Assembly (NCBI GenBank): GCA_013314715.1
Contig: JABUFC010000017.1
Coordinates: forward strand, 1 to 57,357
Origin: Bacteroidales bacterium
GTDB lineage: Bacteria; Bacteroidota; Bacteroidia; Bacteroidales; GWA2-32-17
Reading direction: 5' to 3'
DNA length: 57,357 nt
The notes beneath the pieces are model-generated. The model worked only from the letters and a program-made list of their open reading frames with translations, did not search any database and was not told the DNA's origin. This document shows, one piece after another, positions 1 through 57,357 of the stretch. The translations under genes were made by a program, and so were the position numbers. Numbering within the stretch: position 1 is the stretch's first letter; every line of letters starts with the position of its first letter.

Positions 1-185
1 GTAATTATTTTTTAATTTTTAAATTAAGGTCACATGGAATACGCCATTCGAATAAAGAGCAAGGCTTATTTGTGAGTGATAATTTCATTTTCGGTTGCTG
101 TGAATTTATTCTCATGGCTATTTCATATTTATGATATTTAGTAAAAGCAAAAGTAAATATTTTTTCAACATAAACTAATGGTAAA

Positions 186-2831
186 TTATTTTCTAAAACC
201 GATTGAATTTTCTTGAGCTAAATTATACAGGTCGGCAACTTGTGGTATATCATCGGGTACAATGGTTGTAATAAGTTCGTATGAGCGTTGATTGCCAGGT
301 ATTTCAGCTACTCTAAGGTGTTGTTTTTTTATCATTAAATCGGTGATTTTTCTCATTTCACGGGCATTACCAAAACTGTTTTTTTCTCGTGGAATTTGCC
401 TTATAAATGCTTCGAGTTTTTCTTGAGCAGGAGTGCTCATGGTCAAATTTTCCTCTTGCAACATGTTGATAGCTATTTGCATCAGTTCTTCGTTAGAATA
501 ATCTTCAAATAAAAGTGTTTTGTCGAAACGGCTTCGTAGTCCTGGGTTGGCATTGATAAAATCAATCATGGGTTTTGGGTAGCCAGCTACAATAACAGAG
601 AGTTCATTGCGATGGTCTTCCATTTCCTTGAGTAAAACTTCTATAGCTTCTTTGCCAAAATCGTTACCGTCTTTATTAAATGCAAGCGAATAGGCTTCGT
701 CAATGAACAAAATTCCTCCTAATGCCGATAAGATAACTTTTTCTGCTTTAATAGCCGTTTGTCCAACGTATCCGGCTACCATTTCGCTACGGTCAACTTC
801 GACAACATGACCTTTTTCGAGTAAGCCTAATGCTCTGAAAATATCGCCTAAGATACGTGCTACAGTTGTTTTGCCTGTTCCTGGATTACCAGTAAATATG
901 TAATGAAGCGAAAAAGCCTTATGGATGGGTTTGCCTATTTCATGATAATATCGAACCAGCTTTACCATTTCATTAATTTCTTTTTTTACTAAGGATAAGC
1001 CTATTAAATGGTTCAATTTTTCTAAACTTATTTGTAAAAGGCTTTCGTCGATCTTGAGATGAACTTCTTGCTTATGTTGATTGGGATATATTTCCAATAC
1101 ATCAATTTCTTTAATGGTTGATAGTGCTTCATTAGGTAACGATTCGGGTTGTGGATGAGACATTATGCGCCGTGCCATATTGATTTTAGCTTCGTTGAGT
1201 AAACCAACAGCAAAACGAGCATTTCCAAAAGATCTATCACGATTGCGATATTGATTGGTAATGATTTTTTCAAATTCAACTAACGCTTCGTTTGTAATGG
1301 TTAAATTAAGAGTTTGGGCTTTAGTTTGCAAAATTTGCATAAGTTCGTTAGGCGTATAATCGGGAAAACGGAAATAATAGCTAAAACGACTTTTTAAACC
1401 AGGGTTAGAGTTAAGAAAATTTTCCATTTCGACAGGGTATCCGGCAACCATGATAGCAATATCGCCTTTGCCATCAGACATTTCTTTGAGTAATACTTCG
1501 ATAACCTCTTTGCCAAAATCTTTACTGTCGTCGTCGCGAAAGAGGCTGTATGCTTCGTCGATGAATAAAATACCTCCACGAGCTTTGTCAATGGCTTCTT
1601 TAACCTTGGGTGCTGTTTGCCCTATATATTCGGCTACAAGCTCTGAGCGACCTACTTCTATTACATGCCCTTTGCTTAGCATTCCGAGCGAATGATAGAT
1701 TTCGCCCAAAAGCTTTACTACGGTTGTTTTGCCTGTTCCGGGATTCCCAGTGAAGACACAATGCAAATTTAATTTTTCATTTTCGTTAAATCCTTTTTCT
1801 TTTCTTAGGTTAATGTACTTAATGTATAGAATATGTTCCTGAATTTGTGCTTTTATATCGTTTAAGCCTATTAGTGAATTGAGTTCAACGAGTATCTCGT
1901 CAACAGTTTTTTTAGCTTTTTGTTGTGGAAGATTGATGTTTTTTTGTTCTGTGTTTGTATAATTAGGAGTTAGAAATGGATTCCCAATCCAAAATATGGC
2001 ATCCCCTTCTTCTTCATGGTCAGAAATATCAATTTGTGCTCGGGCAATAATTTGTCCCATAAATAAAATATCGACAAAATATAAAGGCTGGGGGAATGAA
2101 TTATTCGGTTCGTTTTTGCCCCATCCGGTATAAAAATGGAATGTTTTATCAATATCAATGTTAATATATTCAATAATGGATGCTTCTCCTTTTATAAAAC
2201 CATTTATGTCTAAAAATCGAAAAACGACTTCTGCATAGTATGGAGTTTTCGATTTATTTTTAATGATAACATCGGCATATATGTAACGTATTTTGTTTTT
2301 GTCAAAAACTTTCAATGGGGTTATTTTTTCTATGTCCGGAACGGTATTACCTTCGTTGAATAACTTAACGTCAATAACTTCGAAAAAAGGATTTTCAGTT
2401 GGAGTAACGGTACCTACATCCTCAATATAAAAATCGCAGGTGCCTAATTTTTTATTATCCCAATATACTTCCCAGTAATAATTACCTAATGTCCAATATT
2501 TACCTTGATCTTTAGTGCCCCAACCCTCGCGAATATAAGCGATGTGTTCATCTTTGGTTATGGTATATTCTTCTTCAAAATTACAAAGCTCTTTGTCTTC
2601 TTTTGAGTTGGTTTTAAATAAGCAGCGGAATCGTAATTTTATTTTTTGGTCTTTTTGGTTGTAATATTTATTGAGAAGACCAACTTCGCAACTTATATAT
2701 GTTGTTTCGCTGCGGTCGAAAACTTTTCTGTATTTTTTTTCGTTGTTAAACCATTCGCTGTCGCCATATACTTTCATTGAAACAAACTCAATGTTAGTAC
2801 TTTCTTCTTTTGATGAACTCCCAAAAAACAT
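186..2831 (-). CDS. Tandem AAA+ ATPase (CbbX/SpoVK-like) with duplicated N-terminal beta domain
   Basis: 881 residues. Two AAA+ modules are visible. Module 1 has Walker A GNPGTGKTT at about 362-370 and Walker B ILFIDEAYSL at about 421-430. Module 2 has GNPGTGKTT at about 648-656 and ILFIDEAYSL at about 707-716. This spacing and the GHVIEVGRSELVAEYIGQT pore-loop region are typical of the CbbX/CfxQ/SpoVK clade, whose members remodel protein complexes using ATP. The first ~275 residues form two related beta-rich units (about 14-138 and 149-272). Both contain a KVFD stretch near the start and a GWG motif before a final strand, so they look like an internal duplication. I do not recognise this domain; it may bind the substrate. 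There is no signal peptide, so the protein is cytoplasmic. A good promoter lies just upstream (2850-2880), so it is probably transcribed alone. Confidence 0.9.
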   Translation of the reverse strand: MFFGSSSKEESTNIEFVSMKVYGDSEWFNNEKKYRKVFDRSETTYISCEVGLLNKYYNQKDQKIKLRFRCLFKTNSKEDKELCNFEEEYTITKDEHIAYIREGWGTKDQGKYWTLGNYYWEVYWDNKKLGTCDFYIEDVGTVTPTENPFFEVIDVKLFNEGNTVPDIEKITPLKVFDKNKIRYIYADVIIKNKSKTPYYAEVVFRFLDINGFIKGEASIIEYINIDIDKTFHFYTGWGKNEPNNSFPQPLYFVDILFMGQIIARAQIDISDHEEEGDAIFWIGNPFLTPNYTNTEQKNINLPQQKAKKTVDEILVELNSLIGLNDIKAQIQEHILYIKYINLRKEKGFNENEKLNLHCVFTGNPGTGKTTVVKLLGEIYHSLGMLSKGHVIEVGRSELVAEYIGQTAPKVKEAIDKARGGILFIDEAYSLFRDDDSKDFGKEVIEVLLKEMSDGKGDIAIMVAGYPVEMENFLNSNPGLKSRFSYYFRFPDYTPNELMQILQTKAQTLNLTITNEALVEFEKIITNQYRNRDRSFGNARFAVGLLNEAKINMARRIMSHPQPESLPNEALSTIKEIDVLEIYPNQHKQEVHLKIDESLLQISLEKLNHLIGLSLVKKEINEMVKLVRYYHEIGKPIHKAFSLHYIFTGNPGTGKTTVARILGDIFRALGLLEKGHVVEVDRSEMVAGYVGQTAIKAEKVILSALGGILFIDEAYSLAFNKDGNDFGKEAIEVLLKEMEDHRNELSVIVAGYPKPMIDFINANPGLRSRFDKTLLFEDYSNEELMQIAINMLQEENLTMSTPAQEKLEAFIRQIPREKNSFGNAREMRKITDLMIKKQHLRVAEIPGNQRSYELITTIVPDDIPQVADLYNLAQENSIGFRK

Positions 2832-2849
2832 AGATTATTATTTTTAGTA

Positions 2850-2880
2850 CAAAAGTAAAGTTTTAATCTTAAAGCCCAAA
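2850..2880 (-). promoter_or_regulatory. Promoter of the double-AAA+ gene
   Basis: On the minus strand TTTG (2880-2877), 19 bp, then TACTTTTG (2857-2850). This matches the Bacteroidota pattern TTTG-N19-TAnnTTTG exactly. The predicted transcript start is about a dozen bases before the ATG at 2831. Confidence 0.75.
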
Positions 2881-2905
2881 AAATAAAAGTTTATTAATAA
2901 CTTTG

Positions 2906-2939
2906 TTTGCTTATTTTTAACAAGGTCTTACTATATTTG
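2906..2939 (+). promoter_or_regulatory. Possible plus-strand promoter facing the 3' end of mrfA
   Basis: TTTG (2906-2909), 22 bp, TATATTTG (2932-2939) on the plus strand. It would transcribe into the 37-bp repeat and antisense to mrfA. No plus-strand gene follows, since the first ATG after it hits a stop within three codons. It may be a chance match in AT-rich DNA or a leftover from before the mrf genes arrived. Confidence 0.35.
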
Positions 2940-2975
2940 TATTCATGGGTATTTAAAAAAATACTAAAGTTAGAG

Positions 2976-3012
2976 TTATAATAAGTTATGCGACTTTAAT
3001 ATTTCTGCCAAT
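2976..3012 (-). repeat. 37-bp direct repeat, copy 1 (3' end of mrfA)
   Basis: Identical over 37 bases to 6562-6598, in the same orientation, 3586 bp apart. On the minus strand it encodes the last 11 residues LAEILKSHNLL and the stop codon of MrfA. The bases immediately outside differ on both sides, so the repeat edges are sharp. Confidence 0.95.
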
Positions 3013-5240
3013 ATAAATATTGAAGTTTCTTTATGTAAAATTTGATTATCATTACCGCACTTGGGCGAATATATACAAGCAGGGCAACCATTTTCACATT
3101 GACAATTATTTATTAATTCATAAGTCATTTGTAATAATTCTTCAGCAAATTCAAAAGCTTTTTTTGTTAGACCAATACCTCCCTCAATTCCTTCATAAAT
3201 GAAAATTGTTGATTTTTCAGTTTGGGGATTTAAAGGATATGAGATACCTCCTAAGTCCCAACGGTCGCACATAATTTTTAAAGGCATAATTCCAATCATT
3301 GCATGCTCTATACCATGAATACCACCATCTAAAGAAAAATTTTTTTGATTATTTATTTTATCTTTTATTTCATTAGAAAGAGAAAACCAAAATGCCTGAG
3401 TTTTAAATACTCTTGGCTCATAGTTTAATTTTTCCATACCTATTACATTTTCATATTTTTTTATTTTGTAACCCAAGATGTGTTCTTTTACTTTAACATT
3501 ACCAAATGAAATTTTTGTATCATGGTAATTTCTATTTTTAATTACATTAATAATTTCAAGATTAACATGAATAATTGGCTCAGTGTAATAGTCAACGTCC
3601 TTTTTAATTAATTCGATCATTGAATTTTCTTCATCAAGATTTTCTACAATATATGTTTCTCCTTTATGAAAATAAACAGCTCCTTTAAATGCTTTCTTGT
3701 ATACTTCTTCATCAGATAACGTTTCTATTAAATTATCATCATAAATTAATTTATAAATTTTCCTTGGCATACTATCAATCCTAACAAAATCGGATGCTTT
3801 TGCTATAGTTACATAACCTGATTTTGTTTTTCTAACAATACCTTCATTTATAAAGTTCTTCAAAATTTCCTCGTTGTTTTCTCCAAAATATTTTATTTCA
3901 TTATTGGGAATAAAAGGCAATTCAGAAATTGCACATAGTAATTGACCTGCTTTAATAATTTCATTCTCAGTATCAATAATAATATTTTCTGGACTTTTAT
4001 CAAATAATACATTTGGATGTTTAAATATATATTGGTCCAATGAATTTTCAAATGCAATTAAAATAACAACAGAACTTTTATTTCTTCTACCAGCCCTACC
4101 AGCTTGTTGCATTGTTGAAATAATTGTTCCTGGATAGCCTGATATAAGAACACAGTCTAAAGAACCAATATCAATACCTAATTCTAAAGCATTAGTTGAA
4201 GCAATTCCTTTTAAAAAACCTTTTTTGAAGTTATTTTCAATATCTCTTCTTTCTTTGGGTAAATATCCAGCCCTGTAAACTGAAATTTTATCTTTTAAAA
4301 TTGGCTGTTCTTCTTTCACCCAATGTATTATTAATTCGGCCATTTGCCGTGAAATTGTAAAACAAAGTGTTTGACATTGATGCGAAATGAAGTATTTAAA
4401 AAGTTCTTTTGTTTCACTATGTGTGCTTTTTTCTCCTGAACCAATTCCACCAAAAAACGGATTGTATAGAATAAAGTATTTTTCTCCTTTTGGCGATCCA
4501 TCATTATCAATAATACTAATATTCTCTCCAATTAATTTTTCTCCAAATTCTTTGGGATTTGCAATAGTAGCGGTTGATAAAATGAACTGTGGATTTGCTC
4601 CATAAAAATTACAAATTCTTTTTATACGTCTAATAAGATATGCAATATTAGAACCAAATACACCACGATAATGATGTATTTCATCTAAAACAATAAAATT
4701 TAGATTCTGAAAAAAATGTTTCCAAAGTGTGTGAAATTGTAAGTTAAGATGAAGTTCGTAGGGATTTGTCAAAATTATTTTTGAATTGATTCTTATATCT
4801 TTTCTTAAATATTGAGATGTATCACCATCATATATATTTGCTTTAGTGTCAATATTCAAATATGTTTCTATTTCACGTATAGCCTTTAACTGGTCATTAG
4901 CAAGGGCTTTTGTCGGATAAATGTAAAGAGCAGAAATATTCTTTTTATTTATAAATTTTTCAAAAATAGGTAAATTAAAACAAAGTGTTTTTCCAGAAGC
5001 AGTTGTAGTAGTGATTAAAATATTTTCTCCTTTCCTGATTTTTTCAATAGAATCAACTTGATGTGAATAAAGTTTTATTTCTTTTTCTATAAGGTATTGC
5101 TCTAGTTTAAAAGGAAGTTTTTCTTTTAATTCTTTATGATTTGCTTCTCGTGAAATGTATTTATGAATATATTCTATCCTTTTCGAATAATATTTATCAT
5201 TTTTCAATGATTGTATAATGTTTGAAATATTTACCCCCAT
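2976..5240 (-). CDS. mrfA: MrfA-type DEAD/DEAH helicase (YprA family, C-terminal DUF1998/MZB)
   Basis: 754 residues. Helicase motifs in order: Walker A TTASGKT (about 79-85), DEIH box (186-189), STAT motif (motif III), and QQAGRAGRR (motif VI). The C-terminal part carries a Cys cluster at 713, 715, 719, 722 and 728 (CxC-x3-C-x2-C-x5-C), the metal site of the DUF1998 region found in YprA/MrfA. In Bacillus subtilis MrfA and MrfB act together in excision repair of mitomycin C damage independently of UvrABC; the same role here is inferred from the pair. The gene overlaps mrfB by 10 bp. The last 11 residues are shared exactly with the unrelated protein at 6562-7062, at the 37-bp repeat, so the natural C-terminus may have been replaced. 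CpG is rarer here than in neighbouring genes. Confidence 0.9.
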   Translation of the reverse strand: MGVNISNIIQSLKNDKYYSKRIEYIHKYISREANHKELKEKLPFKLEQYLIEKEIKLYSHQVDSIEKIRKGENILITTTTASGKTLCFNLPIFEKFINKKNISALYIYPTKALANDQLKAIREIETYLNIDTKANIYDGDTSQYLRKDIRINSKIILTNPYELHLNLQFHTLWKHFFQNLNFIVLDEIHHYRGVFGSNIAYLIRRIKRICNFYGANPQFILSTATIANPKEFGEKLIGENISIIDNDGSPKGEKYFILYNPFFGGIGSGEKSTHSETKELFKYFISHQCQTLCFTISRQMAELIIHWVKEEQPILKDKISVYRAGYLPKERRDIENNFKKGFLKGIASTNALELGIDIGSLDCVLISGYPGTIISTMQQAGRAGRRNKSSVVILIAFENSLDQYIFKHPNVLFDKSPENIIIDTENEIIKAGQLLCAISELPFIPNNEIKYFGENNEEILKNFINEGIVRKTKSGYVTIAKASDFVRIDSMPRKIYKLIYDDNLIETLSDEEVYKKAFKGAVYFHKGETYIVENLDEENSMIELIKKDVDYYTEPIIHVNLEIINVIKNRNYHDTKISFGNVKVKEHILGYKIKKYENVIGMEKLNYEPRVFKTQAFWFSLSNEIKDKINNQKNFSLDGGIHGIEHAMIGIMPLKIMCDRWDLGGISYPLNPQTEKSTIFIYEGIEGGIGLTKKAFEFAEELLQMTYELINNCQCENGCPACIYSPKCGNDNQILHKETSIFILAEILKSHNLL

Positions 5241-6292
5241 ATTTCGTTAATTTTACCAAAAATATTTACTGTAGAAATAATATCTTGCTTATTATGCTCA
5301 ATAATTGGTATAAGAGAACCAATGTTTTTAGTTTCTAAGTATGCATTGTAGTATTCAGGAACTAGAAAGCTTGGAATATGGTCTTTCCTTTTAACATTAA
5401 AAATTATATTTTCAAGACTAATTAATTTGAAATCTGTTAATTTATCTTGAAATGCTTTTTTTGAAAAGTGATAAATATCAAAATGAGGATGGTTAAAATA
5501 TCCTTCAATGCTATAATAACTCATTCTATTTTTAATTTCTGGTATGTCAAACGATTTACCATTAAATGAACATATTACTTTTTTCTTTTTTAACTTCTCG
5601 TTTAAATAAGCAAGAACTGAGGCCTCTTCATCCATGTCGCGAGCAAGTATTTGTTCAATAATTAACTTCTGTTTATCAAAATATGCTATTCCGATAAGAA
5701 ATAATGGGTATCCATGTAAACCTAAAGTTTCGATGTCAATGAAAATAAAATCTGTTTCGGAATAAAAAGAAGAAACTAAAAACACTAATTGATGAGATTT
5801 TGGAAATCTTCTTTCTAACCATTTGAATAATTCCAAGCCATTTTTTTTATTCAATAAATCTTTGAATTTTTTTGTAATTGTACCATATCTGTGGTGCTTT
5901 AAAAGATCATTTAATGACTTATATCCTTCGTTAATAAGTTTTTTCTCATAGTATTCCCCGATACCATCTATTATTTTTAATTCTGTGAGGTATTTTTGTC
6001 TTACTTTCTCAGGACTCGTAACATTCATTCTTAATTCTTCTTCGTTAATAATTGAGTAACAATTACCAAATGAATTTTTAATAATTTTTCCTTTAAAATA
6101 TTTTTCTAGTTTTTTACCTTTAAATTCTTTTTGGTATTTTTTCAATAATTCAGAATCATAACCATATAAGTCAAATTCGCATTTAAATTCATCTGATTTT
6201 ATTGATTCAAGTTTTTCAGATTCATTTTGTTCTTTTAATTTTTCGATAAGTTTCGAAATAAAAGACTCATCATTTTTTTTTTTTGACATCAT
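5231..6292 (-). CDS. mrfB: MrfB-type DnaQ-like 3'-5' exonuclease (YprB family)
   Basis: 353 residues. A helix-hairpin-helix-like segment sits at about 106-120 (IDGIGEYYEKKL). A ribonuclease-H-like exonuclease domain follows, with metal ligands D186 and E188 (IDIET), D249 (FNGKSFD) and D337 (NKQD). This is the layout of B. subtilis YprB/MrfB, the nuclease partner of the MrfA helicase. The two genes overlap, supporting coupled translation. The start has two ATG codons in a row (6292 and 6289) preceded by GAGGAA, one of the few Shine-Dalgarno-like sequences in the window. The N-terminal ~100 residues are lysine-rich and not recognised. AT content is high and CpG low relative to flanking genes, consistent with transfer. 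Confidence 0.87.
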   Translation of the reverse strand: MMSKKKNDESFISKLIEKLKEQNESEKLESIKSDEFKCEFDLYGYDSELLKKYQKEFKGKKLEKYFKGKIIKNSFGNCYSIINEEELRMNVTSPEKVRQKYLTELKIIDGIGEYYEKKLINEGYKSLNDLLKHHRYGTITKKFKDLLNKKNGLELFKWLERRFPKSHQLVFLVSSFYSETDFIFIDIETLGLHGYPLFLIGIAYFDKQKLIIEQILARDMDEEASVLAYLNEKLKKKKVICSFNGKSFDIPEIKNRMSYYSIEGYFNHPHFDIYHFSKKAFQDKLTDFKLISLENIIFNVKRKDHIPSFLVPEYYNAYLETKNIGSLIPIIEHNKQDIISTVNIFGKINEIWG

Positions 6293-6561
6293 TTCCTCAT
6301 TATTTTTTTTAGTACTAATATTTTTAATGTTTTATATGCCAAAATGCTTATTATGGATTTTTAGTTAAATTCTATAAAGATAATTAGGTGCATCAAAGCC
6401 TAAGTAATAATACAAAAATAATATGAATTTTTATCATTAAATTTTTTATTTTTCTGTTTTCTTTTTTTCTTTCCATTTTTTGTGTTTTTAACTACAGACT
6501 CTTACTTTTTCCTTTTGTAGGTGATGATAGTTGGTGATAATACTAATAACTAAGGCAAAGC

Positions 6562-6598
6562 TTATAATAAGTTATGCGACTTTAATATTTCTGCCAAT
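6562..6598 (-). repeat. 37-bp direct repeat, copy 2 (3' end of the small membrane-protein gene)
   Basis: Exact copy of 2976-3012. Here it encodes the last 11 residues and stop of the coiled-coil membrane protein at 6562-7062. The two copies enclose mrfB, mrfA and about 270 bp of very AT-rich leader (6293-6561) in which I see no gene. Confidence 0.95.
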
Positions 6599-7062
6599 TG
6601 ATTATCCTTTTTTGCAAGTTCACGTAAGGCATTTAAAATTTTATTAGCTGTTTTTTCTTCTTGCAAGTCGTCTAAAATCTTTTTAATTTCATTAACCTTA
6701 GTCTCAAAAGGGCGTATCATAGTGCGTCTGTCCCATAAGGCAAAAGAAATGGTAGAAATTGTTATAGCCGTGAACAACGCAATTAACCAGCCGAAATGAG
6801 TGTTCATATCTGAACGTGATTCTTCAAAGCGTTTGTCAATGCTTTCAAAACGTTTGTCAATGCTTTCAAAACGTTTATCATGTTGTTCAAGAATGGTTTC
6901 TATGCGGATAAGCCGTTCTCTATCGCTTTGAGTAAAGCCCGTTGGAGTTTCATTTAAATTATTTAAAGGTTTAGCAGATGAGTTAATAGGTAAAAGTTGA
7001 AAGTTAAAAGTAAAAAGTGCTAATAAAAACACTTTGATTATAGAGTTAAATTTTTTATTCAT
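6562..7062 (-). CDS. Small membrane protein with heptad repeats, function unknown
   Basis: 166 residues from the ATG at 7062. An upstream in-frame start at 7125 lies before the predicted transcript start, so I reject it. The N-terminus (MNKKFNSIIKVFLLALFTF) looks like a signal peptide. Residues about 65-90 contain RFESIDK heptads, a short coiled coil encoded by a perfect 21-bp tandem repeat. One membrane segment follows (WLIALFTAITISTISFAL), then a charged helical tail ending NQLAEILKSHNLL. That tail continues the amphipathic helix before it, which suggests the 37-bp sequence is native here and secondary in mrfA. I do not recognise a function. Confidence 0.75.
   Translation of the reverse strand: MNKKFNSIIKVFLLALFTFNFQLLPINSSAKPLNNLNETPTGFTQSDRERLIRIETILEQHDKRFESIDKRFESIDKRFEESRSDMNTHFGWLIALFTAITISTISFALWDRRTMIRPFETKVNEIKKILDDLQEEKTANKILNALRELAKKDNQLAEILKSHNLL
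6830..6871 (-). repeat. 21-bp tandem repeat, two perfect copies
   Basis: Two identical 21-bp units (6830-6850, 6851-6871) plus the start of a third, encoding the RFESIDK heptads. The length is a multiple of three, so copy-number change would lengthen the coiled coil without a frameshift. Confidence 0.9.
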
Positions 7063-7093
7063 AAAATATGAATTTTGACCTAAGTATTTATTG

Positions 7094-7125
7094 CAAATAT
7101 AATATAATTTTTTAAAAACACCCAA
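7094..7125 (-). promoter_or_regulatory. Promoter of the small membrane-protein gene
   Basis: Minus strand TTG (7125-7123), 21 bp, TATATTTG (7101-7094). The predicted start at about 7087 leaves a ~25-base leader to the ATG at 7062 and excludes the longer reading frame starting at 7125. Confidence 0.65.
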
Positions 7126-7163
7126 TTTTTTTCAAGTTTCTTTAACATTCCAAAGCATTACTC

Positions 7164-8399
7164 TTATTTTATCAATCTTCGTAGCATATTTAATGCAGAA
7201 ATAGAAGCACGCTCAATGTTTCGTAAACGATCGCTGGTAAAGATGAATTTTTGTGAAAGAATTTCATTATTGGACGCAACAGCAATCCACGTAGTTCCTA
7301 TAGGTTTTTCGGCACTTCCACCATCGGGACCGGCAATGCCCGAAACTGCAATGGCATAATCGGTATTGAAATTTTTTAAAATTTCTTTAGCCATTGTTTC
7401 TACAACTGCTTGGCTCACGGCTCCATATTGGCTGATGGTTTCGGTTGGTACTTTTAAAATGTTAATTTTAATATCGTTTGAATAAGCAATAATGGACCCT
7501 TTAAAATAAGCTGAGCTTCCGGGTATAGATGTTAAGAGATGAGCTATATATCCACCGGTGCAGCTTTCGGCAGTGGCAATCGTTGCTTGCTTTTCAATTA
7601 ACAATTCTCCAATAAGCTTGGCAAATGGCATATCGCCGATGTAGGCTAAAAAATCATTTAGTTTTTCTTGCACGAAGCAAATAAAATCTTCTATTACGAT
7701 GTTTTGTTCGGCTGTCAATACCGGTGTAAATAATTTTAGTTTAATAATACCGGGTTGGGGGAGGTAGGCAATTTGAATGTTGTGTTCTCGGAGTTTTTTA
7801 TCCCATTTTTCAATTTTTTCGGCAAGCAAAGATTCTGAAATATCAGTAAACATTAGCGTTTGGGTGAAGGGTGGAATTAATTTATGTTGGTGAATCAAAT
7901 AGGGCAAAACTTCTTCGTCTATAAGATGTTTCATTTCAAATGGGACACCTGGTAAGGCTATAAAAGTGAAATGTTCTTTTGTTAATACAAGTCCTGGTGC
8001 GGTTCCAATTTTATTGGTGAGTATAGTGGCTCCGTAAGGAATTTCTGCTTGTGAACGATTTTTATATGATATGTTGATATTTAGTTTTGCAAAAAGTTGC
8101 TGAACATGTTGCCAAATAAGCTCATCGAAAACCAATGATACATTGAAGTATTGACAAATAGCTTTTTTGGTAATATCGTCGGTGGTTGGTCCTAAACCAC
8201 CCGTACATATAGCAAGATCTGCTATTGAATAAGCATTAGAAATGGCATTTACAATGGCTTGTTCGTTGTCGGCTATTACAATGGTTTCGATGACGCTTAT
8301 GCCTATTTCCGAAAGTTTTTGAGCAATATAGGCGGCATTGGTATTAATGGTATGGCCGTTAAGAAGTTCATTGCCTATGTTAATGATAATGGCATTCAT
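7164..8399 (-). CDS. cinA: CinA family nicotinamide-nucleotide amidohydrolase
   Basis: 411 residues, normal full length for two-domain CinA. The N-terminal molybdopterin-binding-like domain carries TGGLGPTTDD (66-75). The C-terminal amidase domain carries AESCTGGYIAHLLTS at about 275-290 and SGIAGPDGG near 370. CinA proteins deamidate nicotinamide mononucleotide in the pyridine-nucleotide salvage cycle; the N-domain has ADP-ribose pyrophosphatase activity in some members. The start codon overlaps the stop of the M48 protease gene by 4 bp, so the two are translationally coupled. The old name (competence-induced) does not imply competence here. Confidence 0.95.
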   Translation of the reverse strand: MNAIIINIGNELLNGHTINTNAAYIAQKLSEIGISVIETIVIADNEQAIVNAISNAYSIADLAICTGGLGPTTDDITKKAICQYFNVSLVFDELIWQHVQQLFAKLNINISYKNRSQAEIPYGATILTNKIGTAPGLVLTKEHFTFIALPGVPFEMKHLIDEEVLPYLIHQHKLIPPFTQTLMFTDISESLLAEKIEKWDKKLREHNIQIAYLPQPGIIKLKLFTPVLTAEQNIVIEDFICFVQEKLNDFLAYIGDMPFAKLIGELLIEKQATIATAESCTGGYIAHLLTSIPGSSAYFKGSIIAYSNDIKINILKVPTETISQYGAVSQAVVETMAKEILKNFNTDYAIAVSGIAGPDGGSAEKPIGTTWIAVASNNEILSQKFIFTSDRLRNIERASISALNMLRRLIK

Positions 8400-9643
8400 G
8401 ATTGTAGTAGTTTTATCCGGTCTAATAATGGAGGATGCGAATAACTTAGTTTAACAATAATAGGATGGGGTGTAAGATGGCTGTAATTTTGTGCTGAGAG
8501 TTTTTTAAGAGCTGAAATAAGGGCTTGCGATTGTCCATGCTTTTTAGCAAAAAGGTCAGCTTGTTTTTCGTTTGAGCGTGAATAATAATTGAAGAATATA
8601 GAAATCATAGACGAAATGGGACTAAATAAAATTCCAAAGGCTACAATTCCAATATGAAACGAAGGTGTTTCTGCTCCAAGAGCTTGACTAAAAAGGGAAA
8701 TGTTGATAAAAAGAGATAGCGTAAAAAGCATCAACCCTGTTTGAATAAAACCCATCAACATCGATTTAACGATATGCCTTTTTTTATAATGTCCTATTTC
8801 GTGAGCTAAAACAGCTACAATTTCTTCTTTGCTCATTTGCTCAATTAGTGTATCGTACAAAACGATGCGTTTATTTTTTCCAAAGCCTGTAAAATAAGCA
8901 TTTGCTTTTTTAGAACGTTTCGAAGCGTCGAGTATGTAAACTTCTTTAAGTGGAAAATTAACTTTTTTACAAAAATCAAAAATGGCTTCTTTAAGCTCAC
9001 CATCGGGCAAGGGAGTTTGTTTATTGAATAGAGGTACTATTATTTTAGAATAGAAAAAAGTGATAAAAAGCGAAAATAAAATGATGATAATCCAAGCATA
9101 GAGCCAAAACATGTCGCCTGTATTTTGATAAAAACTAAAAATAGCCCATAAAAGTGGAACTCCAAGTATAGTACTAATTAATAAAGATTTAAGTAAGTCG
9201 AGCCAAAAGGTTTTACGTGTAGAAGTATTAAAGCCATATTTTTGCTCAATTACAAAAGTCTCATAATATGAAAATGGTAAACCTAAAATCAAATAAGCCA
9301 TTCCAAACGAAGCAAAAAAGAAAAGTGTTATTAAAAATTCGTTGTCGATGTATAACCGTAAGAACGCATCGTACCATCCCAATCCTTTAATAGCAATAAC
9401 TGTAAAGGAAATGATAAAGAACAATACATTTTGTTTCCAGCTAAAATGAAAGTGTTCGAGATGATATTTTTTTTGTTTTTCGAGTGTTTCGGTGTCATAA
9501 ACATCTTTTAATTCATCAGGGATAGGGAAGGAATAACTTTTAAACTCGAGTCTATCCATCCATAATTCGAATACAAACGATGCTAATAAAAGCAATAAAA
9601 TAATTGTATATACAAGCATTTCCATATCGTTATAAGCTACCAA
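8396..9643 (-). CDS. M48 family membrane metalloprotease (Ste24/CAAX-protease-like)
   Basis: 415 residues. The zinc motif HEIGHYKKRH is at 281-290, with the third ligand expected in the NEKQAD segment near 357. Multiple membrane helices precede it and two more follow, as in Ste24-type CAAX prenyl protease 1. Bacterial members are inner-membrane proteases of uncertain substrate, often linked to membrane protein quality control. The start at 9643 overlaps the preceding VWA gene by 14 bp; an alternative ATG at 9625 gives a compact N-terminus (MEMLVYTI) and a 4-bp gap. Middle gene of the operon VWA-M48-cinA. Confidence 0.92.
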   Translation of the reverse strand: MVAYNDMEMLVYTIILLLLLASFVFELWMDRLEFKSYSFPIPDELKDVYDTETLEKQKKYHLEHFHFSWKQNVLFFIISFTVIAIKGLGWYDAFLRLYIDNEFLITLFFFASFGMAYLILGLPFSYYETFVIEQKYGFNTSTRKTFWLDLLKSLLISTILGVPLLWAIFSFYQNTGDMFWLYAWIIIILFSLFITFFYSKIIVPLFNKQTPLPDGELKEAIFDFCKKVNFPLKEVYILDASKRSKKANAYFTGFGKNKRIVLYDTLIEQMSKEEIVAVLAHEIGHYKKRHIVKSMLMGFIQTGLMLFTLSLFINISLFSQALGAETPSFHIGIVAFGILFSPISSMISIFFNYYSRSNEKQADLFAKKHGQSQALISALKKLSAQNYSHLTPHPIIVKLSYSHPPLLDRIKLLQS

Positions 9644-11720
9644 AATATCGTCTTAAAAACCATTCAATTCCAATGAGTAGAGTAATGACAATTAAAATCC
9701 ATTTAAAGTCGATGAGTGTAGTGAAGTTTTCTTCAGATTGAGAGATGGGTATTATATTCGGATTATTTTTAATAATATTAGTAAATTGTTGCAACGAATC
9801 AATTGAAATAAGTTGCCCTCCAGTTCGTATGGCTAATTGTTGCATTAAAGATAGGTCTGCAATTGTATTAATGGTTTCAATATTTTCTGCATGAACTATA
9901 AAAATACCGCTTTGTTTAAATTTTTCGTTTGCGACTTCGGTAAATGCTGTCCATCGGTATTCGCCAGCAGGAAATTGACCGGCATTAAGTGCATAATAAG
10001 GATTATTTTTATCGAAAATAAAATTGTAAGTCTTATTCTGTGCTGAAGTTATGCTGATATTTATTTCGGCATTATTAATGGCTTCGTAGCTTTTATTATA
10101 TAACTCAGCTTCAAAAGTAATCGGGTCAAATTCATTAAATATTTGTTGATTTCGAACTATAAATCGCTCTTTTTTCTGATTAGCAAGTAAATACAATGCT
10201 ATTTTATTTATAAATTCATAGAATATTGTATTTTGTTGTTTTTTTGCAAACTCCGCCAAACGCCAACGGTATAAGCCCTCACCAAACAAGATTCCTATTT
10301 TTTGATTTTCTTGCCATATATCGAATGCAAGGAGTGGTTTTGATGTAACAATTTGTTTGATTTTTTGATATAAAACAATATCGGCATTGGGGTTAAGCTT
10401 ATAATCTCCATAATTTACCAATAAGGGCGGGTATGATTCTATTGTTTCAATTGACTCATCAGAAAGGTTGAAAAAATTTTCTGCTTTATTTATACTTAAA
10501 TATGCATCCTCGGTTTGATTTGATTTTGCAATTAAAATAGGTTTTGGAAAATATTCATTAAATTGCTGTAAATGGTTTTGTGTACCTATAACAAATAGGG
10601 TAGGTGTTTTTTTTGTAATTATATTTTTAAGTAATAATGAAGCACTGTTTTGTTTGGCTGGTAATTGATATAATATAATAGCGTGTGCATTTATTATTGA
10701 ATCAGATGCTTGCTCAGGAGATAGGAGACTCACCTTGAACGATGGATTTGTTTCGAGGGCTGATTTAATAGCGCCAATGTCGGGATGTGGAGCATTTGTT
10801 GCTATAATTATGTTTCTTTTATCTGAACTTACTTGAATAATGGCAGTTGAAATATTATTTCGTATCGAATATTCTTTTTCTACATGGTCTATTTTTAGAG
10901 AATATTTATAAATACCTTCTTTTTCATTGCCAATAATAAAGTTAAATGTTTGATAATATTGATTTTTATTAACATATATGGGTTGTGATTGTATGATTTC
11001 TTTATCTTTTAATAAATGGATTTTTGTTTTTGTACCTATTAGCTTGTTGGCTTTAACAGTAACCTGAATTCGAATATTGTTGCCTGTAAAAACTTTTGAG
11101 TTGTAATTTAATTTATCTATCCATATATCTTTTTTTATAGATGTGTCGCCGAGGCAAATTGAATAAATGGGTGTTAAACCAATAGATGTTAAATATAACG
11201 GGTTTTGTCCGTGATTATATATACCATCGCTAAATAATAAAACAGCTCCAAGGTTTTCAAATTCATATTGATCTTGAATATATTCAAATAAATTAGAAAA
11301 ATTAGTTATTTTATCGCTAAAATTTAAAGTATCTATGGGTCTTACTTTATTTCCAAAACCAATTATTTTAAAATCGTAGTCAGGGTTAGATTTTATGTGT
11401 TTAATAAACTGAAGTATTTTATTTTTTTGACTTGTATAAAATGGATTTAATTTTATAGATTCTGATTGGTCAATAGCAACAACTATAATAGGTTTTTTAA
11501 TTTGTGTTTTATACCATTTAAATATGGGTGAGAGTAGTAATATAAATAAAAGAAAAATGGTAGAAAATCGTAATATTTGAGCCAAAATTTTTGTTTTATC
11601 ATGCATTTCGTTAAGACTTGCATCATTTTTATAAAAGTACCAAGTTAATGCTATTGCAATGGGGATTGCAATGAGTAAAAACCACAACGATGTGTCAGAT
11701 ACTATTTGAAATGCAAGCAT
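9630..11720 (-). CDS. Membrane-anchored VWA-domain protein
   Basis: 696 residues. Two N-terminal membrane helices (about 10-28 and 47-67) are followed by a von Willebrand A domain with the MIDAS pattern DQSES (about 83-87) and a LFSDG loop near 165. A long beta-rich periplasmic region follows (Ig-like segments around 210-290 and 520-610), and a final membrane helix lies near 672-690 (FKWILIVITLLIGIEWFL). The topology resembles the BatA/BatB-like VWA proteins of Bacteroidota, but the long C-terminal part is different and I do not know its function. It heads the operon with the M48 protease and cinA. Confidence 0.8.
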   Translation of the reverse strand: MLAFQIVSDTSLWFLLIAIPIAIALTWYFYKNDASLNEMHDKTKILAQILRFSTIFLLFILLLSPIFKWYKTQIKKPIIVVAIDQSESIKLNPFYTSQKNKILQFIKHIKSNPDYDFKIIGFGNKVRPIDTLNFSDKITNFSNLFEYIQDQYEFENLGAVLLFSDGIYNHGQNPLYLTSIGLTPIYSICLGDTSIKKDIWIDKLNYNSKVFTGNNIRIQVTVKANKLIGTKTKIHLLKDKEIIQSQPIYVNKNQYYQTFNFIIGNEKEGIYKYSLKIDHVEKEYSIRNNISTAIIQVSSDKRNIIIATNAPHPDIGAIKSALETNPSFKVSLLSPEQASDSIINAHAIILYQLPAKQNSASLLLKNIITKKTPTLFVIGTQNHLQQFNEYFPKPILIAKSNQTEDAYLSINKAENFFNLSDESIETIESYPPLLVNYGDYKLNPNADIVLYQKIKQIVTSKPLLAFDIWQENQKIGILFGEGLYRWRLAEFAKKQQNTIFYEFINKIALYLLANQKKERFIVRNQQIFNEFDPITFEAELYNKSYEAINNAEINISITSAQNKTYNFIFDKNNPYYALNAGQFPAGEYRWTAFTEVANEKFKQSGIFIVHAENIETINTIADLSLMQQLAIRTGGQLISIDSLQQFTNIIKNNPNIIPISQSEENFTTLIDFKWILIVITLLIGIEWFLRRYFGSL

Positions 11721-11739
11721 AGTTTTATATATATTGGCT

Positions 11740-11747
11740 CAAAGGTA
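11740..11747 (-). promoter_or_regulatory. -7 element upstream of the VWA-M48-cinA operon
   Basis: TACCTTTG on the minus strand (11747-11740) matches TAnnTTTG, about 20 bases before the ATG at 11720. No TTG at the right distance upstream, so this is a partial match. Confidence 0.5.
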
Positions 11748-11769
11748 GTAATTTCTTGTTATTAAAAGT

Positions 11770-13524
11770 TTATTCTCCTATGTCGTAGTCGTTACGATTT
11801 TTTATTTTGGGTTGTTCTTGTATTTTATTGCTAGATTTTGATTTTATTAATTGATTGTTTTTAAATATGGCTTCGAAAATTATTTTACCATTGGGTTCGT
11901 AATAGATAGTTCGACCATTTTTAAGTCCATCTTTATATTCAACAATGCTTTCGATGGGTCCCATGGGGTAATATGTTTTCCACGTTCCATCGGGGCGATT
12001 TTCTTTGTAATATTCTTCTCTGAGTAGAGCACCACGTTGGTCATAATAAAGCCATTTGCCAATTTTATTGCCTTTATTATAGTTTCCTTGTATATTAATT
12101 TTGCCGTTTTCGTAGTAAGTTTCAAAAGTACCATGATATTGATGATTAAGTCTGTTTTCAATACGTTGCAAATTACCATTTTCCCAATAATAAATGCTTT
12201 TGCCTTCGGGTACACTATCTTTGTAATGTATTTCATATTTTTTATTGCCATTTTCCCAATAGCCTTTCCATAAATCTTGCATTACACCATTTACAAAATT
12301 CCCTTCTAATTTTTTGTTGCCGTTTTCGTACCAGCTAACCCAATATCCCTCTTCTTTTCCTTCATTAAATTCTCCTTCGTGTTCTTTGTTTCCGTTTTCG
12401 TAATAAACTGTTATTTTTCCGTGTTTTAAGCCTTCTTTAAAGTTTACTATTTTCCATATACTATCGTTGCTATACCAATAAGTCCAAGTTCCGTCCATTT
12501 TGCCATTTTTGTAAAAGCCTTCATTCCCTTTATGGCCGTCAGTACGCCAATAGGTCCATTTGCCATTTTGTACATCATTTTCAAAGTAACCTTCAATATC
12601 TTTTTTCCCATTTTCAAGAAACCATATAGCAGTTCCATGTTTTTTATTATTGTTAAAATTTATTTGCGATTCTATTTGACCGTTTTGATAGTATTTAGTA
12701 TGAAGGCCTTGACGCAAATCTTTATTAAAAATACCTTCCATTTTCTTTTGTCCGTTATCGTAATAAAATACCCATAAACCTTCTTTTAAGCTGTCTTTAA
12801 GTGTGCCTTCCATTTCTTTTTGGCCGTTTGGGTAGTACGAAATGTTATTGCCACTGATATAATTAAGTTCTGATTTAAGTTTGCCATCAGGATACCAGCT
12901 TTTCCAAGTCCCTACATGTTTTCCATTGTCGAAAAAGCCTATAGTCATAGTTTTTCCATTTTCATAAAATGCTTCCCATTTCCCATTTTCTAGTCCATTT
13001 TTAAATTCTCCTTTTTCTTTTATTTTGCCAGATGGATAGAATTCTTCGTAAGTTCCGTTGCCATTCAATATAGTTTGTTTTCCATCGCTTGTCCAGTATT
13101 GGTTTAATAGGCATTTGCCGTTTTTACATGTTAATTCTTTTTTCTTTTGTCCATTGCTATAATAATAAGTCCATAAACTATCTTTTTCGTTAAGTTTAAA
13201 AAAACCATTGATTTTTAGTTGTCCATTTTCGTACCATTCTTGATAATTACCACGTTGAAGTCCGTATTTAAATTCTCCCTCGTTTTGTTTTTGACCGTTT
13301 GGATAATAATAAATAACTTTACCGTGAACAATGCCGTTAATAAAATCAATTTCTTGTTTGATATTACCATTTGAGTCGTAAAATTTCCAACGACCATATT
13401 CGGCTCCATTTTTTATGATGCCTTCACTTGATTTTTTACCGTTTTTGTGATAGGTAACAACAGTGTCTTGTGCACTAATAACTAATGAAATGCTGATAAA
13501 AAATATAATCAAACTTAATCTCAT
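11770..13524 (-). CDS. Secreted MORN-type (YwqK-like) repeat protein
   Basis: 584 residues with a signal peptide ending near residue 18 (ISLVISAQ). Nearly all the rest consists of about 23 units of ~23 residues built on YYxNGQKxxEGxFKNGxxxGxWxx. These are MORN_2-type repeats, which form an extended beta sheet ladder. Databases often label such proteins YwqK family antitoxin, but nothing here supports a toxin-antitoxin role: no toxin gene is adjacent and the protein is exported. The C-terminal ~30 residues are charged and lack a T9SS sorting domain. Function unknown; a scaffold or surface role is possible. A second, shorter relative lies at 22607-23452. Confidence 0.85.
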   Translation of the reverse strand: MRLSLIIFFISISLVISAQDTVVTYHKNGKKSSEGIIKNGAEYGRWKFYDSNGNIKQEIDFINGIVHGKVIYYYPNGQKQNEGEFKYGLQRGNYQEWYENGQLKINGFFKLNEKDSLWTYYYSNGQKKKELTCKNGKCLLNQYWTSDGKQTILNGNGTYEEFYPSGKIKEKGEFKNGLENGKWEAFYENGKTMTIGFFDNGKHVGTWKSWYPDGKLKSELNYISGNNISYYPNGQKEMEGTLKDSLKEGLWVFYYDNGQKKMEGIFNKDLRQGLHTKYYQNGQIESQINFNNNKKHGTAIWFLENGKKDIEGYFENDVQNGKWTYWRTDGHKGNEGFYKNGKMDGTWTYWYSNDSIWKIVNFKEGLKHGKITVYYENGNKEHEGEFNEGKEEGYWVSWYENGNKKLEGNFVNGVMQDLWKGYWENGNKKYEIHYKDSVPEGKSIYYWENGNLQRIENRLNHQYHGTFETYYENGKINIQGNYNKGNKIGKWLYYDQRGALLREEYYKENRPDGTWKTYYPMGPIESIVEYKDGLKNGRTIYYEPNGKIIFEAIFKNNQLIKSKSSNKIQEQPKIKNRNDYDIGE

Positions 13525-13643
13525 AATTTTTTTTTGTAAAGTTAGCGAATAAAAAAAGGTTTGATAAATTTAGTCTATAAGATTTATTAACAAATTTGTT
13601 TACAATTATTATAAAAAGAAGTTTAACGTATCAAATTAATCAT

Positions 13644-13651
13644 TATTTTTG
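13644..13651 (+). promoter_or_regulatory. -7 element of the T9SS cargo gene
   Basis: TATTTTTG (13644-13651) fits TAnnTTTG. Predicted transcription from about 13658 leaves a ~17-base leader to the ATG at 13675, and makes the ATG at 13663 unlikely. No clear -33 element. Confidence 0.5.
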
Positions 13652-13674
13652 AAGTGAATTAAATGATAACGATT

Positions 13675-14562
13675 ATGAAACGATTTTTATTCTTATTATT
13701 TATGTTTATTGTTTTTTGTGGAATAGGACAAAATATTCCCAACGCTGATTTTGAAAATTGGACAGGAGGCAATCCCAATGGTTGGCAAACACCTAATGCT
13801 TTTACTCAACAGTATGGTGTTGTTACTGTTACTCAGGAAACGGTTAACCCTCATAGTGGAACTTATTCAGTTAAATTAGAAACAAAATCAATTTTTGGCT
13901 ATGCTGTAACTGGTTTAATAACAAATGGACAGATATCGGTAAATTTAAGCAATCCAAATCCCATAACCATTTTAGGTGGTACTCCTTTTACTGAACGCCC
14001 CAATCATTTTAAAGGATATTTTCATTATACACCGGCATCGGGTGATTATTGTACGATAGTAGCTTTGTTGTTAAAGAAAAATGTGCAAACAAATCAGTTT
14101 GATACGGTTGGGGTTGCTCAATATATTAATAATACATCTGTTACTGGTTGGACGATGTTCGATGCTCCATTTGCTTATGCAATGGGCGATACTCCAGATA
14201 CTATGCAAATAGTTGCGGTGTCGTCAAATCCCAATGCCGCTATTGTCGGTAGTACCTTATGGGTTGACCATTTATATTTCGAAGGTGGTACGTTGGGGAA
14301 TAATATTTTAAAGTTAAATGAACAGATACAGGTTTTTCCAAACCCTGTAAACGATTTGTTAAATATTTATTTTGGTAAACCAACGACAGGTCAAACAAGT
14401 ATAACCATTTTTAATGCAACTGGACAACGAGTTAAACAAAGCATTATACCAGCAGGTACACAAATTTCGTCATTGAATATTTATGATTTGCCTAAAGGTA
14501 TTTATATTATACAGATTCAAAATAATAGCGACAGATTTGTTCAGAAAATTAGTGTGAAATAA
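13675..14562 (+). CDS. Secreted protein with type IX secretion (Por) C-terminal sorting domain
   Basis: About 295 residues. Signal peptide MKRFLFLLFMFIVFCGIGQ. The mature part (about 25-210) looks like a beta-sandwich, carbohydrate-binding-like (PNADFENWTGGNPNGWQT... at its start is common in such secreted modules). The last ~75 residues form a type A sorting domain: VFPNPVNDLLNIYF, then ITIFNATGQRV, and LPKGIYIIQI near the end. This domain directs export through the T9SS and surface attachment. No catalytic residues recognised. It is followed by two hairpin terminators and stands alone on the plus strand. Confidence 0.88.
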   Translation: MKRFLFLLFMFIVFCGIGQNIPNADFENWTGGNPNGWQTPNAFTQQYGVVTVTQETVNPHSGTYSVKLETKSIFGYAVTGLITNGQISVNLSNPNPITILGGTPFTERPNHFKGYFHYTPASGDYCTIVALLLKKNVQTNQFDTVGVAQYINNTSVTGWTMFDAPFAYAMGDTPDTMQIVAVSSNPNAAIVGSTLWVDHLYFEGGTLGNNILKLNEQIQVFPNPVNDLLNIYFGKPTTGQTSITIFNATGQRVKQSIIPAGTQISSLNIYDLPKGIYIIQIQNNSDRFVQKISVK

Positions 14563-14590
14563 AAAGTTTTCATTATAAACTTTTTATTTT
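14561..14590 (+). terminator. Terminator after the T9SS cargo gene
   Basis: AAAAAGTTT (14561-14569), 7-base loop, AAACTTTTT (14577-14585), followed by more T. Starts at the stop codon. A second hairpin follows at 14606. Confidence 0.65.
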
Positions 14591-14605
14591 TTCTATAAAA
14601 TAGCT

Positions 14606-14632
14606 AAAGGTCATCTTTCGATGACCTTTTTT
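14606..14632 (+). terminator. Hairpin between the T9SS gene and tRNA-Leu
   Basis: AAAGGTCAT, loop CTTTCG, ATGACCTTT, followed by a T run on the plus strand. It lies just beyond the 3' end of the minus-strand tRNA and could serve both strands, although the minus-strand T tract is poor. Confidence 0.7.
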
Positions 14633-14634
14633 AG

Positions 14635-14718
14635 TGCCCAGGACAAGATTCGAACTTGCACACCCTTGCAGGCGCCAGCCCCTCAAGCTGGTGTGTCTAC
14701 CAATTCCACCACCTGGGC
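14635..14718 (-). tRNA. tRNA-Leu, anticodon GAG
   Basis: 84 bases on the minus strand. The acceptor arms GCCCAGG (14718-14712) and CCTGGGC (14642-14636) pair fully, with discriminator A. The anticodon stem CCAGC/GCTGG encloses loop TTGAGGG, giving anticodon GAG (leucine, CUC/CUU). A ~15-base variable region fits a class II tRNA. T loop TTCGAAT. The terminal CCA is not encoded. Confidence 0.97.
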
Positions 14719-14728
14719 ATTGAGGTTG

Positions 14729-14758
14729 CAAAAATACAAAAAAAATAAATTCAACCAA
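14729..14758 (-). promoter_or_regulatory. Promoter of tRNA-Leu
   Basis: Minus strand TTG (14758-14756), 19 bp, TATTTTTG (14736-14729). Predicted start about 4 bases before the mature 5' end, which leaves little leader to trim. Confidence 0.7.
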
Positions 14759-14776
14759 CTTATTGTTGAAAAAATA

Positions 14777-15112
14777 TTAATACAGTAAATGTTTCTTATC
14801 ATTTTTTATCCAACCAGCGTCGTATTTACTATCGGTAAAATAGATAATTAAATCGGCGTCGTATTTTGAATCAACAAAAAAGATTTTCTTTTTAGCATCG
14901 TATTTTGAGTCAGTAAAGTACCACAAGCCTTTGTTGTCTTCGGCATCGTATTTCGATTGGCATTTATAAACAACCAAATCGGCATCGTATTTTGAGCTTG
15001 CTACATACACTTTGATATCAGCATCGTATTTTGAGTCGGTGCTGAAAATGGTTTGTGAAAAAACTACCATTTTAGCAAAAACAAATAAAGAAGTAATAAT
15101 TATTTTTCTCAT
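14777..15112 (-). CDS. Small secreted protein with six SKYDA repeats
   Basis: 111 residues. Signal peptide MRKIIITSLFVFAKMVVFSQ. The mature protein contains SKYDA six times, at spacings 13, 13, 16, 13 and 13, each followed by a short hydrophobic strand such as DLVVYK or KKIFFV. This suggests a small beta-solenoid with one pentapeptide per turn. From memory it resembles small Bacteroidota proteins grouped as DUF6150, but I cannot confirm that. It is a paralogue of 15181-15513, which has the same spacers but YKSDA in all six places. No catalytic residues; function unknown. Confidence 0.8.
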   Translation of the reverse strand: MRKIIITSLFVFAKMVVFSQTIFSTDSKYDADIKVYVASSKYDADLVVYKCQSKYDAEDNKGLWYFTDSKYDAKKKIFFVDSKYDADLIIYFTDSKYDAGWIKNDKKHLLY

Positions 15113-15180
15113 TCTTAATTATTTTAAATTATTATTATGTAAAATGTTGAGCTAAATTAGTTTTCAATGACAAATTATAT

Positions 15181-15513
15181 TTAATACATTAAATGTTGTT
15201 TTTCTTTTTTTATCCAGCCGGCATCGCTTTTGTAATCTGAAAAATATACTACAATATCAGCATCACTTTTGTAATCGACAAAAAAGATTTTCTTTTTAGC
15301 ATCGCTTTTATATTGTGCAAAGTACCAAAGTCCTTGATTACCTGTAGCATCGCTTTTGTATTGACATTTATACACAACAAGATCAGCATCGCTTTTATAC
15401 TTAGTTACATAAACTTTTACATCCGCATCGCTTTTGTATTGACAGCTATAAACAACTTGTGAGAAAATACTTGATGTAAAAAACATCATTAATAAAAATA
15501 AAAATACTTTCAT
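15181..15513 (-). CDS. Small secreted protein with six YKSDA repeats
   Basis: 110 residues from the ATG at 15513 (15516 is also an ATG). The longer frame reaching 15603 starts before the predicted promoter and is rejected. Signal peptide MKVFLFLLMMFFTSSIFSQ. Six YKSDA pentapeptides at spacings 13, 13, 16, 13 and 13, exactly as in the neighbour at 14777-15112. Spacers are nearly the same in both (DLVVYKCQ, GLWYF, KKKIFFVD, GWIK), and at one point 26 DNA bases in a row are identical. The Ser and Tyr of the pentapeptide are swapped in every unit. Own promoter at 15548-15578. Confidence 0.82.
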   Translation of the reverse strand: MKVFLFLLMMFFTSSIFSQVVYSCQYKSDADVKVYVTKYKSDADLVVYKCQYKSDATGNQGLWYFAQYKSDAKKKIFFVDYKSDADIVVYFSDYKSDAGWIKKEKQHLMY

Positions 15514-15547
15514 CATATCAATATATTTTTTGTGGTTAAAGACGTAA

Positions 15548-15578
15548 CAAATATAATACCATTTAATTAAAAAACAAA
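15548..15578 (-). promoter_or_regulatory. Promoter of the YKSDA-repeat gene
   Basis: Minus strand TTTG (15578-15575), 19 bp, TATATTTG (15555-15548): an exact Bacteroidota promoter. The TTTG is the end of the T tract of the preceding terminator, so the two signals touch. Confidence 0.8.
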
Positions 15579-15610
15579 AAAAGGTTGTTGCAATAAACAA
15601 CAACCTTTTT
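15578..15610 (-). terminator. Terminator of the beta-helix lipoprotein gene
   Basis: Perfect 13-bp stem (15578-15590 with 15598-15610), 7-base loop, T-rich on both strands. It follows the stop at 15636 of the minus-strand lipoprotein gene. Confidence 0.88.
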
Positions 15611-15635
15611 GGCGATAATTTATGTAGAATGGAGA

Positions 15636-17051
15636 TTAGTAATTGGTATTTTGAGGATCAAAGTTTGCCCAACCTGCTGTCCAATCTGAATTTCCAAAAG
15701 CACCCTTAAAGTTTACAATTTCAAAGAATGGATTTTGTAATACTGAATGATTAAAGTTAGCTCCTGTTAATAGAGGTGAATTTGCTTGTGGAAGAACTGA
15801 TGGGTTGGTTAAATTCCATGCATTTGCATTTAATAAAATATTGTCGAATGTTGCAATTTGGTTGTTGTATCCTTGTGTGTTGAACCATGTTTGAATATCG
15901 AAGCTACTTCCGCTTGCTACAGCTAAATTCGAAGTACAACCAACGATATAATTGTCTCTAAAAATTAAATCGCCATTTTGAGCATTGTTTTCGGCATAAG
16001 TACCGTCAATTAATAGACCAACAGGATAACCACAAATAACAGAGTTAAGTATTTTAATTTTTGTATTTCTACGTAAATGTGCACCGCGTTTGTATTGTTG
16101 GTTGTAAGTCGAATTATTGGGATTCATAGGACCAAGAATAGTAACATTTGAGAAAATGCCGCTTGTAAATGGTTCTGCAGTTGTGCCTTGTGCATCGTTA
16201 TCGCTTTCGAATCCATTTGATCCTGATTGGTCAGCGATATTAGGATCGCGTAAAGCGAAGCAAAACTGTGCCATACCACTCCAACCGTTGTCGGTATCAA
16301 ATTCATCGTCCCATCCTCTGAATGAAATAAGATGTTTAACATTTACAGTTCCACCAAAGAATTCGTATGAGTCGTCGCCGTTAAACGATACTTGTACATA
16401 ATCTATTTCTGTTTGGTCGCCAACACCTGCTAGTGTTAAGCCATTTATTTCCTGATTAGGTTGGAATGCAATACCAGCAAATTCTATACGAACATATTTT
16501 AGTTTGCCGGAATTATCATGAGGATCGGTACCTCCGTAATAAGCATCTGGTCCGCCTTCAATTAAACCTTCGCCACCAGGAAGGTTTACGGGAGCTTTAC
16601 CACATATTATAATTCCTCCCCAGTCGCCATAATCGCGTTGTCCAGCTGGTTTGTTTGATGTAAATACTATAGGTTTTTGAGCTGTACCTACTGCATTAAT
16701 TTGTCCACCTCTTTTAATAATTAAAGAACCTTTAGTGTCTTTGTCGCCTTTAATTATGGTTCCGGGTTCAATGGTTAATGTAACACCAGATTCTACATAA
16801 ACAAAACCTTTTAATAAATATTTATGATTTGCTTTTAAGGTTTGACTGGTAGTAATACTTCCTTGTAAAATAATAGTCGATGTATCGCAATCGGTACAAT
16901 ATTGACATGAACCATCATCTTTTTCGGCATCGGGGTCGTAATTTAACGCTGTTTTGTCTGTACAACCTTCTTTCTTTTTACACGATGTAAATGTACCTGA
17001 AATAAGTACAAAACTTGCTAAAATTAGTAATAATGTTACTTTTTGTTTCAT
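15636..17051 (-). CDS. Outer-surface lipoprotein, right-handed beta-helix type
   Basis: 471 residues. Lipobox ...GTFTSC puts the acylated Cys at about 24, followed by KKK. Next comes a GCTDKTALNYDPDAEKDDGS module (about 33-52), a short cysteine motif frequent in secreted proteins of marine Bacteroidota. The remainder resembles parallel beta-helix proteins: GVTLTIEPGTIIKG, GSLIIKRGGQINAVG and KPIVFTS. It lies directly after a TonB-dependent receptor but is separated from it by a terminator, so it probably has its own promoter. It may be the surface partner of that receptor, but the ligand is unknown. No C-terminal T9SS domain seen. Confidence 0.82.
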   Translation of the reverse strand: MKQKVTLLLILASFVLISGTFTSCKKKEGCTDKTALNYDPDAEKDDGSCQYCTDCDTSTIILQGSITTSQTLKANHKYLLKGFVYVESGVTLTIEPGTIIKGDKDTKGSLIIKRGGQINAVGTAQKPIVFTSNKPAGQRDYGDWGGIIICGKAPVNLPGGEGLIEGGPDAYYGGTDPHDNSGKLKYVRIEFAGIAFQPNQEINGLTLAGVGDQTEIDYVQVSFNGDDSYEFFGGTVNVKHLISFRGWDDEFDTDNGWSGMAQFCFALRDPNIADQSGSNGFESDNDAQGTTAEPFTSGIFSNVTILGPMNPNNSTYNQQYKRGAHLRRNTKIKILNSVICGYPVGLLIDGTYAENNAQNGDLIFRDNYIVGCTSNLAVASGSSFDIQTWFNTQGYNNQIATFDNILLNANAWNLTNPSVLPQANSPLLTGANFNHSVLQNPFFEIVNFKGAFGNSDWTAGWANFDPQNTNY

Positions 17052-17232
17052 AAATAAAAGTTTTTAAATTTATCTTTTCAAAGAAATTTATATACTATTA
17101 AGTAAATATAAAGCTAATGTTATTTTATTGTTAACCCTTAATTTGTTTAAGTTTCAAAATGTTTAAATTTATGTTTATTAACATAAATTTTTAAAGCTTT
17201 AAATGGATTAGTTTAATTGAAAATTAATAATA

Positions 17233-17260
17233 AAAGCTGTCATTTAATTATGACAGCTTT
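17233..17260 (-). terminator. Terminator of the TonB receptor gene
   Basis: AAAGCTGTCA (17233-17242), 8-base loop, TGACAGCTTT (17251-17260), with an AT-rich run after it on the minus strand. Separates the receptor (stop at 17305) from the lipoprotein gene. Confidence 0.8.
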
Positions 17261-17304
17261 ATCTTGAGACATTTTCTTATTAATTAGAGATAATTAAATA
17301 TTGT

Positions 17305-20109
17305 TTAAAAATTTAATGATAGACCTACATTAACATTTCTATCAGTTTTGTATTTAGCAATGGTTTCGTCGTTTATGTTGATTTTACCATCTTCGTTAGA
17401 ATCTTGCATAAAATGTGAGGCAGCATTTAATAAATTGTTAATATTTAATGTAACTTTAAAGTTACGTGAAAATTTATAACTTATGGTTAAATCTAAGTTA
17501 TTTTTTGGAAGTTCGTAGATATTAGCAGTACCGTAAGTACCAACCACATATATGCGTTTTCCTATGATGTTGTAAACTAAATTTGCTTGTAATCCAGTAT
17601 ATGAATTTTGATAATAAAAACCTGCATTGATAATATAAGGTGATTGTCCCATTAATGGGCGTTGCGAATGTTGTCCTTTTGCTTCTTCACCTAAATTAAC
17701 GATGCTATATATGTACGCTGCATTTACAAGAATACCGGTTTTCTCAAAAAATTTATTTTTGGGCAGCAATGTTGCAAGTGATTTTCTTATTTCAGTTTCA
17801 ATACCATAATTAGAGGCCGATGGTGCATTTCTATAAGTAAAATTTCTTGTTCCACCGCTTCCTGAGCCTGGTATATAGTACATTTCAATAGCATTACTAA
17901 ATTTTTTATAGAACAAACCAATATTAATAATTTCGGTAGGTTCAGGGTAATATTCCCAGCGTAAATCAAGATTATGTATATTGGCATCTTTTAATGATTC
18001 GTTACCAATTAAAACATTGTTTAAACTAAAATCATAATACGAAAATGGAGCTAGCTCTCTAAATTCTGGACGGTTAATCGATTTAAAATATGCCAAACGT
18101 AAAATATTTTTATCATTGAAAGCATATGTTGTATTTAAAGATGGTAAAATTGAAAATATTGGATTTTCAACAACAACGGCTTTATTGCTATAATTTCTAC
18201 TATATAAAGATTGTATATTGTATTCATTCCTAATACCAGCAATAACCTGAATTTTTTTTATGAGCTTAAATGATATAGACGCATAGGCAAACAATTGATT
18301 GTTTTCTGCAGTATATTGATCGCTTGGATTTGTTCCTTCGGTAAGTAAAAATCCGTTGCTGTTCATATTTTGTTCGGTAAAAAGTTGGTCAATGCTTTCG
18401 TTTAAAAGGCTGTTATCGAAACTTGAACTATTGGCTTTTTTGTATGACATCCATCGAGCTTTGAAAGTTCTTTTTCTTGATTCCATTCCAACTCCACCTT
18501 TTATTTTAAATAATTCAGTTTGTTCATTATTTACAAAAGTTTGTTTATAATTGATATTACCTCCAAAAGTGTTTTCGTTGAGTTTAGCAAAAAATCTGCC
18601 TGCATCTAAAGTCGATGCAGAAGGAGCAATGATAACCTGATAATTTTGATTAGAATCATCACCAATACTTTTGGTTGTTCTTATTCTTCTATAATCAGGC
18701 TGATTATTTAATGTATATGAATAAAATGTATTCCAAGTTAAACTACTTAAATCGTTATTAAAGTTATGTTCTCCTTGTAATTGTGTATTGTATAATGTTC
18801 GTTCTTGATAATTGAAAGAATAATTTCTAACTAAAGAACCTTCTTCGAAATTAATACCTTCTCTATATACGGTTTGATTGCTATTACTTTGACTTAAAAG
18901 ATTTTTAAATTCTACAATATTTTTTGAAGAAATATTAAAGACAAAATTTTGAAGTCCAATTAAATTGTTTTTTTCTTGATAAATGTGGTCGGTATAGTGA
19001 TAAATGGTATCGCTGTGTTGTGTTTGCATATCATACGAGTTGTAGTTATACATATCAGCAATATACGATTGTTTGCTAGTAGAGTATCCTATTGATGTAA
19101 ATGAAACGCCCGAAGTATTAAATAAATGTAGTTTTCTGCCAAGTGTAAAATTAAAACTTTGGTCAGGTAAAGCATTTTTTGATTTTAACGCCCAATTATT
19201 AGATAATTTTTTTGAAGCTTCAAAAACTTCATTATTACTTAATGTATTTAGGTTGGCTGGAAAATGATCGGGTAAGTTTCTATAACCATTATTAAATCCT
19301 AAAAATTCAGTTTTTCCGTGTTGATCGGTTTTAAATGTATTAAAAGTTGTATATTGGTTATATTTGGTTCCATAGGTTATATTTGTAAAATTGCTATCAA
19401 CATATTTTTTTGTAAATACTTGAATAGCTCCACCACTAAAATCGCCAGGTAGCTCAGCCGATCCGGTTTTATATACCATGATTCTTTCAACAATGCTCGA
19501 TGGAAGCATATCGAAAGCAAAGGCTTTTTTATCATTTTCAAAACTGGGTGCTGTACCTTCGTTTAGTAAGGTGGTATTATAACGATCGGATAATCCTCTA
19601 ATTGTTACAAAGCGATTGTCGGTAATGGTAATGCCGGGAATACGCTTAACGACTTCGGCTGTATTTTTATCTTGATTTTTTGTAATTTGTTCGTTAGAAA
19701 CTCCATTTACAACTTGTTCACTTTTTTTTATGTCTTGAATAACGGATGCTTCGGTGTGTACTACACGTTGAGCTAAAACACTAACTTCGTTTAAGTTAAG
19801 CGAACTTTCGTTTAGGTATAATTCTAAGTTAGGGGTATTGGTGCTAATATTAAATTTTTTTAGCGTATCGGGTTCGTAACCAACATAACTTACAACAATA
19901 TCGTAAATACCTTTGGGCACATTGGTTATTTTAAATTGTCCATCTAGGTCGGTCGAAGCTCCCCACGATGTTCCAATAATAAAAACCGATGCACCTGGAA
20001 GTGTTTCTTTGGTTTTTTTGTCAAAAACTTTACCGCTTAAAATTGCATGTTGTTGAGCATTTAATCCAATGCAACTCAATAAAAATACAATGCTAAAAAA
20101 TCTTCTCAT
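17305..20109 (-). CDS. TonB-dependent receptor with carboxypeptidase-regulatory N-domain
   Basis: 934 residues. Signal peptide MRRFFSIVFLLSCIGLNAQ. A carboxypeptidase-regulatory-like domain (about 24-105: GKVFDKKTKETLPGASVFI) is followed by a plug (about 135-235) with RIPGITITDNRFVTIRGLSDRY and GDFSGGAIQVFTKK, then a long beta barrel ending in Phe (VGLSLNF), as outer-membrane barrels do. Imports or binds a large or scarce nutrient using TonB energy. No SusD-like partner is present, so it is not a typical SusCD pair. The nearby lipoprotein may be its surface partner. Confidence 0.92.
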   Translation of the reverse strand: MRRFFSIVFLLSCIGLNAQQHAILSGKVFDKKTKETLPGASVFIIGTSWGASTDLDGQFKITNVPKGIYDIVVSYVGYEPDTLKKFNISTNTPNLELYLNESSLNLNEVSVLAQRVVHTEASVIQDIKKSEQVVNGVSNEQITKNQDKNTAEVVKRIPGITITDNRFVTIRGLSDRYNTTLLNEGTAPSFENDKKAFAFDMLPSSIVERIMVYKTGSAELPGDFSGGAIQVFTKKYVDSNFTNITYGTKYNQYTTFNTFKTDQHGKTEFLGFNNGYRNLPDHFPANLNTLSNNEVFEASKKLSNNWALKSKNALPDQSFNFTLGRKLHLFNTSGVSFTSIGYSTSKQSYIADMYNYNSYDMQTQHSDTIYHYTDHIYQEKNNLIGLQNFVFNISSKNIVEFKNLLSQSNSNQTVYREGINFEEGSLVRNYSFNYQERTLYNTQLQGEHNFNNDLSSLTWNTFYSYTLNNQPDYRRIRTTKSIGDDSNQNYQVIIAPSASTLDAGRFFAKLNENTFGGNINYKQTFVNNEQTELFKIKGGVGMESRKRTFKARWMSYKKANSSSFDNSLLNESIDQLFTEQNMNSNGFLLTEGTNPSDQYTAENNQLFAYASISFKLIKKIQVIAGIRNEYNIQSLYSRNYSNKAVVVENPIFSILPSLNTTYAFNDKNILRLAYFKSINRPEFRELAPFSYYDFSLNNVLIGNESLKDANIHNLDLRWEYYPEPTEIINIGLFYKKFSNAIEMYYIPGSGSGGTRNFTYRNAPSASNYGIETEIRKSLATLLPKNKFFEKTGILVNAAYIYSIVNLGEEAKGQHSQRPLMGQSPYIINAGFYYQNSYTGLQANLVYNIIGKRIYVVGTYGTANIYELPKNNLDLTISYKFSRNFKVTLNINNLLNAASHFMQDSNEDGKININDETIAKYKTDRNVNVGLSLNF

Positions 20110-20148
20110 ACTACATAAAATTATCTATACAAATGAAGATTTTTTATG

Positions 20149-20156
20149 CAAAGTTA
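20149..20156 (-). promoter_or_regulatory. -7 element of the TonB receptor gene
   Basis: TAACTTTG on the minus strand (20156-20149) fits TAnnTTTG; the ATG is at 20109. No good -33 match, which may mean an activator or alternative sigma factor is needed. Confidence 0.45.
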
Positions 20157-20191
20157 TGGTTAAGTCAACTTTAAGAAATTGTTAAGACTTT

Positions 20192-21415
20192 CTATTCGTC
20201 TTCGTTTGGCTCAGGTTTCTGTGCTTTAGATTTTTGCCAAAAATGATTGTTAGGGTATAAAATGTCTATGATGGCTCTTTGATTAATGGGATGATCTGTT
20301 TTTTTATTTTTTAAAGCCACTATGGTAATAGTGTCGTGAGGGATATGCATAATTACCGACTGGTATCCTTGCCACCAACCCGAATGGAAATATATGGGCA
20401 TGGTGTCGTTTAAAAAATACATTTTCCATCCAAAGCCATAAAAAACATTGCTTAAGCGAGTTCTAGTTTGTTTTGAAAAAGCACTGTCGATGAAATTTTT
20501 AGGTAAAATATAACCTTTGTATAATGAAGTGTCCCATTTATGTAAATCGTCGATAGTAGTAAAAATTCCTTTATCGCCTTTTACACCGTTTAAATAACAG
20601 AATTTAGCTTCTTGATAAGGAGATAGGTAACCGGTTGCTACTGAAATATTATCAGGTATTTTATTTTCATATACATCGTTGTAGAAAAAACTGTGTTTCA
20701 TGTCTAAAGGTTCAAATATATTTTTTTTAACATATTCATCGAAAGTTAGCCCCGATATTTTTTCTATTATTGCAGCTAAAATTACATAGCCGGTATTGCT
20801 GTATTGGTATTGTTTATTGGGACGAGCATAACATTTTTCGTTAAGTTGAGTCATGTATTCTACAACTTGTTGATTGTTTATAAGCTCATTTTTGTTTAGA
20901 GGGGAATTTTCGAGTTGATATATATAATTTGGCAAACCAGAACGATGGGTGAGGAGCATACGTATAGTAATTCCGGCATAAGGAAAACTTGGATAAATAG
21001 TTCTAATGTCAGTATTGAGCGAAAGTTTTCCTTGAGCTATTAATTGCAAAATAGCAACAGCAGTAAATTGTTTCGAAACAGAACCAATTTGAAAAGCAGT
21101 TTGAGTAGTTATAGGATTTTTTAATTTACGATTGGCATACCCAAAAGCATCTTTATATATTATTTGTCCTTTGTAGCTTACTAATACAGCTCCAGCAAAA
21201 TTTCCCCAAATGAATTGTTTTTTAAAAAAATCAGCTAATTTTTTTCTAATATAAAATGTTTGTTTTGAAATAAAGAATTTTTCAATTGGAGGACTTGGCT
21301 TTTTAATGATTGCAATTTGGGCTTGGTTTGTTTTTCGAACGGATGAAGATTGAGCAGCATAAAATACAATAAACACGATAATTATAATTAATAACGATAC
21401 TACAACCTTACGCAT
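20192..21415 (-). CDS. Membrane-anchored serine hydrolase, class C beta-lactamase fold
   Basis: 407 residues. One N-terminal membrane helix (3-20). Active-site motifs of the beta-lactamase/transpeptidase-like family: SVSK at 112-115 (SxxK), YSN at 205-207 (YxN) and HSG at 344-346 in the place of KTG. Such proteins include D-aminopeptidases, esterases and penicillin-binding-like enzymes; HSG rather than KTG is common in the esterase/peptidase members. Periplasmic, anchored to the inner membrane. The substrate cannot be told from sequence, and beta-lactam resistance should not be assumed. Confidence 0.88.
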   Translation of the reverse strand: MRKVVVSLLIIIIVFIVFYAAQSSSVRKTNQAQIAIIKKPSPPIEKFFISKQTFYIRKKLADFFKKQFIWGNFAGAVLVSYKGQIIYKDAFGYANRKLKNPITTQTAFQIGSVSKQFTAVAILQLIAQGKLSLNTDIRTIYPSFPYAGITIRMLLTHRSGLPNYIYQLENSPLNKNELINNQQVVEYMTQLNEKCYARPNKQYQYSNTGYVILAAIIEKISGLTFDEYVKKNIFEPLDMKHSFFYNDVYENKIPDNISVATGYLSPYQEAKFCYLNGVKGDKGIFTTIDDLHKWDTSLYKGYILPKNFIDSAFSKQTRTRLSNVFYGFGWKMYFLNDTMPIYFHSGWWQGYQSVIMHIPHDTITIVALKNKKTDHPINQRAIIDILYPNNHFWQKSKAQKPEPNEDE

Positions 21416-21594
21416 GTTGACTTTTTAAGTGATTTTTTTCGCAAAATGGCAAATAAAATTGTAAAAAACAAGTATTTTTTTTAAAAGTTCAATAATTCTA
21501 CAAAATAAGTTTTTACAGCTTTTTAATTAAAAAATATAATTAAATATAAATCAAAATATTATGATAGATTTGAGAATGCTTATATAATTAGGAT

Positions 21595-22023
21595 TTAGGG
21601 GATTAAATGTACTTCAATCGTTTTATTACTATCAATATATTTTCCCCAGAGTTCTTTTTCCATGAGTTTTAATATACTCCAGTTGGTAGTGTTATTATTA
21701 GCATTATTATTAAAAATTACGCCTGTTTTATTTGAATTAAATGCCCAAGAACCGTTTTCGCTATAGTTAATTATTCCAAAGGCTTTATAGGTAAGCGTAT
21801 ATGTATAATCTTTTTTTATAGTAAGTACATAATTTTGAAAAACATTGTTAAAATCGTTGGTTTTATCTATTCCGTTTTCAAAATATTGTTTTACGCGCCA
21901 GGTGTTCGATAAGCGTTCTGTTTTAGATATAAAGCTAATGGTTGGTCCTTCGGGGTATTTTTTGCAGCTAATAATAAATAAGGTAAAAATAATTATGCTA
22001 AAACGTAAAATAAATATTTTCAT
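21595..22023 (-). CDS. Small lipoprotein, lipocalin-like
   Basis: 142 residues. Lipobox FIISC gives acylation at Cys 20, followed by KK. The mature part has the NTWRVKQYFENG...YVLTIKKDYTYTLTY...GSWAFN pattern typical of lipocalin-like domains in Bacteroidota lipoproteins. Ligand unknown. Two bases separate it from the gene upstream (22026-22433), so they form an operon. No terminator is obvious in 21416-21594, which is AT-rich and holds no other gene that I can see. Confidence 0.75.
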   Translation of the reverse strand: MKIFILRFSIIIFTLFIISCKKYPEGPTISFISKTERLSNTWRVKQYFENGIDKTNDFNNVFQNYVLTIKKDYTYTLTYKAFGIINYSENGSWAFNSNKTGVIFNNNANNNTTNWSILKLMEKELWGKYIDSNKTIEVHLIP

Positions 22024-22025
22024 TA

Positions 22026-22433
22026 TTATTCATTTTTAGGTTTATCAATGCTTTTTTCCGATTTATTTTCTTGGTTTAGAGGAGTATTATTTTGAGTTGA
22101 CTTGTTTTTATTTTTTTTATCTTTTTTGGGAGGTATATTATCAATAATTATTTCTGCTCCAGGAACGGGTTCGCTTTTTACATTAAATACTCCTTTTTGG
22201 GGTGAAGGGGCGTCTAAGGGTTGTTCTATTTCTTTTTTCGAATCAGATTCTTCTTCTGGTATGATGTTGTCTTTGTTGTTTCCTTCCATAAGTGTATCAT
22301 TTGATGGGCTTTCTAAAATCTTATCAATTTCTTTTTTTGATTTTGCGTGTTCGTCTTTGTTAATTTCAGTGTTTTGACTATATATTGTCATAGTGAATAG
22401 GAAAAAAGCAAAAAGGCTTATTAAAGTTTTCAT
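22026..22433 (-). CDS. Secreted low-complexity protein, unknown
   Basis: 135 residues from the ATG at 22433; the frame extends upstream to 22469 but the signal peptide MKTLISLFAFFLFTMTIYSQ starts here. The mature part is rich in Lys, Glu, Asn, Ser and Pro, with repeated SKKEI(D/E) segments and a lysine run, and is probably disordered. No known domain. Shares an operon with the lipoprotein that follows. Confidence 0.65.
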   Translation of the reverse strand: MKTLISLFAFFLFTMTIYSQNTEINKDEHAKSKKEIDKILESPSNDTLMEGNNKDNIIPEEESDSKKEIEQPLDAPSPQKGVFNVKSEPVPGAEIIIDNIPPKKDKKNKNKSTQNNTPLNQENKSEKSIDKPKNE

Positions 22434-22458
22434 TTTGTTAATTTTTTGATTACTAGTG

Positions 22459-22466
22459 CAAATATA
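22459..22466 (-). promoter_or_regulatory. -7 element of the low-complexity protein/lipoprotein operon
   Basis: TATATTTG on the minus strand (22466-22459), about 25 bases before the ATG at 22433. This supports the shorter start. No clear -33 element. Confidence 0.5.
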
Positions 22467-22557
22467 CAAAATCTTTTGAAATTAAAAATGTTAGGAGCCT
22501 TTAAAGATTTTTATTTACAAACACTCTTCTTTGTTTATTTATATCGAAAAAAATATG

Positions 22558-22565
22558 TAGGTTTG
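22558..22565 (+). promoter_or_regulatory. -7 element of the MORN/mnmA operon
   Basis: TAGGTTTG (22558-22565), with TTTG at 22530-22533 and a somewhat long 24-bp spacer. The predicted leader to the ATG at 22607 is about 35 bases. Confidence 0.5.
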
Positions 22566-22606
22566 TGTACTTTTTATGTAAAAGTTGAGTTAGTATCCAA
22601 AAAACG

Positions 22607-23452
22607 ATGTATCGATATTTTATTATACTGATATTATTTTTGATTTATCAATTTGCTGTTGCTCAAAATGTTGGACAGCCCGGAAATGATAGCATTATAA
22701 ATTACACTGATATTCAAGGCAACAAACAAGGTAAATGGATTCGAAAATATGATAAAGAAAAAATAGCTTATATTGGTTATTTTAAAAATAATAAATTGGT
22801 TGGTAATTATAAACGATGGTATTATTCTGGCGCCTTAAAAGCGGATATAAACTACAATGCCGATGGGTCCATTGGATATGCAAAATTGTATTGGGATAAT
22901 GGAAAACTAATGGCTAAAGGAAAATACATAAATCAAAACATTAAAGATAGCATATGGGAGTATTATGGAACTGATGGAGCTTTGCTTTTAAAAGAATCGT
23001 ATAAAAATGGAGTTTTAAATGGTAATACAGTAGCATATTTTAGAAATGGTAATCGTTCGAAATGTGCACCATATAACGATGGTAAATTAGATGGTATTTA
23101 TAAGGAATACTGGGAAGATATTAGTGGATTGGTTCGTCTGGAAATTACTTACAAAAAAGGGGTTCGATATGGTCCAATAAATGTTTATTTCGACAATGGA
23201 AAAACTTATCTTAAAGGTGAATATTTTAGCGATTTACCTCATGGTAAATGGACCATATACAACAAAGATGGGAAAGTTGAAAAAGAGATGGAATATTATC
23301 ACGGAAAACTCAAAAACGAAGAAAAATATAATGAAGAGTTTAAGCAGCAAATGAAAAAATGGGAACAAATGAAAGGAAAAATTCCCGAACCTACTGAAGA
23401 AGATTTTTATACGCCGAAACAAAAAAGTCAGCAACCACAAAATGAGTACTAA
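22607..23452 (+). CDS. Secreted MORN-type repeat protein, short form
   Basis: 281 residues with signal peptide MYRYFIILILFLIYQFAVAQ. About eight MORN_2-like units with the pattern YYxNGxxKxxxxYxNGxxxGxxxxY (for example WDNGKLMAKGKY, YFDNGKTYLKGEYF). Related in repeat type to the 584-residue protein at 11770-13524 but much shorter, with a charged tail (about 240-281). It overlaps mnmA by 11 bp, an odd partner for a tRNA-modification gene, so co-transcription may be mere packing. Function unknown. Confidence 0.82.
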   Translation: MYRYFIILILFLIYQFAVAQNVGQPGNDSIINYTDIQGNKQGKWIRKYDKEKIAYIGYFKNNKLVGNYKRWYYSGALKADINYNADGSIGYAKLYWDNGKLMAKGKYINQNIKDSIWEYYGTDGALLLKESYKNGVLNGNTVAYFRNGNRSKCAPYNDGKLDGIYKEYWEDISGLVRLEITYKKGVRYGPINVYFDNGKTYLKGEYFSDLPHGKWTIYNKDGKVEKEMEYYHGKLKNEEKYNEEFKQQMKKWEQMKGKIPEPTEEDFYTPKQKSQQPQNEY

Positions 23453-24524
23453 AGTTTTAGTTTGTGTAAGTGGAGGTATTGATAGCTCACTTTCTACACT
23501 TTTATTAAAAGAACAAGGTTTTGATATTATAGCAGCAACGTTTAGAGTTTACGATTCTATTCAGCAAAGTTGTCTCGATAAAATGAAGGGATGTTGTAGT
23601 ATTGAAACCATAGCCGAAGCAAAATATTTTGCAGAACAACAAGGTGTTGAGCATTATATTCTCGATTATCGTGAGTATTTTGCCGATACAGTTATAAATA
23701 ATTTTATTAATCAGTATATTGATGGAAAAACGCCTAATCCTTGCGTATTATGTAATGCAGAAATAAAATGGGGCAAAGTGCTCGATTTTGCTGTCGAAAA
23801 AGGATGTCATTATGTTGCAACGGGTCATTATGCAAGAGTATATAAAAAAAATAACCGATATGTTTTAGCTAAAGGTAAAGATGAGTTAAAAGATCAAAGT
23901 TATTTTTTATGGATGTTAACTCAGGAACAGTTAGCAAAAACCATATTCCCTCTGGGCGAGCTTACTAAGGAACAAGTAAGGTCAATAGCTAAAAAAAAAG
24001 GTTTTTTTAAATTAGCCGAAAAACGTGAAAGTCAAGAAATATGCTTTGTGCCTAATAATGATTATCGTTCTTTTTTAAAAGAACATATAATTGAAATTCA
24101 AAACAAAATAAAAAAAGGAAATTTTATTACTACAGATGGAAAAATTGTGGGGCAGCATCATGGAATAGCTTTCTATACAGTTGGACAGCGAAAGGGATTA
24201 GGTATTGCCTTAGGCGAACCTTATTATATTGTAGAGATTCGTAAAGATACAAACGAAATTGTATTAGGCAAATATGAGGAATTACAGAAAAAATCATTTA
24301 ATGTAGCACAAATTAATATGGTTGCAATAGATGCATTTACTGATGAAATGGAGGTCGAAGTCAAGATTCGATATCGGACTAAACCCATAAAAGCAAAGGT
24401 ATATAATAACCATAAAGGTCAAATTATAGTTAAACCTATTGATCCGATATATGCAGTTACACCCGGACAGTCAGCAGTATTTTATAAAAACGACGAAGTA
24501 TTAGCTGGTGGTATTATTGTTTAA
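23442..24524 (+). CDS. mnmA: tRNA-specific 2-thiouridylase MnmA
   Basis: 360 residues, normal length. PP-loop SGGIDSS at 10-16 binds ATP. Catalytic cysteines: C104 in CVLCN and C201 in QEICF; the DQSYFL motif is at 151-156. It transfers sulfur to C2 of uridine 34 in tRNAs for Lys, Glu and Gln. The C-terminal ~150 residues match the two beta domains of MnmA (HHGIAFYTVGQRKGLGIA). Start ATG overlaps the preceding gene by 11 bp; stop is one base before the next gene's ATG. Confidence 0.97.
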   Translation: MSTKVLVCVSGGIDSSLSTLLLKEQGFDIIAATFRVYDSIQQSCLDKMKGCCSIETIAEAKYFAEQQGVEHYILDYREYFADTVINNFINQYIDGKTPNPCVLCNAEIKWGKVLDFAVEKGCHYVATGHYARVYKKNNRYVLAKGKDELKDQSYFLWMLTQEQLAKTIFPLGELTKEQVRSIAKKKGFFKLAEKRESQEICFVPNNDYRSFLKEHIIEIQNKIKKGNFITTDGKIVGQHHGIAFYTVGQRKGLGIALGEPYYIVEIRKDTNEIVLGKYEELQKKSFNVAQINMVAIDAFTDEMEVEVKIRYRTKPIKAKVYNNHKGQIIVKPIDPIYAVTPGQSAVFYKNDEVLAGGIIV

Positions 24525-24525
24525 T

Positions 24526-26856
24526 ATGAAACTATTTAAACGCCTGTTATTTATACTTTTTTTATTATTGCTAATTTTTATTATTCCGCATATTTTACCT
24601 AAAATAGAATTTAATAGTCCGTATAGTTATGCTTTATATTCGAGTAACGGCAAGTTGTTAGATGCTATGGTAGCCCAAGATGGTCAGTGGCGCATTCCTA
24701 TGATTCAAAATGAAATGCCACATAAAGTAATTATTGCATTGTTATTGTTAGAAGACAAACGTTATTATTATCATAAAGGTGTAGATTATGCTTCATTAAT
24801 TCGTGCTTTATACCAAAATATAAAACATCATAAAGTGATTAGCGGTGGTAGTACTATTTCGATGCAAGTTGCACGCCTTTATTATAAAAATAATCATAGA
24901 ACCTTAACTCAAAAAATTAAAGAAATATTATTGGCATGGTATATGGAATTTACTATGTCAAAAGAAGAAATACTGAAGCTATACCTCCAGAATGCTCCTT
25001 TTGGCGGAAATATAGTAGGAATTGAAACTGCTGCTTGGAAATATTTTGGTTGTTCGGCTTCTTCGTTATCGTGGGCAGAAAGTACTATGCTGGCAACAAT
25101 TCCAAATAATCCAGCTAATATTCATCCTTCAAAAAATAAACAAAAATTAAAAATAAAGCGTAATCGTTTGTTAAAATTACTATATGATGTACATGTTATA
25201 GATAAGCAAACGTATGAGCTTAGCATTGAAGAAGATATTCCCGAAGTAAGTTTAGATTTTCCACATCAAACGCCACATTTGTTGCAATATCTTATAAAGA
25301 AATATCCCAATCAAACCTTATTTAAAACTAGTATTGAAGAAAATATACAGGTATCAATTTATGAGATTTTAGAACGTTACAAAGATGAATATAAAGCCAA
25401 TAATATAAAAAATGTGGCATTAATGGTTTATCGGCTTAAAGATGGTAAAGTAATAGCATATGTAGGTAATTATAAAGAACAAAGCAATCAAAACAATGCA
25501 CATTACGTTAATATTATAGAGTCAAAACGAAGTGGAGGAAGTATTTTAAAGCCATTTTTATATGCTACAATGCTCAACGAAGGAGAGTTGCTGCCCGATA
25601 TGCTCATACCCGATGTACCCATACAAATAGGAAATTTTGCACCTAAAAATTTTAATCGAGGTTACGATGGGGCAGTGAGAGCTCATACAGCATTGGCACG
25701 CTCATTAAATGTGCCCTCTGTTAAAATGTTACAATGGTATGGCATACAACGTTTTATTGATAATTTAAAAGAATTAGGTTTTACTACCATCAACCGTTCA
25801 CAAGATTATTATGGCTTATCGTTAATTTTGGGAGGTTGCGAAATTAAAATGAGCGAGTTAGTAATGGCATATGCAAAAATGGCTTGGAAGTTGACTCATA
25901 AATCTAATGATAATTTTCGATTTTCTTATTTGATAGATGAGATTGAGGATAATCAGGATAATACATTATTAAGTAAAGCTTCGTGTTGGTTAACTTTTAA
26001 TGCAATGCTCGATGTAGAACGTCCCGAAAATGAACGTTATTGGTATTTTTTTGATACGAAACAAAAAATAGCTTGGAAAACAGGAACTAGTTTTGCATTT
26101 CGTGATGCTTGGGCTGTGGGAGTGACTCCTGAATATGTAGTAGCTGTTTGGGTTGGAAATGCAACAGGTGAGGGTAGTGCAGAGTTGACTGGTATTAAAA
26201 AAGCAGCACCTATATTATTCGAAGTGTTTTCTATTCTACCCTATACTAATAAATGGTTTGCTACCCCATATGATGATTTACAATTGATCGAAACATGCAG
26301 GCAAAGTGGATATCCTGCTTCGATATGGTGTACCGATAAAGTAAAAAGCCTTGCCCCTAAAACAAGTATTAAAGTTAAAGTTTGCCCTTACCATAGGGAG
26401 TTTTTTTTAGATAGTTCAGCTACATATCGTGTGCATAGCGATTGTGAATCGGTACATAATATGGTAAAAAAAGTATTCTTTGTTTTGCCCCCTACTATGG
26501 AATTTTATTATCGAAAACATAATGCTTGGTATAAAACGTTACCTGCCTATCGTAACGATTGCGAGCAATCACATATAGAATCAAAGCAAAATATTGATTT
26601 TGTTTATCCGCAACAATATACAAATGTGATTATACCTCGTAACCTTGATGGTACTTATAGTAGCACTTTGTTCGAAGTAAGTCATCGTTTTGTTTCGACT
26701 ATTGTTTATTGGTATTTAGACGGTAAATTTATCGGACAAACGCAAAATAAACATCAGATGCCTATCGCCACAACTATGGGGAAACATACCATTACTGTTC
26801 AAGATGAGTATGGCGAAACAAAACAAATAGAATTTAATGTAGTAAATGAGCCTTAA
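24526..26856 (+). CDS. pbpC: Penicillin-binding protein 1C
   Basis: 776 residues from the ATG at 24526 (one base after the mnmA stop). One N-terminal membrane anchor (5-24). A glycosyltransferase domain (about 60-230) has the EDKRYYYHKGVD motif (E76) and GGSTISMQ. A transpeptidase domain follows with SILK as the SxxK motif and KTGTS. The last ~90 residues match the PBP1C-specific C-terminal domain. It polymerises and cross-links peptidoglycan in the periplasm. In other bacteria pbpC usually lies next to an alpha-2-macroglobulin gene; that partner is absent here. Confidence 0.95.
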   Translation: MKLFKRLLFILFLLLLIFIIPHILPKIEFNSPYSYALYSSNGKLLDAMVAQDGQWRIPMIQNEMPHKVIIALLLLEDKRYYYHKGVDYASLIRALYQNIKHHKVISGGSTISMQVARLYYKNNHRTLTQKIKEILLAWYMEFTMSKEEILKLYLQNAPFGGNIVGIETAAWKYFGCSASSLSWAESTMLATIPNNPANIHPSKNKQKLKIKRNRLLKLLYDVHVIDKQTYELSIEEDIPEVSLDFPHQTPHLLQYLIKKYPNQTLFKTSIEENIQVSIYEILERYKDEYKANNIKNVALMVYRLKDGKVIAYVGNYKEQSNQNNAHYVNIIESKRSGGSILKPFLYATMLNEGELLPDMLIPDVPIQIGNFAPKNFNRGYDGAVRAHTALARSLNVPSVKMLQWYGIQRFIDNLKELGFTTINRSQDYYGLSLILGGCEIKMSELVMAYAKMAWKLTHKSNDNFRFSYLIDEIEDNQDNTLLSKASCWLTFNAMLDVERPENERYWYFFDTKQKIAWKTGTSFAFRDAWAVGVTPEYVVAVWVGNATGEGSAELTGIKKAAPILFEVFSILPYTNKWFATPYDDLQLIETCRQSGYPASIWCTDKVKSLAPKTSIKVKVCPYHREFFLDSSATYRVHSDCESVHNMVKKVFFVLPPTMEFYYRKHNAWYKTLPAYRNDCEQSHIESKQNIDFVYPQQYTNVIIPRNLDGTYSSTLFEVSHRFVSTIVYWYLDGKFIGQTQNKHQMPIATTMGKHTITVQDEYGETKQIEFNVVNEP

Positions 26857-26901
26857 AATGGCATAGAGTTTGAAATATAATTGCATCAAAAAAATATAAC
26901 T

Positions 26902-27960
26902 ATGAAGACGCTTGTAACTTTCTGTTTATTAATATATTCGGCTGTATTGTTGGCTCAAAAACAAATATATACAACCCATATCGTTAAGAATTTCCCTGTT
27001 ACTACTACTACTACATTATATATAGAAAACTTTAATGGGGATATAGAATTTGAACTATGGAATCAAAATAATGTGGAAGCGCAGGTAACATTTGAAGTAA
27101 TTACACCTAAGATCGAAAAGGCTAAACAATTTTTACAAGCTTTTACATTAAATACTTTTGCTGATTCTAGTTTAGTTAAATTCATTTCACTTGTTAATCG
27201 TGATATGTTAGATAAATCGTTTAATAATGGGCGGTCAACATTTAAAATACATTATCATTTAAAAATACCGGTGTATTTAAACCTAAATATTAAAAATAAA
27301 TATGGAGATATTATTCTAACTGAGACTTCGGGAGCTATTGATATTAAGTTAAGGTATGGTAAATGTACGATCAATCAATTAACTGCAGATGAGTCGAAAC
27401 CTATTCCACAATTAGATTTAGCTTATGCTTCGTGCAGTATTCAAAAGGCGAACTGGCTTAATATTGAAGCAGATTATAGTGTGTTAAAAGTTAATAAGGC
27501 GATTGGAATAATTTTACAATCGAAGTATTCGGATGTGATCATAGACGATATTTATTCGCTAAAAATTACTTCAAAATACGACCAAATAGAGCTTAAAAAT
27601 ATATCAAAATTTAATTCGGATATCAATTATTCGCATGTTAATATTGGTTTTTTAAAAACAGAATTTCAAGCTACAGCCAAATATTCACCTATATATATCA
27701 AAGATTTATATGAAGAGTTTACTTCGGTAACATGCGATTTGTATTATTCCGATTTTACAGCAAAAATAAATTCGCAATCTTGTTTTAAAATAAGTTCCAC
27801 TGTTGAATATGGTAAAAATAATTTGCCTCGTCGAAGCAATGTTGATAATATTATTACTCCTACCTCGATGAAAACAAACGGAACAGTAGGCTGTATAAAA
27901 GGAGCTTCATCGCAGGTAAATATTGTTGCTAAATACGGGGATATCAATTTTATTGAGTAA
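26902..27960 (+). CDS. Secreted beta-solenoid protein, adhesin-like (DUF4097-type)
   Basis: 352 residues from the ATG at 26902; a TTG 21 bases upstream is less likely. Signal peptide MKTLVTFCLLIYSAVLLAQ. The rest shows repeated short strands (YIENFNGDIEFELW, LNIKNKYGDIILTET, LQSKYSDVIIDDI, AKYGDINFIE) typical of the putative-adhesin beta-solenoid family. In other Bacteroidota such genes often sit near sigma/anti-sigma genes; none is seen here. The 3' end overlaps the convergent dehydrogenase gene by 11 bp. Confidence 0.72.
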   Translation: MKTLVTFCLLIYSAVLLAQKQIYTTHIVKNFPVTTTTTLYIENFNGDIEFELWNQNNVEAQVTFEVITPKIEKAKQFLQAFTLNTFADSSLVKFISLVNRDMLDKSFNNGRSTFKIHYHLKIPVYLNLNIKNKYGDIILTETSGAIDIKLRYGKCTINQLTADESKPIPQLDLAYASCSIQKANWLNIEADYSVLKVNKAIGIILQSKYSDVIIDDIYSLKITSKYDQIELKNISKFNSDINYSHVNIGFLKTEFQATAKYSPIYIKDLYEEFTSVTCDLYYSDFTAKINSQSCFKISSTVEYGKNNLPRRSNVDNIITPTSMKTNGTVGCIKGASSQVNIVAKYGDINFIE

Positions 27961-30877
27961 TTGTACTTTCTTTTTTTAATGCTTCGTATATAATTTGTAC
28001 AGGGTGTTTGGCAATAATTCCTGTTCCATCTTTTATTTGTTGTCGACAACTAGTGCCATTGGCTGCAATAATAGTGTCCTTTGAAGCCTTTCGAATGGTT
28101 GGGAATAAAATTATATCTCCGATTTGCATCGAAAGATTGTAATGTTCTTTCTCAAAGCCAAAGCTGCCAGCCATACCACAACAACTACTAGGAATTTCCT
28201 TAACGTTAAAGTTTTTTGGAATACTCAAAAAGTCAATAATTATTTGTTTTTGAGCAATCGCTTTAAATTGACAATGTACATGAACCAATATCTTTTGTGG
28301 CTGATCTGTAAAATAATCGCGATTTATTTTCCCTTTATTAAATTCTTTTACAATAAATTCTTCGATGGTGTATGTTTGACGAGCTATTTGTTGTGAAATA
28401 GCAATTTGCTTTGGGTTTGAAAAATCAAGATACTCGTCTCTAAAGCTTAATATGGCAGAAGGTTCTATGCCTATAATGGCACTATAAGGTGATACAAGCG
28501 AAACAATTTTGTTAATATTGTTAGATGCAATACGTTGTGCTTTTTTTATTAAACCTTTAGAAATATAAGTTCTTCCACTTTCCATGGGTGGTAATATGTG
28601 TACCTTATAACCTAATCTTTCAAGCAATAAAACAGCATATATGCCTAAATCACTTTCTAAATAATTGGTGAATTCATCGTTAAAGAGGTAAACGTCGTAT
28701 TGTTCTTTAATGGTTGAATGTTTTTTGCTCCATTGATAAAACGATTGTTTGGCTAATGTTGGAAAATTACGGTTAGGGGCAATTTTAAGTGTAGATTTTA
28801 AAATCGATTTAGTATGGTTATTTTTTAGAATAAAATTTGTTATAGGTCGAATTATTTTTCCTAATTGATATAGTTTAGTGATATGAGCTACCGTCCAATT
28901 TCTGATTGGAATACGGTGTTTTTCATAATAATGTTGAAGATATTCGGCTTTGAATTTAGCCATATCAATATTTGATGGACATTCGGTCTTACAAGCTTTG
29001 CATGATAGGCACAAATCGAGTATTTGATAGAGTTCTTTATTTTTGTAAGGATTTGAGTGTGTACTTAAAATTTCTCTTAACATATTGGCTCGTGCTCGTG
29101 TAGTATGGGTTTCGTTGCGAGTTGCCATATAGGTTGGGCACATTGTACCACCCATTTCTGCTGATTTTCGACAATCGGCACTCCCGTTACATTTTTCAAT
29201 AGCAGCTAAATAACCACCATCGTTTTTAAAATCAAAAAATGTTGTTTTTGCAGTATCAGTATAATTATCGTGAAAGCGAAGATTGCTATCCATAGGAGGA
29301 GTATCGATAATTTTACCAGGGTTGAATATATTTTTTACGTCCCAAGTATATTTCAGTTTTTTAAGTATTTGATACACCTCGTCACCAAACATAAATGGTA
29401 TAAATTCACCTCTTAGTCGTCCATCACCATGTTCGCCGCTGAGTGAACCTTTATATTTTTTTACTAATTGAGCTGTTTGTTCGGCTACTTGACGGAAAAT
29501 TTTTTTATCATTGTTTGATTTTAAATTAAGTACAGGTCGAAGGTGTATTTCACCAGTGCCAATATGAGCATAGTAAACACACGATAAACCTAAACGATTT
29601 AACATTTGTTCCATATCGTGCATATAATCGGCAAGGAACTCAGGGTGTACGGCAGTATCTTCAATAACGGCTACAGGCTTTTTATGACCTTCCATATTGC
29701 TTAAAACTCCTAAGCCAGCTTTACGTAAGTTCCAAACTTTTTTTGTGTTATTTCCTTCTATTAAAGGGAATGCATAACCTAATCCTTTCGATTTTAAATC
29801 AATAATAAGGTTTTGAGCTTTATTACGTATGTCGTCGTAGTTTGATGATACAAATTCAACAATTAAAATGCTGGCAGGGTTGCCTTCAACGAAATAGCGA
29901 TTACTGAGTTGTTCTTTATTTTTAGAAGCTAATTGTAAAATGGTGTTATCCATAAGTTCAACGCTTGTAGGTTGATAAGCTAAAGCAACGAGATTGGCTT
30001 TATACGACTCGTGCAGATGGTTTAAGTGAACACATAATAATCCAACGCAATTAGGGGGAGTTGCAACTAAATTTAATTTTGCTTCAGTTATAAAGAAAAG
30101 TGTTCCTTCGCTTCCAGCAATTAGCTTGCAGAGATTAATTTTTTCAGTTGAAGTGCTATTAAAAACAGAGCATTGTAATAATAAATCTAAGGCATACCCC
30201 ATATTTCGTCTTGCCAAGCGACTGTCGGGATAAGCTTCTTTTATTTTGTTTTGTATCGATATATCAGATAACCAATATTTTAATTGCCTATAAATATTGC
30301 CTTCTAAGGTTTGTAGTTGGCATTTAGCTTCAAATTCATCGTTACTTAAGGCTTTAAAAGTGGTAAAAGTGCCGTCGGCAAGAAATCCGCTTACCTCAAG
30401 AAGATGGTCTCGAGTGCTTCCATATATTAATGAACGAGCACCACACGAATTATTTCCAATCATGCCGCCTATAGTGCAACGATTAGATGTAGATGTTTCA
30501 GGTCCAAAAAATAAACCGTAGGGAGCTAATTGCTTATTAAGTTCATCTAAAATTACACCTGGTTGAACAGTTACCCAATGTTCTTCGAGATTTATTTCGA
30601 GTATTTGATTCATATACTTCGATATATCAACCACTAACCCGCTACCAACTACCTGACCGGCAAGAGAAGTGCCCGCTCCTCTTGGAATTAAAGCAATATT
30701 ATTCTCATTGGCTAATTGAATAAGTGTAGCAATATCGTCTTTATTTTTAGGGTAAGCAACGCCTATAGGCATTTCGCGATAAACCGAAGCATCGGTTGCA
30801 TAGAGGGTTTTGTATGTGAACGAGGTATAAATTTCACCGCTAAACGATGTTTTTATTTTTTCTATTATATCGTTCAT
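27950..30877 (-). CDS. FAD-linked oxidoreductase fused to Fe-S subunit (YdiJ/GlcD-GlpC-like)
   Basis: 975 residues. An N-terminal FAD-binding domain with PRGAGTSLAGQVVG near 60 and IGGMIGNNSCG near 140; a FAD-oxidase C-terminal domain to about 545; a Cys-rich segment (CNGSADCRKS...GTMCP near 562); a 4Fe-4S motif CLSCKACKTECP near 626; and a C-terminal CCG domain with SSCCGMAGSFG near 900. The layout is that of the YdiJ type: D-lactate or D-2-hydroxyglutarate dehydrogenases feeding electrons to the quinone pool. Substrate not determinable here. The upstream -7 match (TTACTTTG) has one mismatch. Confidence 0.93.
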   Translation of the reverse strand: MNDIIEKIKTSFSGEIYTSFTYKTLYATDASVYREMPIGVAYPKNKDDIATLIQLANENNIALIPRGAGTSLAGQVVGSGLVVDISKYMNQILEINLEEHWVTVQPGVILDELNKQLAPYGLFFGPETSTSNRCTIGGMIGNNSCGARSLIYGSTRDHLLEVSGFLADGTFTTFKALSNDEFEAKCQLQTLEGNIYRQLKYWLSDISIQNKIKEAYPDSRLARRNMGYALDLLLQCSVFNSTSTEKINLCKLIAGSEGTLFFITEAKLNLVATPPNCVGLLCVHLNHLHESYKANLVALAYQPTSVELMDNTILQLASKNKEQLSNRYFVEGNPASILIVEFVSSNYDDIRNKAQNLIIDLKSKGLGYAFPLIEGNNTKKVWNLRKAGLGVLSNMEGHKKPVAVIEDTAVHPEFLADYMHDMEQMLNRLGLSCVYYAHIGTGEIHLRPVLNLKSNNDKKIFRQVAEQTAQLVKKYKGSLSGEHGDGRLRGEFIPFMFGDEVYQILKKLKYTWDVKNIFNPGKIIDTPPMDSNLRFHDNYTDTAKTTFFDFKNDGGYLAAIEKCNGSADCRKSAEMGGTMCPTYMATRNETHTTRARANMLREILSTHSNPYKNKELYQILDLCLSCKACKTECPSNIDMAKFKAEYLQHYYEKHRIPIRNWTVAHITKLYQLGKIIRPITNFILKNNHTKSILKSTLKIAPNRNFPTLAKQSFYQWSKKHSTIKEQYDVYLFNDEFTNYLESDLGIYAVLLLERLGYKVHILPPMESGRTYISKGLIKKAQRIASNNINKIVSLVSPYSAIIGIEPSAILSFRDEYLDFSNPKQIAISQQIARQTYTIEEFIVKEFNKGKINRDYFTDQPQKILVHVHCQFKAIAQKQIIIDFLSIPKNFNVKEIPSSCCGMAGSFGFEKEHYNLSMQIGDIILFPTIRKASKDTIIAANGTSCRQQIKDGTGIIAKHPVQIIYEALKKESTITQ

Positions 30878-31208
30878 CTTTTTTTTTAGGCAAAGTAAAT
30901 GATAATTTTTTAATTCTTCTTTTACTAAATTTCAATACTGATTTAGTATTTTTTTAATTGTCTATTTAAAAAAGCAAAAATGGAGATCTTTGCAAAAATC
31001 TTTTTTATTCTCATTTAGTTGAGAAGAATAAGTAATCTTTCTTTTATAAATTGATTGATGGCAATGGTTAAACCTGCTATTTGTTAAAACTAAAAAAAAT
31101 TACAATCCTCAACTATCATTATTTTCTGGGTACTTAAAATTAAAACTTACATCATTGATTATCAATATCAAAAATTTTATTTTTAAATTATTTTGGACAG
31201 CACTGGAT
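30878..31208. other. Gene-free 330-bp gap between the dehydrogenase and gyrB
   Basis: AT-rich. It holds the leader of the dehydrogenase gene at its left end and the region after gyrB at its right end. I see a 13-bp perfect palindrome at 31154-31166 (ATTGATTATCAAT), but no convincing terminator with a T tract, no RNA gene and no ORF that looks real. Confidence 0.5.
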
Positions 31209-33227
<2,019 letters not shown>

Positions 33228-33310
33228 TTAGTTACCAACATCAAAACCATTAATTGTTCATATCTTTTTTAAGAATGAAAAATGGTTTGATAAATTTTAT
33301 TTTTTTTAAG

Positions 33311-34414
33311 CTAAATAGCTTTTTTATAGTTTATTACAGCTTTTTTGTATTGCAATAAAAGCTCATCAAAAACTTCTTTTACAGATTCAATTTTATTTGT
33401 TTTATAGGCATTGGCTCCGCAAAAGGCAAATCCATTTTCCATATTGCCTTGGGCAGAGTTAAATAATGCTTTGGCAATACAGTAGGGAGCTTCTTTGTAG
33501 TTGCAAGTTTTTAAACACTTCCAAGGGCAGTTAATGGGCATTTTTTCGCCATGTTCGACTTTTTCTAAGAAATCGTTTTTAAACGCTCTACCAGGCAAAC
33601 CTACAGGGCTTTGTATAATGGAAATATCATCTTTTTCAGAAAACAAATATTGTTTTTTAAAGTTCAAATCGGCATCGCATTCATAGGTAGGCACAAAACG
33701 TGAGCCCAATTTAACAGCATCGGCGCCAACGCTCATAATAGCTGCAATGTCTTCTCCTGTGTATATTCCTCCGGCTGCTATTATGGGTATGCTGGTTTTG
33801 TATTCTTCTCTAAAAGGTTTAATTACTTGGTATGTTTCCTTAATTATATCGCTCAATAAGAAGGTGTTGTTTTCAATGTCAGTTTTTTTAAATCCTAAAT
33901 GCCCCCCTGCTAATGGACCTTCTACGGCAATGGCATCGGGAACTCTATGATAATGTTTAGACCAGTAGTCGAAAATAAGATGAGCGGCTCTTGCCGAAGA
34001 TACTTTAGGTATAATTTTAGTACCGGCGTTGTCAATCATTTCAAAACTAAGGTTTTCGGGCAATTTTAAAAATAAACCGGCACCTATAAATACTAAATCA
34101 ATTTTTTCTTGTATGGCAACTTTAAGCAAATCGTCAAAATCGCTAACAGCCATCATAATATTGACACCAAGAAGGCCGCGTATGGCTGTTTTTTTAGCTT
34201 TGCGAATTTCTTTTCTAAGACCTATAAGGTTCGATTCACGAAAGTTTTTTTCGTATCCGGGTTCGGTCATGCCAATACCAACAGCAGAAATAACGCCTGC
34301 ACCACCTTGATTGGCAACTGCAGCAGCTAAACCTGATAATGAAACGCAAACACCCATGCCACCTTGTATAATGGGAGTTTCTAAAATTTTGTTGCCGATG
34401 GATATGGGCTTCAT
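33311..34414 (-). CDS. Nitronate monooxygenase family protein with Cys-rich tail
   Basis: 367 residues from the ATG at 34414, chosen because a -7 element lies at 34462-34469. A TIM-barrel FMN enzyme: IIQGGMGVCVSLSGLAAAVANQGGAGVISAVGIG at the N-terminus and AAGGIYTGEDIAAIMSVGADAVKLGSRF for the phosphate-binding region. The C-terminal ~75 residues carry a Cys cluster (CPWKCLKTC, then YCIAKA, then FCGANAY) not found in classic 2-nitropropane dioxygenases. It may be a variant with another redox or metal role. Substrate unknown. Same strand as gyrB, separated by 137 bp. Confidence 0.85.
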   Translation of the reverse strand: MKPISIGNKILETPIIQGGMGVCVSLSGLAAAVANQGGAGVISAVGIGMTEPGYEKNFRESNLIGLRKEIRKAKKTAIRGLLGVNIMMAVSDFDDLLKVAIQEKIDLVFIGAGLFLKLPENLSFEMIDNAGTKIIPKVSSARAAHLIFDYWSKHYHRVPDAIAVEGPLAGGHLGFKKTDIENNTFLLSDIIKETYQVIKPFREEYKTSIPIIAAGGIYTGEDIAAIMSVGADAVKLGSRFVPTYECDADLNFKKQYLFSEKDDISIIQSPVGLPGRAFKNDFLEKVEHGEKMPINCPWKCLKTCNYKEAPYCIAKALFNSAQGNMENGFAFCGANAYKTNKIESVKEVFDELLLQYKKAVINYKKAI

Positions 34415-34461
34415 AACGTTTTGACTATAAAACATAAAATGTAAATAAATGGTTAACATTG

Positions 34462-34469
34462 CAAAGGTA
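34462..34469 (-). promoter_or_regulatory. -7 element of the nitronate monooxygenase-like gene
   Basis: TACCTTTG on the minus strand (34469-34462). It lies upstream of the longest possible frame (34459), so the true start is probably ATG 34414. Confidence 0.5.
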
Positions 34470-34598
34470 CTGCATTTTGTGAGCGTTATTTTTCTTTGAA
34501 TACTATTAGCGACTAAATAGTCGTTTTAATATGGATTAGGGATGAAATGTGATAAAAATAGTGATTAAAAGATTTTATCTTAGGGACGAAAAAAAAGT

Positions 34599-35435
34599 TT
34601 ATTTCCATTCTTCAAATAATTTTTCAAAGCTTTTTGATAATGGAAGCTCGATATCTTTGATAGTTAGAATAATATTTTTTTCGTTGTAACTGCTTTTTAT
34701 TTTTTTTATATATTGAATATTTACCAAATAAGAGCGATGGCATTGTTTAATGCCTGAATTTTCATCGAAAATTGATTTTACTTTTGATAAGGTTGTTCGA
34801 ACTAATTGATGGTTTAGTTCGTTGTTGTTCATCCAATAAACGTTAATATAATTTCCCGAAGCTTGAATATACACTAAACTATGAAGTGCAATAGTTAGCG
34901 AATCTTTTTTATAATTGGATTCGATAGTAATTACTTTTTCAATTTTTCCTTTTTTATAGGCAGATATTCTTTTGGCACTTTCAACATGTTTACGCAAAAG
35001 CCTGTTGCGGTTATACACAATCAAAATAGATATGGGAATAGTAGCAATGAGTAATAAATTAACAAAAAAGTAGAAATTAAACTCAACAATATTCAATATT
35101 TTGTAGTAAACAATAAAATCGCCAAAATAAATATTTACCAACAACCACAAATTCCATAGAATTTCCTTTTTAATTCTCCATTTATGCGGTATAAATAAAC
35201 GAGGGAATAGATTAGGTATAATTAATAGGTTAGTGCTTAATGTAAATAGATTGATAATGAAAAATCCAGCAATGATATATAATTTTTGAGTGAACGACAA
35301 TGAATTGATGTTAATAGGTTGAAATAACATGAGAAAAGCAATGATACCCAAGCTAAGAAAAAAAATAATCTTAGCGTTTTGCTTTAAATTATTATTAAAT
35401 GGATAAGGTTTATTTAAAAATTTGAAATACTTCAT
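34599..35435 (-). CDS. Membrane-bound LytTR-domain transcription regulator
   Basis: 278 residues. Four membrane helices in the first ~145 residues, a short linker, then a LytTR DNA-binding domain (about 165-278) with VYIQASGNYINVYW and the signature CHRSYLVN. No receiver domain, so it is a one-component membrane regulator rather than a response regulator. It follows lptD on the same strand with a 50-bp gap. That suggests it is made with the outer-membrane assembly protein and may sense envelope state; this is inference. Confidence 0.87.
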   Translation of the reverse strand: MKYFKFLNKPYPFNNNLKQNAKIIFFLSLGIIAFLMLFQPININSLSFTQKLYIIAGFFIINLFTLSTNLLIIPNLFPRLFIPHKWRIKKEILWNLWLLVNIYFGDFIVYYKILNIVEFNFYFFVNLLLIATIPISILIVYNRNRLLRKHVESAKRISAYKKGKIEKVITIESNYKKDSLTIALHSLVYIQASGNYINVYWMNNNELNHQLVRTTLSKVKSIFDENSGIKQCHRSYLVNIQYIKKIKSSYNEKNIILTIKDIELPLSKSFEKLFEEWK

Positions 35436-35485
35436 GGATAAAAAATATCTGCGAAGATACGAATATTTTGATTGGAATTTATGTT

Positions 35486-38092
35486 CTAAAAATTATCTAA
35501 GAATGGACGTTTACGAGCCAATTTCAAATCTTGCAATACCGACGATTTTACATTTATTTGAAAACTATAGCTTCGGTATGTTCCAAATGGAATCCACGAA
35601 AGACGCATTTCCCAGCAATGTAAGTCGCGATAAATATTCAAATTGGTATAAGTGAATTTTTTACTGATGAAATCATATCCTGACGAGAACGAAATTTTCC
35701 ATTTTTGCGTAAGACTTACGTCGCCCGAAAAGCTTAACGTTTGAATGGTACGTGGTTCTAACTTCTGACTTTGAACATTAAACGAATTAGATTGATTTAA
35801 GCTATATGATACTTGTAAGGTCCATGGAATTTTAAAGTCAACGTAGTAATTCATATAATCGTCGGGTAGTCCTGCAGCAACTGCTGCTTGTCGTGCAATT
35901 TCAGTTGTTTGGGCTACTTTGTTATTTGTAAAGCCATCGGAATTGATAGAAACACTCGACGAAATACTTGCTTGGATAAGATTAGCCAGTTTTTTGCTTC
36001 GGTTGTATTCAAACGTATTGATATATCTGCCTAAACTATCGAAAGTATAAACATTGTAAGTTGCATTAGCATAAATATTTAACATTTTAAATAGCATAGT
36101 TCTTGCCTGAATTTGTATGGGCTGCCAATTAAGTGAATCGAGTGCTAAGTTGTAACTCGAATTGATGGATAGCTGGTCTAATAATGTGATTTTGTTAATT
36201 TTATTGGCAGTATCGTTTTTCGATTTCATCTTCATCTCAAATTGATTGTTGAGCGAAAAGTTTAGCATTCCATATTTTCCTGATGGAGGTGAACCAAAGA
36301 TTCCATTCTGAAAAATAGAATAGGTTTCTGTATTTCCACTAATATCTTTTTGGGTAGTTTTGTAATAAAGACGGGTGTAATCCGGACGATATGAAAAACT
36401 TACTGTAGGGGTCATTAAATGACGTAGCCCTTTAAATCGGATGTTTTGGTTTTTGGGTAAATAAAATCCATAGATTTGTGTAGAAAGTGGCAATGAAAAA
36501 GACCAGTCGCCCGAACGGGCAGGTTTTTGGATGGTATCTATAGCTAAGTGAGCAAAAATAGTATCGTTTCCACTAATTTGAGTAGGTACCCATTCTTTGT
36601 TTATGGTTGATAAATACCAGCGTTCGGTATAGGTGAGCGATGGGTTTAAATTAAAATATTTTAAAAGCTTAAAATTAGCAGAAACAGGGACACTGTGTTT
36701 TATGCCATTTCGCATTTGATGTAAGGTTTGTTCGGTTAAAATATTTTTTTCTTTTGCCTGTATGCTATTTTGGAAATTCGAGCTGTATGAAATACCTATT
36801 TTTTTTAATAATGTTTTTCGCGACATACTAAAATATATATCGGGCAATTGTAATGTTATGGTACTATCGGTAAAATTTTGGCTATGACGTAGGTTTGCCG
36901 AAAGGTTGAACGGAGAGTTTGGCCATTGCTGACGATACGATACACTCGATTGCATTTCGCTGCGTAAGCGGTTTTGATAGCTATACATATTGTAGCGATT
37001 ATATGTTTGTGAGCCTATATTTACATTAGCCGAAAAGCTGTGAAAGGGATGGGCTTTATAATCCTGTGAATGATTCCAACGAATGTAGTAAGCTTTATTG
37101 TTTTGATAATTAGGTAATCCCTTTTCGCTGACAATGATGTTGCTATAAGAAAAATTAAAATTACCGGTATATTTATACCTTTTTTTATAGTTCGACAAAA
37201 GGCTTGCTCCCCAAGAACCTTTGGTATAAGCTTCGCCAATTACAGACAAATCCATATAATCGCTAATAGCAAAATAGTATCCACCATTACGCAGAAAAAA
37301 ACCTCGCTGTTCTTCTTCGCCGTATTCGGGAATTAATACACCCGACTTATTCCCTTTTTTGTTTGGGAAAAAGCCAAATGGAATTCCCAGTGGTATGGGG
37401 ACGTCTTCAATTACCAGATAAGCTGGTCCTGAAACAATTTTATCGTTGGGAATGACTTTAGCTTTTGAAAGAGTGATATAAAAATGAGGATGTTCTAAGT
37501 TGCAAGTTGTATAATGAGCGTTGGTAAGACAAACGTGGTTATCTTCGAATTTTTTGGTTTTAGACCCGTATAAGTAGCCGCCCGATTGCTCGGTAGTAAC
37601 ATCGGTAATGATACCTTTTTTGGTATTGAAGTTATATCGGAGTGTCTTGGCTTCAAAATTTTCAGAGCCATCTTTAAAATTGGGCTTATCAATTTCTTTG
37701 CCGGTAGAATCTATTTGTCCTTTGGCAAATGCCTCATTTTGGCTCATATCGATTTCGATATAATGCGATTTTAATTCGGTTTCTTGATATTGAATAGTAG
37801 ATTTATTATATAGGTATGCTTTTTTTTGCGTTAAATCCATTACTAATGAGTCTTCTGATGAATAATTAACGGGAGCCTCAAGTTTGAATTTTTTTTTATT
37901 AACTCCAACCTTTAAACTATCTTTTTTAGTTGTATCAACGGATATTTTAAGACTGTCATTATAATTTTGAGCGTTTGAAATATGCATGAAAGCCAGCGAT
38001 ATAATGCCAACGAAAAAAAATTTATACTTTCGTATGAATATACTATCTTTGTGCAATGATGGTTTAATTTTTGAAGCCTCAAAACTAATCAT
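35486..38092 (-). CDS. lptD: LPS-assembly protein LptD homologue
   Basis: 868 residues. Signal segment KFFFVGIISLAFMHISNAQ after a long basic N-region; no other ATG lies between residue 1 and the signal, so I keep 38092 although a TTG at codon 13 is possible. An OstA/LptA-like domain (about 70-170: KAYLYNKSTIQYQETELKSHYIEID) is followed by the LptD-type segment with a Cys pair (CLTNAHYTTC, near 200) and IPLGIPFGFFPNKKGNKSG, then a long beta barrel. It inserts LPS into the outer leaflet. Its start lies only 7 bp from the divergent amidase gene. Confidence 0.88.
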   Translation of the reverse strand: MISFEASKIKPSLHKDSIFIRKYKFFFVGIISLAFMHISNAQNYNDSLKISVDTTKKDSLKVGVNKKKFKLEAPVNYSSEDSLVMDLTQKKAYLYNKSTIQYQETELKSHYIEIDMSQNEAFAKGQIDSTGKEIDKPNFKDGSENFEAKTLRYNFNTKKGIITDVTTEQSGGYLYGSKTKKFEDNHVCLTNAHYTTCNLEHPHFYITLSKAKVIPNDKIVSGPAYLVIEDVPIPLGIPFGFFPNKKGNKSGVLIPEYGEEEQRGFFLRNGGYYFAISDYMDLSVIGEAYTKGSWGASLLSNYKKRYKYTGNFNFSYSNIIVSEKGLPNYQNNKAYYIRWNHSQDYKAHPFHSFSANVNIGSQTYNRYNMYSYQNRLRSEMQSSVSYRQQWPNSPFNLSANLRHSQNFTDSTITLQLPDIYFSMSRKTLLKKIGISYSSNFQNSIQAKEKNILTEQTLHQMRNGIKHSVPVSANFKLLKYFNLNPSLTYTERWYLSTINKEWVPTQISGNDTIFAHLAIDTIQKPARSGDWSFSLPLSTQIYGFYLPKNQNIRFKGLRHLMTPTVSFSYRPDYTRLYYKTTQKDISGNTETYSIFQNGIFGSPPSGKYGMLNFSLNNQFEMKMKSKNDTANKINKITLLDQLSINSSYNLALDSLNWQPIQIQARTMLFKMLNIYANATYNVYTFDSLGRYINTFEYNRSKKLANLIQASISSSVSINSDGFTNNKVAQTTEIARQAAVAAGLPDDYMNYYVDFKIPWTLQVSYSLNQSNSFNVQSQKLEPRTIQTLSFSGDVSLTQKWKISFSSGYDFISKKFTYTNLNIYRDLHCWEMRLSWIPFGTYRSYSFQINVKSSVLQDLKLARKRPFLDNF
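38044..38051 (+). promoter_or_regulatory. -7 element for the amidase, inside lptD
   Basis: TATCTTTG (38044-38051) fits TAnnTTTG, within the first codons of lptD on the other strand. The predicted leader to the ATG at 38100 is about 40 bases. No -33 element seen. Confidence 0.5.
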
Positions 38093-38099
38093 TTTTTTA

Positions 38100-39353
38100 A
38101 TGAGATGGTATAAACATATTGTTTTTGTTAGCTTGTTAATAGTTTATAGTTTTAATAATGAGTTAGTTGCTCAGGTTAATACCGTAGCACTTAAAACGAT
38201 TGTAATTGATGCTGGACATGGAGGTAAAGACCCTGGTGCTGTTGGTAATAATTTGAAAGAAAAAGATATAACACTGTCTATAGCACTTAAATTAGGTGAA
38301 CTAATAAAAAAACACTTTCCTGACGTAAAAGTTGTTTATACCCGTAGTACCGATGAGTTTATTGAACTTTTTAAACGTGCTAAGATTGCCAATAATGCAA
38401 AAGCCGATCTTTTTATTTCTATTCACGTTAATAGCAATAAAAAGCCCGACCCCAGTGGTGCCGAGACGTATGTAATGGGCTTGTCAAAATCGAATGGCAA
38501 TTTAGATGTTGCTATGACCGAAAACGCTGTTATTTTAAAAGAAGACGACTACAAAAATCAATACGAAGGTTTTGATCCTCATTCGCCCGAAGCGTATATT
38601 ATTTTTTCGTTGTACCAGAATGCAAACCTCGATTTAGGTTTGACTTTTTCGAGTTTGATTCAAGAAGAATATCGAAAAATCAATCGCGAAGATAGAGGAG
38701 TGAAACAAGCTGGTTTTTTGGTTTTATGGAAAACTGCCATGCCCAGTGTGTTGACCGAAGTAGGCTTTATTAGTAATCCAGAAGATGCCAAATATTTAGC
38801 AAAAGAAAAAAATCATTGGCTTATAGCTAAATCATTATTTAACTCGTTTAGTAAATATAAAGGTCAGTTAGAAGGTAAAAAATATACATTATTAACCACG
38901 GACGATTTGCCCAAAGTTATTGAAAAAGAAGATACAATAATAGAACACATTAAAATAATTCCAAAAGATACTATACAAAAGCAAAACTATACACCTACTG
39001 TTAACAAACCTAAACATGAAGTTAAAGACTCAGTTATTAATGAAGTTAATAACGATTTCCAAAAAATTGCTGAAAAACTTGTAAACAATGCAGTTCGTGA
39101 TACCATTCTATTTTGGGTACAACTTGCTTCATCGGACAAAAAAATACCTATTCAAAAGTTTGCCATAGAACCTGTAACTGAGATGAAATGGGATAATTTG
39201 TATAAGTATTTGTATGGTCCCCTCAAAACCTATGCAGAAATTATTGATAAACAGAAAGAAGTGAAAAAGCAATATCCCGATGCTTTTATCGTTGCTACTA
39301 AAAATGGTAAAAAAATTCAGCTTAGCGATGCAATCAAACAAACAAAAAACTAA
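38100..39353 (+). CDS. N-acetylmuramoyl-L-alanine amidase with C-terminal SPOR-like domain
   Basis: 417 residues from the ATG at 38100, giving signal sequence MRWYKHIVFVSLLIVYSF. The in-frame extension back to 37986 has no signal and overlaps lptD, so it is rejected. An Amidase_3 domain (about 30-245) with zinc motifs VIDAGHGGKDPG, the Glu of KEKDITLS, ISIHVNS and LTEVGFISN. It cleaves stem peptides from muramic acid, typically at division sites. The C-terminal ~80 residues (FWVQLASS...YPDAFIVATKNGKKI) resemble a SPOR-type domain and are clearly related to the end of the next gene's product. Confidence 0.92.
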   Translation: MRWYKHIVFVSLLIVYSFNNELVAQVNTVALKTIVIDAGHGGKDPGAVGNNLKEKDITLSIALKLGELIKKHFPDVKVVYTRSTDEFIELFKRAKIANNAKADLFISIHVNSNKKPDPSGAETYVMGLSKSNGNLDVAMTENAVILKEDDYKNQYEGFDPHSPEAYIIFSLYQNANLDLGLTFSSLIQEEYRKINREDRGVKQAGFLVLWKTAMPSVLTEVGFISNPEDAKYLAKEKNHWLIAKSLFNSFSKYKGQLEGKKYTLLTTDDLPKVIEKEDTIIEHIKIIPKDTIQKQNYTPTVNKPKHEVKDSVINEVNNDFQKIAEKLVNNAVRDTILFWVQLASSDKKIPIQKFAIEPVTEMKWDNLYKYLYGPLKTYAEIIDKQKEVKKQYPDAFIVATKNGKKIQLSDAIKQTKN

Positions 39354-39372
39354 CTTTACATCTTGATTTGAT

Positions 39373-40689
39373 ATGGGACTTAAAGTAGCAAAAGAGGTTA
39401 AGGTTGGTGTGGTTGTAGTAGCAGCCATCGCTTTTTTTATTTGGGGATACACGTTCCTAAAAGGGAAAGATTTATTCGAAAAAACATATACTTATTATGC
39501 TGTTTACAGTCGTGTAGATGGATTAGCTATTTCGGCACCCGTATTAGTAAATGGAATTAAAGTTGGAACTGTAAGTGATATTCATTTCTTAAATGATACT
39601 AATAATAATATTGTAGTAGAATTAAAGATTGATAAAAGCTTTTTAATTCATGATTCAACTATAGCCGAAATTTTTAGTGCCGATTTAATGGGTTCAAGGG
39701 CTATTCATTTAATACAAGGTCGTTCAAAGAAATATTATCGTCCCAATGATACTTTACTATCTTCTATTGAAGCCGATTTAAAAACACAGGTAAGTGCTCA
39801 GGTTTTACCTTTAAAGAAAAAAGCTGAAGACTTAATTAAATCAATCGATTCGGTAATGACAGTCGTACAAAGCATATTTGATAAACAAACACGTTATAAT
39901 TTGTCGCGTTCGTTCGAAAGTATTAGAGCAACTGTTGAGAGTCTCGAACGTACTTCAATATCATTAGACACATTGGTTCAGAGTGAAAAATATGCTTTAA
40001 CTCGTATCATAGCCAATATAGAATCGATTACCGAAAATTTTAGAAACAATAACGAGTTAATTACAAATGTAATGAAAAACTTATCGGCCTTCTCTGATTC
40101 TTTACAGCAAGCCAATGTTAAACAAACTATTATTAATGCCAATAAAGCTTTACAAGATGCTACTGTTATACTCGAAAAAATTAATAGAGGCGAAGGATCG
40201 CTTGGTATGTTAATTCATAATGAACAATTATATACAAATTTAGAGAACTCATCTAAAAATCTTGATCTGTTATTACGCGATTTACGCGAAAATCCAAAGC
40301 GATATGTGCATTTTAGTCTCTTCGATTTTGGCAGAACCGTTATTTTAGAAGATAACGATAAAAATCGTAAAAAATTAAAAAAAGAATCAAATGAAAATAA
40401 AGGAGATACTACTTTTTCTTACCGAATTCAAATAAAAAGTTCCAAAGTACCTATACCTTTAAATTCAAAAGAATTCAAAGGAATGGATAATGTAAATGAA
40501 ACATATGCCGAAGGTTGGTATAAATATACTATTGGAAGCTTTAATTCAAAACAAGAAGCTGAGCAAACTCGTTTAGCTATCATCGAAAAGTTCCCAGGTG
40601 CTTTTATTGTTGGATTTAAAGGCAATAAGATTTTTCTAAACCGATTAAATAGTAATATGGTAAATGATTCAAGCCAATTAGAAAAATAA
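39373..40689 (+). CDS. MCE (MlaD-type) lipid-transport protein with C-terminal SPOR-like domain
   Basis: 438 residues. One N-terminal membrane anchor (about 8-30), then an MCE domain (about 36-120: YYAVYSRVDGLAISAPVLVNGIKVGTVSDIHF), then a long helical region (about 140-320) as in MlaD/YebT relatives. The last ~80 residues (FSYRIQIKSS...FPGAFIVGFKGNKIF) align with the end of the amidase encoded 19 bp upstream. MCE proteins shuttle phospholipids between membranes. Genes for the ABC partners (MlaE, MlaF) are not in the window. The two genes form an operon. Confidence 0.9.
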   Translation: MGLKVAKEVKVGVVVVAAIAFFIWGYTFLKGKDLFEKTYTYYAVYSRVDGLAISAPVLVNGIKVGTVSDIHFLNDTNNNIVVELKIDKSFLIHDSTIAEIFSADLMGSRAIHLIQGRSKKYYRPNDTLLSSIEADLKTQVSAQVLPLKKKAEDLIKSIDSVMTVVQSIFDKQTRYNLSRSFESIRATVESLERTSISLDTLVQSEKYALTRIIANIESITENFRNNNELITNVMKNLSAFSDSLQQANVKQTIINANKALQDATVILEKINRGEGSLGMLIHNEQLYTNLENSSKNLDLLLRDLRENPKRYVHFSLFDFGRTVILEDNDKNRKKLKKESNENKGDTTFSYRIQIKSSKVPIPLNSKEFKGMDNVNETYAEGWYKYTIGSFNSKQEAEQTRLAIIEKFPGAFIVGFKGNKIFLNRLNSNMVNDSSQLEK

Positions 40690-40720
40690 ATAAAAATTCG
40701 TCAAAAAAGGCTTGAATTCC

Positions 40721-40751
40721 TTTGTACATTGAAAAACAAACTTTATATTTG
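40721..40751 (+). promoter_or_regulatory. dnaA promoter
   Basis: TTTG (40721-40724), 19 bp, TATATTTG (40744-40751): an exact match to the Bacteroidota consensus. Predicted start about 40757, giving a leader of about 200 bases before the dnaA ATG at 40955. Confidence 0.82.
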
Positions 40752-40769
40752 TCAACAAATATTTGTTGA
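40752..40769. promoter_or_regulatory. 18-bp perfect palindrome on the predicted dnaA start site
   Basis: TCAACAAATATTTGTTGA begins right after the -7 element. A dimeric repressor would block transcription here. Its right half runs into TGTTGATAA (40764-40772), which on the minus strand reads TTATCAACA, one base from the DnaA box TTATNCACA, so DnaA autoregulation is possible. Confidence 0.7.
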
Positions 40770-40840
40770 TAAATATAAAAATATGTTAAACTTTAAAAAT
40801 GTTTTTTTGACGAATGAACTATAAAACTTGCCTGCTCATA

Positions 40841-40920
40841 TATGAAAAAAAAAATTATATACAATACCTAAAAAATTTTTTTCTAAACTTTTTTTTTCAC
40901 AATATTGTATTTTGAAAAAT
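40841..40920. other. Very AT-rich tract before dnaA, candidate unwinding region
   Basis: Long A and T runs with almost no G or C, ending with the 10-bp palindrome ACAATATTGT (40899-40908). It could be an easily melted origin element or simply an AT-rich leader. I find no cluster of clear DnaA boxes, so I do not call it oriC. Confidence 0.35.
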
Positions 40921-40954
40921 CGAGAAAATTAAAATAGCTAAATAATTGGAACAG

Positions 40955-42382
40955 ATGAACAAAAGTCATATTGAAGTTTGGAATAATTGCTTGAAGGTGA
41001 TTCGTGACAATGTAAAACCTATCAGTTTTAAAACCTGGTTTGAACCTATTGTTCCTTTAAAGCTCGAAAATAATATTCTTACCATTCAAGTACCTAGTTC
41101 TTTTTTCTATGAATACATAGAAGAAAAGTATATCGATTTACTAAGCAAAATTTTACGAAAAGAGATTGGCGAAGATGCAAAGTTAGAATATAATATTGTG
41201 ATGGATAATAACTTAGCATCGTCTAAGCCATTTACTGTAAAACTCCCAACTAAAAACAAAGCTGAAATAGCCAATCAAAATGTACCTATACCCATTAATG
41301 TAGAAGAAAAGAATATTAAGAACCCTTTTATACTACCAGGAATAAAAAAACTGAACATTGATCCTCAATTAAACCCAGAATATTCTTTTGATAATTTTAT
41401 TGAAGGCGATTGCAATCGTTTGGCTCGTTCTGCTGGTTATGCAGTAGCATGCAATCCAGGTGGAACTGCTTTTAATCCATTATTTATATATAGTGCTAAT
41501 GGACTTGGTAAATCGCATTTGTCGCAAGCTATTGGTATTGAAGTTAAAAAACGGTTCCCCGATAAAATAGTTCTCTATGTTCAAGCACATAAATTTGTTA
41601 CTCAGTTTATGGAGGCTATTCGGAGCAATAACAGTAACGACTTTATACATTTTTACCAAATGATGGATGTGCTCATCATAGATGATATTCACGATTTTGC
41701 AGGAAAAGAAAAAACACAAGATATTTTCTTCCATATTTTTAATCACTTACACCAATCGAATAAACAACTAATTTTTACAGCCGATAAACCTCCTGTTGAA
41801 TTACAAGGTTTTGAACAACGATTGTTGTCGCGTTTTAAATGGGGATTAGCTGCCGATTTACAAGTTCCAGATTTTGAAACACGTTTGGCAATTCTGAAAC
41901 GTAAAACATACAACGATGGTATAGAAATTCCAGAAGAAGTGTTAGAATATATTGCATCGCACATTAGTACTAATATTAGAGAAATGGAAGGCGCATTAAT
42001 TTCTATTCTTGCTCAATCTACATTAAACAAAAAAGAAATAACCATCGATCTCGCTAAACAAATAATTGATAAAATTGTTAAGAGTACTAAACGCGAAGTA
42101 TCAATTGATTATATTCAAAAAGTTGTATGCGATTATTTTAGTATTCCTGTAGAATCATTAAAATCTAAAACACGTAAGCGTGAAATAGTTCAAGCACGAC
42201 AAGTAGCCATGTTTTTTGCAAAAAACTTTACTAAAAATTCATTGGCCGTTATCGGGTCTATTATTGGTGGTAAAGATCATGCAACTGTACTACATGCATG
42301 TCGTACAGTACAGAATTTGATGGAAACCGATAAGAAATTTAAACAGTATGTTGAAGAAATTGAAAAGAAACTTAAAATGTAA
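40955..42382 (+). CDS. dnaA: Chromosomal replication initiator DnaA
   Basis: 475 residues from the ATG at 40955; a TTG three codons upstream is the alternative. Domain I (about 1-85, with SFKTWFEPI), a linker, AAA+ domain III with P-loop SANGLGKSHL (about 180-189) and Walker B VLIIDDIHDF, and DNA-binding domain IV with KDHATVLHACRTV near the end. The P-loop starts with Ser where most DnaA proteins have Gly, and has Ser instead of Thr after the Lys. It binds DnaA boxes and opens the origin. A strong terminator follows. Confidence 0.97.
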   Translation: MNKSHIEVWNNCLKVIRDNVKPISFKTWFEPIVPLKLENNILTIQVPSSFFYEYIEEKYIDLLSKILRKEIGEDAKLEYNIVMDNNLASSKPFTVKLPTKNKAEIANQNVPIPINVEEKNIKNPFILPGIKKLNIDPQLNPEYSFDNFIEGDCNRLARSAGYAVACNPGGTAFNPLFIYSANGLGKSHLSQAIGIEVKKRFPDKIVLYVQAHKFVTQFMEAIRSNNSNDFIHFYQMMDVLIIDDIHDFAGKEKTQDIFFHIFNHLHQSNKQLIFTADKPPVELQGFEQRLLSRFKWGLAADLQVPDFETRLAILKRKTYNDGIEIPEEVLEYIASHISTNIREMEGALISILAQSTLNKKEITIDLAKQIIDKIVKSTKREVSIDYIQKVVCDYFSIPVESLKSKTRKREIVQARQVAMFFAKNFTKNSLAVIGSIIGGKDHATVLHACRTVQNLMETDKKFKQYVEEIEKKLKM

Positions 42383-42387
42383 TAATC

Positions 42388-42418
42388 AAAAAAAAGCAGG
42401 GAATTCCTGCTTTTTTTT
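42388..42418 (+). terminator. Terminator after dnaA
   Basis: 13-bp stem (42388-42400 with 42406-42418), loop GAATT, ending in eight T. The GC core is GCAGG/CCTGC. Confidence 0.93.
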
Positions 42419-42433
42419 TAATCTTAGAGCGAA

Positions 42434-43312
42434 ATGATTTTTTTATTTTTGGCGATTTTTTCATCTGCATTTATTTTTATCCTTTTTAAACTATTCCCTT
42501 CATTTTCAGTTAATACTTATCATGCTATCGTTATAAATTATTTAACTGCTGGTACTTGTGGTTTTATATTTAATGCTAATTATACCAAAATACCCGAAGT
42601 TTTGTATAGCTCATGGTTGGTGTTTGCAATTTTTATTGGTATATTACTTCTGGTTACCTTTTTATTAATTAAATATTCAACGCAAAATATAGGGGTTAGT
42701 ATCACTACGATCGCTTCCAAAATGTCAGTTGTAATACCAGTGGTTTTCTCTATTATATATGATAATGAGTTCTTGAGTATTTTTAAGTTATTAGGTATAA
42801 TGCTTGCAATTCTTGCCATATTTTTGTTGGTTAAAACGGAACCTAATAATGATAAAATTATGAAAAAATGGTGGATAACATTTATGCCGTTGTTGCTTTT
42901 TCTTGGACTTGGTATAAGCGATTCATTGGTTAAATTTATTCAAAATGCTTATATCGATGTAAAAGATGCCTCATTGTTTACTTCTTCATTGTTTTTTTGT
43001 TCGTTTGTAGCCTCATTTTTTTATGGATTAACACAAAAAAATTTTATACCTTATTTCAAAAATATAAAAAACTATATTGGTGGTGTAATATTAGGATTAT
43101 GCAATTTTGGCTCCTTATATTTTTTAATTAAAGCACTTTATTTTAGCGGTTTAGATAGTTCGTTGGTTTTTGGGGTAGTAAACCTTGGTATCGTTGTATT
43201 GTCTGTATTAATAGGTTTTACATTATTTAAAGAAAAGTTATTAAAAATAAATTGGCTTGGTTTTGTTTTTGCTATTGTGGCTATTATTTTAATGACTTCA
43301 CAGCATGCATAA
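42434..43312 (+). CDS. DMT/EamA-type permease
   Basis: 292 residues, about ten hydrophobic segments, with the two-fold repeat of EamA transporters: the first half ends VKTEPN near 137, and the second ends in a matching VLSVLIGFTLFKEKL...LGFVFAIVAIILM. The ...FKEKLLKINWLGF motif is typical of the second EamA repeat. Substrate unknown, often amino acids or other metabolites. Its end overlaps the YigZ-like gene by 8 bp and begins a run of closely packed genes to pyrI. Confidence 0.87.
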   Translation: MIFLFLAIFSSAFIFILFKLFPSFSVNTYHAIVINYLTAGTCGFIFNANYTKIPEVLYSSWLVFAIFIGILLLVTFLLIKYSTQNIGVSITTIASKMSVVIPVVFSIIYDNEFLSIFKLLGIMLAILAIFLLVKTEPNNDKIMKKWWITFMPLLLFLGLGISDSLVKFIQNAYIDVKDASLFTSSLFFCSFVASFFYGLTQKNFIPYFKNIKNYIGGVILGLCNFGSLYFLIKALYFSGLDSSLVFGVVNLGIVVLSVLIGFTLFKEKLLKINWLGFVFAIVAIILMTSQHA

Positions 43313-43907
43313 ATATTTAACCATATTATCTGAATCGACAGGGATTTTTAAAGATCGAAAAAGCAAATTTATAGCTATTACGAAATTTATTAAAAACGAA
43401 AAAGATGCAAAGCAAGAATTAATGTCTATTAAAACGGCATATGCGGATGCCAATCATCATTGTTACGCATATCGATATTTAAACGAACAACTGCAAATTG
43501 TAGAACATTGGAGCGACGATGGCGAGCCATCCAATTCTGCCGGAATACAGATTTACTATGTATTAAAAAAATACGATTTATTAAATGTTATGATTGTGGT
43601 AGTTCGCTACTTTGGAGGGGTTAAATTAGGTGTACCAGGATTGATAAATGCATACAAATTGGCCTCGATTGAAGCTGTTCAAAATGCCCATATGGTCGAA
43701 AAAACTATTACTAAAGTGGTGAATATAGCTTTTTCATACGAAAGTTTAAGTAAAATTATGAATATATTAAAAAAATATCATTGTAATATACTAAAACAAG
43801 TACTCGATATAGATTGTGCAATTGATTTTGAAGTTGAATTAAGTTATTATAAACAAATTGAAACTGAATTAAAAAATATATGTAAAGTTTGGAATGAATC
43901 TTTATAA
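43305..43907 (+). CDS. YigZ/IMPACT (UPF0029) family protein
   Basis: 200 residues, usual length for bacterial YigZ. Core motifs: KSKFIAITKF, ADANHHCYAYRY, WSDDGEPSNSAGIQIYYVL and VVVRYFGGVKLGVPGLINAY, then a C-terminal ferredoxin-like domain. Biochemical role poorly defined; related eukaryotic IMPACT regulates Gcn2. Overlaps both neighbours (8 bp and 14 bp). Confidence 0.92.
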   Translation: MHKYLTILSESTGIFKDRKSKFIAITKFIKNEKDAKQELMSIKTAYADANHHCYAYRYLNEQLQIVEHWSDDGEPSNSAGIQIYYVLKKYDLLNVMIVVVRYFGGVKLGVPGLINAYKLASIEAVQNAHMVEKTITKVVNIAFSYESLSKIMNILKKYHCNILKQVLDIDCAIDFEVELSYYKQIETELKNICKVWNESL

Positions 43908-44802
43908 AATTATAGAAGAACTTTGTGCTATTCATGCTCCATCGGGTTATGAAAAAAACATTATTACTTTTTTATATCAGTGGTTTTTAAAAACAAAGTC
44001 AGATGCTCAATTAGATACAAGTGTTAGTAATACTTTAGTTGTATATAAAGGCAAACCTAATATTGCTTTTATCGCCCATGCCGACAGTGTTGGTTTTATA
44101 TTACAATATAATAAACGTTTGTTAGCATTGGGTAGCCCAGAAATAAGCGACAATACTTTAATAAGAAGTTCAGATGGAAGGATCGTAGAAGTTTATTTTG
44201 ACGAAACCAATCATGTTTATTTGATAAAAAACGATTTTGAATTTGAAAGAGGTACTACTTTTACTTTTTTACCACATTTTGAAATAAAAGAAAATTTTTT
44301 GTATTCAAATTCGTTAGACAATAGAATAGGAATTGCTTTGTTAATGCAATTGTATTCAGAAACCGATGATATCTGCATTGTTATTAGCTCTAATGAAGAA
44401 TCGAGTGGAGGTAGTGTCGAAAAAGCTTCGCGTATTTTATATGAAAAATATAAAATTGAAAAAACAGTTATTGTTGATACAACATTTGAAACCGAAGGAA
44501 TACGATTAGGTAATGGAGTGGTATTATCGCTTAAAGATCGTTATTTACCTCCACAACGTTGGGTAGAACAGATAAAAGAAATTATCAATGAACATAATAT
44601 TCCACATCAAATTGAAGTAGAGGATTATGGAATAAGCGATGGCGCTTATATTCATCGAAGTCCATACCCTATTGATTGGATTTTTTTGGGTATTGCTTGT
44701 GCTAATAATCATCAGCAAGTTGAAAAAATTGATATGAATGATTTGAAATGTTTGTACGAGGCTATAAAAACAATAAATAATAAATATTTAAAATCAAAAT
44801 AA
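43894..44802 (+). CDS. M42-family metallo-aminopeptidase
   Basis: 302 residues. Metal ligands as in M42/M20-like peptidases: H62 with D64 (AHAD), D142 (LDNRIG), the catalytic E168 and E169 (NEES), D195 (VDTTF) and H273 (NNHQQVE). M42 enzymes (glutamyl aminopeptidase, deblocking aminopeptidase) trim short peptides in the cytoplasm as large tetrahedral complexes. The protein is shorter than the usual ~350 residues, mainly in the dimerisation domain (about 70-135). Confidence 0.85.
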   Translation: MNLYKIIEELCAIHAPSGYEKNIITFLYQWFLKTKSDAQLDTSVSNTLVVYKGKPNIAFIAHADSVGFILQYNKRLLALGSPEISDNTLIRSSDGRIVEVYFDETNHVYLIKNDFEFERGTTFTFLPHFEIKENFLYSNSLDNRIGIALLMQLYSETDDICIVISSNEESSGGSVEKASRILYEKYKIEKTVIVDTTFETEGIRLGNGVVLSLKDRYLPPQRWVEQIKEIINEHNIPHQIEVEDYGISDGAYIHRSPYPIDWIFLGIACANNHQQVEKIDMNDLKCLYEAIKTINNKYLKSK

Positions 44803-44810
44803 TTTAAGCA

Positions 44811-45728
44811 ATGAAAAACAAAAGTTTAATTTCAATTCATGATTACACCAAAGAGGATTATTTTAAAGTACTCGAATGGGCTGAAATATTTCAGAAAAAT
44901 CCCAAAGAGTACCAAAATTTACTAAATGGTAAGGTCGTTGCAACGCTATTTTTTGAACCTTCGACCCGTACTCGCTTGAGTTTTGAAAGTGCTGTTCAGC
45001 GAATGGGTGGACGAATTATAGGTTTTTCAGACCCTGGTTCATCGAGTGTTCAAAAAGGGGAATCGCTCAAAGATACCATTCTTACAGTGGCTCAATATTC
45101 CGATTTGATTGTAATGCGTCATCCTATTGAGGGAAGTGCTCGCTGGGCAAGCGAAGTGTCGCCTGTGCCTATCGTAAACGCTGGCGATGGAGCCAATCAA
45201 CACCCAACACAATGCTTGTTAGACTTATTTACCATTAAAGAAACACAACACCGTTTAGACAATTTGACACTTACTTTTGTGGGAGACTTAAAATATGGCC
45301 GTACCGTACACTCGCTGATACAAGCAATGGCTAATTTTAATCCTACCATCAATTTAGTTTCGCCCGAATCATTGAAATTGCCTAATGAATATAAACTGAT
45401 GCTCAAGAAGCATAATATTAAATATCATGAATATAATGACTTATCGGGTGTTTTAAAAGATTCTGATATCGTTTACGTTACACGAGTTCAACGTGAGCGT
45501 TTTTCAGACCCAATTGAATACGAAAAAGTTAAAAATGCTTATGTGTTAGATGCTTCGATGCTTGTCGATACCAAGCCCAACCTAAAAGTATTGCACCCAC
45601 TGCCACGTGTAAACGAAATCAGTGTTGATGTGGACGATACCGATAAGGCTTATTATTTTCAACAGGCTTTGAATGGGGTTTATACCCGTATGGCTATTAT
45701 TTCATTGATTCTTGGACTTAAAAATTAA
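44811..45728 (+). CDS. pyrB: Aspartate carbamoyltransferase, catalytic chain
   Basis: 305 residues. Carbamoyl-phosphate site STRTR (51-55), HPTQ (131-134), and HPLPRVNEI near 262 for aspartate. Second step of pyrimidine synthesis. Followed 7 bp later by the regulatory chain gene pyrI, so the enzyme is the PyrB-PyrI holoenzyme. No leader hairpin or attenuator seen before it; it is 8 bp after the M42 peptidase gene. Confidence 0.97.
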
Positions 45729-45735
45729 TTTTACT

Positions 45736-46194
45736 ATGGAACCTAAAAAAGAACTTGTAGTTAGTGCTATTAAAGACGGTACGGTTATCGATCATATTCC
45801 CGCCAAAAGCTTATTCAAAGTAATTTCTATTCTCGATTTAAACAAAATTGAAACACCTATAACCATTGGGTCAAATTTGGAAAGTAAAAAGTTGGGTAAA
45901 AAGGGAATTATTAAAATATCAGACAAATTTCCGAGCGATAACGATTTAAATAAAATTGCTCTTTTTGCACCTGAAGCCAAAATTAATATTATTCGCAATT
46001 ACAATGTTGTTGAAAAAAAGGTAGTTCAGGTACCCGATTACATCGAAGGGATTGTTAAATGCATGAATCCTAAATGTATCACCAATTTTGAGCAAGTAAA
46101 AACTAAATTTGAGGTGATTGATAAGAAAAATGTTGCTTTAAAATGTAAATACTGCGAAAAAATTACCGACCAAGATCATTTTGAAATGAAATAA
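45736..46194 (+). CDS. pyrI: Aspartate carbamoyltransferase, regulatory chain
   Basis: 152 residues from the ATG at 45736; an upstream in-frame ATG would overlap pyrB. The N-terminal allosteric domain binds nucleotides. The zinc site is formed by C109, C114, C137 and C140 (CMNPKC, CKYC), which holds PyrI to PyrB. It gives feedback control by CTP and ATP in known enzymes. A terminator follows. Confidence 0.96.
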
Positions 46195-46200
46195 CAATGA

Positions 46201-46228
46201 AATGGGAGCTTTGAGTTCCCATTTTTTT
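46201..46228 (+). terminator. Terminator after pyrI
   Basis: AATGGGA (46201-46207), 9-base loop, TCCCATT (46217-46223), then a T run. Lies between convergent pyrI and the AlkD-like gene. Confidence 0.85.
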
Positions 46229-46934
46229 ATTTCGACATAGCTTTCTTTTTAAGTTCTTCCGGCATTTTTTCAATTGCATATCGTAATGCGGTTCGAGGCA
46301 TAATATGTTTTCTTTGTATAATAAATTCAAAAATATCTTGTTGATGAGCTAATGAAGCGACTTTTAACATCCAACCATACCCCTTTTGTACCATATCATC
46401 TTTGTCTAATAAAAGCATATTGGCAATTTCGAATATATCGTTGAGAAACATGCCTTTTTTAGCCGGTATAATAAGGCTTACTGCCGAGGCTCTTTTTACC
46501 CAACGGTTTTCGGATTGGGTAAACGTTTTAAGCCGACTAATAAATTCGGGATACATTTCTAAAAAAGTGCCAACGGTATGATTGCATAAGGTATCGCAGG
46601 TAGCCCAATTATGGACATATTTTTTTATCCATTGTTCAAATATTTCAAAATCGGCAGGCATATACTTTTTGTGAACATTATACGACCACTGGCATGCAAT
46701 AAAGGAGGCTTCGAGATAACCCGATTTAAATAGTTCTTCACAAAGTTGAAAAATTTCAATTTTCTCTAAATGCTTAATTTCTTTATAAAGCTCTTTGCTT
46801 ATTTTTATGGTGTCTGTGGCTTTTACCCCATAGGGTTTAATGGATTCTTTAAAATACCTAAAAGTTCCTTGTTTAACATTGGGGCTGCTATGCCTTATTA
46901 ATTCCTGATGAACTTTTTGAATGATATTTTCCAT
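46227..46934 (-). CDS. DNA alkylation repair protein, AlkD-like HEAT repeats
   Basis: 235 residues made of alpha-helical HEAT-like repeats; typical motifs GTFRYFKESIKPYGVK near the start, EASFIACQWSYNVHK, and WVKRASAVSLIIPAKKG near 145. AlkD enzymes remove 3- and 7-alkyl purines without base flipping. Length matches. Substrate not confirmed. Its 5' end is divergent from the glycosyltransferase, and a -7 match (TATTTTTG, 46956-46949) lies upstream. Confidence 0.88.
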   Translation of the reverse strand: MENIIQKVHQELIRHSSPNVKQGTFRYFKESIKPYGVKATDTIKISKELYKEIKHLEKIEIFQLCEELFKSGYLEASFIACQWSYNVHKKYMPADFEIFEQWIKKYVHNWATCDTLCNHTVGTFLEMYPEFISRLKTFTQSENRWVKRASAVSLIIPAKKGMFLNDIFEIANMLLLDKDDMVQKGYGWMLKVASLAHQQDIFEFIIQRKHIMPRTALRYAIEKMPEELKKKAMSK

Positions 46935-46971
46935 CGTTATATTTTCTTCAAAAATAATAAAAAAACTAAAA

Positions 46972-47002
46972 TTGCATAGAATAGAATAAAAATGTAGTTT
47001 TG
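46972..47002 (+). promoter_or_regulatory. Promoter of the glycosyltransferase/flippase pair
   Basis: TTG (46972-46974), 20 bp, TAGTTTTG (46995-47002). The predicted start is within about 10 bases of the GTG at 47017, so the mRNA has almost no leader. Confidence 0.65.
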
Positions 47003-47016
47003 TCGTTATTTTGCCA

Positions 47017-48132
47017 GTGAAGCAAATTCAAATCATAGCGTTCAATGTTCCTTATCCTGCCGATTATGGCGGTGTTATCGATGTTTTTTATAAAATTAAA
47101 GCGTTAAAAGAAGCCAGAATTGCGGTAATACTTCATTGTTTTGACTATGGCAGAGGCACATCGCCCGAATTAGAAGCATTGTGCGAGCATGTTTATTATT
47201 ATCCTCGCTCCAAATCGTTCATATATCAGTTTTCGAAGTTACCTTTTATAGTAAAAACAAGGAGTAATCGCTTATTGATTGATAATTTGAATCAATATAC
47301 TGATATCCCAATTTTGGCAGAAGGTTTGCATTGCACTTTTCCGCTTTTTGCTGATCAATGCAGAAACAACGATTTTTATGTCAGAACTCACAATATAGAG
47401 CATGCATATTACGAAGGTTTAAAAGCAACTGAAACTAATATTGTAAAAAAAAATTATTTTTCGCTGGAAGCTAAAAAATTGAAATCATACGAACAGGTTT
47501 TAAAGAAAGCAAAAGGTATTCTTGCCATTTCGCAACGTGATAACGATTATTTTTCAGCATTGAATACAAATACCCAATTGGTTACTCCGTTTCATCCTTT
47601 TCAAAAAGTTGAAATTAAAGAAGGAAAAGCTGATTATGTGCTTGTACACGGCGATTTATCTGTTTCAGAAAATATTCATTCTTTGCAATGGCTAATCAAT
47701 AATGTTTTGTCAAAAATTAAGCATAAGGTTATTATTGCAGGTAAAAATCCTTCTCAAAAATTGATTTTGCATATTCAAAAGCATAAAAATATACAGTTAA
47801 TAGCGAATCCGTCTTTCGAGAAAATGCAGGATTTGATTGCCAATGCTCAAGTTCATGTGGTACATTCGTTTTTACCGCAAGGAATGAAGCTAAAGCTACT
47901 GAATGTTTTATTTCATGGACGTCATTGTATTTGCAACGAAGCTGTGGTTTTAAATTCGGGCTTAGAGTCGTTATGCCATATAGCCAATGATGCTGAAACT
48001 ATAATACAGTATATAGATGGTTTGATGCTAGAACCTTTTACCGAAAATAATATGCGTAACCGTAAAGATATGTTATCTTTGTTCTCAAATGAATTGCAGG
48101 TTGAAAAAATAATAAAATTCTTAAACTTATAA
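47017..48132 (+). CDS. Glycosyltransferase, GT-B fold (group 1-like)
   Basis: About 371 residues from GTG 47017; TTG 47011 adds two residues. No ATG lies near. N-terminal half with VPYPADYGGVIDVFYKIKAL, an acceptor-side pattern common in group 1 enzymes; C-terminal half with a donor site (IIAGKNPSQKLILHIQKHKNIQLIANPSFEKMQDLIANAQVHVVHSF). The usual EX7E is altered, so the activity cannot be named. Two bases before the flippase gene. Confidence 0.78.
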   Translation: MKQIQIIAFNVPYPADYGGVIDVFYKIKALKEARIAVILHCFDYGRGTSPELEALCEHVYYYPRSKSFIYQFSKLPFIVKTRSNRLLIDNLNQYTDIPILAEGLHCTFPLFADQCRNNDFYVRTHNIEHAYYEGLKATETNIVKKNYFSLEAKKLKSYEQVLKKAKGILAISQRDNDYFSALNTNTQLVTPFHPFQKVEIKEGKADYVLVHGDLSVSENIHSLQWLINNVLSKIKHKVIIAGKNPSQKLILHIQKHKNIQLIANPSFEKMQDLIANAQVHVVHSFLPQGMKLKLLNVLFHGRHCICNEAVVLNSGLESLCHIANDAETIIQYIDGLMLEPFTENNMRNRKDMLSLFSNELQVEKIIKFLNL

Positions 48133-48134
48133 TT

Positions 48135-49622
48135 GTGGGAGTTATTCGCAAACAAACTATACAGGGCACTATTTACACCTATTTGGGTGCAGGTTTAGGA
48201 GTGTTTACCAATCTTATTTTGTTGGCTTGGTTTTTTACACCAGAACAAATTGGTTTGTTAAACATTTTAGTGGCTTATTCGTTACTTTTTGCTCAGCTTG
48301 CTAATTTGGGGTTTGATAATATAACTATACGTCTATTTCCATATTTTAGAGATAAAGCAAGTGGTCATCATGGCTTTTTCTCAATAATGACAAAAGTTTT
48401 AATTATTGGTTTATTTTTGTCCATATTAATTTTTATCGTAATATTTCCATTGCTTTCTAATAATGACGAAGGTAATCGATTATTTAGGCATTTAGGTATG
48501 TATGTTATTCCTTTAATTGTATCAACGTTATTTTTTAATTCACTTGATACTTATTCGCGTGTTTTATATAAAAGTGTTAGAGGTACTTTTTTGAAAGAAG
48601 TGTTGCAGCGAATTTTTATTATTATTGCTATTGGGTTATATATATGGCTACAGTTTTCATTTGATTTATTTGTATTGTTATATGTTTTGGCATTGTCGAT
48701 TCCTACATTAATTTTATTTTATTTACTTTATAAAGAAAAAGAGTTGAGTTTCAAAATGGAACCCAATTTTATATCTCCTAAACTTAAAAAAGAAATGTGG
48801 TCGGTAAGTTTATTTGGTATAATAACTGTATTTTCAAGTACAATAGTTGCCAATATCGATAAAATAATGATTCAGCAATATCTCGATTTAAGTCAAACGG
48901 GTCTTTATTCCATAGCATTTTTCTTTGGTGTTATTATTACTATGCCATCAAGAGCACTTACAAAGATTTCTTCAACGGTTGTTGCAGAATCATGGAAAAA
49001 TAACGACACAGTAACTATTTATCAAATTTATTACAAAAGTTGTATTAACCAATTGTTATTTTCGCTCATCTTATTTTTGGGTATTTGGGTTAATATTGAT
49101 GCATTGTTGATGTTTTTGCCCTCTAAATATGCTCATATTCAATGGGTAGTGTTTTGGATTTGTTTAGGTAGTTTTATCGATATGGCTACGGGTATTAATA
49201 ATACCATTATTGGAACATCGCCTTACTATAAAGCTCAAAGCTTATTTATGTTAATATTTGTTTTAATTATAATTGCTACCAATGCTATTTTTATTCCTTT
49301 ACATGGTATTACGGGAGCTGCTTTTGCCAGTGCCTTATCGCTTTTATTATTTAATCTTATTCGTTGGCTTTTTTTACTATTTAAATATAAGATGCAGCCT
49401 TTCGATTATAAGTTTTTGTTGACTATTTTAATTGGGTTAATAGCTTATTTTGCGGCATATGCAATTCCTGAAATAAAACCATTTTATTTCGATATTTTAG
49501 TTCGAAGCATTGTTTTGGCTATAATATATGCTCCATTAGTCTTTTTATTTAATATTTCTGCTGATGTTAATCAACGCATAAATATTTATTGGAGCTGGTT
49601 ACGAAATAAGATACTAAAATAA
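48135..49622 (+). CDS. Polysaccharide/oligosaccharide flippase (Wzx-like, MOP superfamily)
   Basis: 495 residues with about 14 hydrophobic segments. N-terminus GVIRKQTIQGTIYTYLGAGLGVFTNLILL is typical of Wzx-like proteins. Likely moves lipid-linked sugars across the inner membrane. Starts with GTG three bases after the stop of the glycosyltransferase. With the glycosyltransferase it may be a small surface-sugar module; no other sugar genes are near. Ends 6 bp before the convergent recO. Confidence 0.88.
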   Translation: MGVIRKQTIQGTIYTYLGAGLGVFTNLILLAWFFTPEQIGLLNILVAYSLLFAQLANLGFDNITIRLFPYFRDKASGHHGFFSIMTKVLIIGLFLSILIFIVIFPLLSNNDEGNRLFRHLGMYVIPLIVSTLFFNSLDTYSRVLYKSVRGTFLKEVLQRIFIIIAIGLYIWLQFSFDLFVLLYVLALSIPTLILFYLLYKEKELSFKMEPNFISPKLKKEMWSVSLFGIITVFSSTIVANIDKIMIQQYLDLSQTGLYSIAFFFGVIITMPSRALTKISSTVVAESWKNNDTVTIYQIYYKSCINQLLFSLILFLGIWVNIDALLMFLPSKYAHIQWVVFWICLGSFIDMATGINNTIIGTSPYYKAQSLFMLIFVLIIIATNAIFIPLHGITGAAFASALSLLLFNLIRWLFLLFKYKMQPFDYKFLLTILIGLIAYFAAYAIPEIKPFYFDILVRSIVLAIIYAPLVFLFNISADVNQRINIYWSWLRNKILK

Positions 49623-49628
49623 AAGTGT

Positions 49629-50363
49629 TTAAAAAGGTAGGTTTTCATATATAGCGTTTAGTGTTTCTAATGAATTTAAATTGAATTTTGTATCTAAATG
49701 GTAATGATAATAACTAAATATGCTATTTAAAAATGATTGTTTAAGTTTTCTGCTGATTTTAAGTTTTGCTAATTCATCATTTTTATGGGATAAAAATATA
49801 TGCCATAATTCAGAAATCTGAAGTTCATTGTTATGAGTATAAATGTTGTGAGTAGTAAAATTGGCATGGGGTATGTCAAATAATCGATTGTTGGTTGAAA
49901 AATTATTTTCTGGTTCAATTCCTAAATAATTTAATAATTTAATTAATGCAATGAAGTGATAATTATTACATTGTTCGCTGGGTATATGTTCTAATTCAAT
50001 AATCCACTCTTTGATAAAAGAGTAGAGTGAATATTCAGAATGAGGGTATTTTAATAATTGATATAAAACCTCACTCATAAATTGTACAATGCTTATTTTA
50101 TGAAAGTCATCGCGAATAGATAGTAAAAGAAAGTCGCTATGGAGGTTTGAAATAAATTGAATTTCACTCTGAGGTTTTAATTTAATGTTGGCATTGATGA
50201 TATTGAGCGGAAAAATAAAAGCAGCATGATTATTTTTAGGATTAGTTTTTTTCTTAATCATTGCAGGCATGAAGCCATAGTCTAATGTATATAAGTAAAG
50301 TATATTGAATGTGTCGTTGTAAGGAAGTCGTTTTAATATGATACCTTCAATGGTCTGTTGCAT
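49629..50363 (-). CDS. recO: DNA repair protein RecO
   Basis: 244 residues. N-terminal OB fold with MQQTIEGIILKRLPYNDTFNILYLYTLDYG; helical C-domain. The C-terminal zinc-binding cysteines of many RecO proteins are not visible, as in many Bacteroidota homologues. RecO helps load RecA in RecFOR gap repair. Named mainly from the N-terminus and length. Confidence 0.88.
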   Translation of the reverse strand: MQQTIEGIILKRLPYNDTFNILYLYTLDYGFMPAMIKKKTNPKNNHAAFIFPLNIINANIKLKPQSEIQFISNLHSDFLLLSIRDDFHKISIVQFMSEVLYQLLKYPHSEYSLYSFIKEWIIELEHIPSEQCNNYHFIALIKLLNYLGIEPENNFSTNNRLFDIPHANFTTHNIYTHNNELQISELWHIFLSHKNDELAKLKISRKLKQSFLNSIFSYYHYHLDTKFNLNSLETLNAIYENLPF

Positions 50364-50464
50364 AACAGATGTAAAAGTAAGTAATAACTACTCATAAAAT
50401 ATTCATTTGTAAAAATAAAAATGAACAATAAAATGTTTATTGCTTTTTATATATTTTTATGTTG

Positions 50465-51058
50465 TTATTTCTTAAACATGCTTTGAAACAGATAGGGGAG
50501 TATGCCAATAAAAAGAAATACTGCTATAGGCCAAAGACCGAGAAAATTAGGAATATGTTGTTGCTTAAAAGCAAAGTAAAGATAAAAAGTAAAAATAAAG
50601 CTGACAAAGATTATGCCTACTATTATGGTTAAAAAAGCAAGGAGTTTACTTGCCGAGGGGTAATAGGTTAATTGTCCTTCGGGATTTATGCGTTTTGATG
50701 CTAAGGCTTCGCGTAGGCTAAATCCCCCTCGCTTTAAAAAGATACAAAGTAAGAGCATGATGAAAAAAATGGTAAACAAAGGGCTCAACACAAGAATTTT
50801 GTGTGATAGCGGTAATTGTCTGACGATGTTATTCCGGATTTCTTTGTTTTTAATTACCTTAATTTTTTTGGTATGATTTCCTTGCAGGTTTTGAATCAAT
50901 ACATCTTCGTCCAATGAGTTGGGAACTGTTTTTAAGACTTTTAATTCCATTTCGACCACGTTTAGACGTTTTTCTAAACTGTCAATAGGTATAGAAGGTT
51001 TTGACCAAGAATTAAAAACAAAAAATAACAAGCTAAAGGTAAGTAACAATGTTTTCAT
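50465..51058 (-). CDS. Membrane protein with signal peptide and coiled coil, unknown
   Basis: 197 residues. Signal peptide MKTLLLTFSLLFFVFNSWS, a short coiled coil (SLEKRLNVVEMELKVLK, about 27-43), then three membrane segments (about 90-108, 142-163, 175-190). Between them is a cytoplasmic-looking loop (KRGGFSLREALASKRI). I do not recognise the family. Stands alone between recO and the TonB receptor gene. A -7 match (TATTTTTG) lies at 51114-51107. Confidence 0.7.
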   Translation of the reverse strand: MKTLLLTFSLLFFVFNSWSKPSIPIDSLEKRLNVVEMELKVLKTVPNSLDEDVLIQNLQGNHTKKIKVIKNKEIRNNIVRQLPLSHKILVLSPLFTIFFIMLLLCIFLKRGGFSLREALASKRINPEGQLTYYPSASKLLAFLTIIVGIIFVSFIFTFYLYFAFKQQHIPNFLGLWPIAVFLFIGILPYLFQSMFKK

Positions 51059-51163
51059 AAGTTAAATTTTTAATTGAACGAAAGTTACAATAAATTTTTG
51101 AATTGACAAAAATATTTTTTATCAATCATTAAATTTAAGGATTAGAGTATAGAACATGGGGCA

Positions 51164-53605
51164 TTATTCGCCCATGTCCATTTCCATATTCATTTCTTGT
51201 TGGCGTTGACGTTCTTTTTGCTTTATACCTTCGTTGATTTTATAGGTAAAGGTTATATACAGAATACGAGTTTCGCGTTTAAATTCCATTATTGCTTTTA
51301 GGCTTGGGTCATCGGTTTTAACTTGGAACTTCATCGTATTGAAAATATCGCTTAAACGTATGGATAACGAAGCTTTTCTGTCCCATAATTCTTTTCTAAG
51401 TCCGGCATCAACAGTGTAAAAACCGGTTCTTGTGGCTTGAGCCATCACCGAAGGACCGTTAAACATGCCGTTGAGTTGCATGGAGAAATTTTTGGGCAAA
51501 AAGAATGAAGCATTAAATTTGGCATCGTACGAAAGCATGGAGTTTGTTAGGTCGTTGTCGCCATCGCTACCAATAACTTTGGTATTGTAATACGAAAAGG
51601 TTCCCATGAGTCGCATAAATTTGACAGGTTGGGTACTTATAATAAACTCTAAGCCATAAGATTCGGCTTGGCTCATGTTGATTGGATAAACGGTTACAAT
51701 GCCTGTTGTATCGGTTTTGCGATATCTGCTAACTACATTATCGGTAGTTTTATAGAAAATTTGCGAGGTTAGCGAAAGCTTTTTCCAATCTTTAATATGC
51801 CCGAATTCGTAGGAATTAATATACTCGGGCTTTAGATCAGGGTTGCCCATATGCCAAGTGAGTGGGTCTGATTTGTCAATAAAAGGATTGATTGAATGAG
51901 GGTCGGGGCGATTGATCCTTCGGCTATAGCTTATTTGGAGTTTATTGTCGTGTGGAAGGCTATAGCTGATGTGTGTACTTGGGAATAGGCAAAAATAATC
52001 GCGTTTGAAAGTATATCCTGTAGTTTTTTGGTTTCCGTCTTGAACTGTTTCTTCGGCTCTTAATCCTATTTGAATGCTGAATTTTTTCCATTCTTGCGAT
52101 AGTGTTGCATAACTAGCATAAACATAGTCGCTATAAATAAAATGATTGGAAAGATTGGTGTCTTTTTTAAAGTCAGTAACAAGGGTATCGAAATTATAAA
52201 AGAAATAATTTCCGTCGCTTGTTCGCATCATGACCTTAATTCCTGCATCTAAGCGTGCTTTTTCTGAAATGGGGTGTACATAATCGCTTTGAAAGGTTAA
52301 ATTTGTGAAAGTATTATTGCTAGTTGATTTTTGAGCAGGGGTAGTATAAATGGGTACAAAATTGTATTGACTATAATTTTCATTATTGTTGAATATTCCT
52401 CTTGAAAAGTATAAATCGCTGGTAAACTCGCGCATGGGTTCTTCGAATTTCTTTTTGTAGCTTAACGATAAGTCAATGTTGTTGGATGGGTTGGTTGATT
52501 TTTCATCGCGTTGATAATATTGGGTTGTACTGTTGGTTGATGAAAGTACTTTGTTAATAGAATAATCATTGCCATTTCTTTCGCCAACTCTATAGGTCGC
52601 TGTAAAGTTAATGCTGTTAAAGGGATTGAAATTATAATCGAAACCTCCTTTTATGTTATGCGAATAATTTTGATTGTTTCGAGTTGAAGTAATAATCGTA
52701 TGCGAAAGCAGGGAGTCATTAAAATAAAAATATCGGTCGTGGTTGCGGTATCCATTGCGGTCGTCGTTTCGATAGTCGTAACTAAAAAACAGATTGGTTT
52801 TATTCACTCTTCGGTTTATGCTGAGTGTGCCTCCATATTTTTTCATGGTGCCGTAGTTTAAGGTTACAAGTCCGTTGATGCCTTGTCGTTTTTCTTGTTT
52901 AGTTACAATATTTAATATCCCTGCCATACCTTCGGGATCGTATTTAGCTGATGGGTTAGTGATGATTTCGATGCGTTCGATGGTACTTGCAGGAATTTGT
53001 TCTAATATGGCAGCTTTGTCGCCGGCGCTAAGTGTTGAGGGCTTACCATCGACAAGAATGTTGACGTTGGTGCTTCCACGTAAGCTTACATTACCATCCA
53101 TATCGACCTGAACAGAGGGTGTGTTTCGCAAAATGTCGGTAGCATTGCCACCGCTTGTAACAATGTTTTTATCAACATTGATAACTTTTTTATCCAGTTT
53201 AAATTCAACCATGGGTTTGTCGCTTTTTACCTCCACTTCGCCTAATTGCGTAACAGCAGGTTTGAGCATGATGGTACCAATATTAACCGATGGGGTTTGA
53301 GGATTTACTTTAGCTGTTGTTATATAACGATCGTAACCAATAAAGTCAATCTTAATTTTGTAAAAACCTGGTTTAAGTTTTTCAATTTTAAAAAAACCTT
53401 TTTCGTCGGTAATACTTCCTCCTGCAAGGGTAGAGTCTTTCATTCTAAATACGCTGATATTAGCATAAGGCATGGGCTTTTTACTTTGTTCATCTAAAAC
53501 TTTACCCGAAATATCGCCTTCAAAATTTTGAAAATTAGGACGTTCTTGTGCTATTGCTAATTGAGCATGCATTAAAATCAAGACAAAAATAACAGAAACC
53601 TTCAT
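51164..53605 (-). CDS. TonB-dependent receptor, outer-membrane beta-barrel family
   Basis: 813 residues. Signal peptide MKVSVIFVLILMHAQLAIAQ. A carboxypeptidase-regulatory-like domain (about 33-115: GKVLDEQSKKPMPYANISVF), a short plug (about 135-235) with ILRNTPSVQVDMDGNVSLRGSTNVNILVDG, then a barrel of the OMP_b-brl_3 type. The tail is Met/Glu rich (QEMNMEMDMGE), unlike the usual aromatic end of outer-membrane barrels. No substrate clue and no lipoprotein partner nearby. Confidence 0.9.
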   Translation of the reverse strand: MKVSVIFVLILMHAQLAIAQERPNFQNFEGDISGKVLDEQSKKPMPYANISVFRMKDSTLAGGSITDEKGFFKIEKLKPGFYKIKIDFIGYDRYITTAKVNPQTPSVNIGTIMLKPAVTQLGEVEVKSDKPMVEFKLDKKVINVDKNIVTSGGNATDILRNTPSVQVDMDGNVSLRGSTNVNILVDGKPSTLSAGDKAAILEQIPASTIERIEIITNPSAKYDPEGMAGILNIVTKQEKRQGINGLVTLNYGTMKKYGGTLSINRRVNKTNLFFSYDYRNDDRNGYRNHDRYFYFNDSLLSHTIITSTRNNQNYSHNIKGGFDYNFNPFNSINFTATYRVGERNGNDYSINKVLSSTNSTTQYYQRDEKSTNPSNNIDLSLSYKKKFEEPMREFTSDLYFSRGIFNNNENYSQYNFVPIYTTPAQKSTSNNTFTNLTFQSDYVHPISEKARLDAGIKVMMRTSDGNYFFYNFDTLVTDFKKDTNLSNHFIYSDYVYASYATLSQEWKKFSIQIGLRAEETVQDGNQKTTGYTFKRDYFCLFPSTHISYSLPHDNKLQISYSRRINRPDPHSINPFIDKSDPLTWHMGNPDLKPEYINSYEFGHIKDWKKLSLTSQIFYKTTDNVVSRYRKTDTTGIVTVYPINMSQAESYGLEFIISTQPVKFMRLMGTFSYYNTKVIGSDGDNDLTNSMLSYDAKFNASFFLPKNFSMQLNGMFNGPSVMAQATRTGFYTVDAGLRKELWDRKASLSIRLSDIFNTMKFQVKTDDPSLKAIMEFKRETRILYITFTYKINEGIKQKERQRQQEMNMEMDMGE

Positions 53606-53759
53606 ATTGTTTTATATTTTAACAAGCCTTTAGACGTAAAGAACGTCCCAAGGTTTAATAGAATGTTGAAAAAAAATATAATCTTTTAAATATCAAAATG
53701 ATAAAAATCAAGTTTTCAACTTTAAATCTTTTTAGAAATGGTATGTTAAGAAAATGTTA

Positions 53760-53767
53760 TATCTTTG
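53760..53767 (+). promoter_or_regulatory. -7 element of the sphingolipid operon
   Basis: TATCTTTG (53760-53767). Predicted leader to the ATG at 53804 is about 30 bases. The -33 region is poor. Confidence 0.5.
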
Positions 53768-53803
53768 GCACTTATTTTTAAAATAATCGAAATATATAAG
53801 TTC

Positions 53804-54997
53804 ATGAAAGATAGTTTGTTGCAAAAAAAGATGGCTGCTTATACTGCACCTCAAGAGGTTATGAATGCTGGCATTTATCCTTATTTCAAGACTATTGAAT
53901 CGGGACAAGACCCAGAAGTTATATATAAGGGTAAACGTATGTTAATGTTTGGTTCAAACAGTTACTTAGGTTTAACCAGTCATCCCCGAATAAAACAAGC
54001 AGCTATTAAAGCAATAGAAAAATATGGTACTGGTTGTGCCGGGTCGCGTTTTTTAAATGGAACGATCGATTTACATCTTGAATTAGAACGTCGTCTGGCC
54101 GAATTTGTTCATATGGAAGATGCCCTTGTTTTTGCTACTGGTTTTCTTACCAATCAAGGCGTTATTTCATGCTTAACCGGACGACACGATTATATTATTA
54201 TTGACGATTCCGACCATGCCTCCATCATTGAAGGAACTCGTTTGAGTTTTTCTAAAGTTTTAAAATACAAACATAATAATACCGAATCGTTAGAAGATGT
54301 ATTGTCAGATTTGCCGGCTGATAAAATAAAAATAATTATTACCGATGGAGTTTTTAGCATGGAAGGAGATATTGCTCCTTTGCCCAAAATTGTAGAAATT
54401 GCCAAAAAATATGGTGCATCGGTAATGGTGGACGATGCGCATGGATTAGGTGTGTTAGGTAAAAATGGATCTGGTACCGTTAATCATTTTGGCTTAGAAG
54501 GCGAAGTTGAACTAATTATGGGGACTTTCAGTAAATCGTTGGCAACGGTAGGAGGGTTTATTGCAGGCTCAAAAGAATTGATTAACTATGTAAAGCATAA
54601 TTCACGTGCATTAATATTTACAGCTAGCCTTACACCAGCATCGGTAGCGAGTGTGATTGAAGCATTGAATATTATTCGTGATGAACCTCAACGTATTGAT
54701 AAGCTTTGGGAAAATACCAATTATGCTAAAAAGGTATTGTCTAAAGCAGGATTTGATACTGGACATAGTCAAACACCAGTTATTCCTTTATATATACGCG
54801 ACGATCAAAAAACCTTTATTTTTACTCAAATGTTAGCTGATATGGGAGTATTTGTTAATCCCGTTATTAGCCCTGCTGTTAAGCCCGAAGATAGCTTGAT
54901 TCGATTCTCACTCATGGCAACGCACGAAAAACATCATATTGACGAAGCTGTTGAAAAGTGTGTAAAAGTAGCTAACAAATTAGGAATTCTTAAATGA
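53804..54997 (+). CDS. Serine palmitoyltransferase-like alpha-oxoamine synthase
   Basis: 397 residues from the ATG at 53804. A PLP enzyme: internal aldimine Lys 244 in GTFSKSLATVGG; D210/D211 and H213 in VDDAHG; H138 in DSDHAS; and the family signature GSNSYLGLTSHP and GTGCAGSRFLNGT. Alpha-oxoamine synthases include SPT, KBL, BioF and HemA. Similarity, as I recall it, to Bacteroidota SPT (YPYFKTIESGQDPEV near the N-terminus) favours SPT, which condenses serine and acyl-CoA in the first sphingolipid step. KBL remains possible. Its stop overlaps the next start by 4 bp. Confidence 0.85.
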   Translation: MKDSLLQKKMAAYTAPQEVMNAGIYPYFKTIESGQDPEVIYKGKRMLMFGSNSYLGLTSHPRIKQAAIKAIEKYGTGCAGSRFLNGTIDLHLELERRLAEFVHMEDALVFATGFLTNQGVISCLTGRHDYIIIDDSDHASIIEGTRLSFSKVLKYKHNNTESLEDVLSDLPADKIKIIITDGVFSMEGDIAPLPKIVEIAKKYGASVMVDDAHGLGVLGKNGSGTVNHFGLEGEVELIMGTFSKSLATVGGFIAGSKELINYVKHNSRALIFTASLTPASVASVIEALNIIRDEPQRIDKLWENTNYAKKVLSKAGFDTGHSQTPVIPLYIRDDQKTFIFTQMLADMGVFVNPVISPAVKPEDSLIRFSLMATHEKHHIDEAVEKCVKVANKLGILK

Positions 54998-55611
54998 CTT
55001 GGAAAGAATATTTTAAATATTATAAATTTAATATATTCGTTGTTTTTATATTATTTATTACTACTTTAATTTTTATTTATAATTTTTTACAATTTATTGA
55101 GAGTCGGCAAGGAGTTATATTAAACGACCCTTTTTTAAGTCTATTGCCTTCGTCAAATGTTTCGGTTCCTCTCTTTATGTTGACCTATTCGGGGACTTTG
55201 TTAGGTGTGGGTTATGTATTACGTAAGCCCGATTTAACTATCATTACAGCATTGACCTATATGTTTATTTTATGGTTACGCATGACGTGCATGTATTTTA
55301 CTCCGCTCGAACCTCCGCTTAATATTGTTCCTTTGAGGGATTTTGTACTCGAAAGTACATTTTACTCGGGTAATGTGAATCTTAAAGATTTGTTTTTTTC
55401 GGGGCACACCGCTTCGATGTTTTTGTTTTTTATGGTAATACCAAACAAAAAAGTAAAATGGATATATTTGATTATTACTTTTTTAGTAGCAAGCTTGGTA
55501 TTGATTCAACATGCTCATTATACGATTGATGTATTAGTTGCTCCCGTTATGGTTTGGTTCGCTTATTATATGGCGAATATTGTTTATCGTTTTTGCTTTG
55601 TAAGAAAATAA
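54994..55611 (+). CDS. Sphingomyelin-synthase-like PAP2 membrane phosphotransferase
   Basis: 205 residues, about six membrane helices. Catalytic motifs of the sphingomyelin synthase/PAP2_C family: LRMTCMYFTPLEPP (95-108), FSGHTASMF with H138, and HYTIDV with H175 and D179 (HxxxD). These enzymes move a phosphoryl head group onto ceramide or act on related lipids. Overlap with the SPT-like gene suggests that both serve sphingolipid synthesis. The head group (inositol, ethanolamine or other), or plain phosphatase activity, cannot be told. Confidence 0.83.
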   Translation: MTWKEYFKYYKFNIFVVFILFITTLIFIYNFLQFIESRQGVILNDPFLSLLPSSNVSVPLFMLTYSGTLLGVGYVLRKPDLTIITALTYMFILWLRMTCMYFTPLEPPLNIVPLRDFVLESTFYSGNVNLKDLFFSGHTASMFLFFMVIPNKKVKWIYLIITFLVASLVLIQHAHYTIDVLVAPVMVWFAYYMANIVYRFCFVRK

Positions 55612-55622
55612 ATGTAAATTTG
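55592..55622 (+). promoter_or_regulatory. Promoter of the DUF4301 gene
   Basis: TTTG (55592-55595), 19 bp, TAAATTTG (55615-55622). The -33 element lies inside the 3' end of the PAP2 gene. Predicted leader to the ATG at 55637 is under 10 bases. Confidence 0.75.
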
Positions 55623-55636
55623 CCTAAAAAAAAACT

Positions 55637-57121
55637 ATGTTTAGGCAAGACGATCTAGAACAAATTAATAAACAAGGAATAAGTATTAACGAAATTGAAA
55701 AACAACTCCATTATTTTCGTCAAGGTTTTCCATTTATATGTTTAGCAAAACCAGCTACTTTAGGTGATGGCATTTTTGTTTTAAATGCAGAAAATGAAAT
55801 AAATTTTATTAACCTCTATAACGAATACACTCATCAGCATAAAATTTTAAAGTTTGTTCCGGCTTCTGGAGCTGCAAGTCGAATGTTCAAAGATTTGTAT
55901 GCCTATATCGAAAACGAAAAAACATTAGGTCAATTGCCTTCGGTTCAGCAAGTTATAGAGCATATCGAAAAATTTGCCTTTTACAATGTATTGAAAAAAC
56001 TTTTGTCAGAAGCAGGATTTGAAATTAAAAAAGTGGATGCCAAAAAACTAGTTGAATTTATACTTACCCATAAGGGTTTGAATTATGGTATGTTGCCAAA
56101 GGCGCTTATCTTATTTCATCGTTACAGCGATGGTGATCGTACTTCGCTAGAAGAACATTTAGTCGAAGGAGCATTATACGCTTATTCAAACAAAAAAGTC
56201 TATTTGCATTTTACGGTATCGCCTGAACACCGAACGGCTTTTGAAGCACGTATTAGTCAAACTATCGAAAAATACGAAAAAGAATATCAAACTACATTTG
56301 AAATTGCTTATTCTATTCAATCTCCGGCAACCGATACCATTGCCGTTGATATGGAAAATAATCCGTTTAGGGATAAAAATGGGAAATTGGTTTTTCGTCC
56401 GGGTGGGCATGGAGCATTGATTCATAATTTGAACAAGTTAGATGCCGATTTGATTTTTATTAAAAATATTGACAATGTAGTGCCCGATCGTTTAAAAGAT
56501 GAAACTATTCGTTATAAAAAACTTTTAGCGGGGTTTCTTATTTTTCTTCAAGATAAATTATATACTTATCAGCAGTGGTTCGATGAGAATAAAATTACAC
56601 CCGAAAGGATTGCAGCCATAAAGGATTTTTATAAAACTTATTTCCACGTTGATATTAATGCTTTTACACTAGAACAAATTAAAGCTATGCTGTTTAGACC
56701 CTTGCGAGTTTGTGGAATGGTAAAAAACGAAGGCGAACCCGGTGGCGGACCTTTTTGGGTAAAAGACAAAACGGGTGCTATTTCGTTGCAAATTGTAGAA
56801 TCTTCGCAAGTTGATTTTAATAATGCAGAACAAACTCAAATTTTTAAACAAGCAACGCATTTTAATCCTGTTGATTTAGTTTGTTCAATTAAAAATTATA
56901 AGGGCGAAAAATACAATTTGCTCAATTTTATTGATCACGAAACTGGTTTTATTTCGCAAAAATCTAAAGATGGCAAACCGCTTAAAGCATTAGAGTTACC
57001 AGGACTATGGAATGGTGCTATGGCTTTTTGGAATACCATTTTTGTTGAAGTACCCATGATAACTTTCAATCCTGTGAAAACCATCAATGATTTATTGCGT
57101 CCACAACATTTAAACGGTTAA
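55637..57121 (+). CDS. DUF4301 family protein
   Basis: 494 residues, cytoplasmic. N-terminal pattern RQDDLEQINKQGISINEIEKQLHYFRQGFPF and LKFVPASGAASRMFKDLYAYI fit the DUF4301 family, known almost only from Bacteroidota. A central segment (FRPGGHGALIHNLNKLDADLIFIKNIDNVVPD) resembles the active region of nucleotidyl-sugar transferases, which hints at a UTP-sugar-transferase-like fold; this is inference. Function undetermined. Confidence 0.85.
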   Translation: MFRQDDLEQINKQGISINEIEKQLHYFRQGFPFICLAKPATLGDGIFVLNAENEINFINLYNEYTHQHKILKFVPASGAASRMFKDLYAYIENEKTLGQLPSVQQVIEHIEKFAFYNVLKKLLSEAGFEIKKVDAKKLVEFILTHKGLNYGMLPKALILFHRYSDGDRTSLEEHLVEGALYAYSNKKVYLHFTVSPEHRTAFEARISQTIEKYEKEYQTTFEIAYSIQSPATDTIAVDMENNPFRDKNGKLVFRPGGHGALIHNLNKLDADLIFIKNIDNVVPDRLKDETIRYKKLLAGFLIFLQDKLYTYQQWFDENKITPERIAAIKDFYKTYFHVDINAFTLEQIKAMLFRPLRVCGMVKNEGEPGGGPFWVKDKTGAISLQIVESSQVDFNNAEQTQIFKQATHFNPVDLVCSIKNYKGEKYNLLNFIDHETGFISQKSKDGKPLKALELPGLWNGAMAFWNTIFVEVPMITFNPVKTINDLLRPQHLNG

Positions 57122-57147
57122 GCTTAATATTCAACTATTCGAATTTG

Positions 57148-57181
57148 ACCAATTTGCATTAATTTTTGATTAAAAATTGGT
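57148..57181 (+). terminator. Weak hairpin after the DUF4301 gene
   Basis: ACCAATTT (57148-57155) and AAATTGGT (57174-57181) with a smaller inner stem (TTAAT/ATTAA). A T run starts about 10 bases later. Mostly AT, so stability is uncertain. Confidence 0.45.
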
Positions 57182-57328
57182 TAATATAATTTTTTTGCTA
57201 TAATTTTATAACTTTCAAAAAGTATAAATTGAGTCCTTTGCAAGGCTATTAACATGCAAATATGTGATTGTTAATAACTTATTGATGTTTTTATTTAAAA
57301 TTCCAGAAATAATGGTTATTTTAGCGTT

Positions 57329-57357
57329 ATGAAATTAGAAAAATCAGGAAATATGAC
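57329..57357 (+). CDS. Start of a gene cut by the window edge
   Basis: ATG at 57329 opens a frame MKLEKSGNM that runs to the end of the window without a stop. Too short to identify. The 207 bp before it contain no other gene. Confidence 0.4.

What the first reader, a model, noticed from the sequence alone, without database searches (positions are those of the whole stretch)
14777..15513. Adjacent paralogues with all six repeats switched from SKYDA to YKSDA
Both proteins have six pentapeptides at identical spacing (13, 13, 16, 13, 13) and nearly identical spacers, including 26 identical DNA bases in a row. Yet every pentapeptide in one is SKYDA and in the other YKSDA. Twelve coordinated changes with conserved spacers are hard to explain by simple drift. 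Either the units are homogenised by gene conversion or each protein is selected for one uniform ladder of side chains. In a beta-solenoid, Ser and Tyr would form stacked rows, like a regular binding surface. It may act as a recognition code.
Basis: partly seen in the sequence, partly recalled or inferred. Interest (0 to 1): 0.78.

Follow-up and report, generated by a model that had tools for sequence, protein, structure and literature searches.

The report
All-or-none repeat ladders in DUF6150 proteins
Two neighbouring small secreted bacterial proteins each carry one five-letter motif six times, and relatives show that all six copies usually change together while the rest of the protein stays much the same, which suggests that the motifs must match each other in a fold resembling that of a knotted protein.

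Summary
P1 (14777-15112, -) holds six SKYDA and P2 (15181-15513, -) six YKSDA, spaced 13,13,16,13,13; the longest identical run is 27 bases, not 26. Both belong to Pfam DUF6150 (PF19647), function unknown.

The pattern holds family-wide. In 266 complete proteins, motif identity is 0.84 between units of one protein but 0.45 between the same unit of different proteins. Position 3 is aromatic in all six units or in none in 257 of 266. One pair of relatives shares 47 of 54 other residues yet differs at all 18 ladder positions.

Where it could be compared, synonymous codons in motifs are no more alike than in spacers, so gene conversion is not the driver. P1 and P2 are old paralogues, not a local switch. 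Mixed proteins exist.

Both predicted models resemble only Q9PR55, a solved 7_1-knotted protein (Z 6.2 and 6.6, 62 residues); no solenoid was listed. I could not compute the topology.

Best reading: selection for six matching motif helices that contact each other. A recognition code is untested: co-resident copies differ (45 of 47 pairs), but no more than chance.

The parts
14777..15112 (-). P1, 111 aa, DUF6150 protein with six SKYDA units; N-terminal signal peptide by inspection
   Evidence: PF19647 E 1.6e-41
15181..15513 (-). P2, 110 aa, DUF6150 protein with six YKSDA units; N-terminal signal peptide by inspection; lies upstream of P1 in transcription order
   Evidence: PF19647 E 5.8e-28
15020..15034 (-). 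P1 unit 1 SKYDA (aa 27-31)
14981..14995 (-). P1 unit 2 SKYDA (aa 40-44)
14942..14956 (-). P1 unit 3 SKYDA (aa 53-57)
14894..14908 (-). P1 unit 4 SKYDA (aa 69-73)
14855..14869 (-). P1 unit 5 SKYDA (aa 82-86)
14816..14830 (-). P1 unit 6 SKYDA (aa 95-99)
15424..15438 (-). P2 unit 1 YKSDA (aa 26-30)
15385..15399 (-). P2 unit 2 YKSDA (aa 39-43)
15346..15360 (-). P2 unit 3 YKSDA (aa 52-56)
15298..15312 (-). P2 unit 4 YKSDA (aa 68-72)
15259..15273 (-). P2 unit 5 YKSDA (aa 81-85)
15220..15234 (-). P2 unit 6 YKSDA (aa 94-98)
14874..14900 (-). 27-base run identical to 15278-15304 (unit 4 DA + KKKIFFV spacer), P1 copy
15278..15304 (-). 27-base run identical to 14874-14900, P2 copy

Best explanation
P1 and P2 are two old tandem paralogues of the DUF6150 family: small exported proteins (export inferred from the N-terminal hydrophobic segment) built of six short strands and a short C-terminal bridge joined by six turns, each turn holding a one-turn helix in the pentapeptide (predicted). 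The chain path resembles that of the 7_1 torus-knotted protein Q9PR55 (predicted; the knot itself was not tested). In such a compact, many-times wound fold the six turn helices would come together and their side chains at positions 1, 3 and 4 contact their counterparts in other units (inferred). A set works well only if all six match: Tyr at position 3 with Ser at 1 (SKYDA), or the reverse (YKSDA), or both aromatic (YDYQA), with opposite or neutral charges at positions 2 and 4. Selection on the protein, not DNA homogenisation, keeps each ladder uniform. Ladder types are inherited as types and replaced as a whole over long times, probably through short-lived mixed states such as those seen in a few relatives.
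For: Both proteins are full-length PF19647 matches. Uniform within, different between: within-protein motif identity 0.866 against 0.452 for the same unit of different proteins, while spacers show the reverse (0.417 against 0.605), n=174; a second set of 70 from other orders, fetched afterwards, gives 0.833/0.557 for motifs and 0.487/0.543 for spacers; pooled 266: 0.841/0.448, and at 70% clustering (94 proteins) 0.788/0.411. The unit's index does not matter for motifs (same-unit 0.452, different-unit 0.449). Aromatic at position 3 all-or-none in 169 of 170 against about 6 of 170 when shuffled; 67 of 70 in the new set. Whole-ladder replacement on a nearly unchanged scaffold: L062/L047 and L213/L118 share 47 of 54 other residues but differ at 18 of 18 ladder positions; L059/L072 share 47 of 54 and differ at 0 of 18. 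Charge matching of positions 2 and 4: like charges in 19 of 1596 units, 328 expected; majority motifs of 94 clustered proteins, 1 like-charged. Against DNA homogenisation. Structure: model pLDDT 89.7 and 89.6, three helical residues at each motif; of 101 and 120 chains compared only Q9PR55 entries are listed with Z of 2 or more (best Z 6.2 and 6.6, 62 residues, 2.2-2.3 A).
Against: Z 6.2-6.6 is below the 8 that the tool calls for; the best Foldseek E is only 0.015 and 0.031 and no sequence search links DUF6150 to Q9PR55. Only one of five P2 models folded confidently. No coordinates were available, so contact between motifs, burial and knotting are inferred. The resemblance of units 3 or 4 apart at position 2, expected for a (2,7) torus, was found in the first set (P<0.001 at 80% clustering, 0.04 at 70%) but not firmly confirmed in the second (P 0.019 on all 70, 0.096 at 80%, 0.41 at 70%; whole motifs 0.17, 0.12, 0.45). 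Mixed proteins exist (L233, L207, L227, L228, L251, L057, L065), and uniformity falls in the most divergent members (within 0.566, between 0.303 at 50% clustering, n=15). The proteins are related, so counts are not independent events.
Confidence: 0.5

Rival explanations
1. The uniform ladder is an exposed, regular binding surface: six identical polar/aromatic side-chain sets bind a repetitive partner (a glycan, another copy of the protein, a mineral), and each ladder type has its own partner. The constraint is outward recognition rather than inner packing.
For: The motif residues are mostly polar or aromatic while unit-specific conserved residues lie in the strands (spacer positions 2, 4, 6). 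Types are kept over near-saturated synonymous divergence and replaced whole on a nearly unchanged scaffold. Co-resident copies carry different majority motifs in 45 of 47 pairs in 34 genomes. The proteins look exported.
Against: The difference between co-resident copies is what chance gives for so many types (same pairs expected 2.8, observed 2, P 0.47). No general partner gene was found: the commonest neighbour clusters, a methyltransferase (14 of 108 loci) and RimM (10 of 108), look like housekeeping genes and occur with part of the family (one member of each named by Pfam). The charge matching of positions 2 and 4 points to pairing inside the protein.
Confidence: 0.28
2. The units are homogenised at DNA level by gene conversion or unequal exchange between repeats.
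For: Exchange between units may happen: in L040 the SKYDA copy has four units instead of six through an in-frame loss (one contig, assembly not checked). Synonymous identity in motifs is somewhat above that expected from each locus's codon usage (0.539 against 0.476; above in 63 of 93 proteins), and Asp codons are more alike in motifs than in spacers (0.726 against 0.623). 62 of 109 serine columns use one codon block only.
Against: Matched for amino acid, synonymous codon identity is 0.628 in motifs and 0.606 in spacers; the match rests on Asp, Phe, Lys and Tyr, as other residues have under 40 spacer pairs. In 47 of 109 serine columns one protein uses both unlinked serine codon blocks, P1 among them. 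Converted tracts would have to end within about 15 bases every time, as spacers stay unit-specific.
Confidence: 0.06
3. Founder effect: each ladder type arose by fresh amplification of a single unit, so uniformity is a relic.
For: Uniform repeats of recent origin are common in general (recalled).
Against: Spacers are unit-specific and shared across types (47 of 54 residues identical between a YESQA and an SDYKA protein), so the six-unit scaffold predates the types; synonymous sites of that pair are near saturation (16 of 45 codons identical).
Confidence: 0.04
4. Consecutive units stack as coils of a beta-solenoid, giving straight Ser and Tyr rows.
For: Regular short repeats with one strand each; solenoids with 12-residue coils exist (recalled).
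Against: No solenoid stands in the lists for either model; the leading matches are Q9PR55. Adjacent units do not resemble each other more than distant ones (lag 1 at position 2: z -2.3 in the first set at 80% clustering; z 0.1 to 0.6 in the second set).
Confidence: 0.08

Closest known systems
Pfam PF19647 (DUF6150)
   Same: P1 and P2 match nearly the whole profile far above its cut-off (140.7 and 97.2 bits, cut-off 27).
   Different: Nothing in kind; they are ordinary members. The family has no stated function in Pfam's title, and the library searched holds no paper with the words DUF6150 or PF19647.
Q9PR55 of Ureaplasma urealyticum, 7_1-knotted (PDB 8iwa, 8iwb, 8jrm) and its relative P73136, predicted 5_1 knot
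   Same: Sequential alignment of 62 residues at 2.2-2.3 A, Z 6.2 (P1) and 6.6 (P2); the only entries listed with Z of 2 or more among the chains compared.
   Different: No detected sequence relation; the aligned range of P1 is 84 residues long against 62 in Q9PR55, so it has longer or more repeats; knot topology of P1 not computed.
Designed knotted circular tandem repeat proteins (PMC10598012)
   Same: Tandem repeats laid on a torus; their geometry gives the expected neighbours of each repeat.
   Different: Designed and alpha-helical; the pentafoil design misfolded according to its abstract.
Knotted Solenoid fold, PNAS 2026 (PMC13123833)
   Same: A knotted bacterial repeat protein.
   Different: A triangular beta-helix with a 3_1 knot; no relation to DUF6150 in the passages I read.

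Membership tests
PF19647 DUF6150 | score above the curated cut-off over the whole profile | tested here: met
   P1 140.7 bits, profile 4-98/98; P2 97.2 bits, profile 3-98/98; cut-off 27
7_1-knotted Q9PR55-like fold | same chain path over the knotted core (Q9PR55 residues 27-83, PMC9278004) | tested here: inconclusive
   62 residues aligned, chain 23-84, 2.2-2.3 A, Z 6.2 and 6.6, the only entries listed with Z of 2 or more, but below Z 8
7_1-knotted Q9PR55-like fold | backbone forms a 7_1 (torus) knot | not testable with these tools
7_1-knotted Q9PR55-like fold | detectable sequence homology to Q9PR55 | tested here: inconclusive
   profile and single-sequence searches of PDB sequences do not list it at E up to 10
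7_1-knotted Q9PR55-like fold | (2,7)-torus order: units 3 or 4 apart are neighbours and should resemble each other | tested here: inconclusive
   seen in the first set, same sign but weak in the second
Pentapeptide repeat proteins (four-sided beta-helix) | contiguous five-residue repeats (definition recalled) | tested here: not met
   units are 13 or 16 residues apart with strands between
Beta-solenoid with stacked consecutive coils | one coil per unit, neighbours in sequence are neighbours in space | tested here: inconclusive
   no solenoid among the listed matches, no excess resemblance of adjacent units; absence from the list does not exclude it
Anti-phage defence protein | match to a PADLOC model | tested here: not met
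   no match for P1 or P2 at E up to 0.01

The most novel reading that the evidence does not exclude
DUF6150 is a widespread family of natural torus-knotted repeat proteins, possibly with more windings than Q9PR55, in which six identical turn helices form a closed ring. The ring accepts only self-matching side-chain sets, so the family evolves by replacing the whole ring on a fixed knotted scaffold: a discrete alphabet of ladder types (64 majority motifs in 266 proteins) that could serve as a recognition or assembly code between paralogues.
Probability: 0.25. Interest if true: 0.85.

Novelty: new variant of a known kind. Interest (0 to 1): 0.62.

Why it matters
It would give a natural family of many sequences with a fold like the most complex solved protein knot, so that the sequence rules of such folds could be read from evolution. 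It is also a clean case of concerted change of scattered residues without DNA homogenisation: 18 positions differ together while 47 of 54 others stay. That makes a general question testable, namely how symmetric repeat proteins cross from one self-consistent residue set to another, with simple swap and mixture experiments on a protein of about 90 residues.

Tried and rejected
Gene conversion between units: rejected on synonymous codons, with the limits told under the rival. Founder amplification: rejected on shared unit-specific spacers. Recent local switch: rejected by recurring tandem pairs and by nearest neighbours in the tree (few columns, 89 of 163 inner branches open, so I count no switches from it).

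Recognition code by paralogue avoidance: tested, negative (2 of 47 co-resident pairs share a majority motif, 2.8 expected). I listed 38 genomes by hand, 34 had two scored copies; some of these copies are divergent, and a few further copies were not fetched.

Period of 3-4 units as a signature of a two-lap torus: hypothesis formed, tested on nearly the same set with clustering and then on new genomes; only partly repeated, so not used as proof.

Sequence link to Q9PR55: four PDB searches do not list it; a fifth with L030 gave only weak hits. Weak PDB hits of P1 to Fc receptors (best E 0.0048) are taken as chance. The P2 list also holds SPOUT-type RNA methyltransferases at E 0.98 and worse, taken as chance. 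BFVD viral structures: no match with E under 1. P1 not found on plasmids; the L013 relative not found on phages or plasmids. PHROGs gave weak partial matches for P2 only, best E 1.7e-4 over 33 residues. Promoter scan of 14500-15700: 9 promoter-like sites against 6.9 in shuffles. Solenoid and pentapeptide-repeat families did not appear among the fold matches, which does not exclude them.

Rows dropped before counts: 11 of 185 unique sequences without six gapless units; four divergent rows (174 to 170), these and two more in the tree (174 to 168) and; 6 of 76; 16 of 282. The genome-contig scan returned 68 loci close to P1 by design.

Full report
What is there. On the minus strand two genes lie head to tail: P2 (15513 to 15181) and then P1 (15112 to 14777). 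P1 has six SKYDA units starting at residues 27, 40, 53, 69, 82 and 95; P2 has six YKSDA units starting at 26, 39, 52, 68, 81 and 94. The spacings 13, 13, 16, 13, 13 are exact. The longest identical DNA stretch is 27 bases. Outside the units and the signal peptide 41 of 62 residues are identical, and at those 41 residues 31 codons are identical (0.76, expected 0.57 from the window's codon usage), which fits shared ancestry. Both start with a hydrophobic stretch ending in SQ, like an export signal (by inspection). A tRNA-Leu gene lies just downstream (14634-14718).

What they are. Both match Pfam PF19647, DUF6150, over nearly the whole profile. The library searched holds no paper with the words DUF6150 or PF19647. 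The family is patchy in the window's phylum: 12 of 198 genomes drawn from the phylum and 105 of 393 from the order of the window's genome, the window's own genome counted in both, and 2 of 98, 7 of 128, 41 of 298, 16 of 164 and 31 of 44 in the orders of five relatives. Relatives on named contigs are nearly all labelled Bacteroidota. P1 was not found on plasmids.

The pair is old. Tandem pairs with the YKSDA-type gene (YRSDA in L024) upstream of the SKYDA-type gene on the same strand occur in five distinct loci: the window, L021, L024, L028 and L040, in that order in all five. In a tree built without the motif columns P2 is nearest to YKSDA proteins of other genomes and P1 to SKYDA proteins of other genomes. 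The tree is poorly resolved.

The ladder is family-wide. I extracted the six units from 185 unique proteins, 174 of them complete. Motif identity is 0.866 between different units of one protein, 0.452 between the same unit of two proteins, 0.449 between different units of two proteins. Spacers behave in the opposite way: 0.417, 0.605, 0.372. Motif position 3 is the strictest (0.948 within, 0.361 between), then 4 (0.903) and 1 (0.889), then 2 (0.710); position 5 is mostly Ala everywhere. A second set of 70 complete proteins from other orders, fetched afterwards, shows the same for motifs (0.833 within, 0.557 between) and a smaller contrast for spacers (0.487 and 0.543). Pooled with extra copies (266 complete of 282 unique), motifs give 0.841 and 0.448, and 0.788 and 0.411 after clustering at 70% (94 proteins); 60 of 266 have six identical units and there are 64 majority motifs. 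Examples are YESQA, YENQA, YDYQA, HEYQA, ADYKA, NRYDA, SESYA, TESWA, WKSEA, YASRA.

All or none. At position 3 aromatic and non-aromatic residues are mixed in 1 of 170 proteins, at position 1 in 8 of 170; shuffled units give 164 and 157. In the new set it is 3 and 7 of 70, pooled 9 and 22 of 266. Mixed proteins therefore exist. The sharpest cases are pairs: L062 (YESQA) and L047 (SDYKA) share 47 of 54 other residues but differ at 18 of 18 ladder positions (positions 1, 3, 4 of six units), as do L213 and L118; L059 and L072 share the same 47 of 54 and differ at none. Codon identity at unchanged residues in these pairs is low (16, 20 and 22 of 45), so the scaffold is held by selection over a long time and the ladder behaves as a discrete type.

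How the ladder is kept. If DNA exchange homogenised the units, synonymous codons would be more alike in motifs. They are not, as far as they can be compared: 0.628 in motifs and 0.606 in spacers, matched for amino acids, which rests on Asp, Phe, Lys and Tyr; Asp alone is higher in motifs (0.726 against 0.623). In 47 of 109 serine columns the same protein uses both TCN and AGY serine codons, in 62 it does not; P1 uses both. Motif codons are somewhat more alike than locus codon usage predicts (0.539 against 0.476), but spacer codons are as alike as motif codons. Selection on the protein is the better account. Positions 2 and 4 also obey a charge rule: like charges in 19 of 1596 units (328 expected), opposite charges in 615 (277 expected), with both K-D and D-K versions. 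This suggests direct pairing, within or between units.

Fold. AlphaFold2 models of P1 and P2 from 40-sequence alignments have mean pLDDT 89.7 and 89.6; four of five P1 models but only one of five P2 models were good. Each motif holds three helical residues between short strands. Among the chains that Foldseek ranks highest in the PDB (101 and 120 compared) the only entries listed with Z of 2 or more are those of Q9PR55, an 89-residue Ureaplasma protein whose predicted 7_1 knot (PMC9278004, first two of three parts read) was confirmed by crystallography (PMC13352647, passages; Hsu et al. 2024 itself is not held and was not read). The alignment covers 62 residues (chain 23-84) at 2.2-2.3 A and so spans nearly all of the knotted core (27-83). 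Z 6.2-6.6 alone is modest, and no sequence link was found, so I claim likeness, not membership. AlphaFold can invent knots (PMC10672856, passages), and I had no coordinates to compute topology. In a torus fold with seven repeats wound twice, unit k would neighbour units k+3 and k+4 (my inference from the geometry in PMC10598012, passages). Deviating residues at position 2 follow that pattern in the first set but only weakly in the second. I treat it as a lead. Other papers (PMC11184937, PMC11223836, PMC13123833) were seen in passages only.

What it does. The best-supported step is selection for a self-matching set of six motifs. That the motifs touch each other in a compact wound fold is inferred. 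Whether the ring is a mere structural lock or a binding surface is open. Co-resident copies nearly always have different ladders (45 of 47 pairs, 34 genomes), but shuffling gives the same, so there is no sign of an insulation code. No general partner gene stands out: the commonest neighbour clusters are a methyltransferase (14 of 108 loci) and RimM (10 of 108) (one member of each named by Pfam).

Verdict. The proteins are ordinary members of an uncharacterised Pfam family. Its explanation shifts from gene conversion or a solenoid to protein-level selection in a fold that looks like a natural protein knot.

Noticed in passing
L040:3292-3546 (+): A SKYDA-type copy with four units instead of six; the missing part runs between two units in frame, so exchange between units may delete repeats. 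Beside it lies a complete YKSDA gene.
   Followed up: partly
L028:2932-3285 (+): Units alternate SKYDA NKYDA SKYDA NKYDA SKYDA NKYDA.
   Followed up: no
L067, L069, L070, L075: Motif position 2 runs with a period of about three units (for example Q E E / A E E with L at position 4 of units 3 and 6 in L070).
   Followed up: partly
L013:985-1701 (-): A 239-aa frame that begins with several 13-residue units of the YAYEA type followed by a serine-rich stretch, without the usual export segment; a DUF6150 match.
   Followed up: partly
L085-L113 among others: In 14 of 108 loci a methyltransferase gene and in 10 of 108 a rimM gene lie near the DUF6150 gene (one of each named by Pfam).
   Followed up: partly
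window 11770-13524 (-): A 584-aa protein with MORN_2 repeats (E 2.8e-63).
   Followed up: no
window 13663-14562 (+): Protein with a PCMD domain and a Por secretion-system C-terminal sorting domain.
   Followed up: no
window 15578-15610 and 14606-14629 (-): Two terminator-like hairpins on the minus strand, one just upstream of P2 and one beyond P1 and the tRNA-Leu gene; 0.6 expected in shuffles.
   Followed up: no
G000:C15:46308-46604 (L003): A third, divergent DUF6150-like protein in the same genome, below the family's cut-off, whose units are not uniform (E 5.5e-4).
   Followed up: partly
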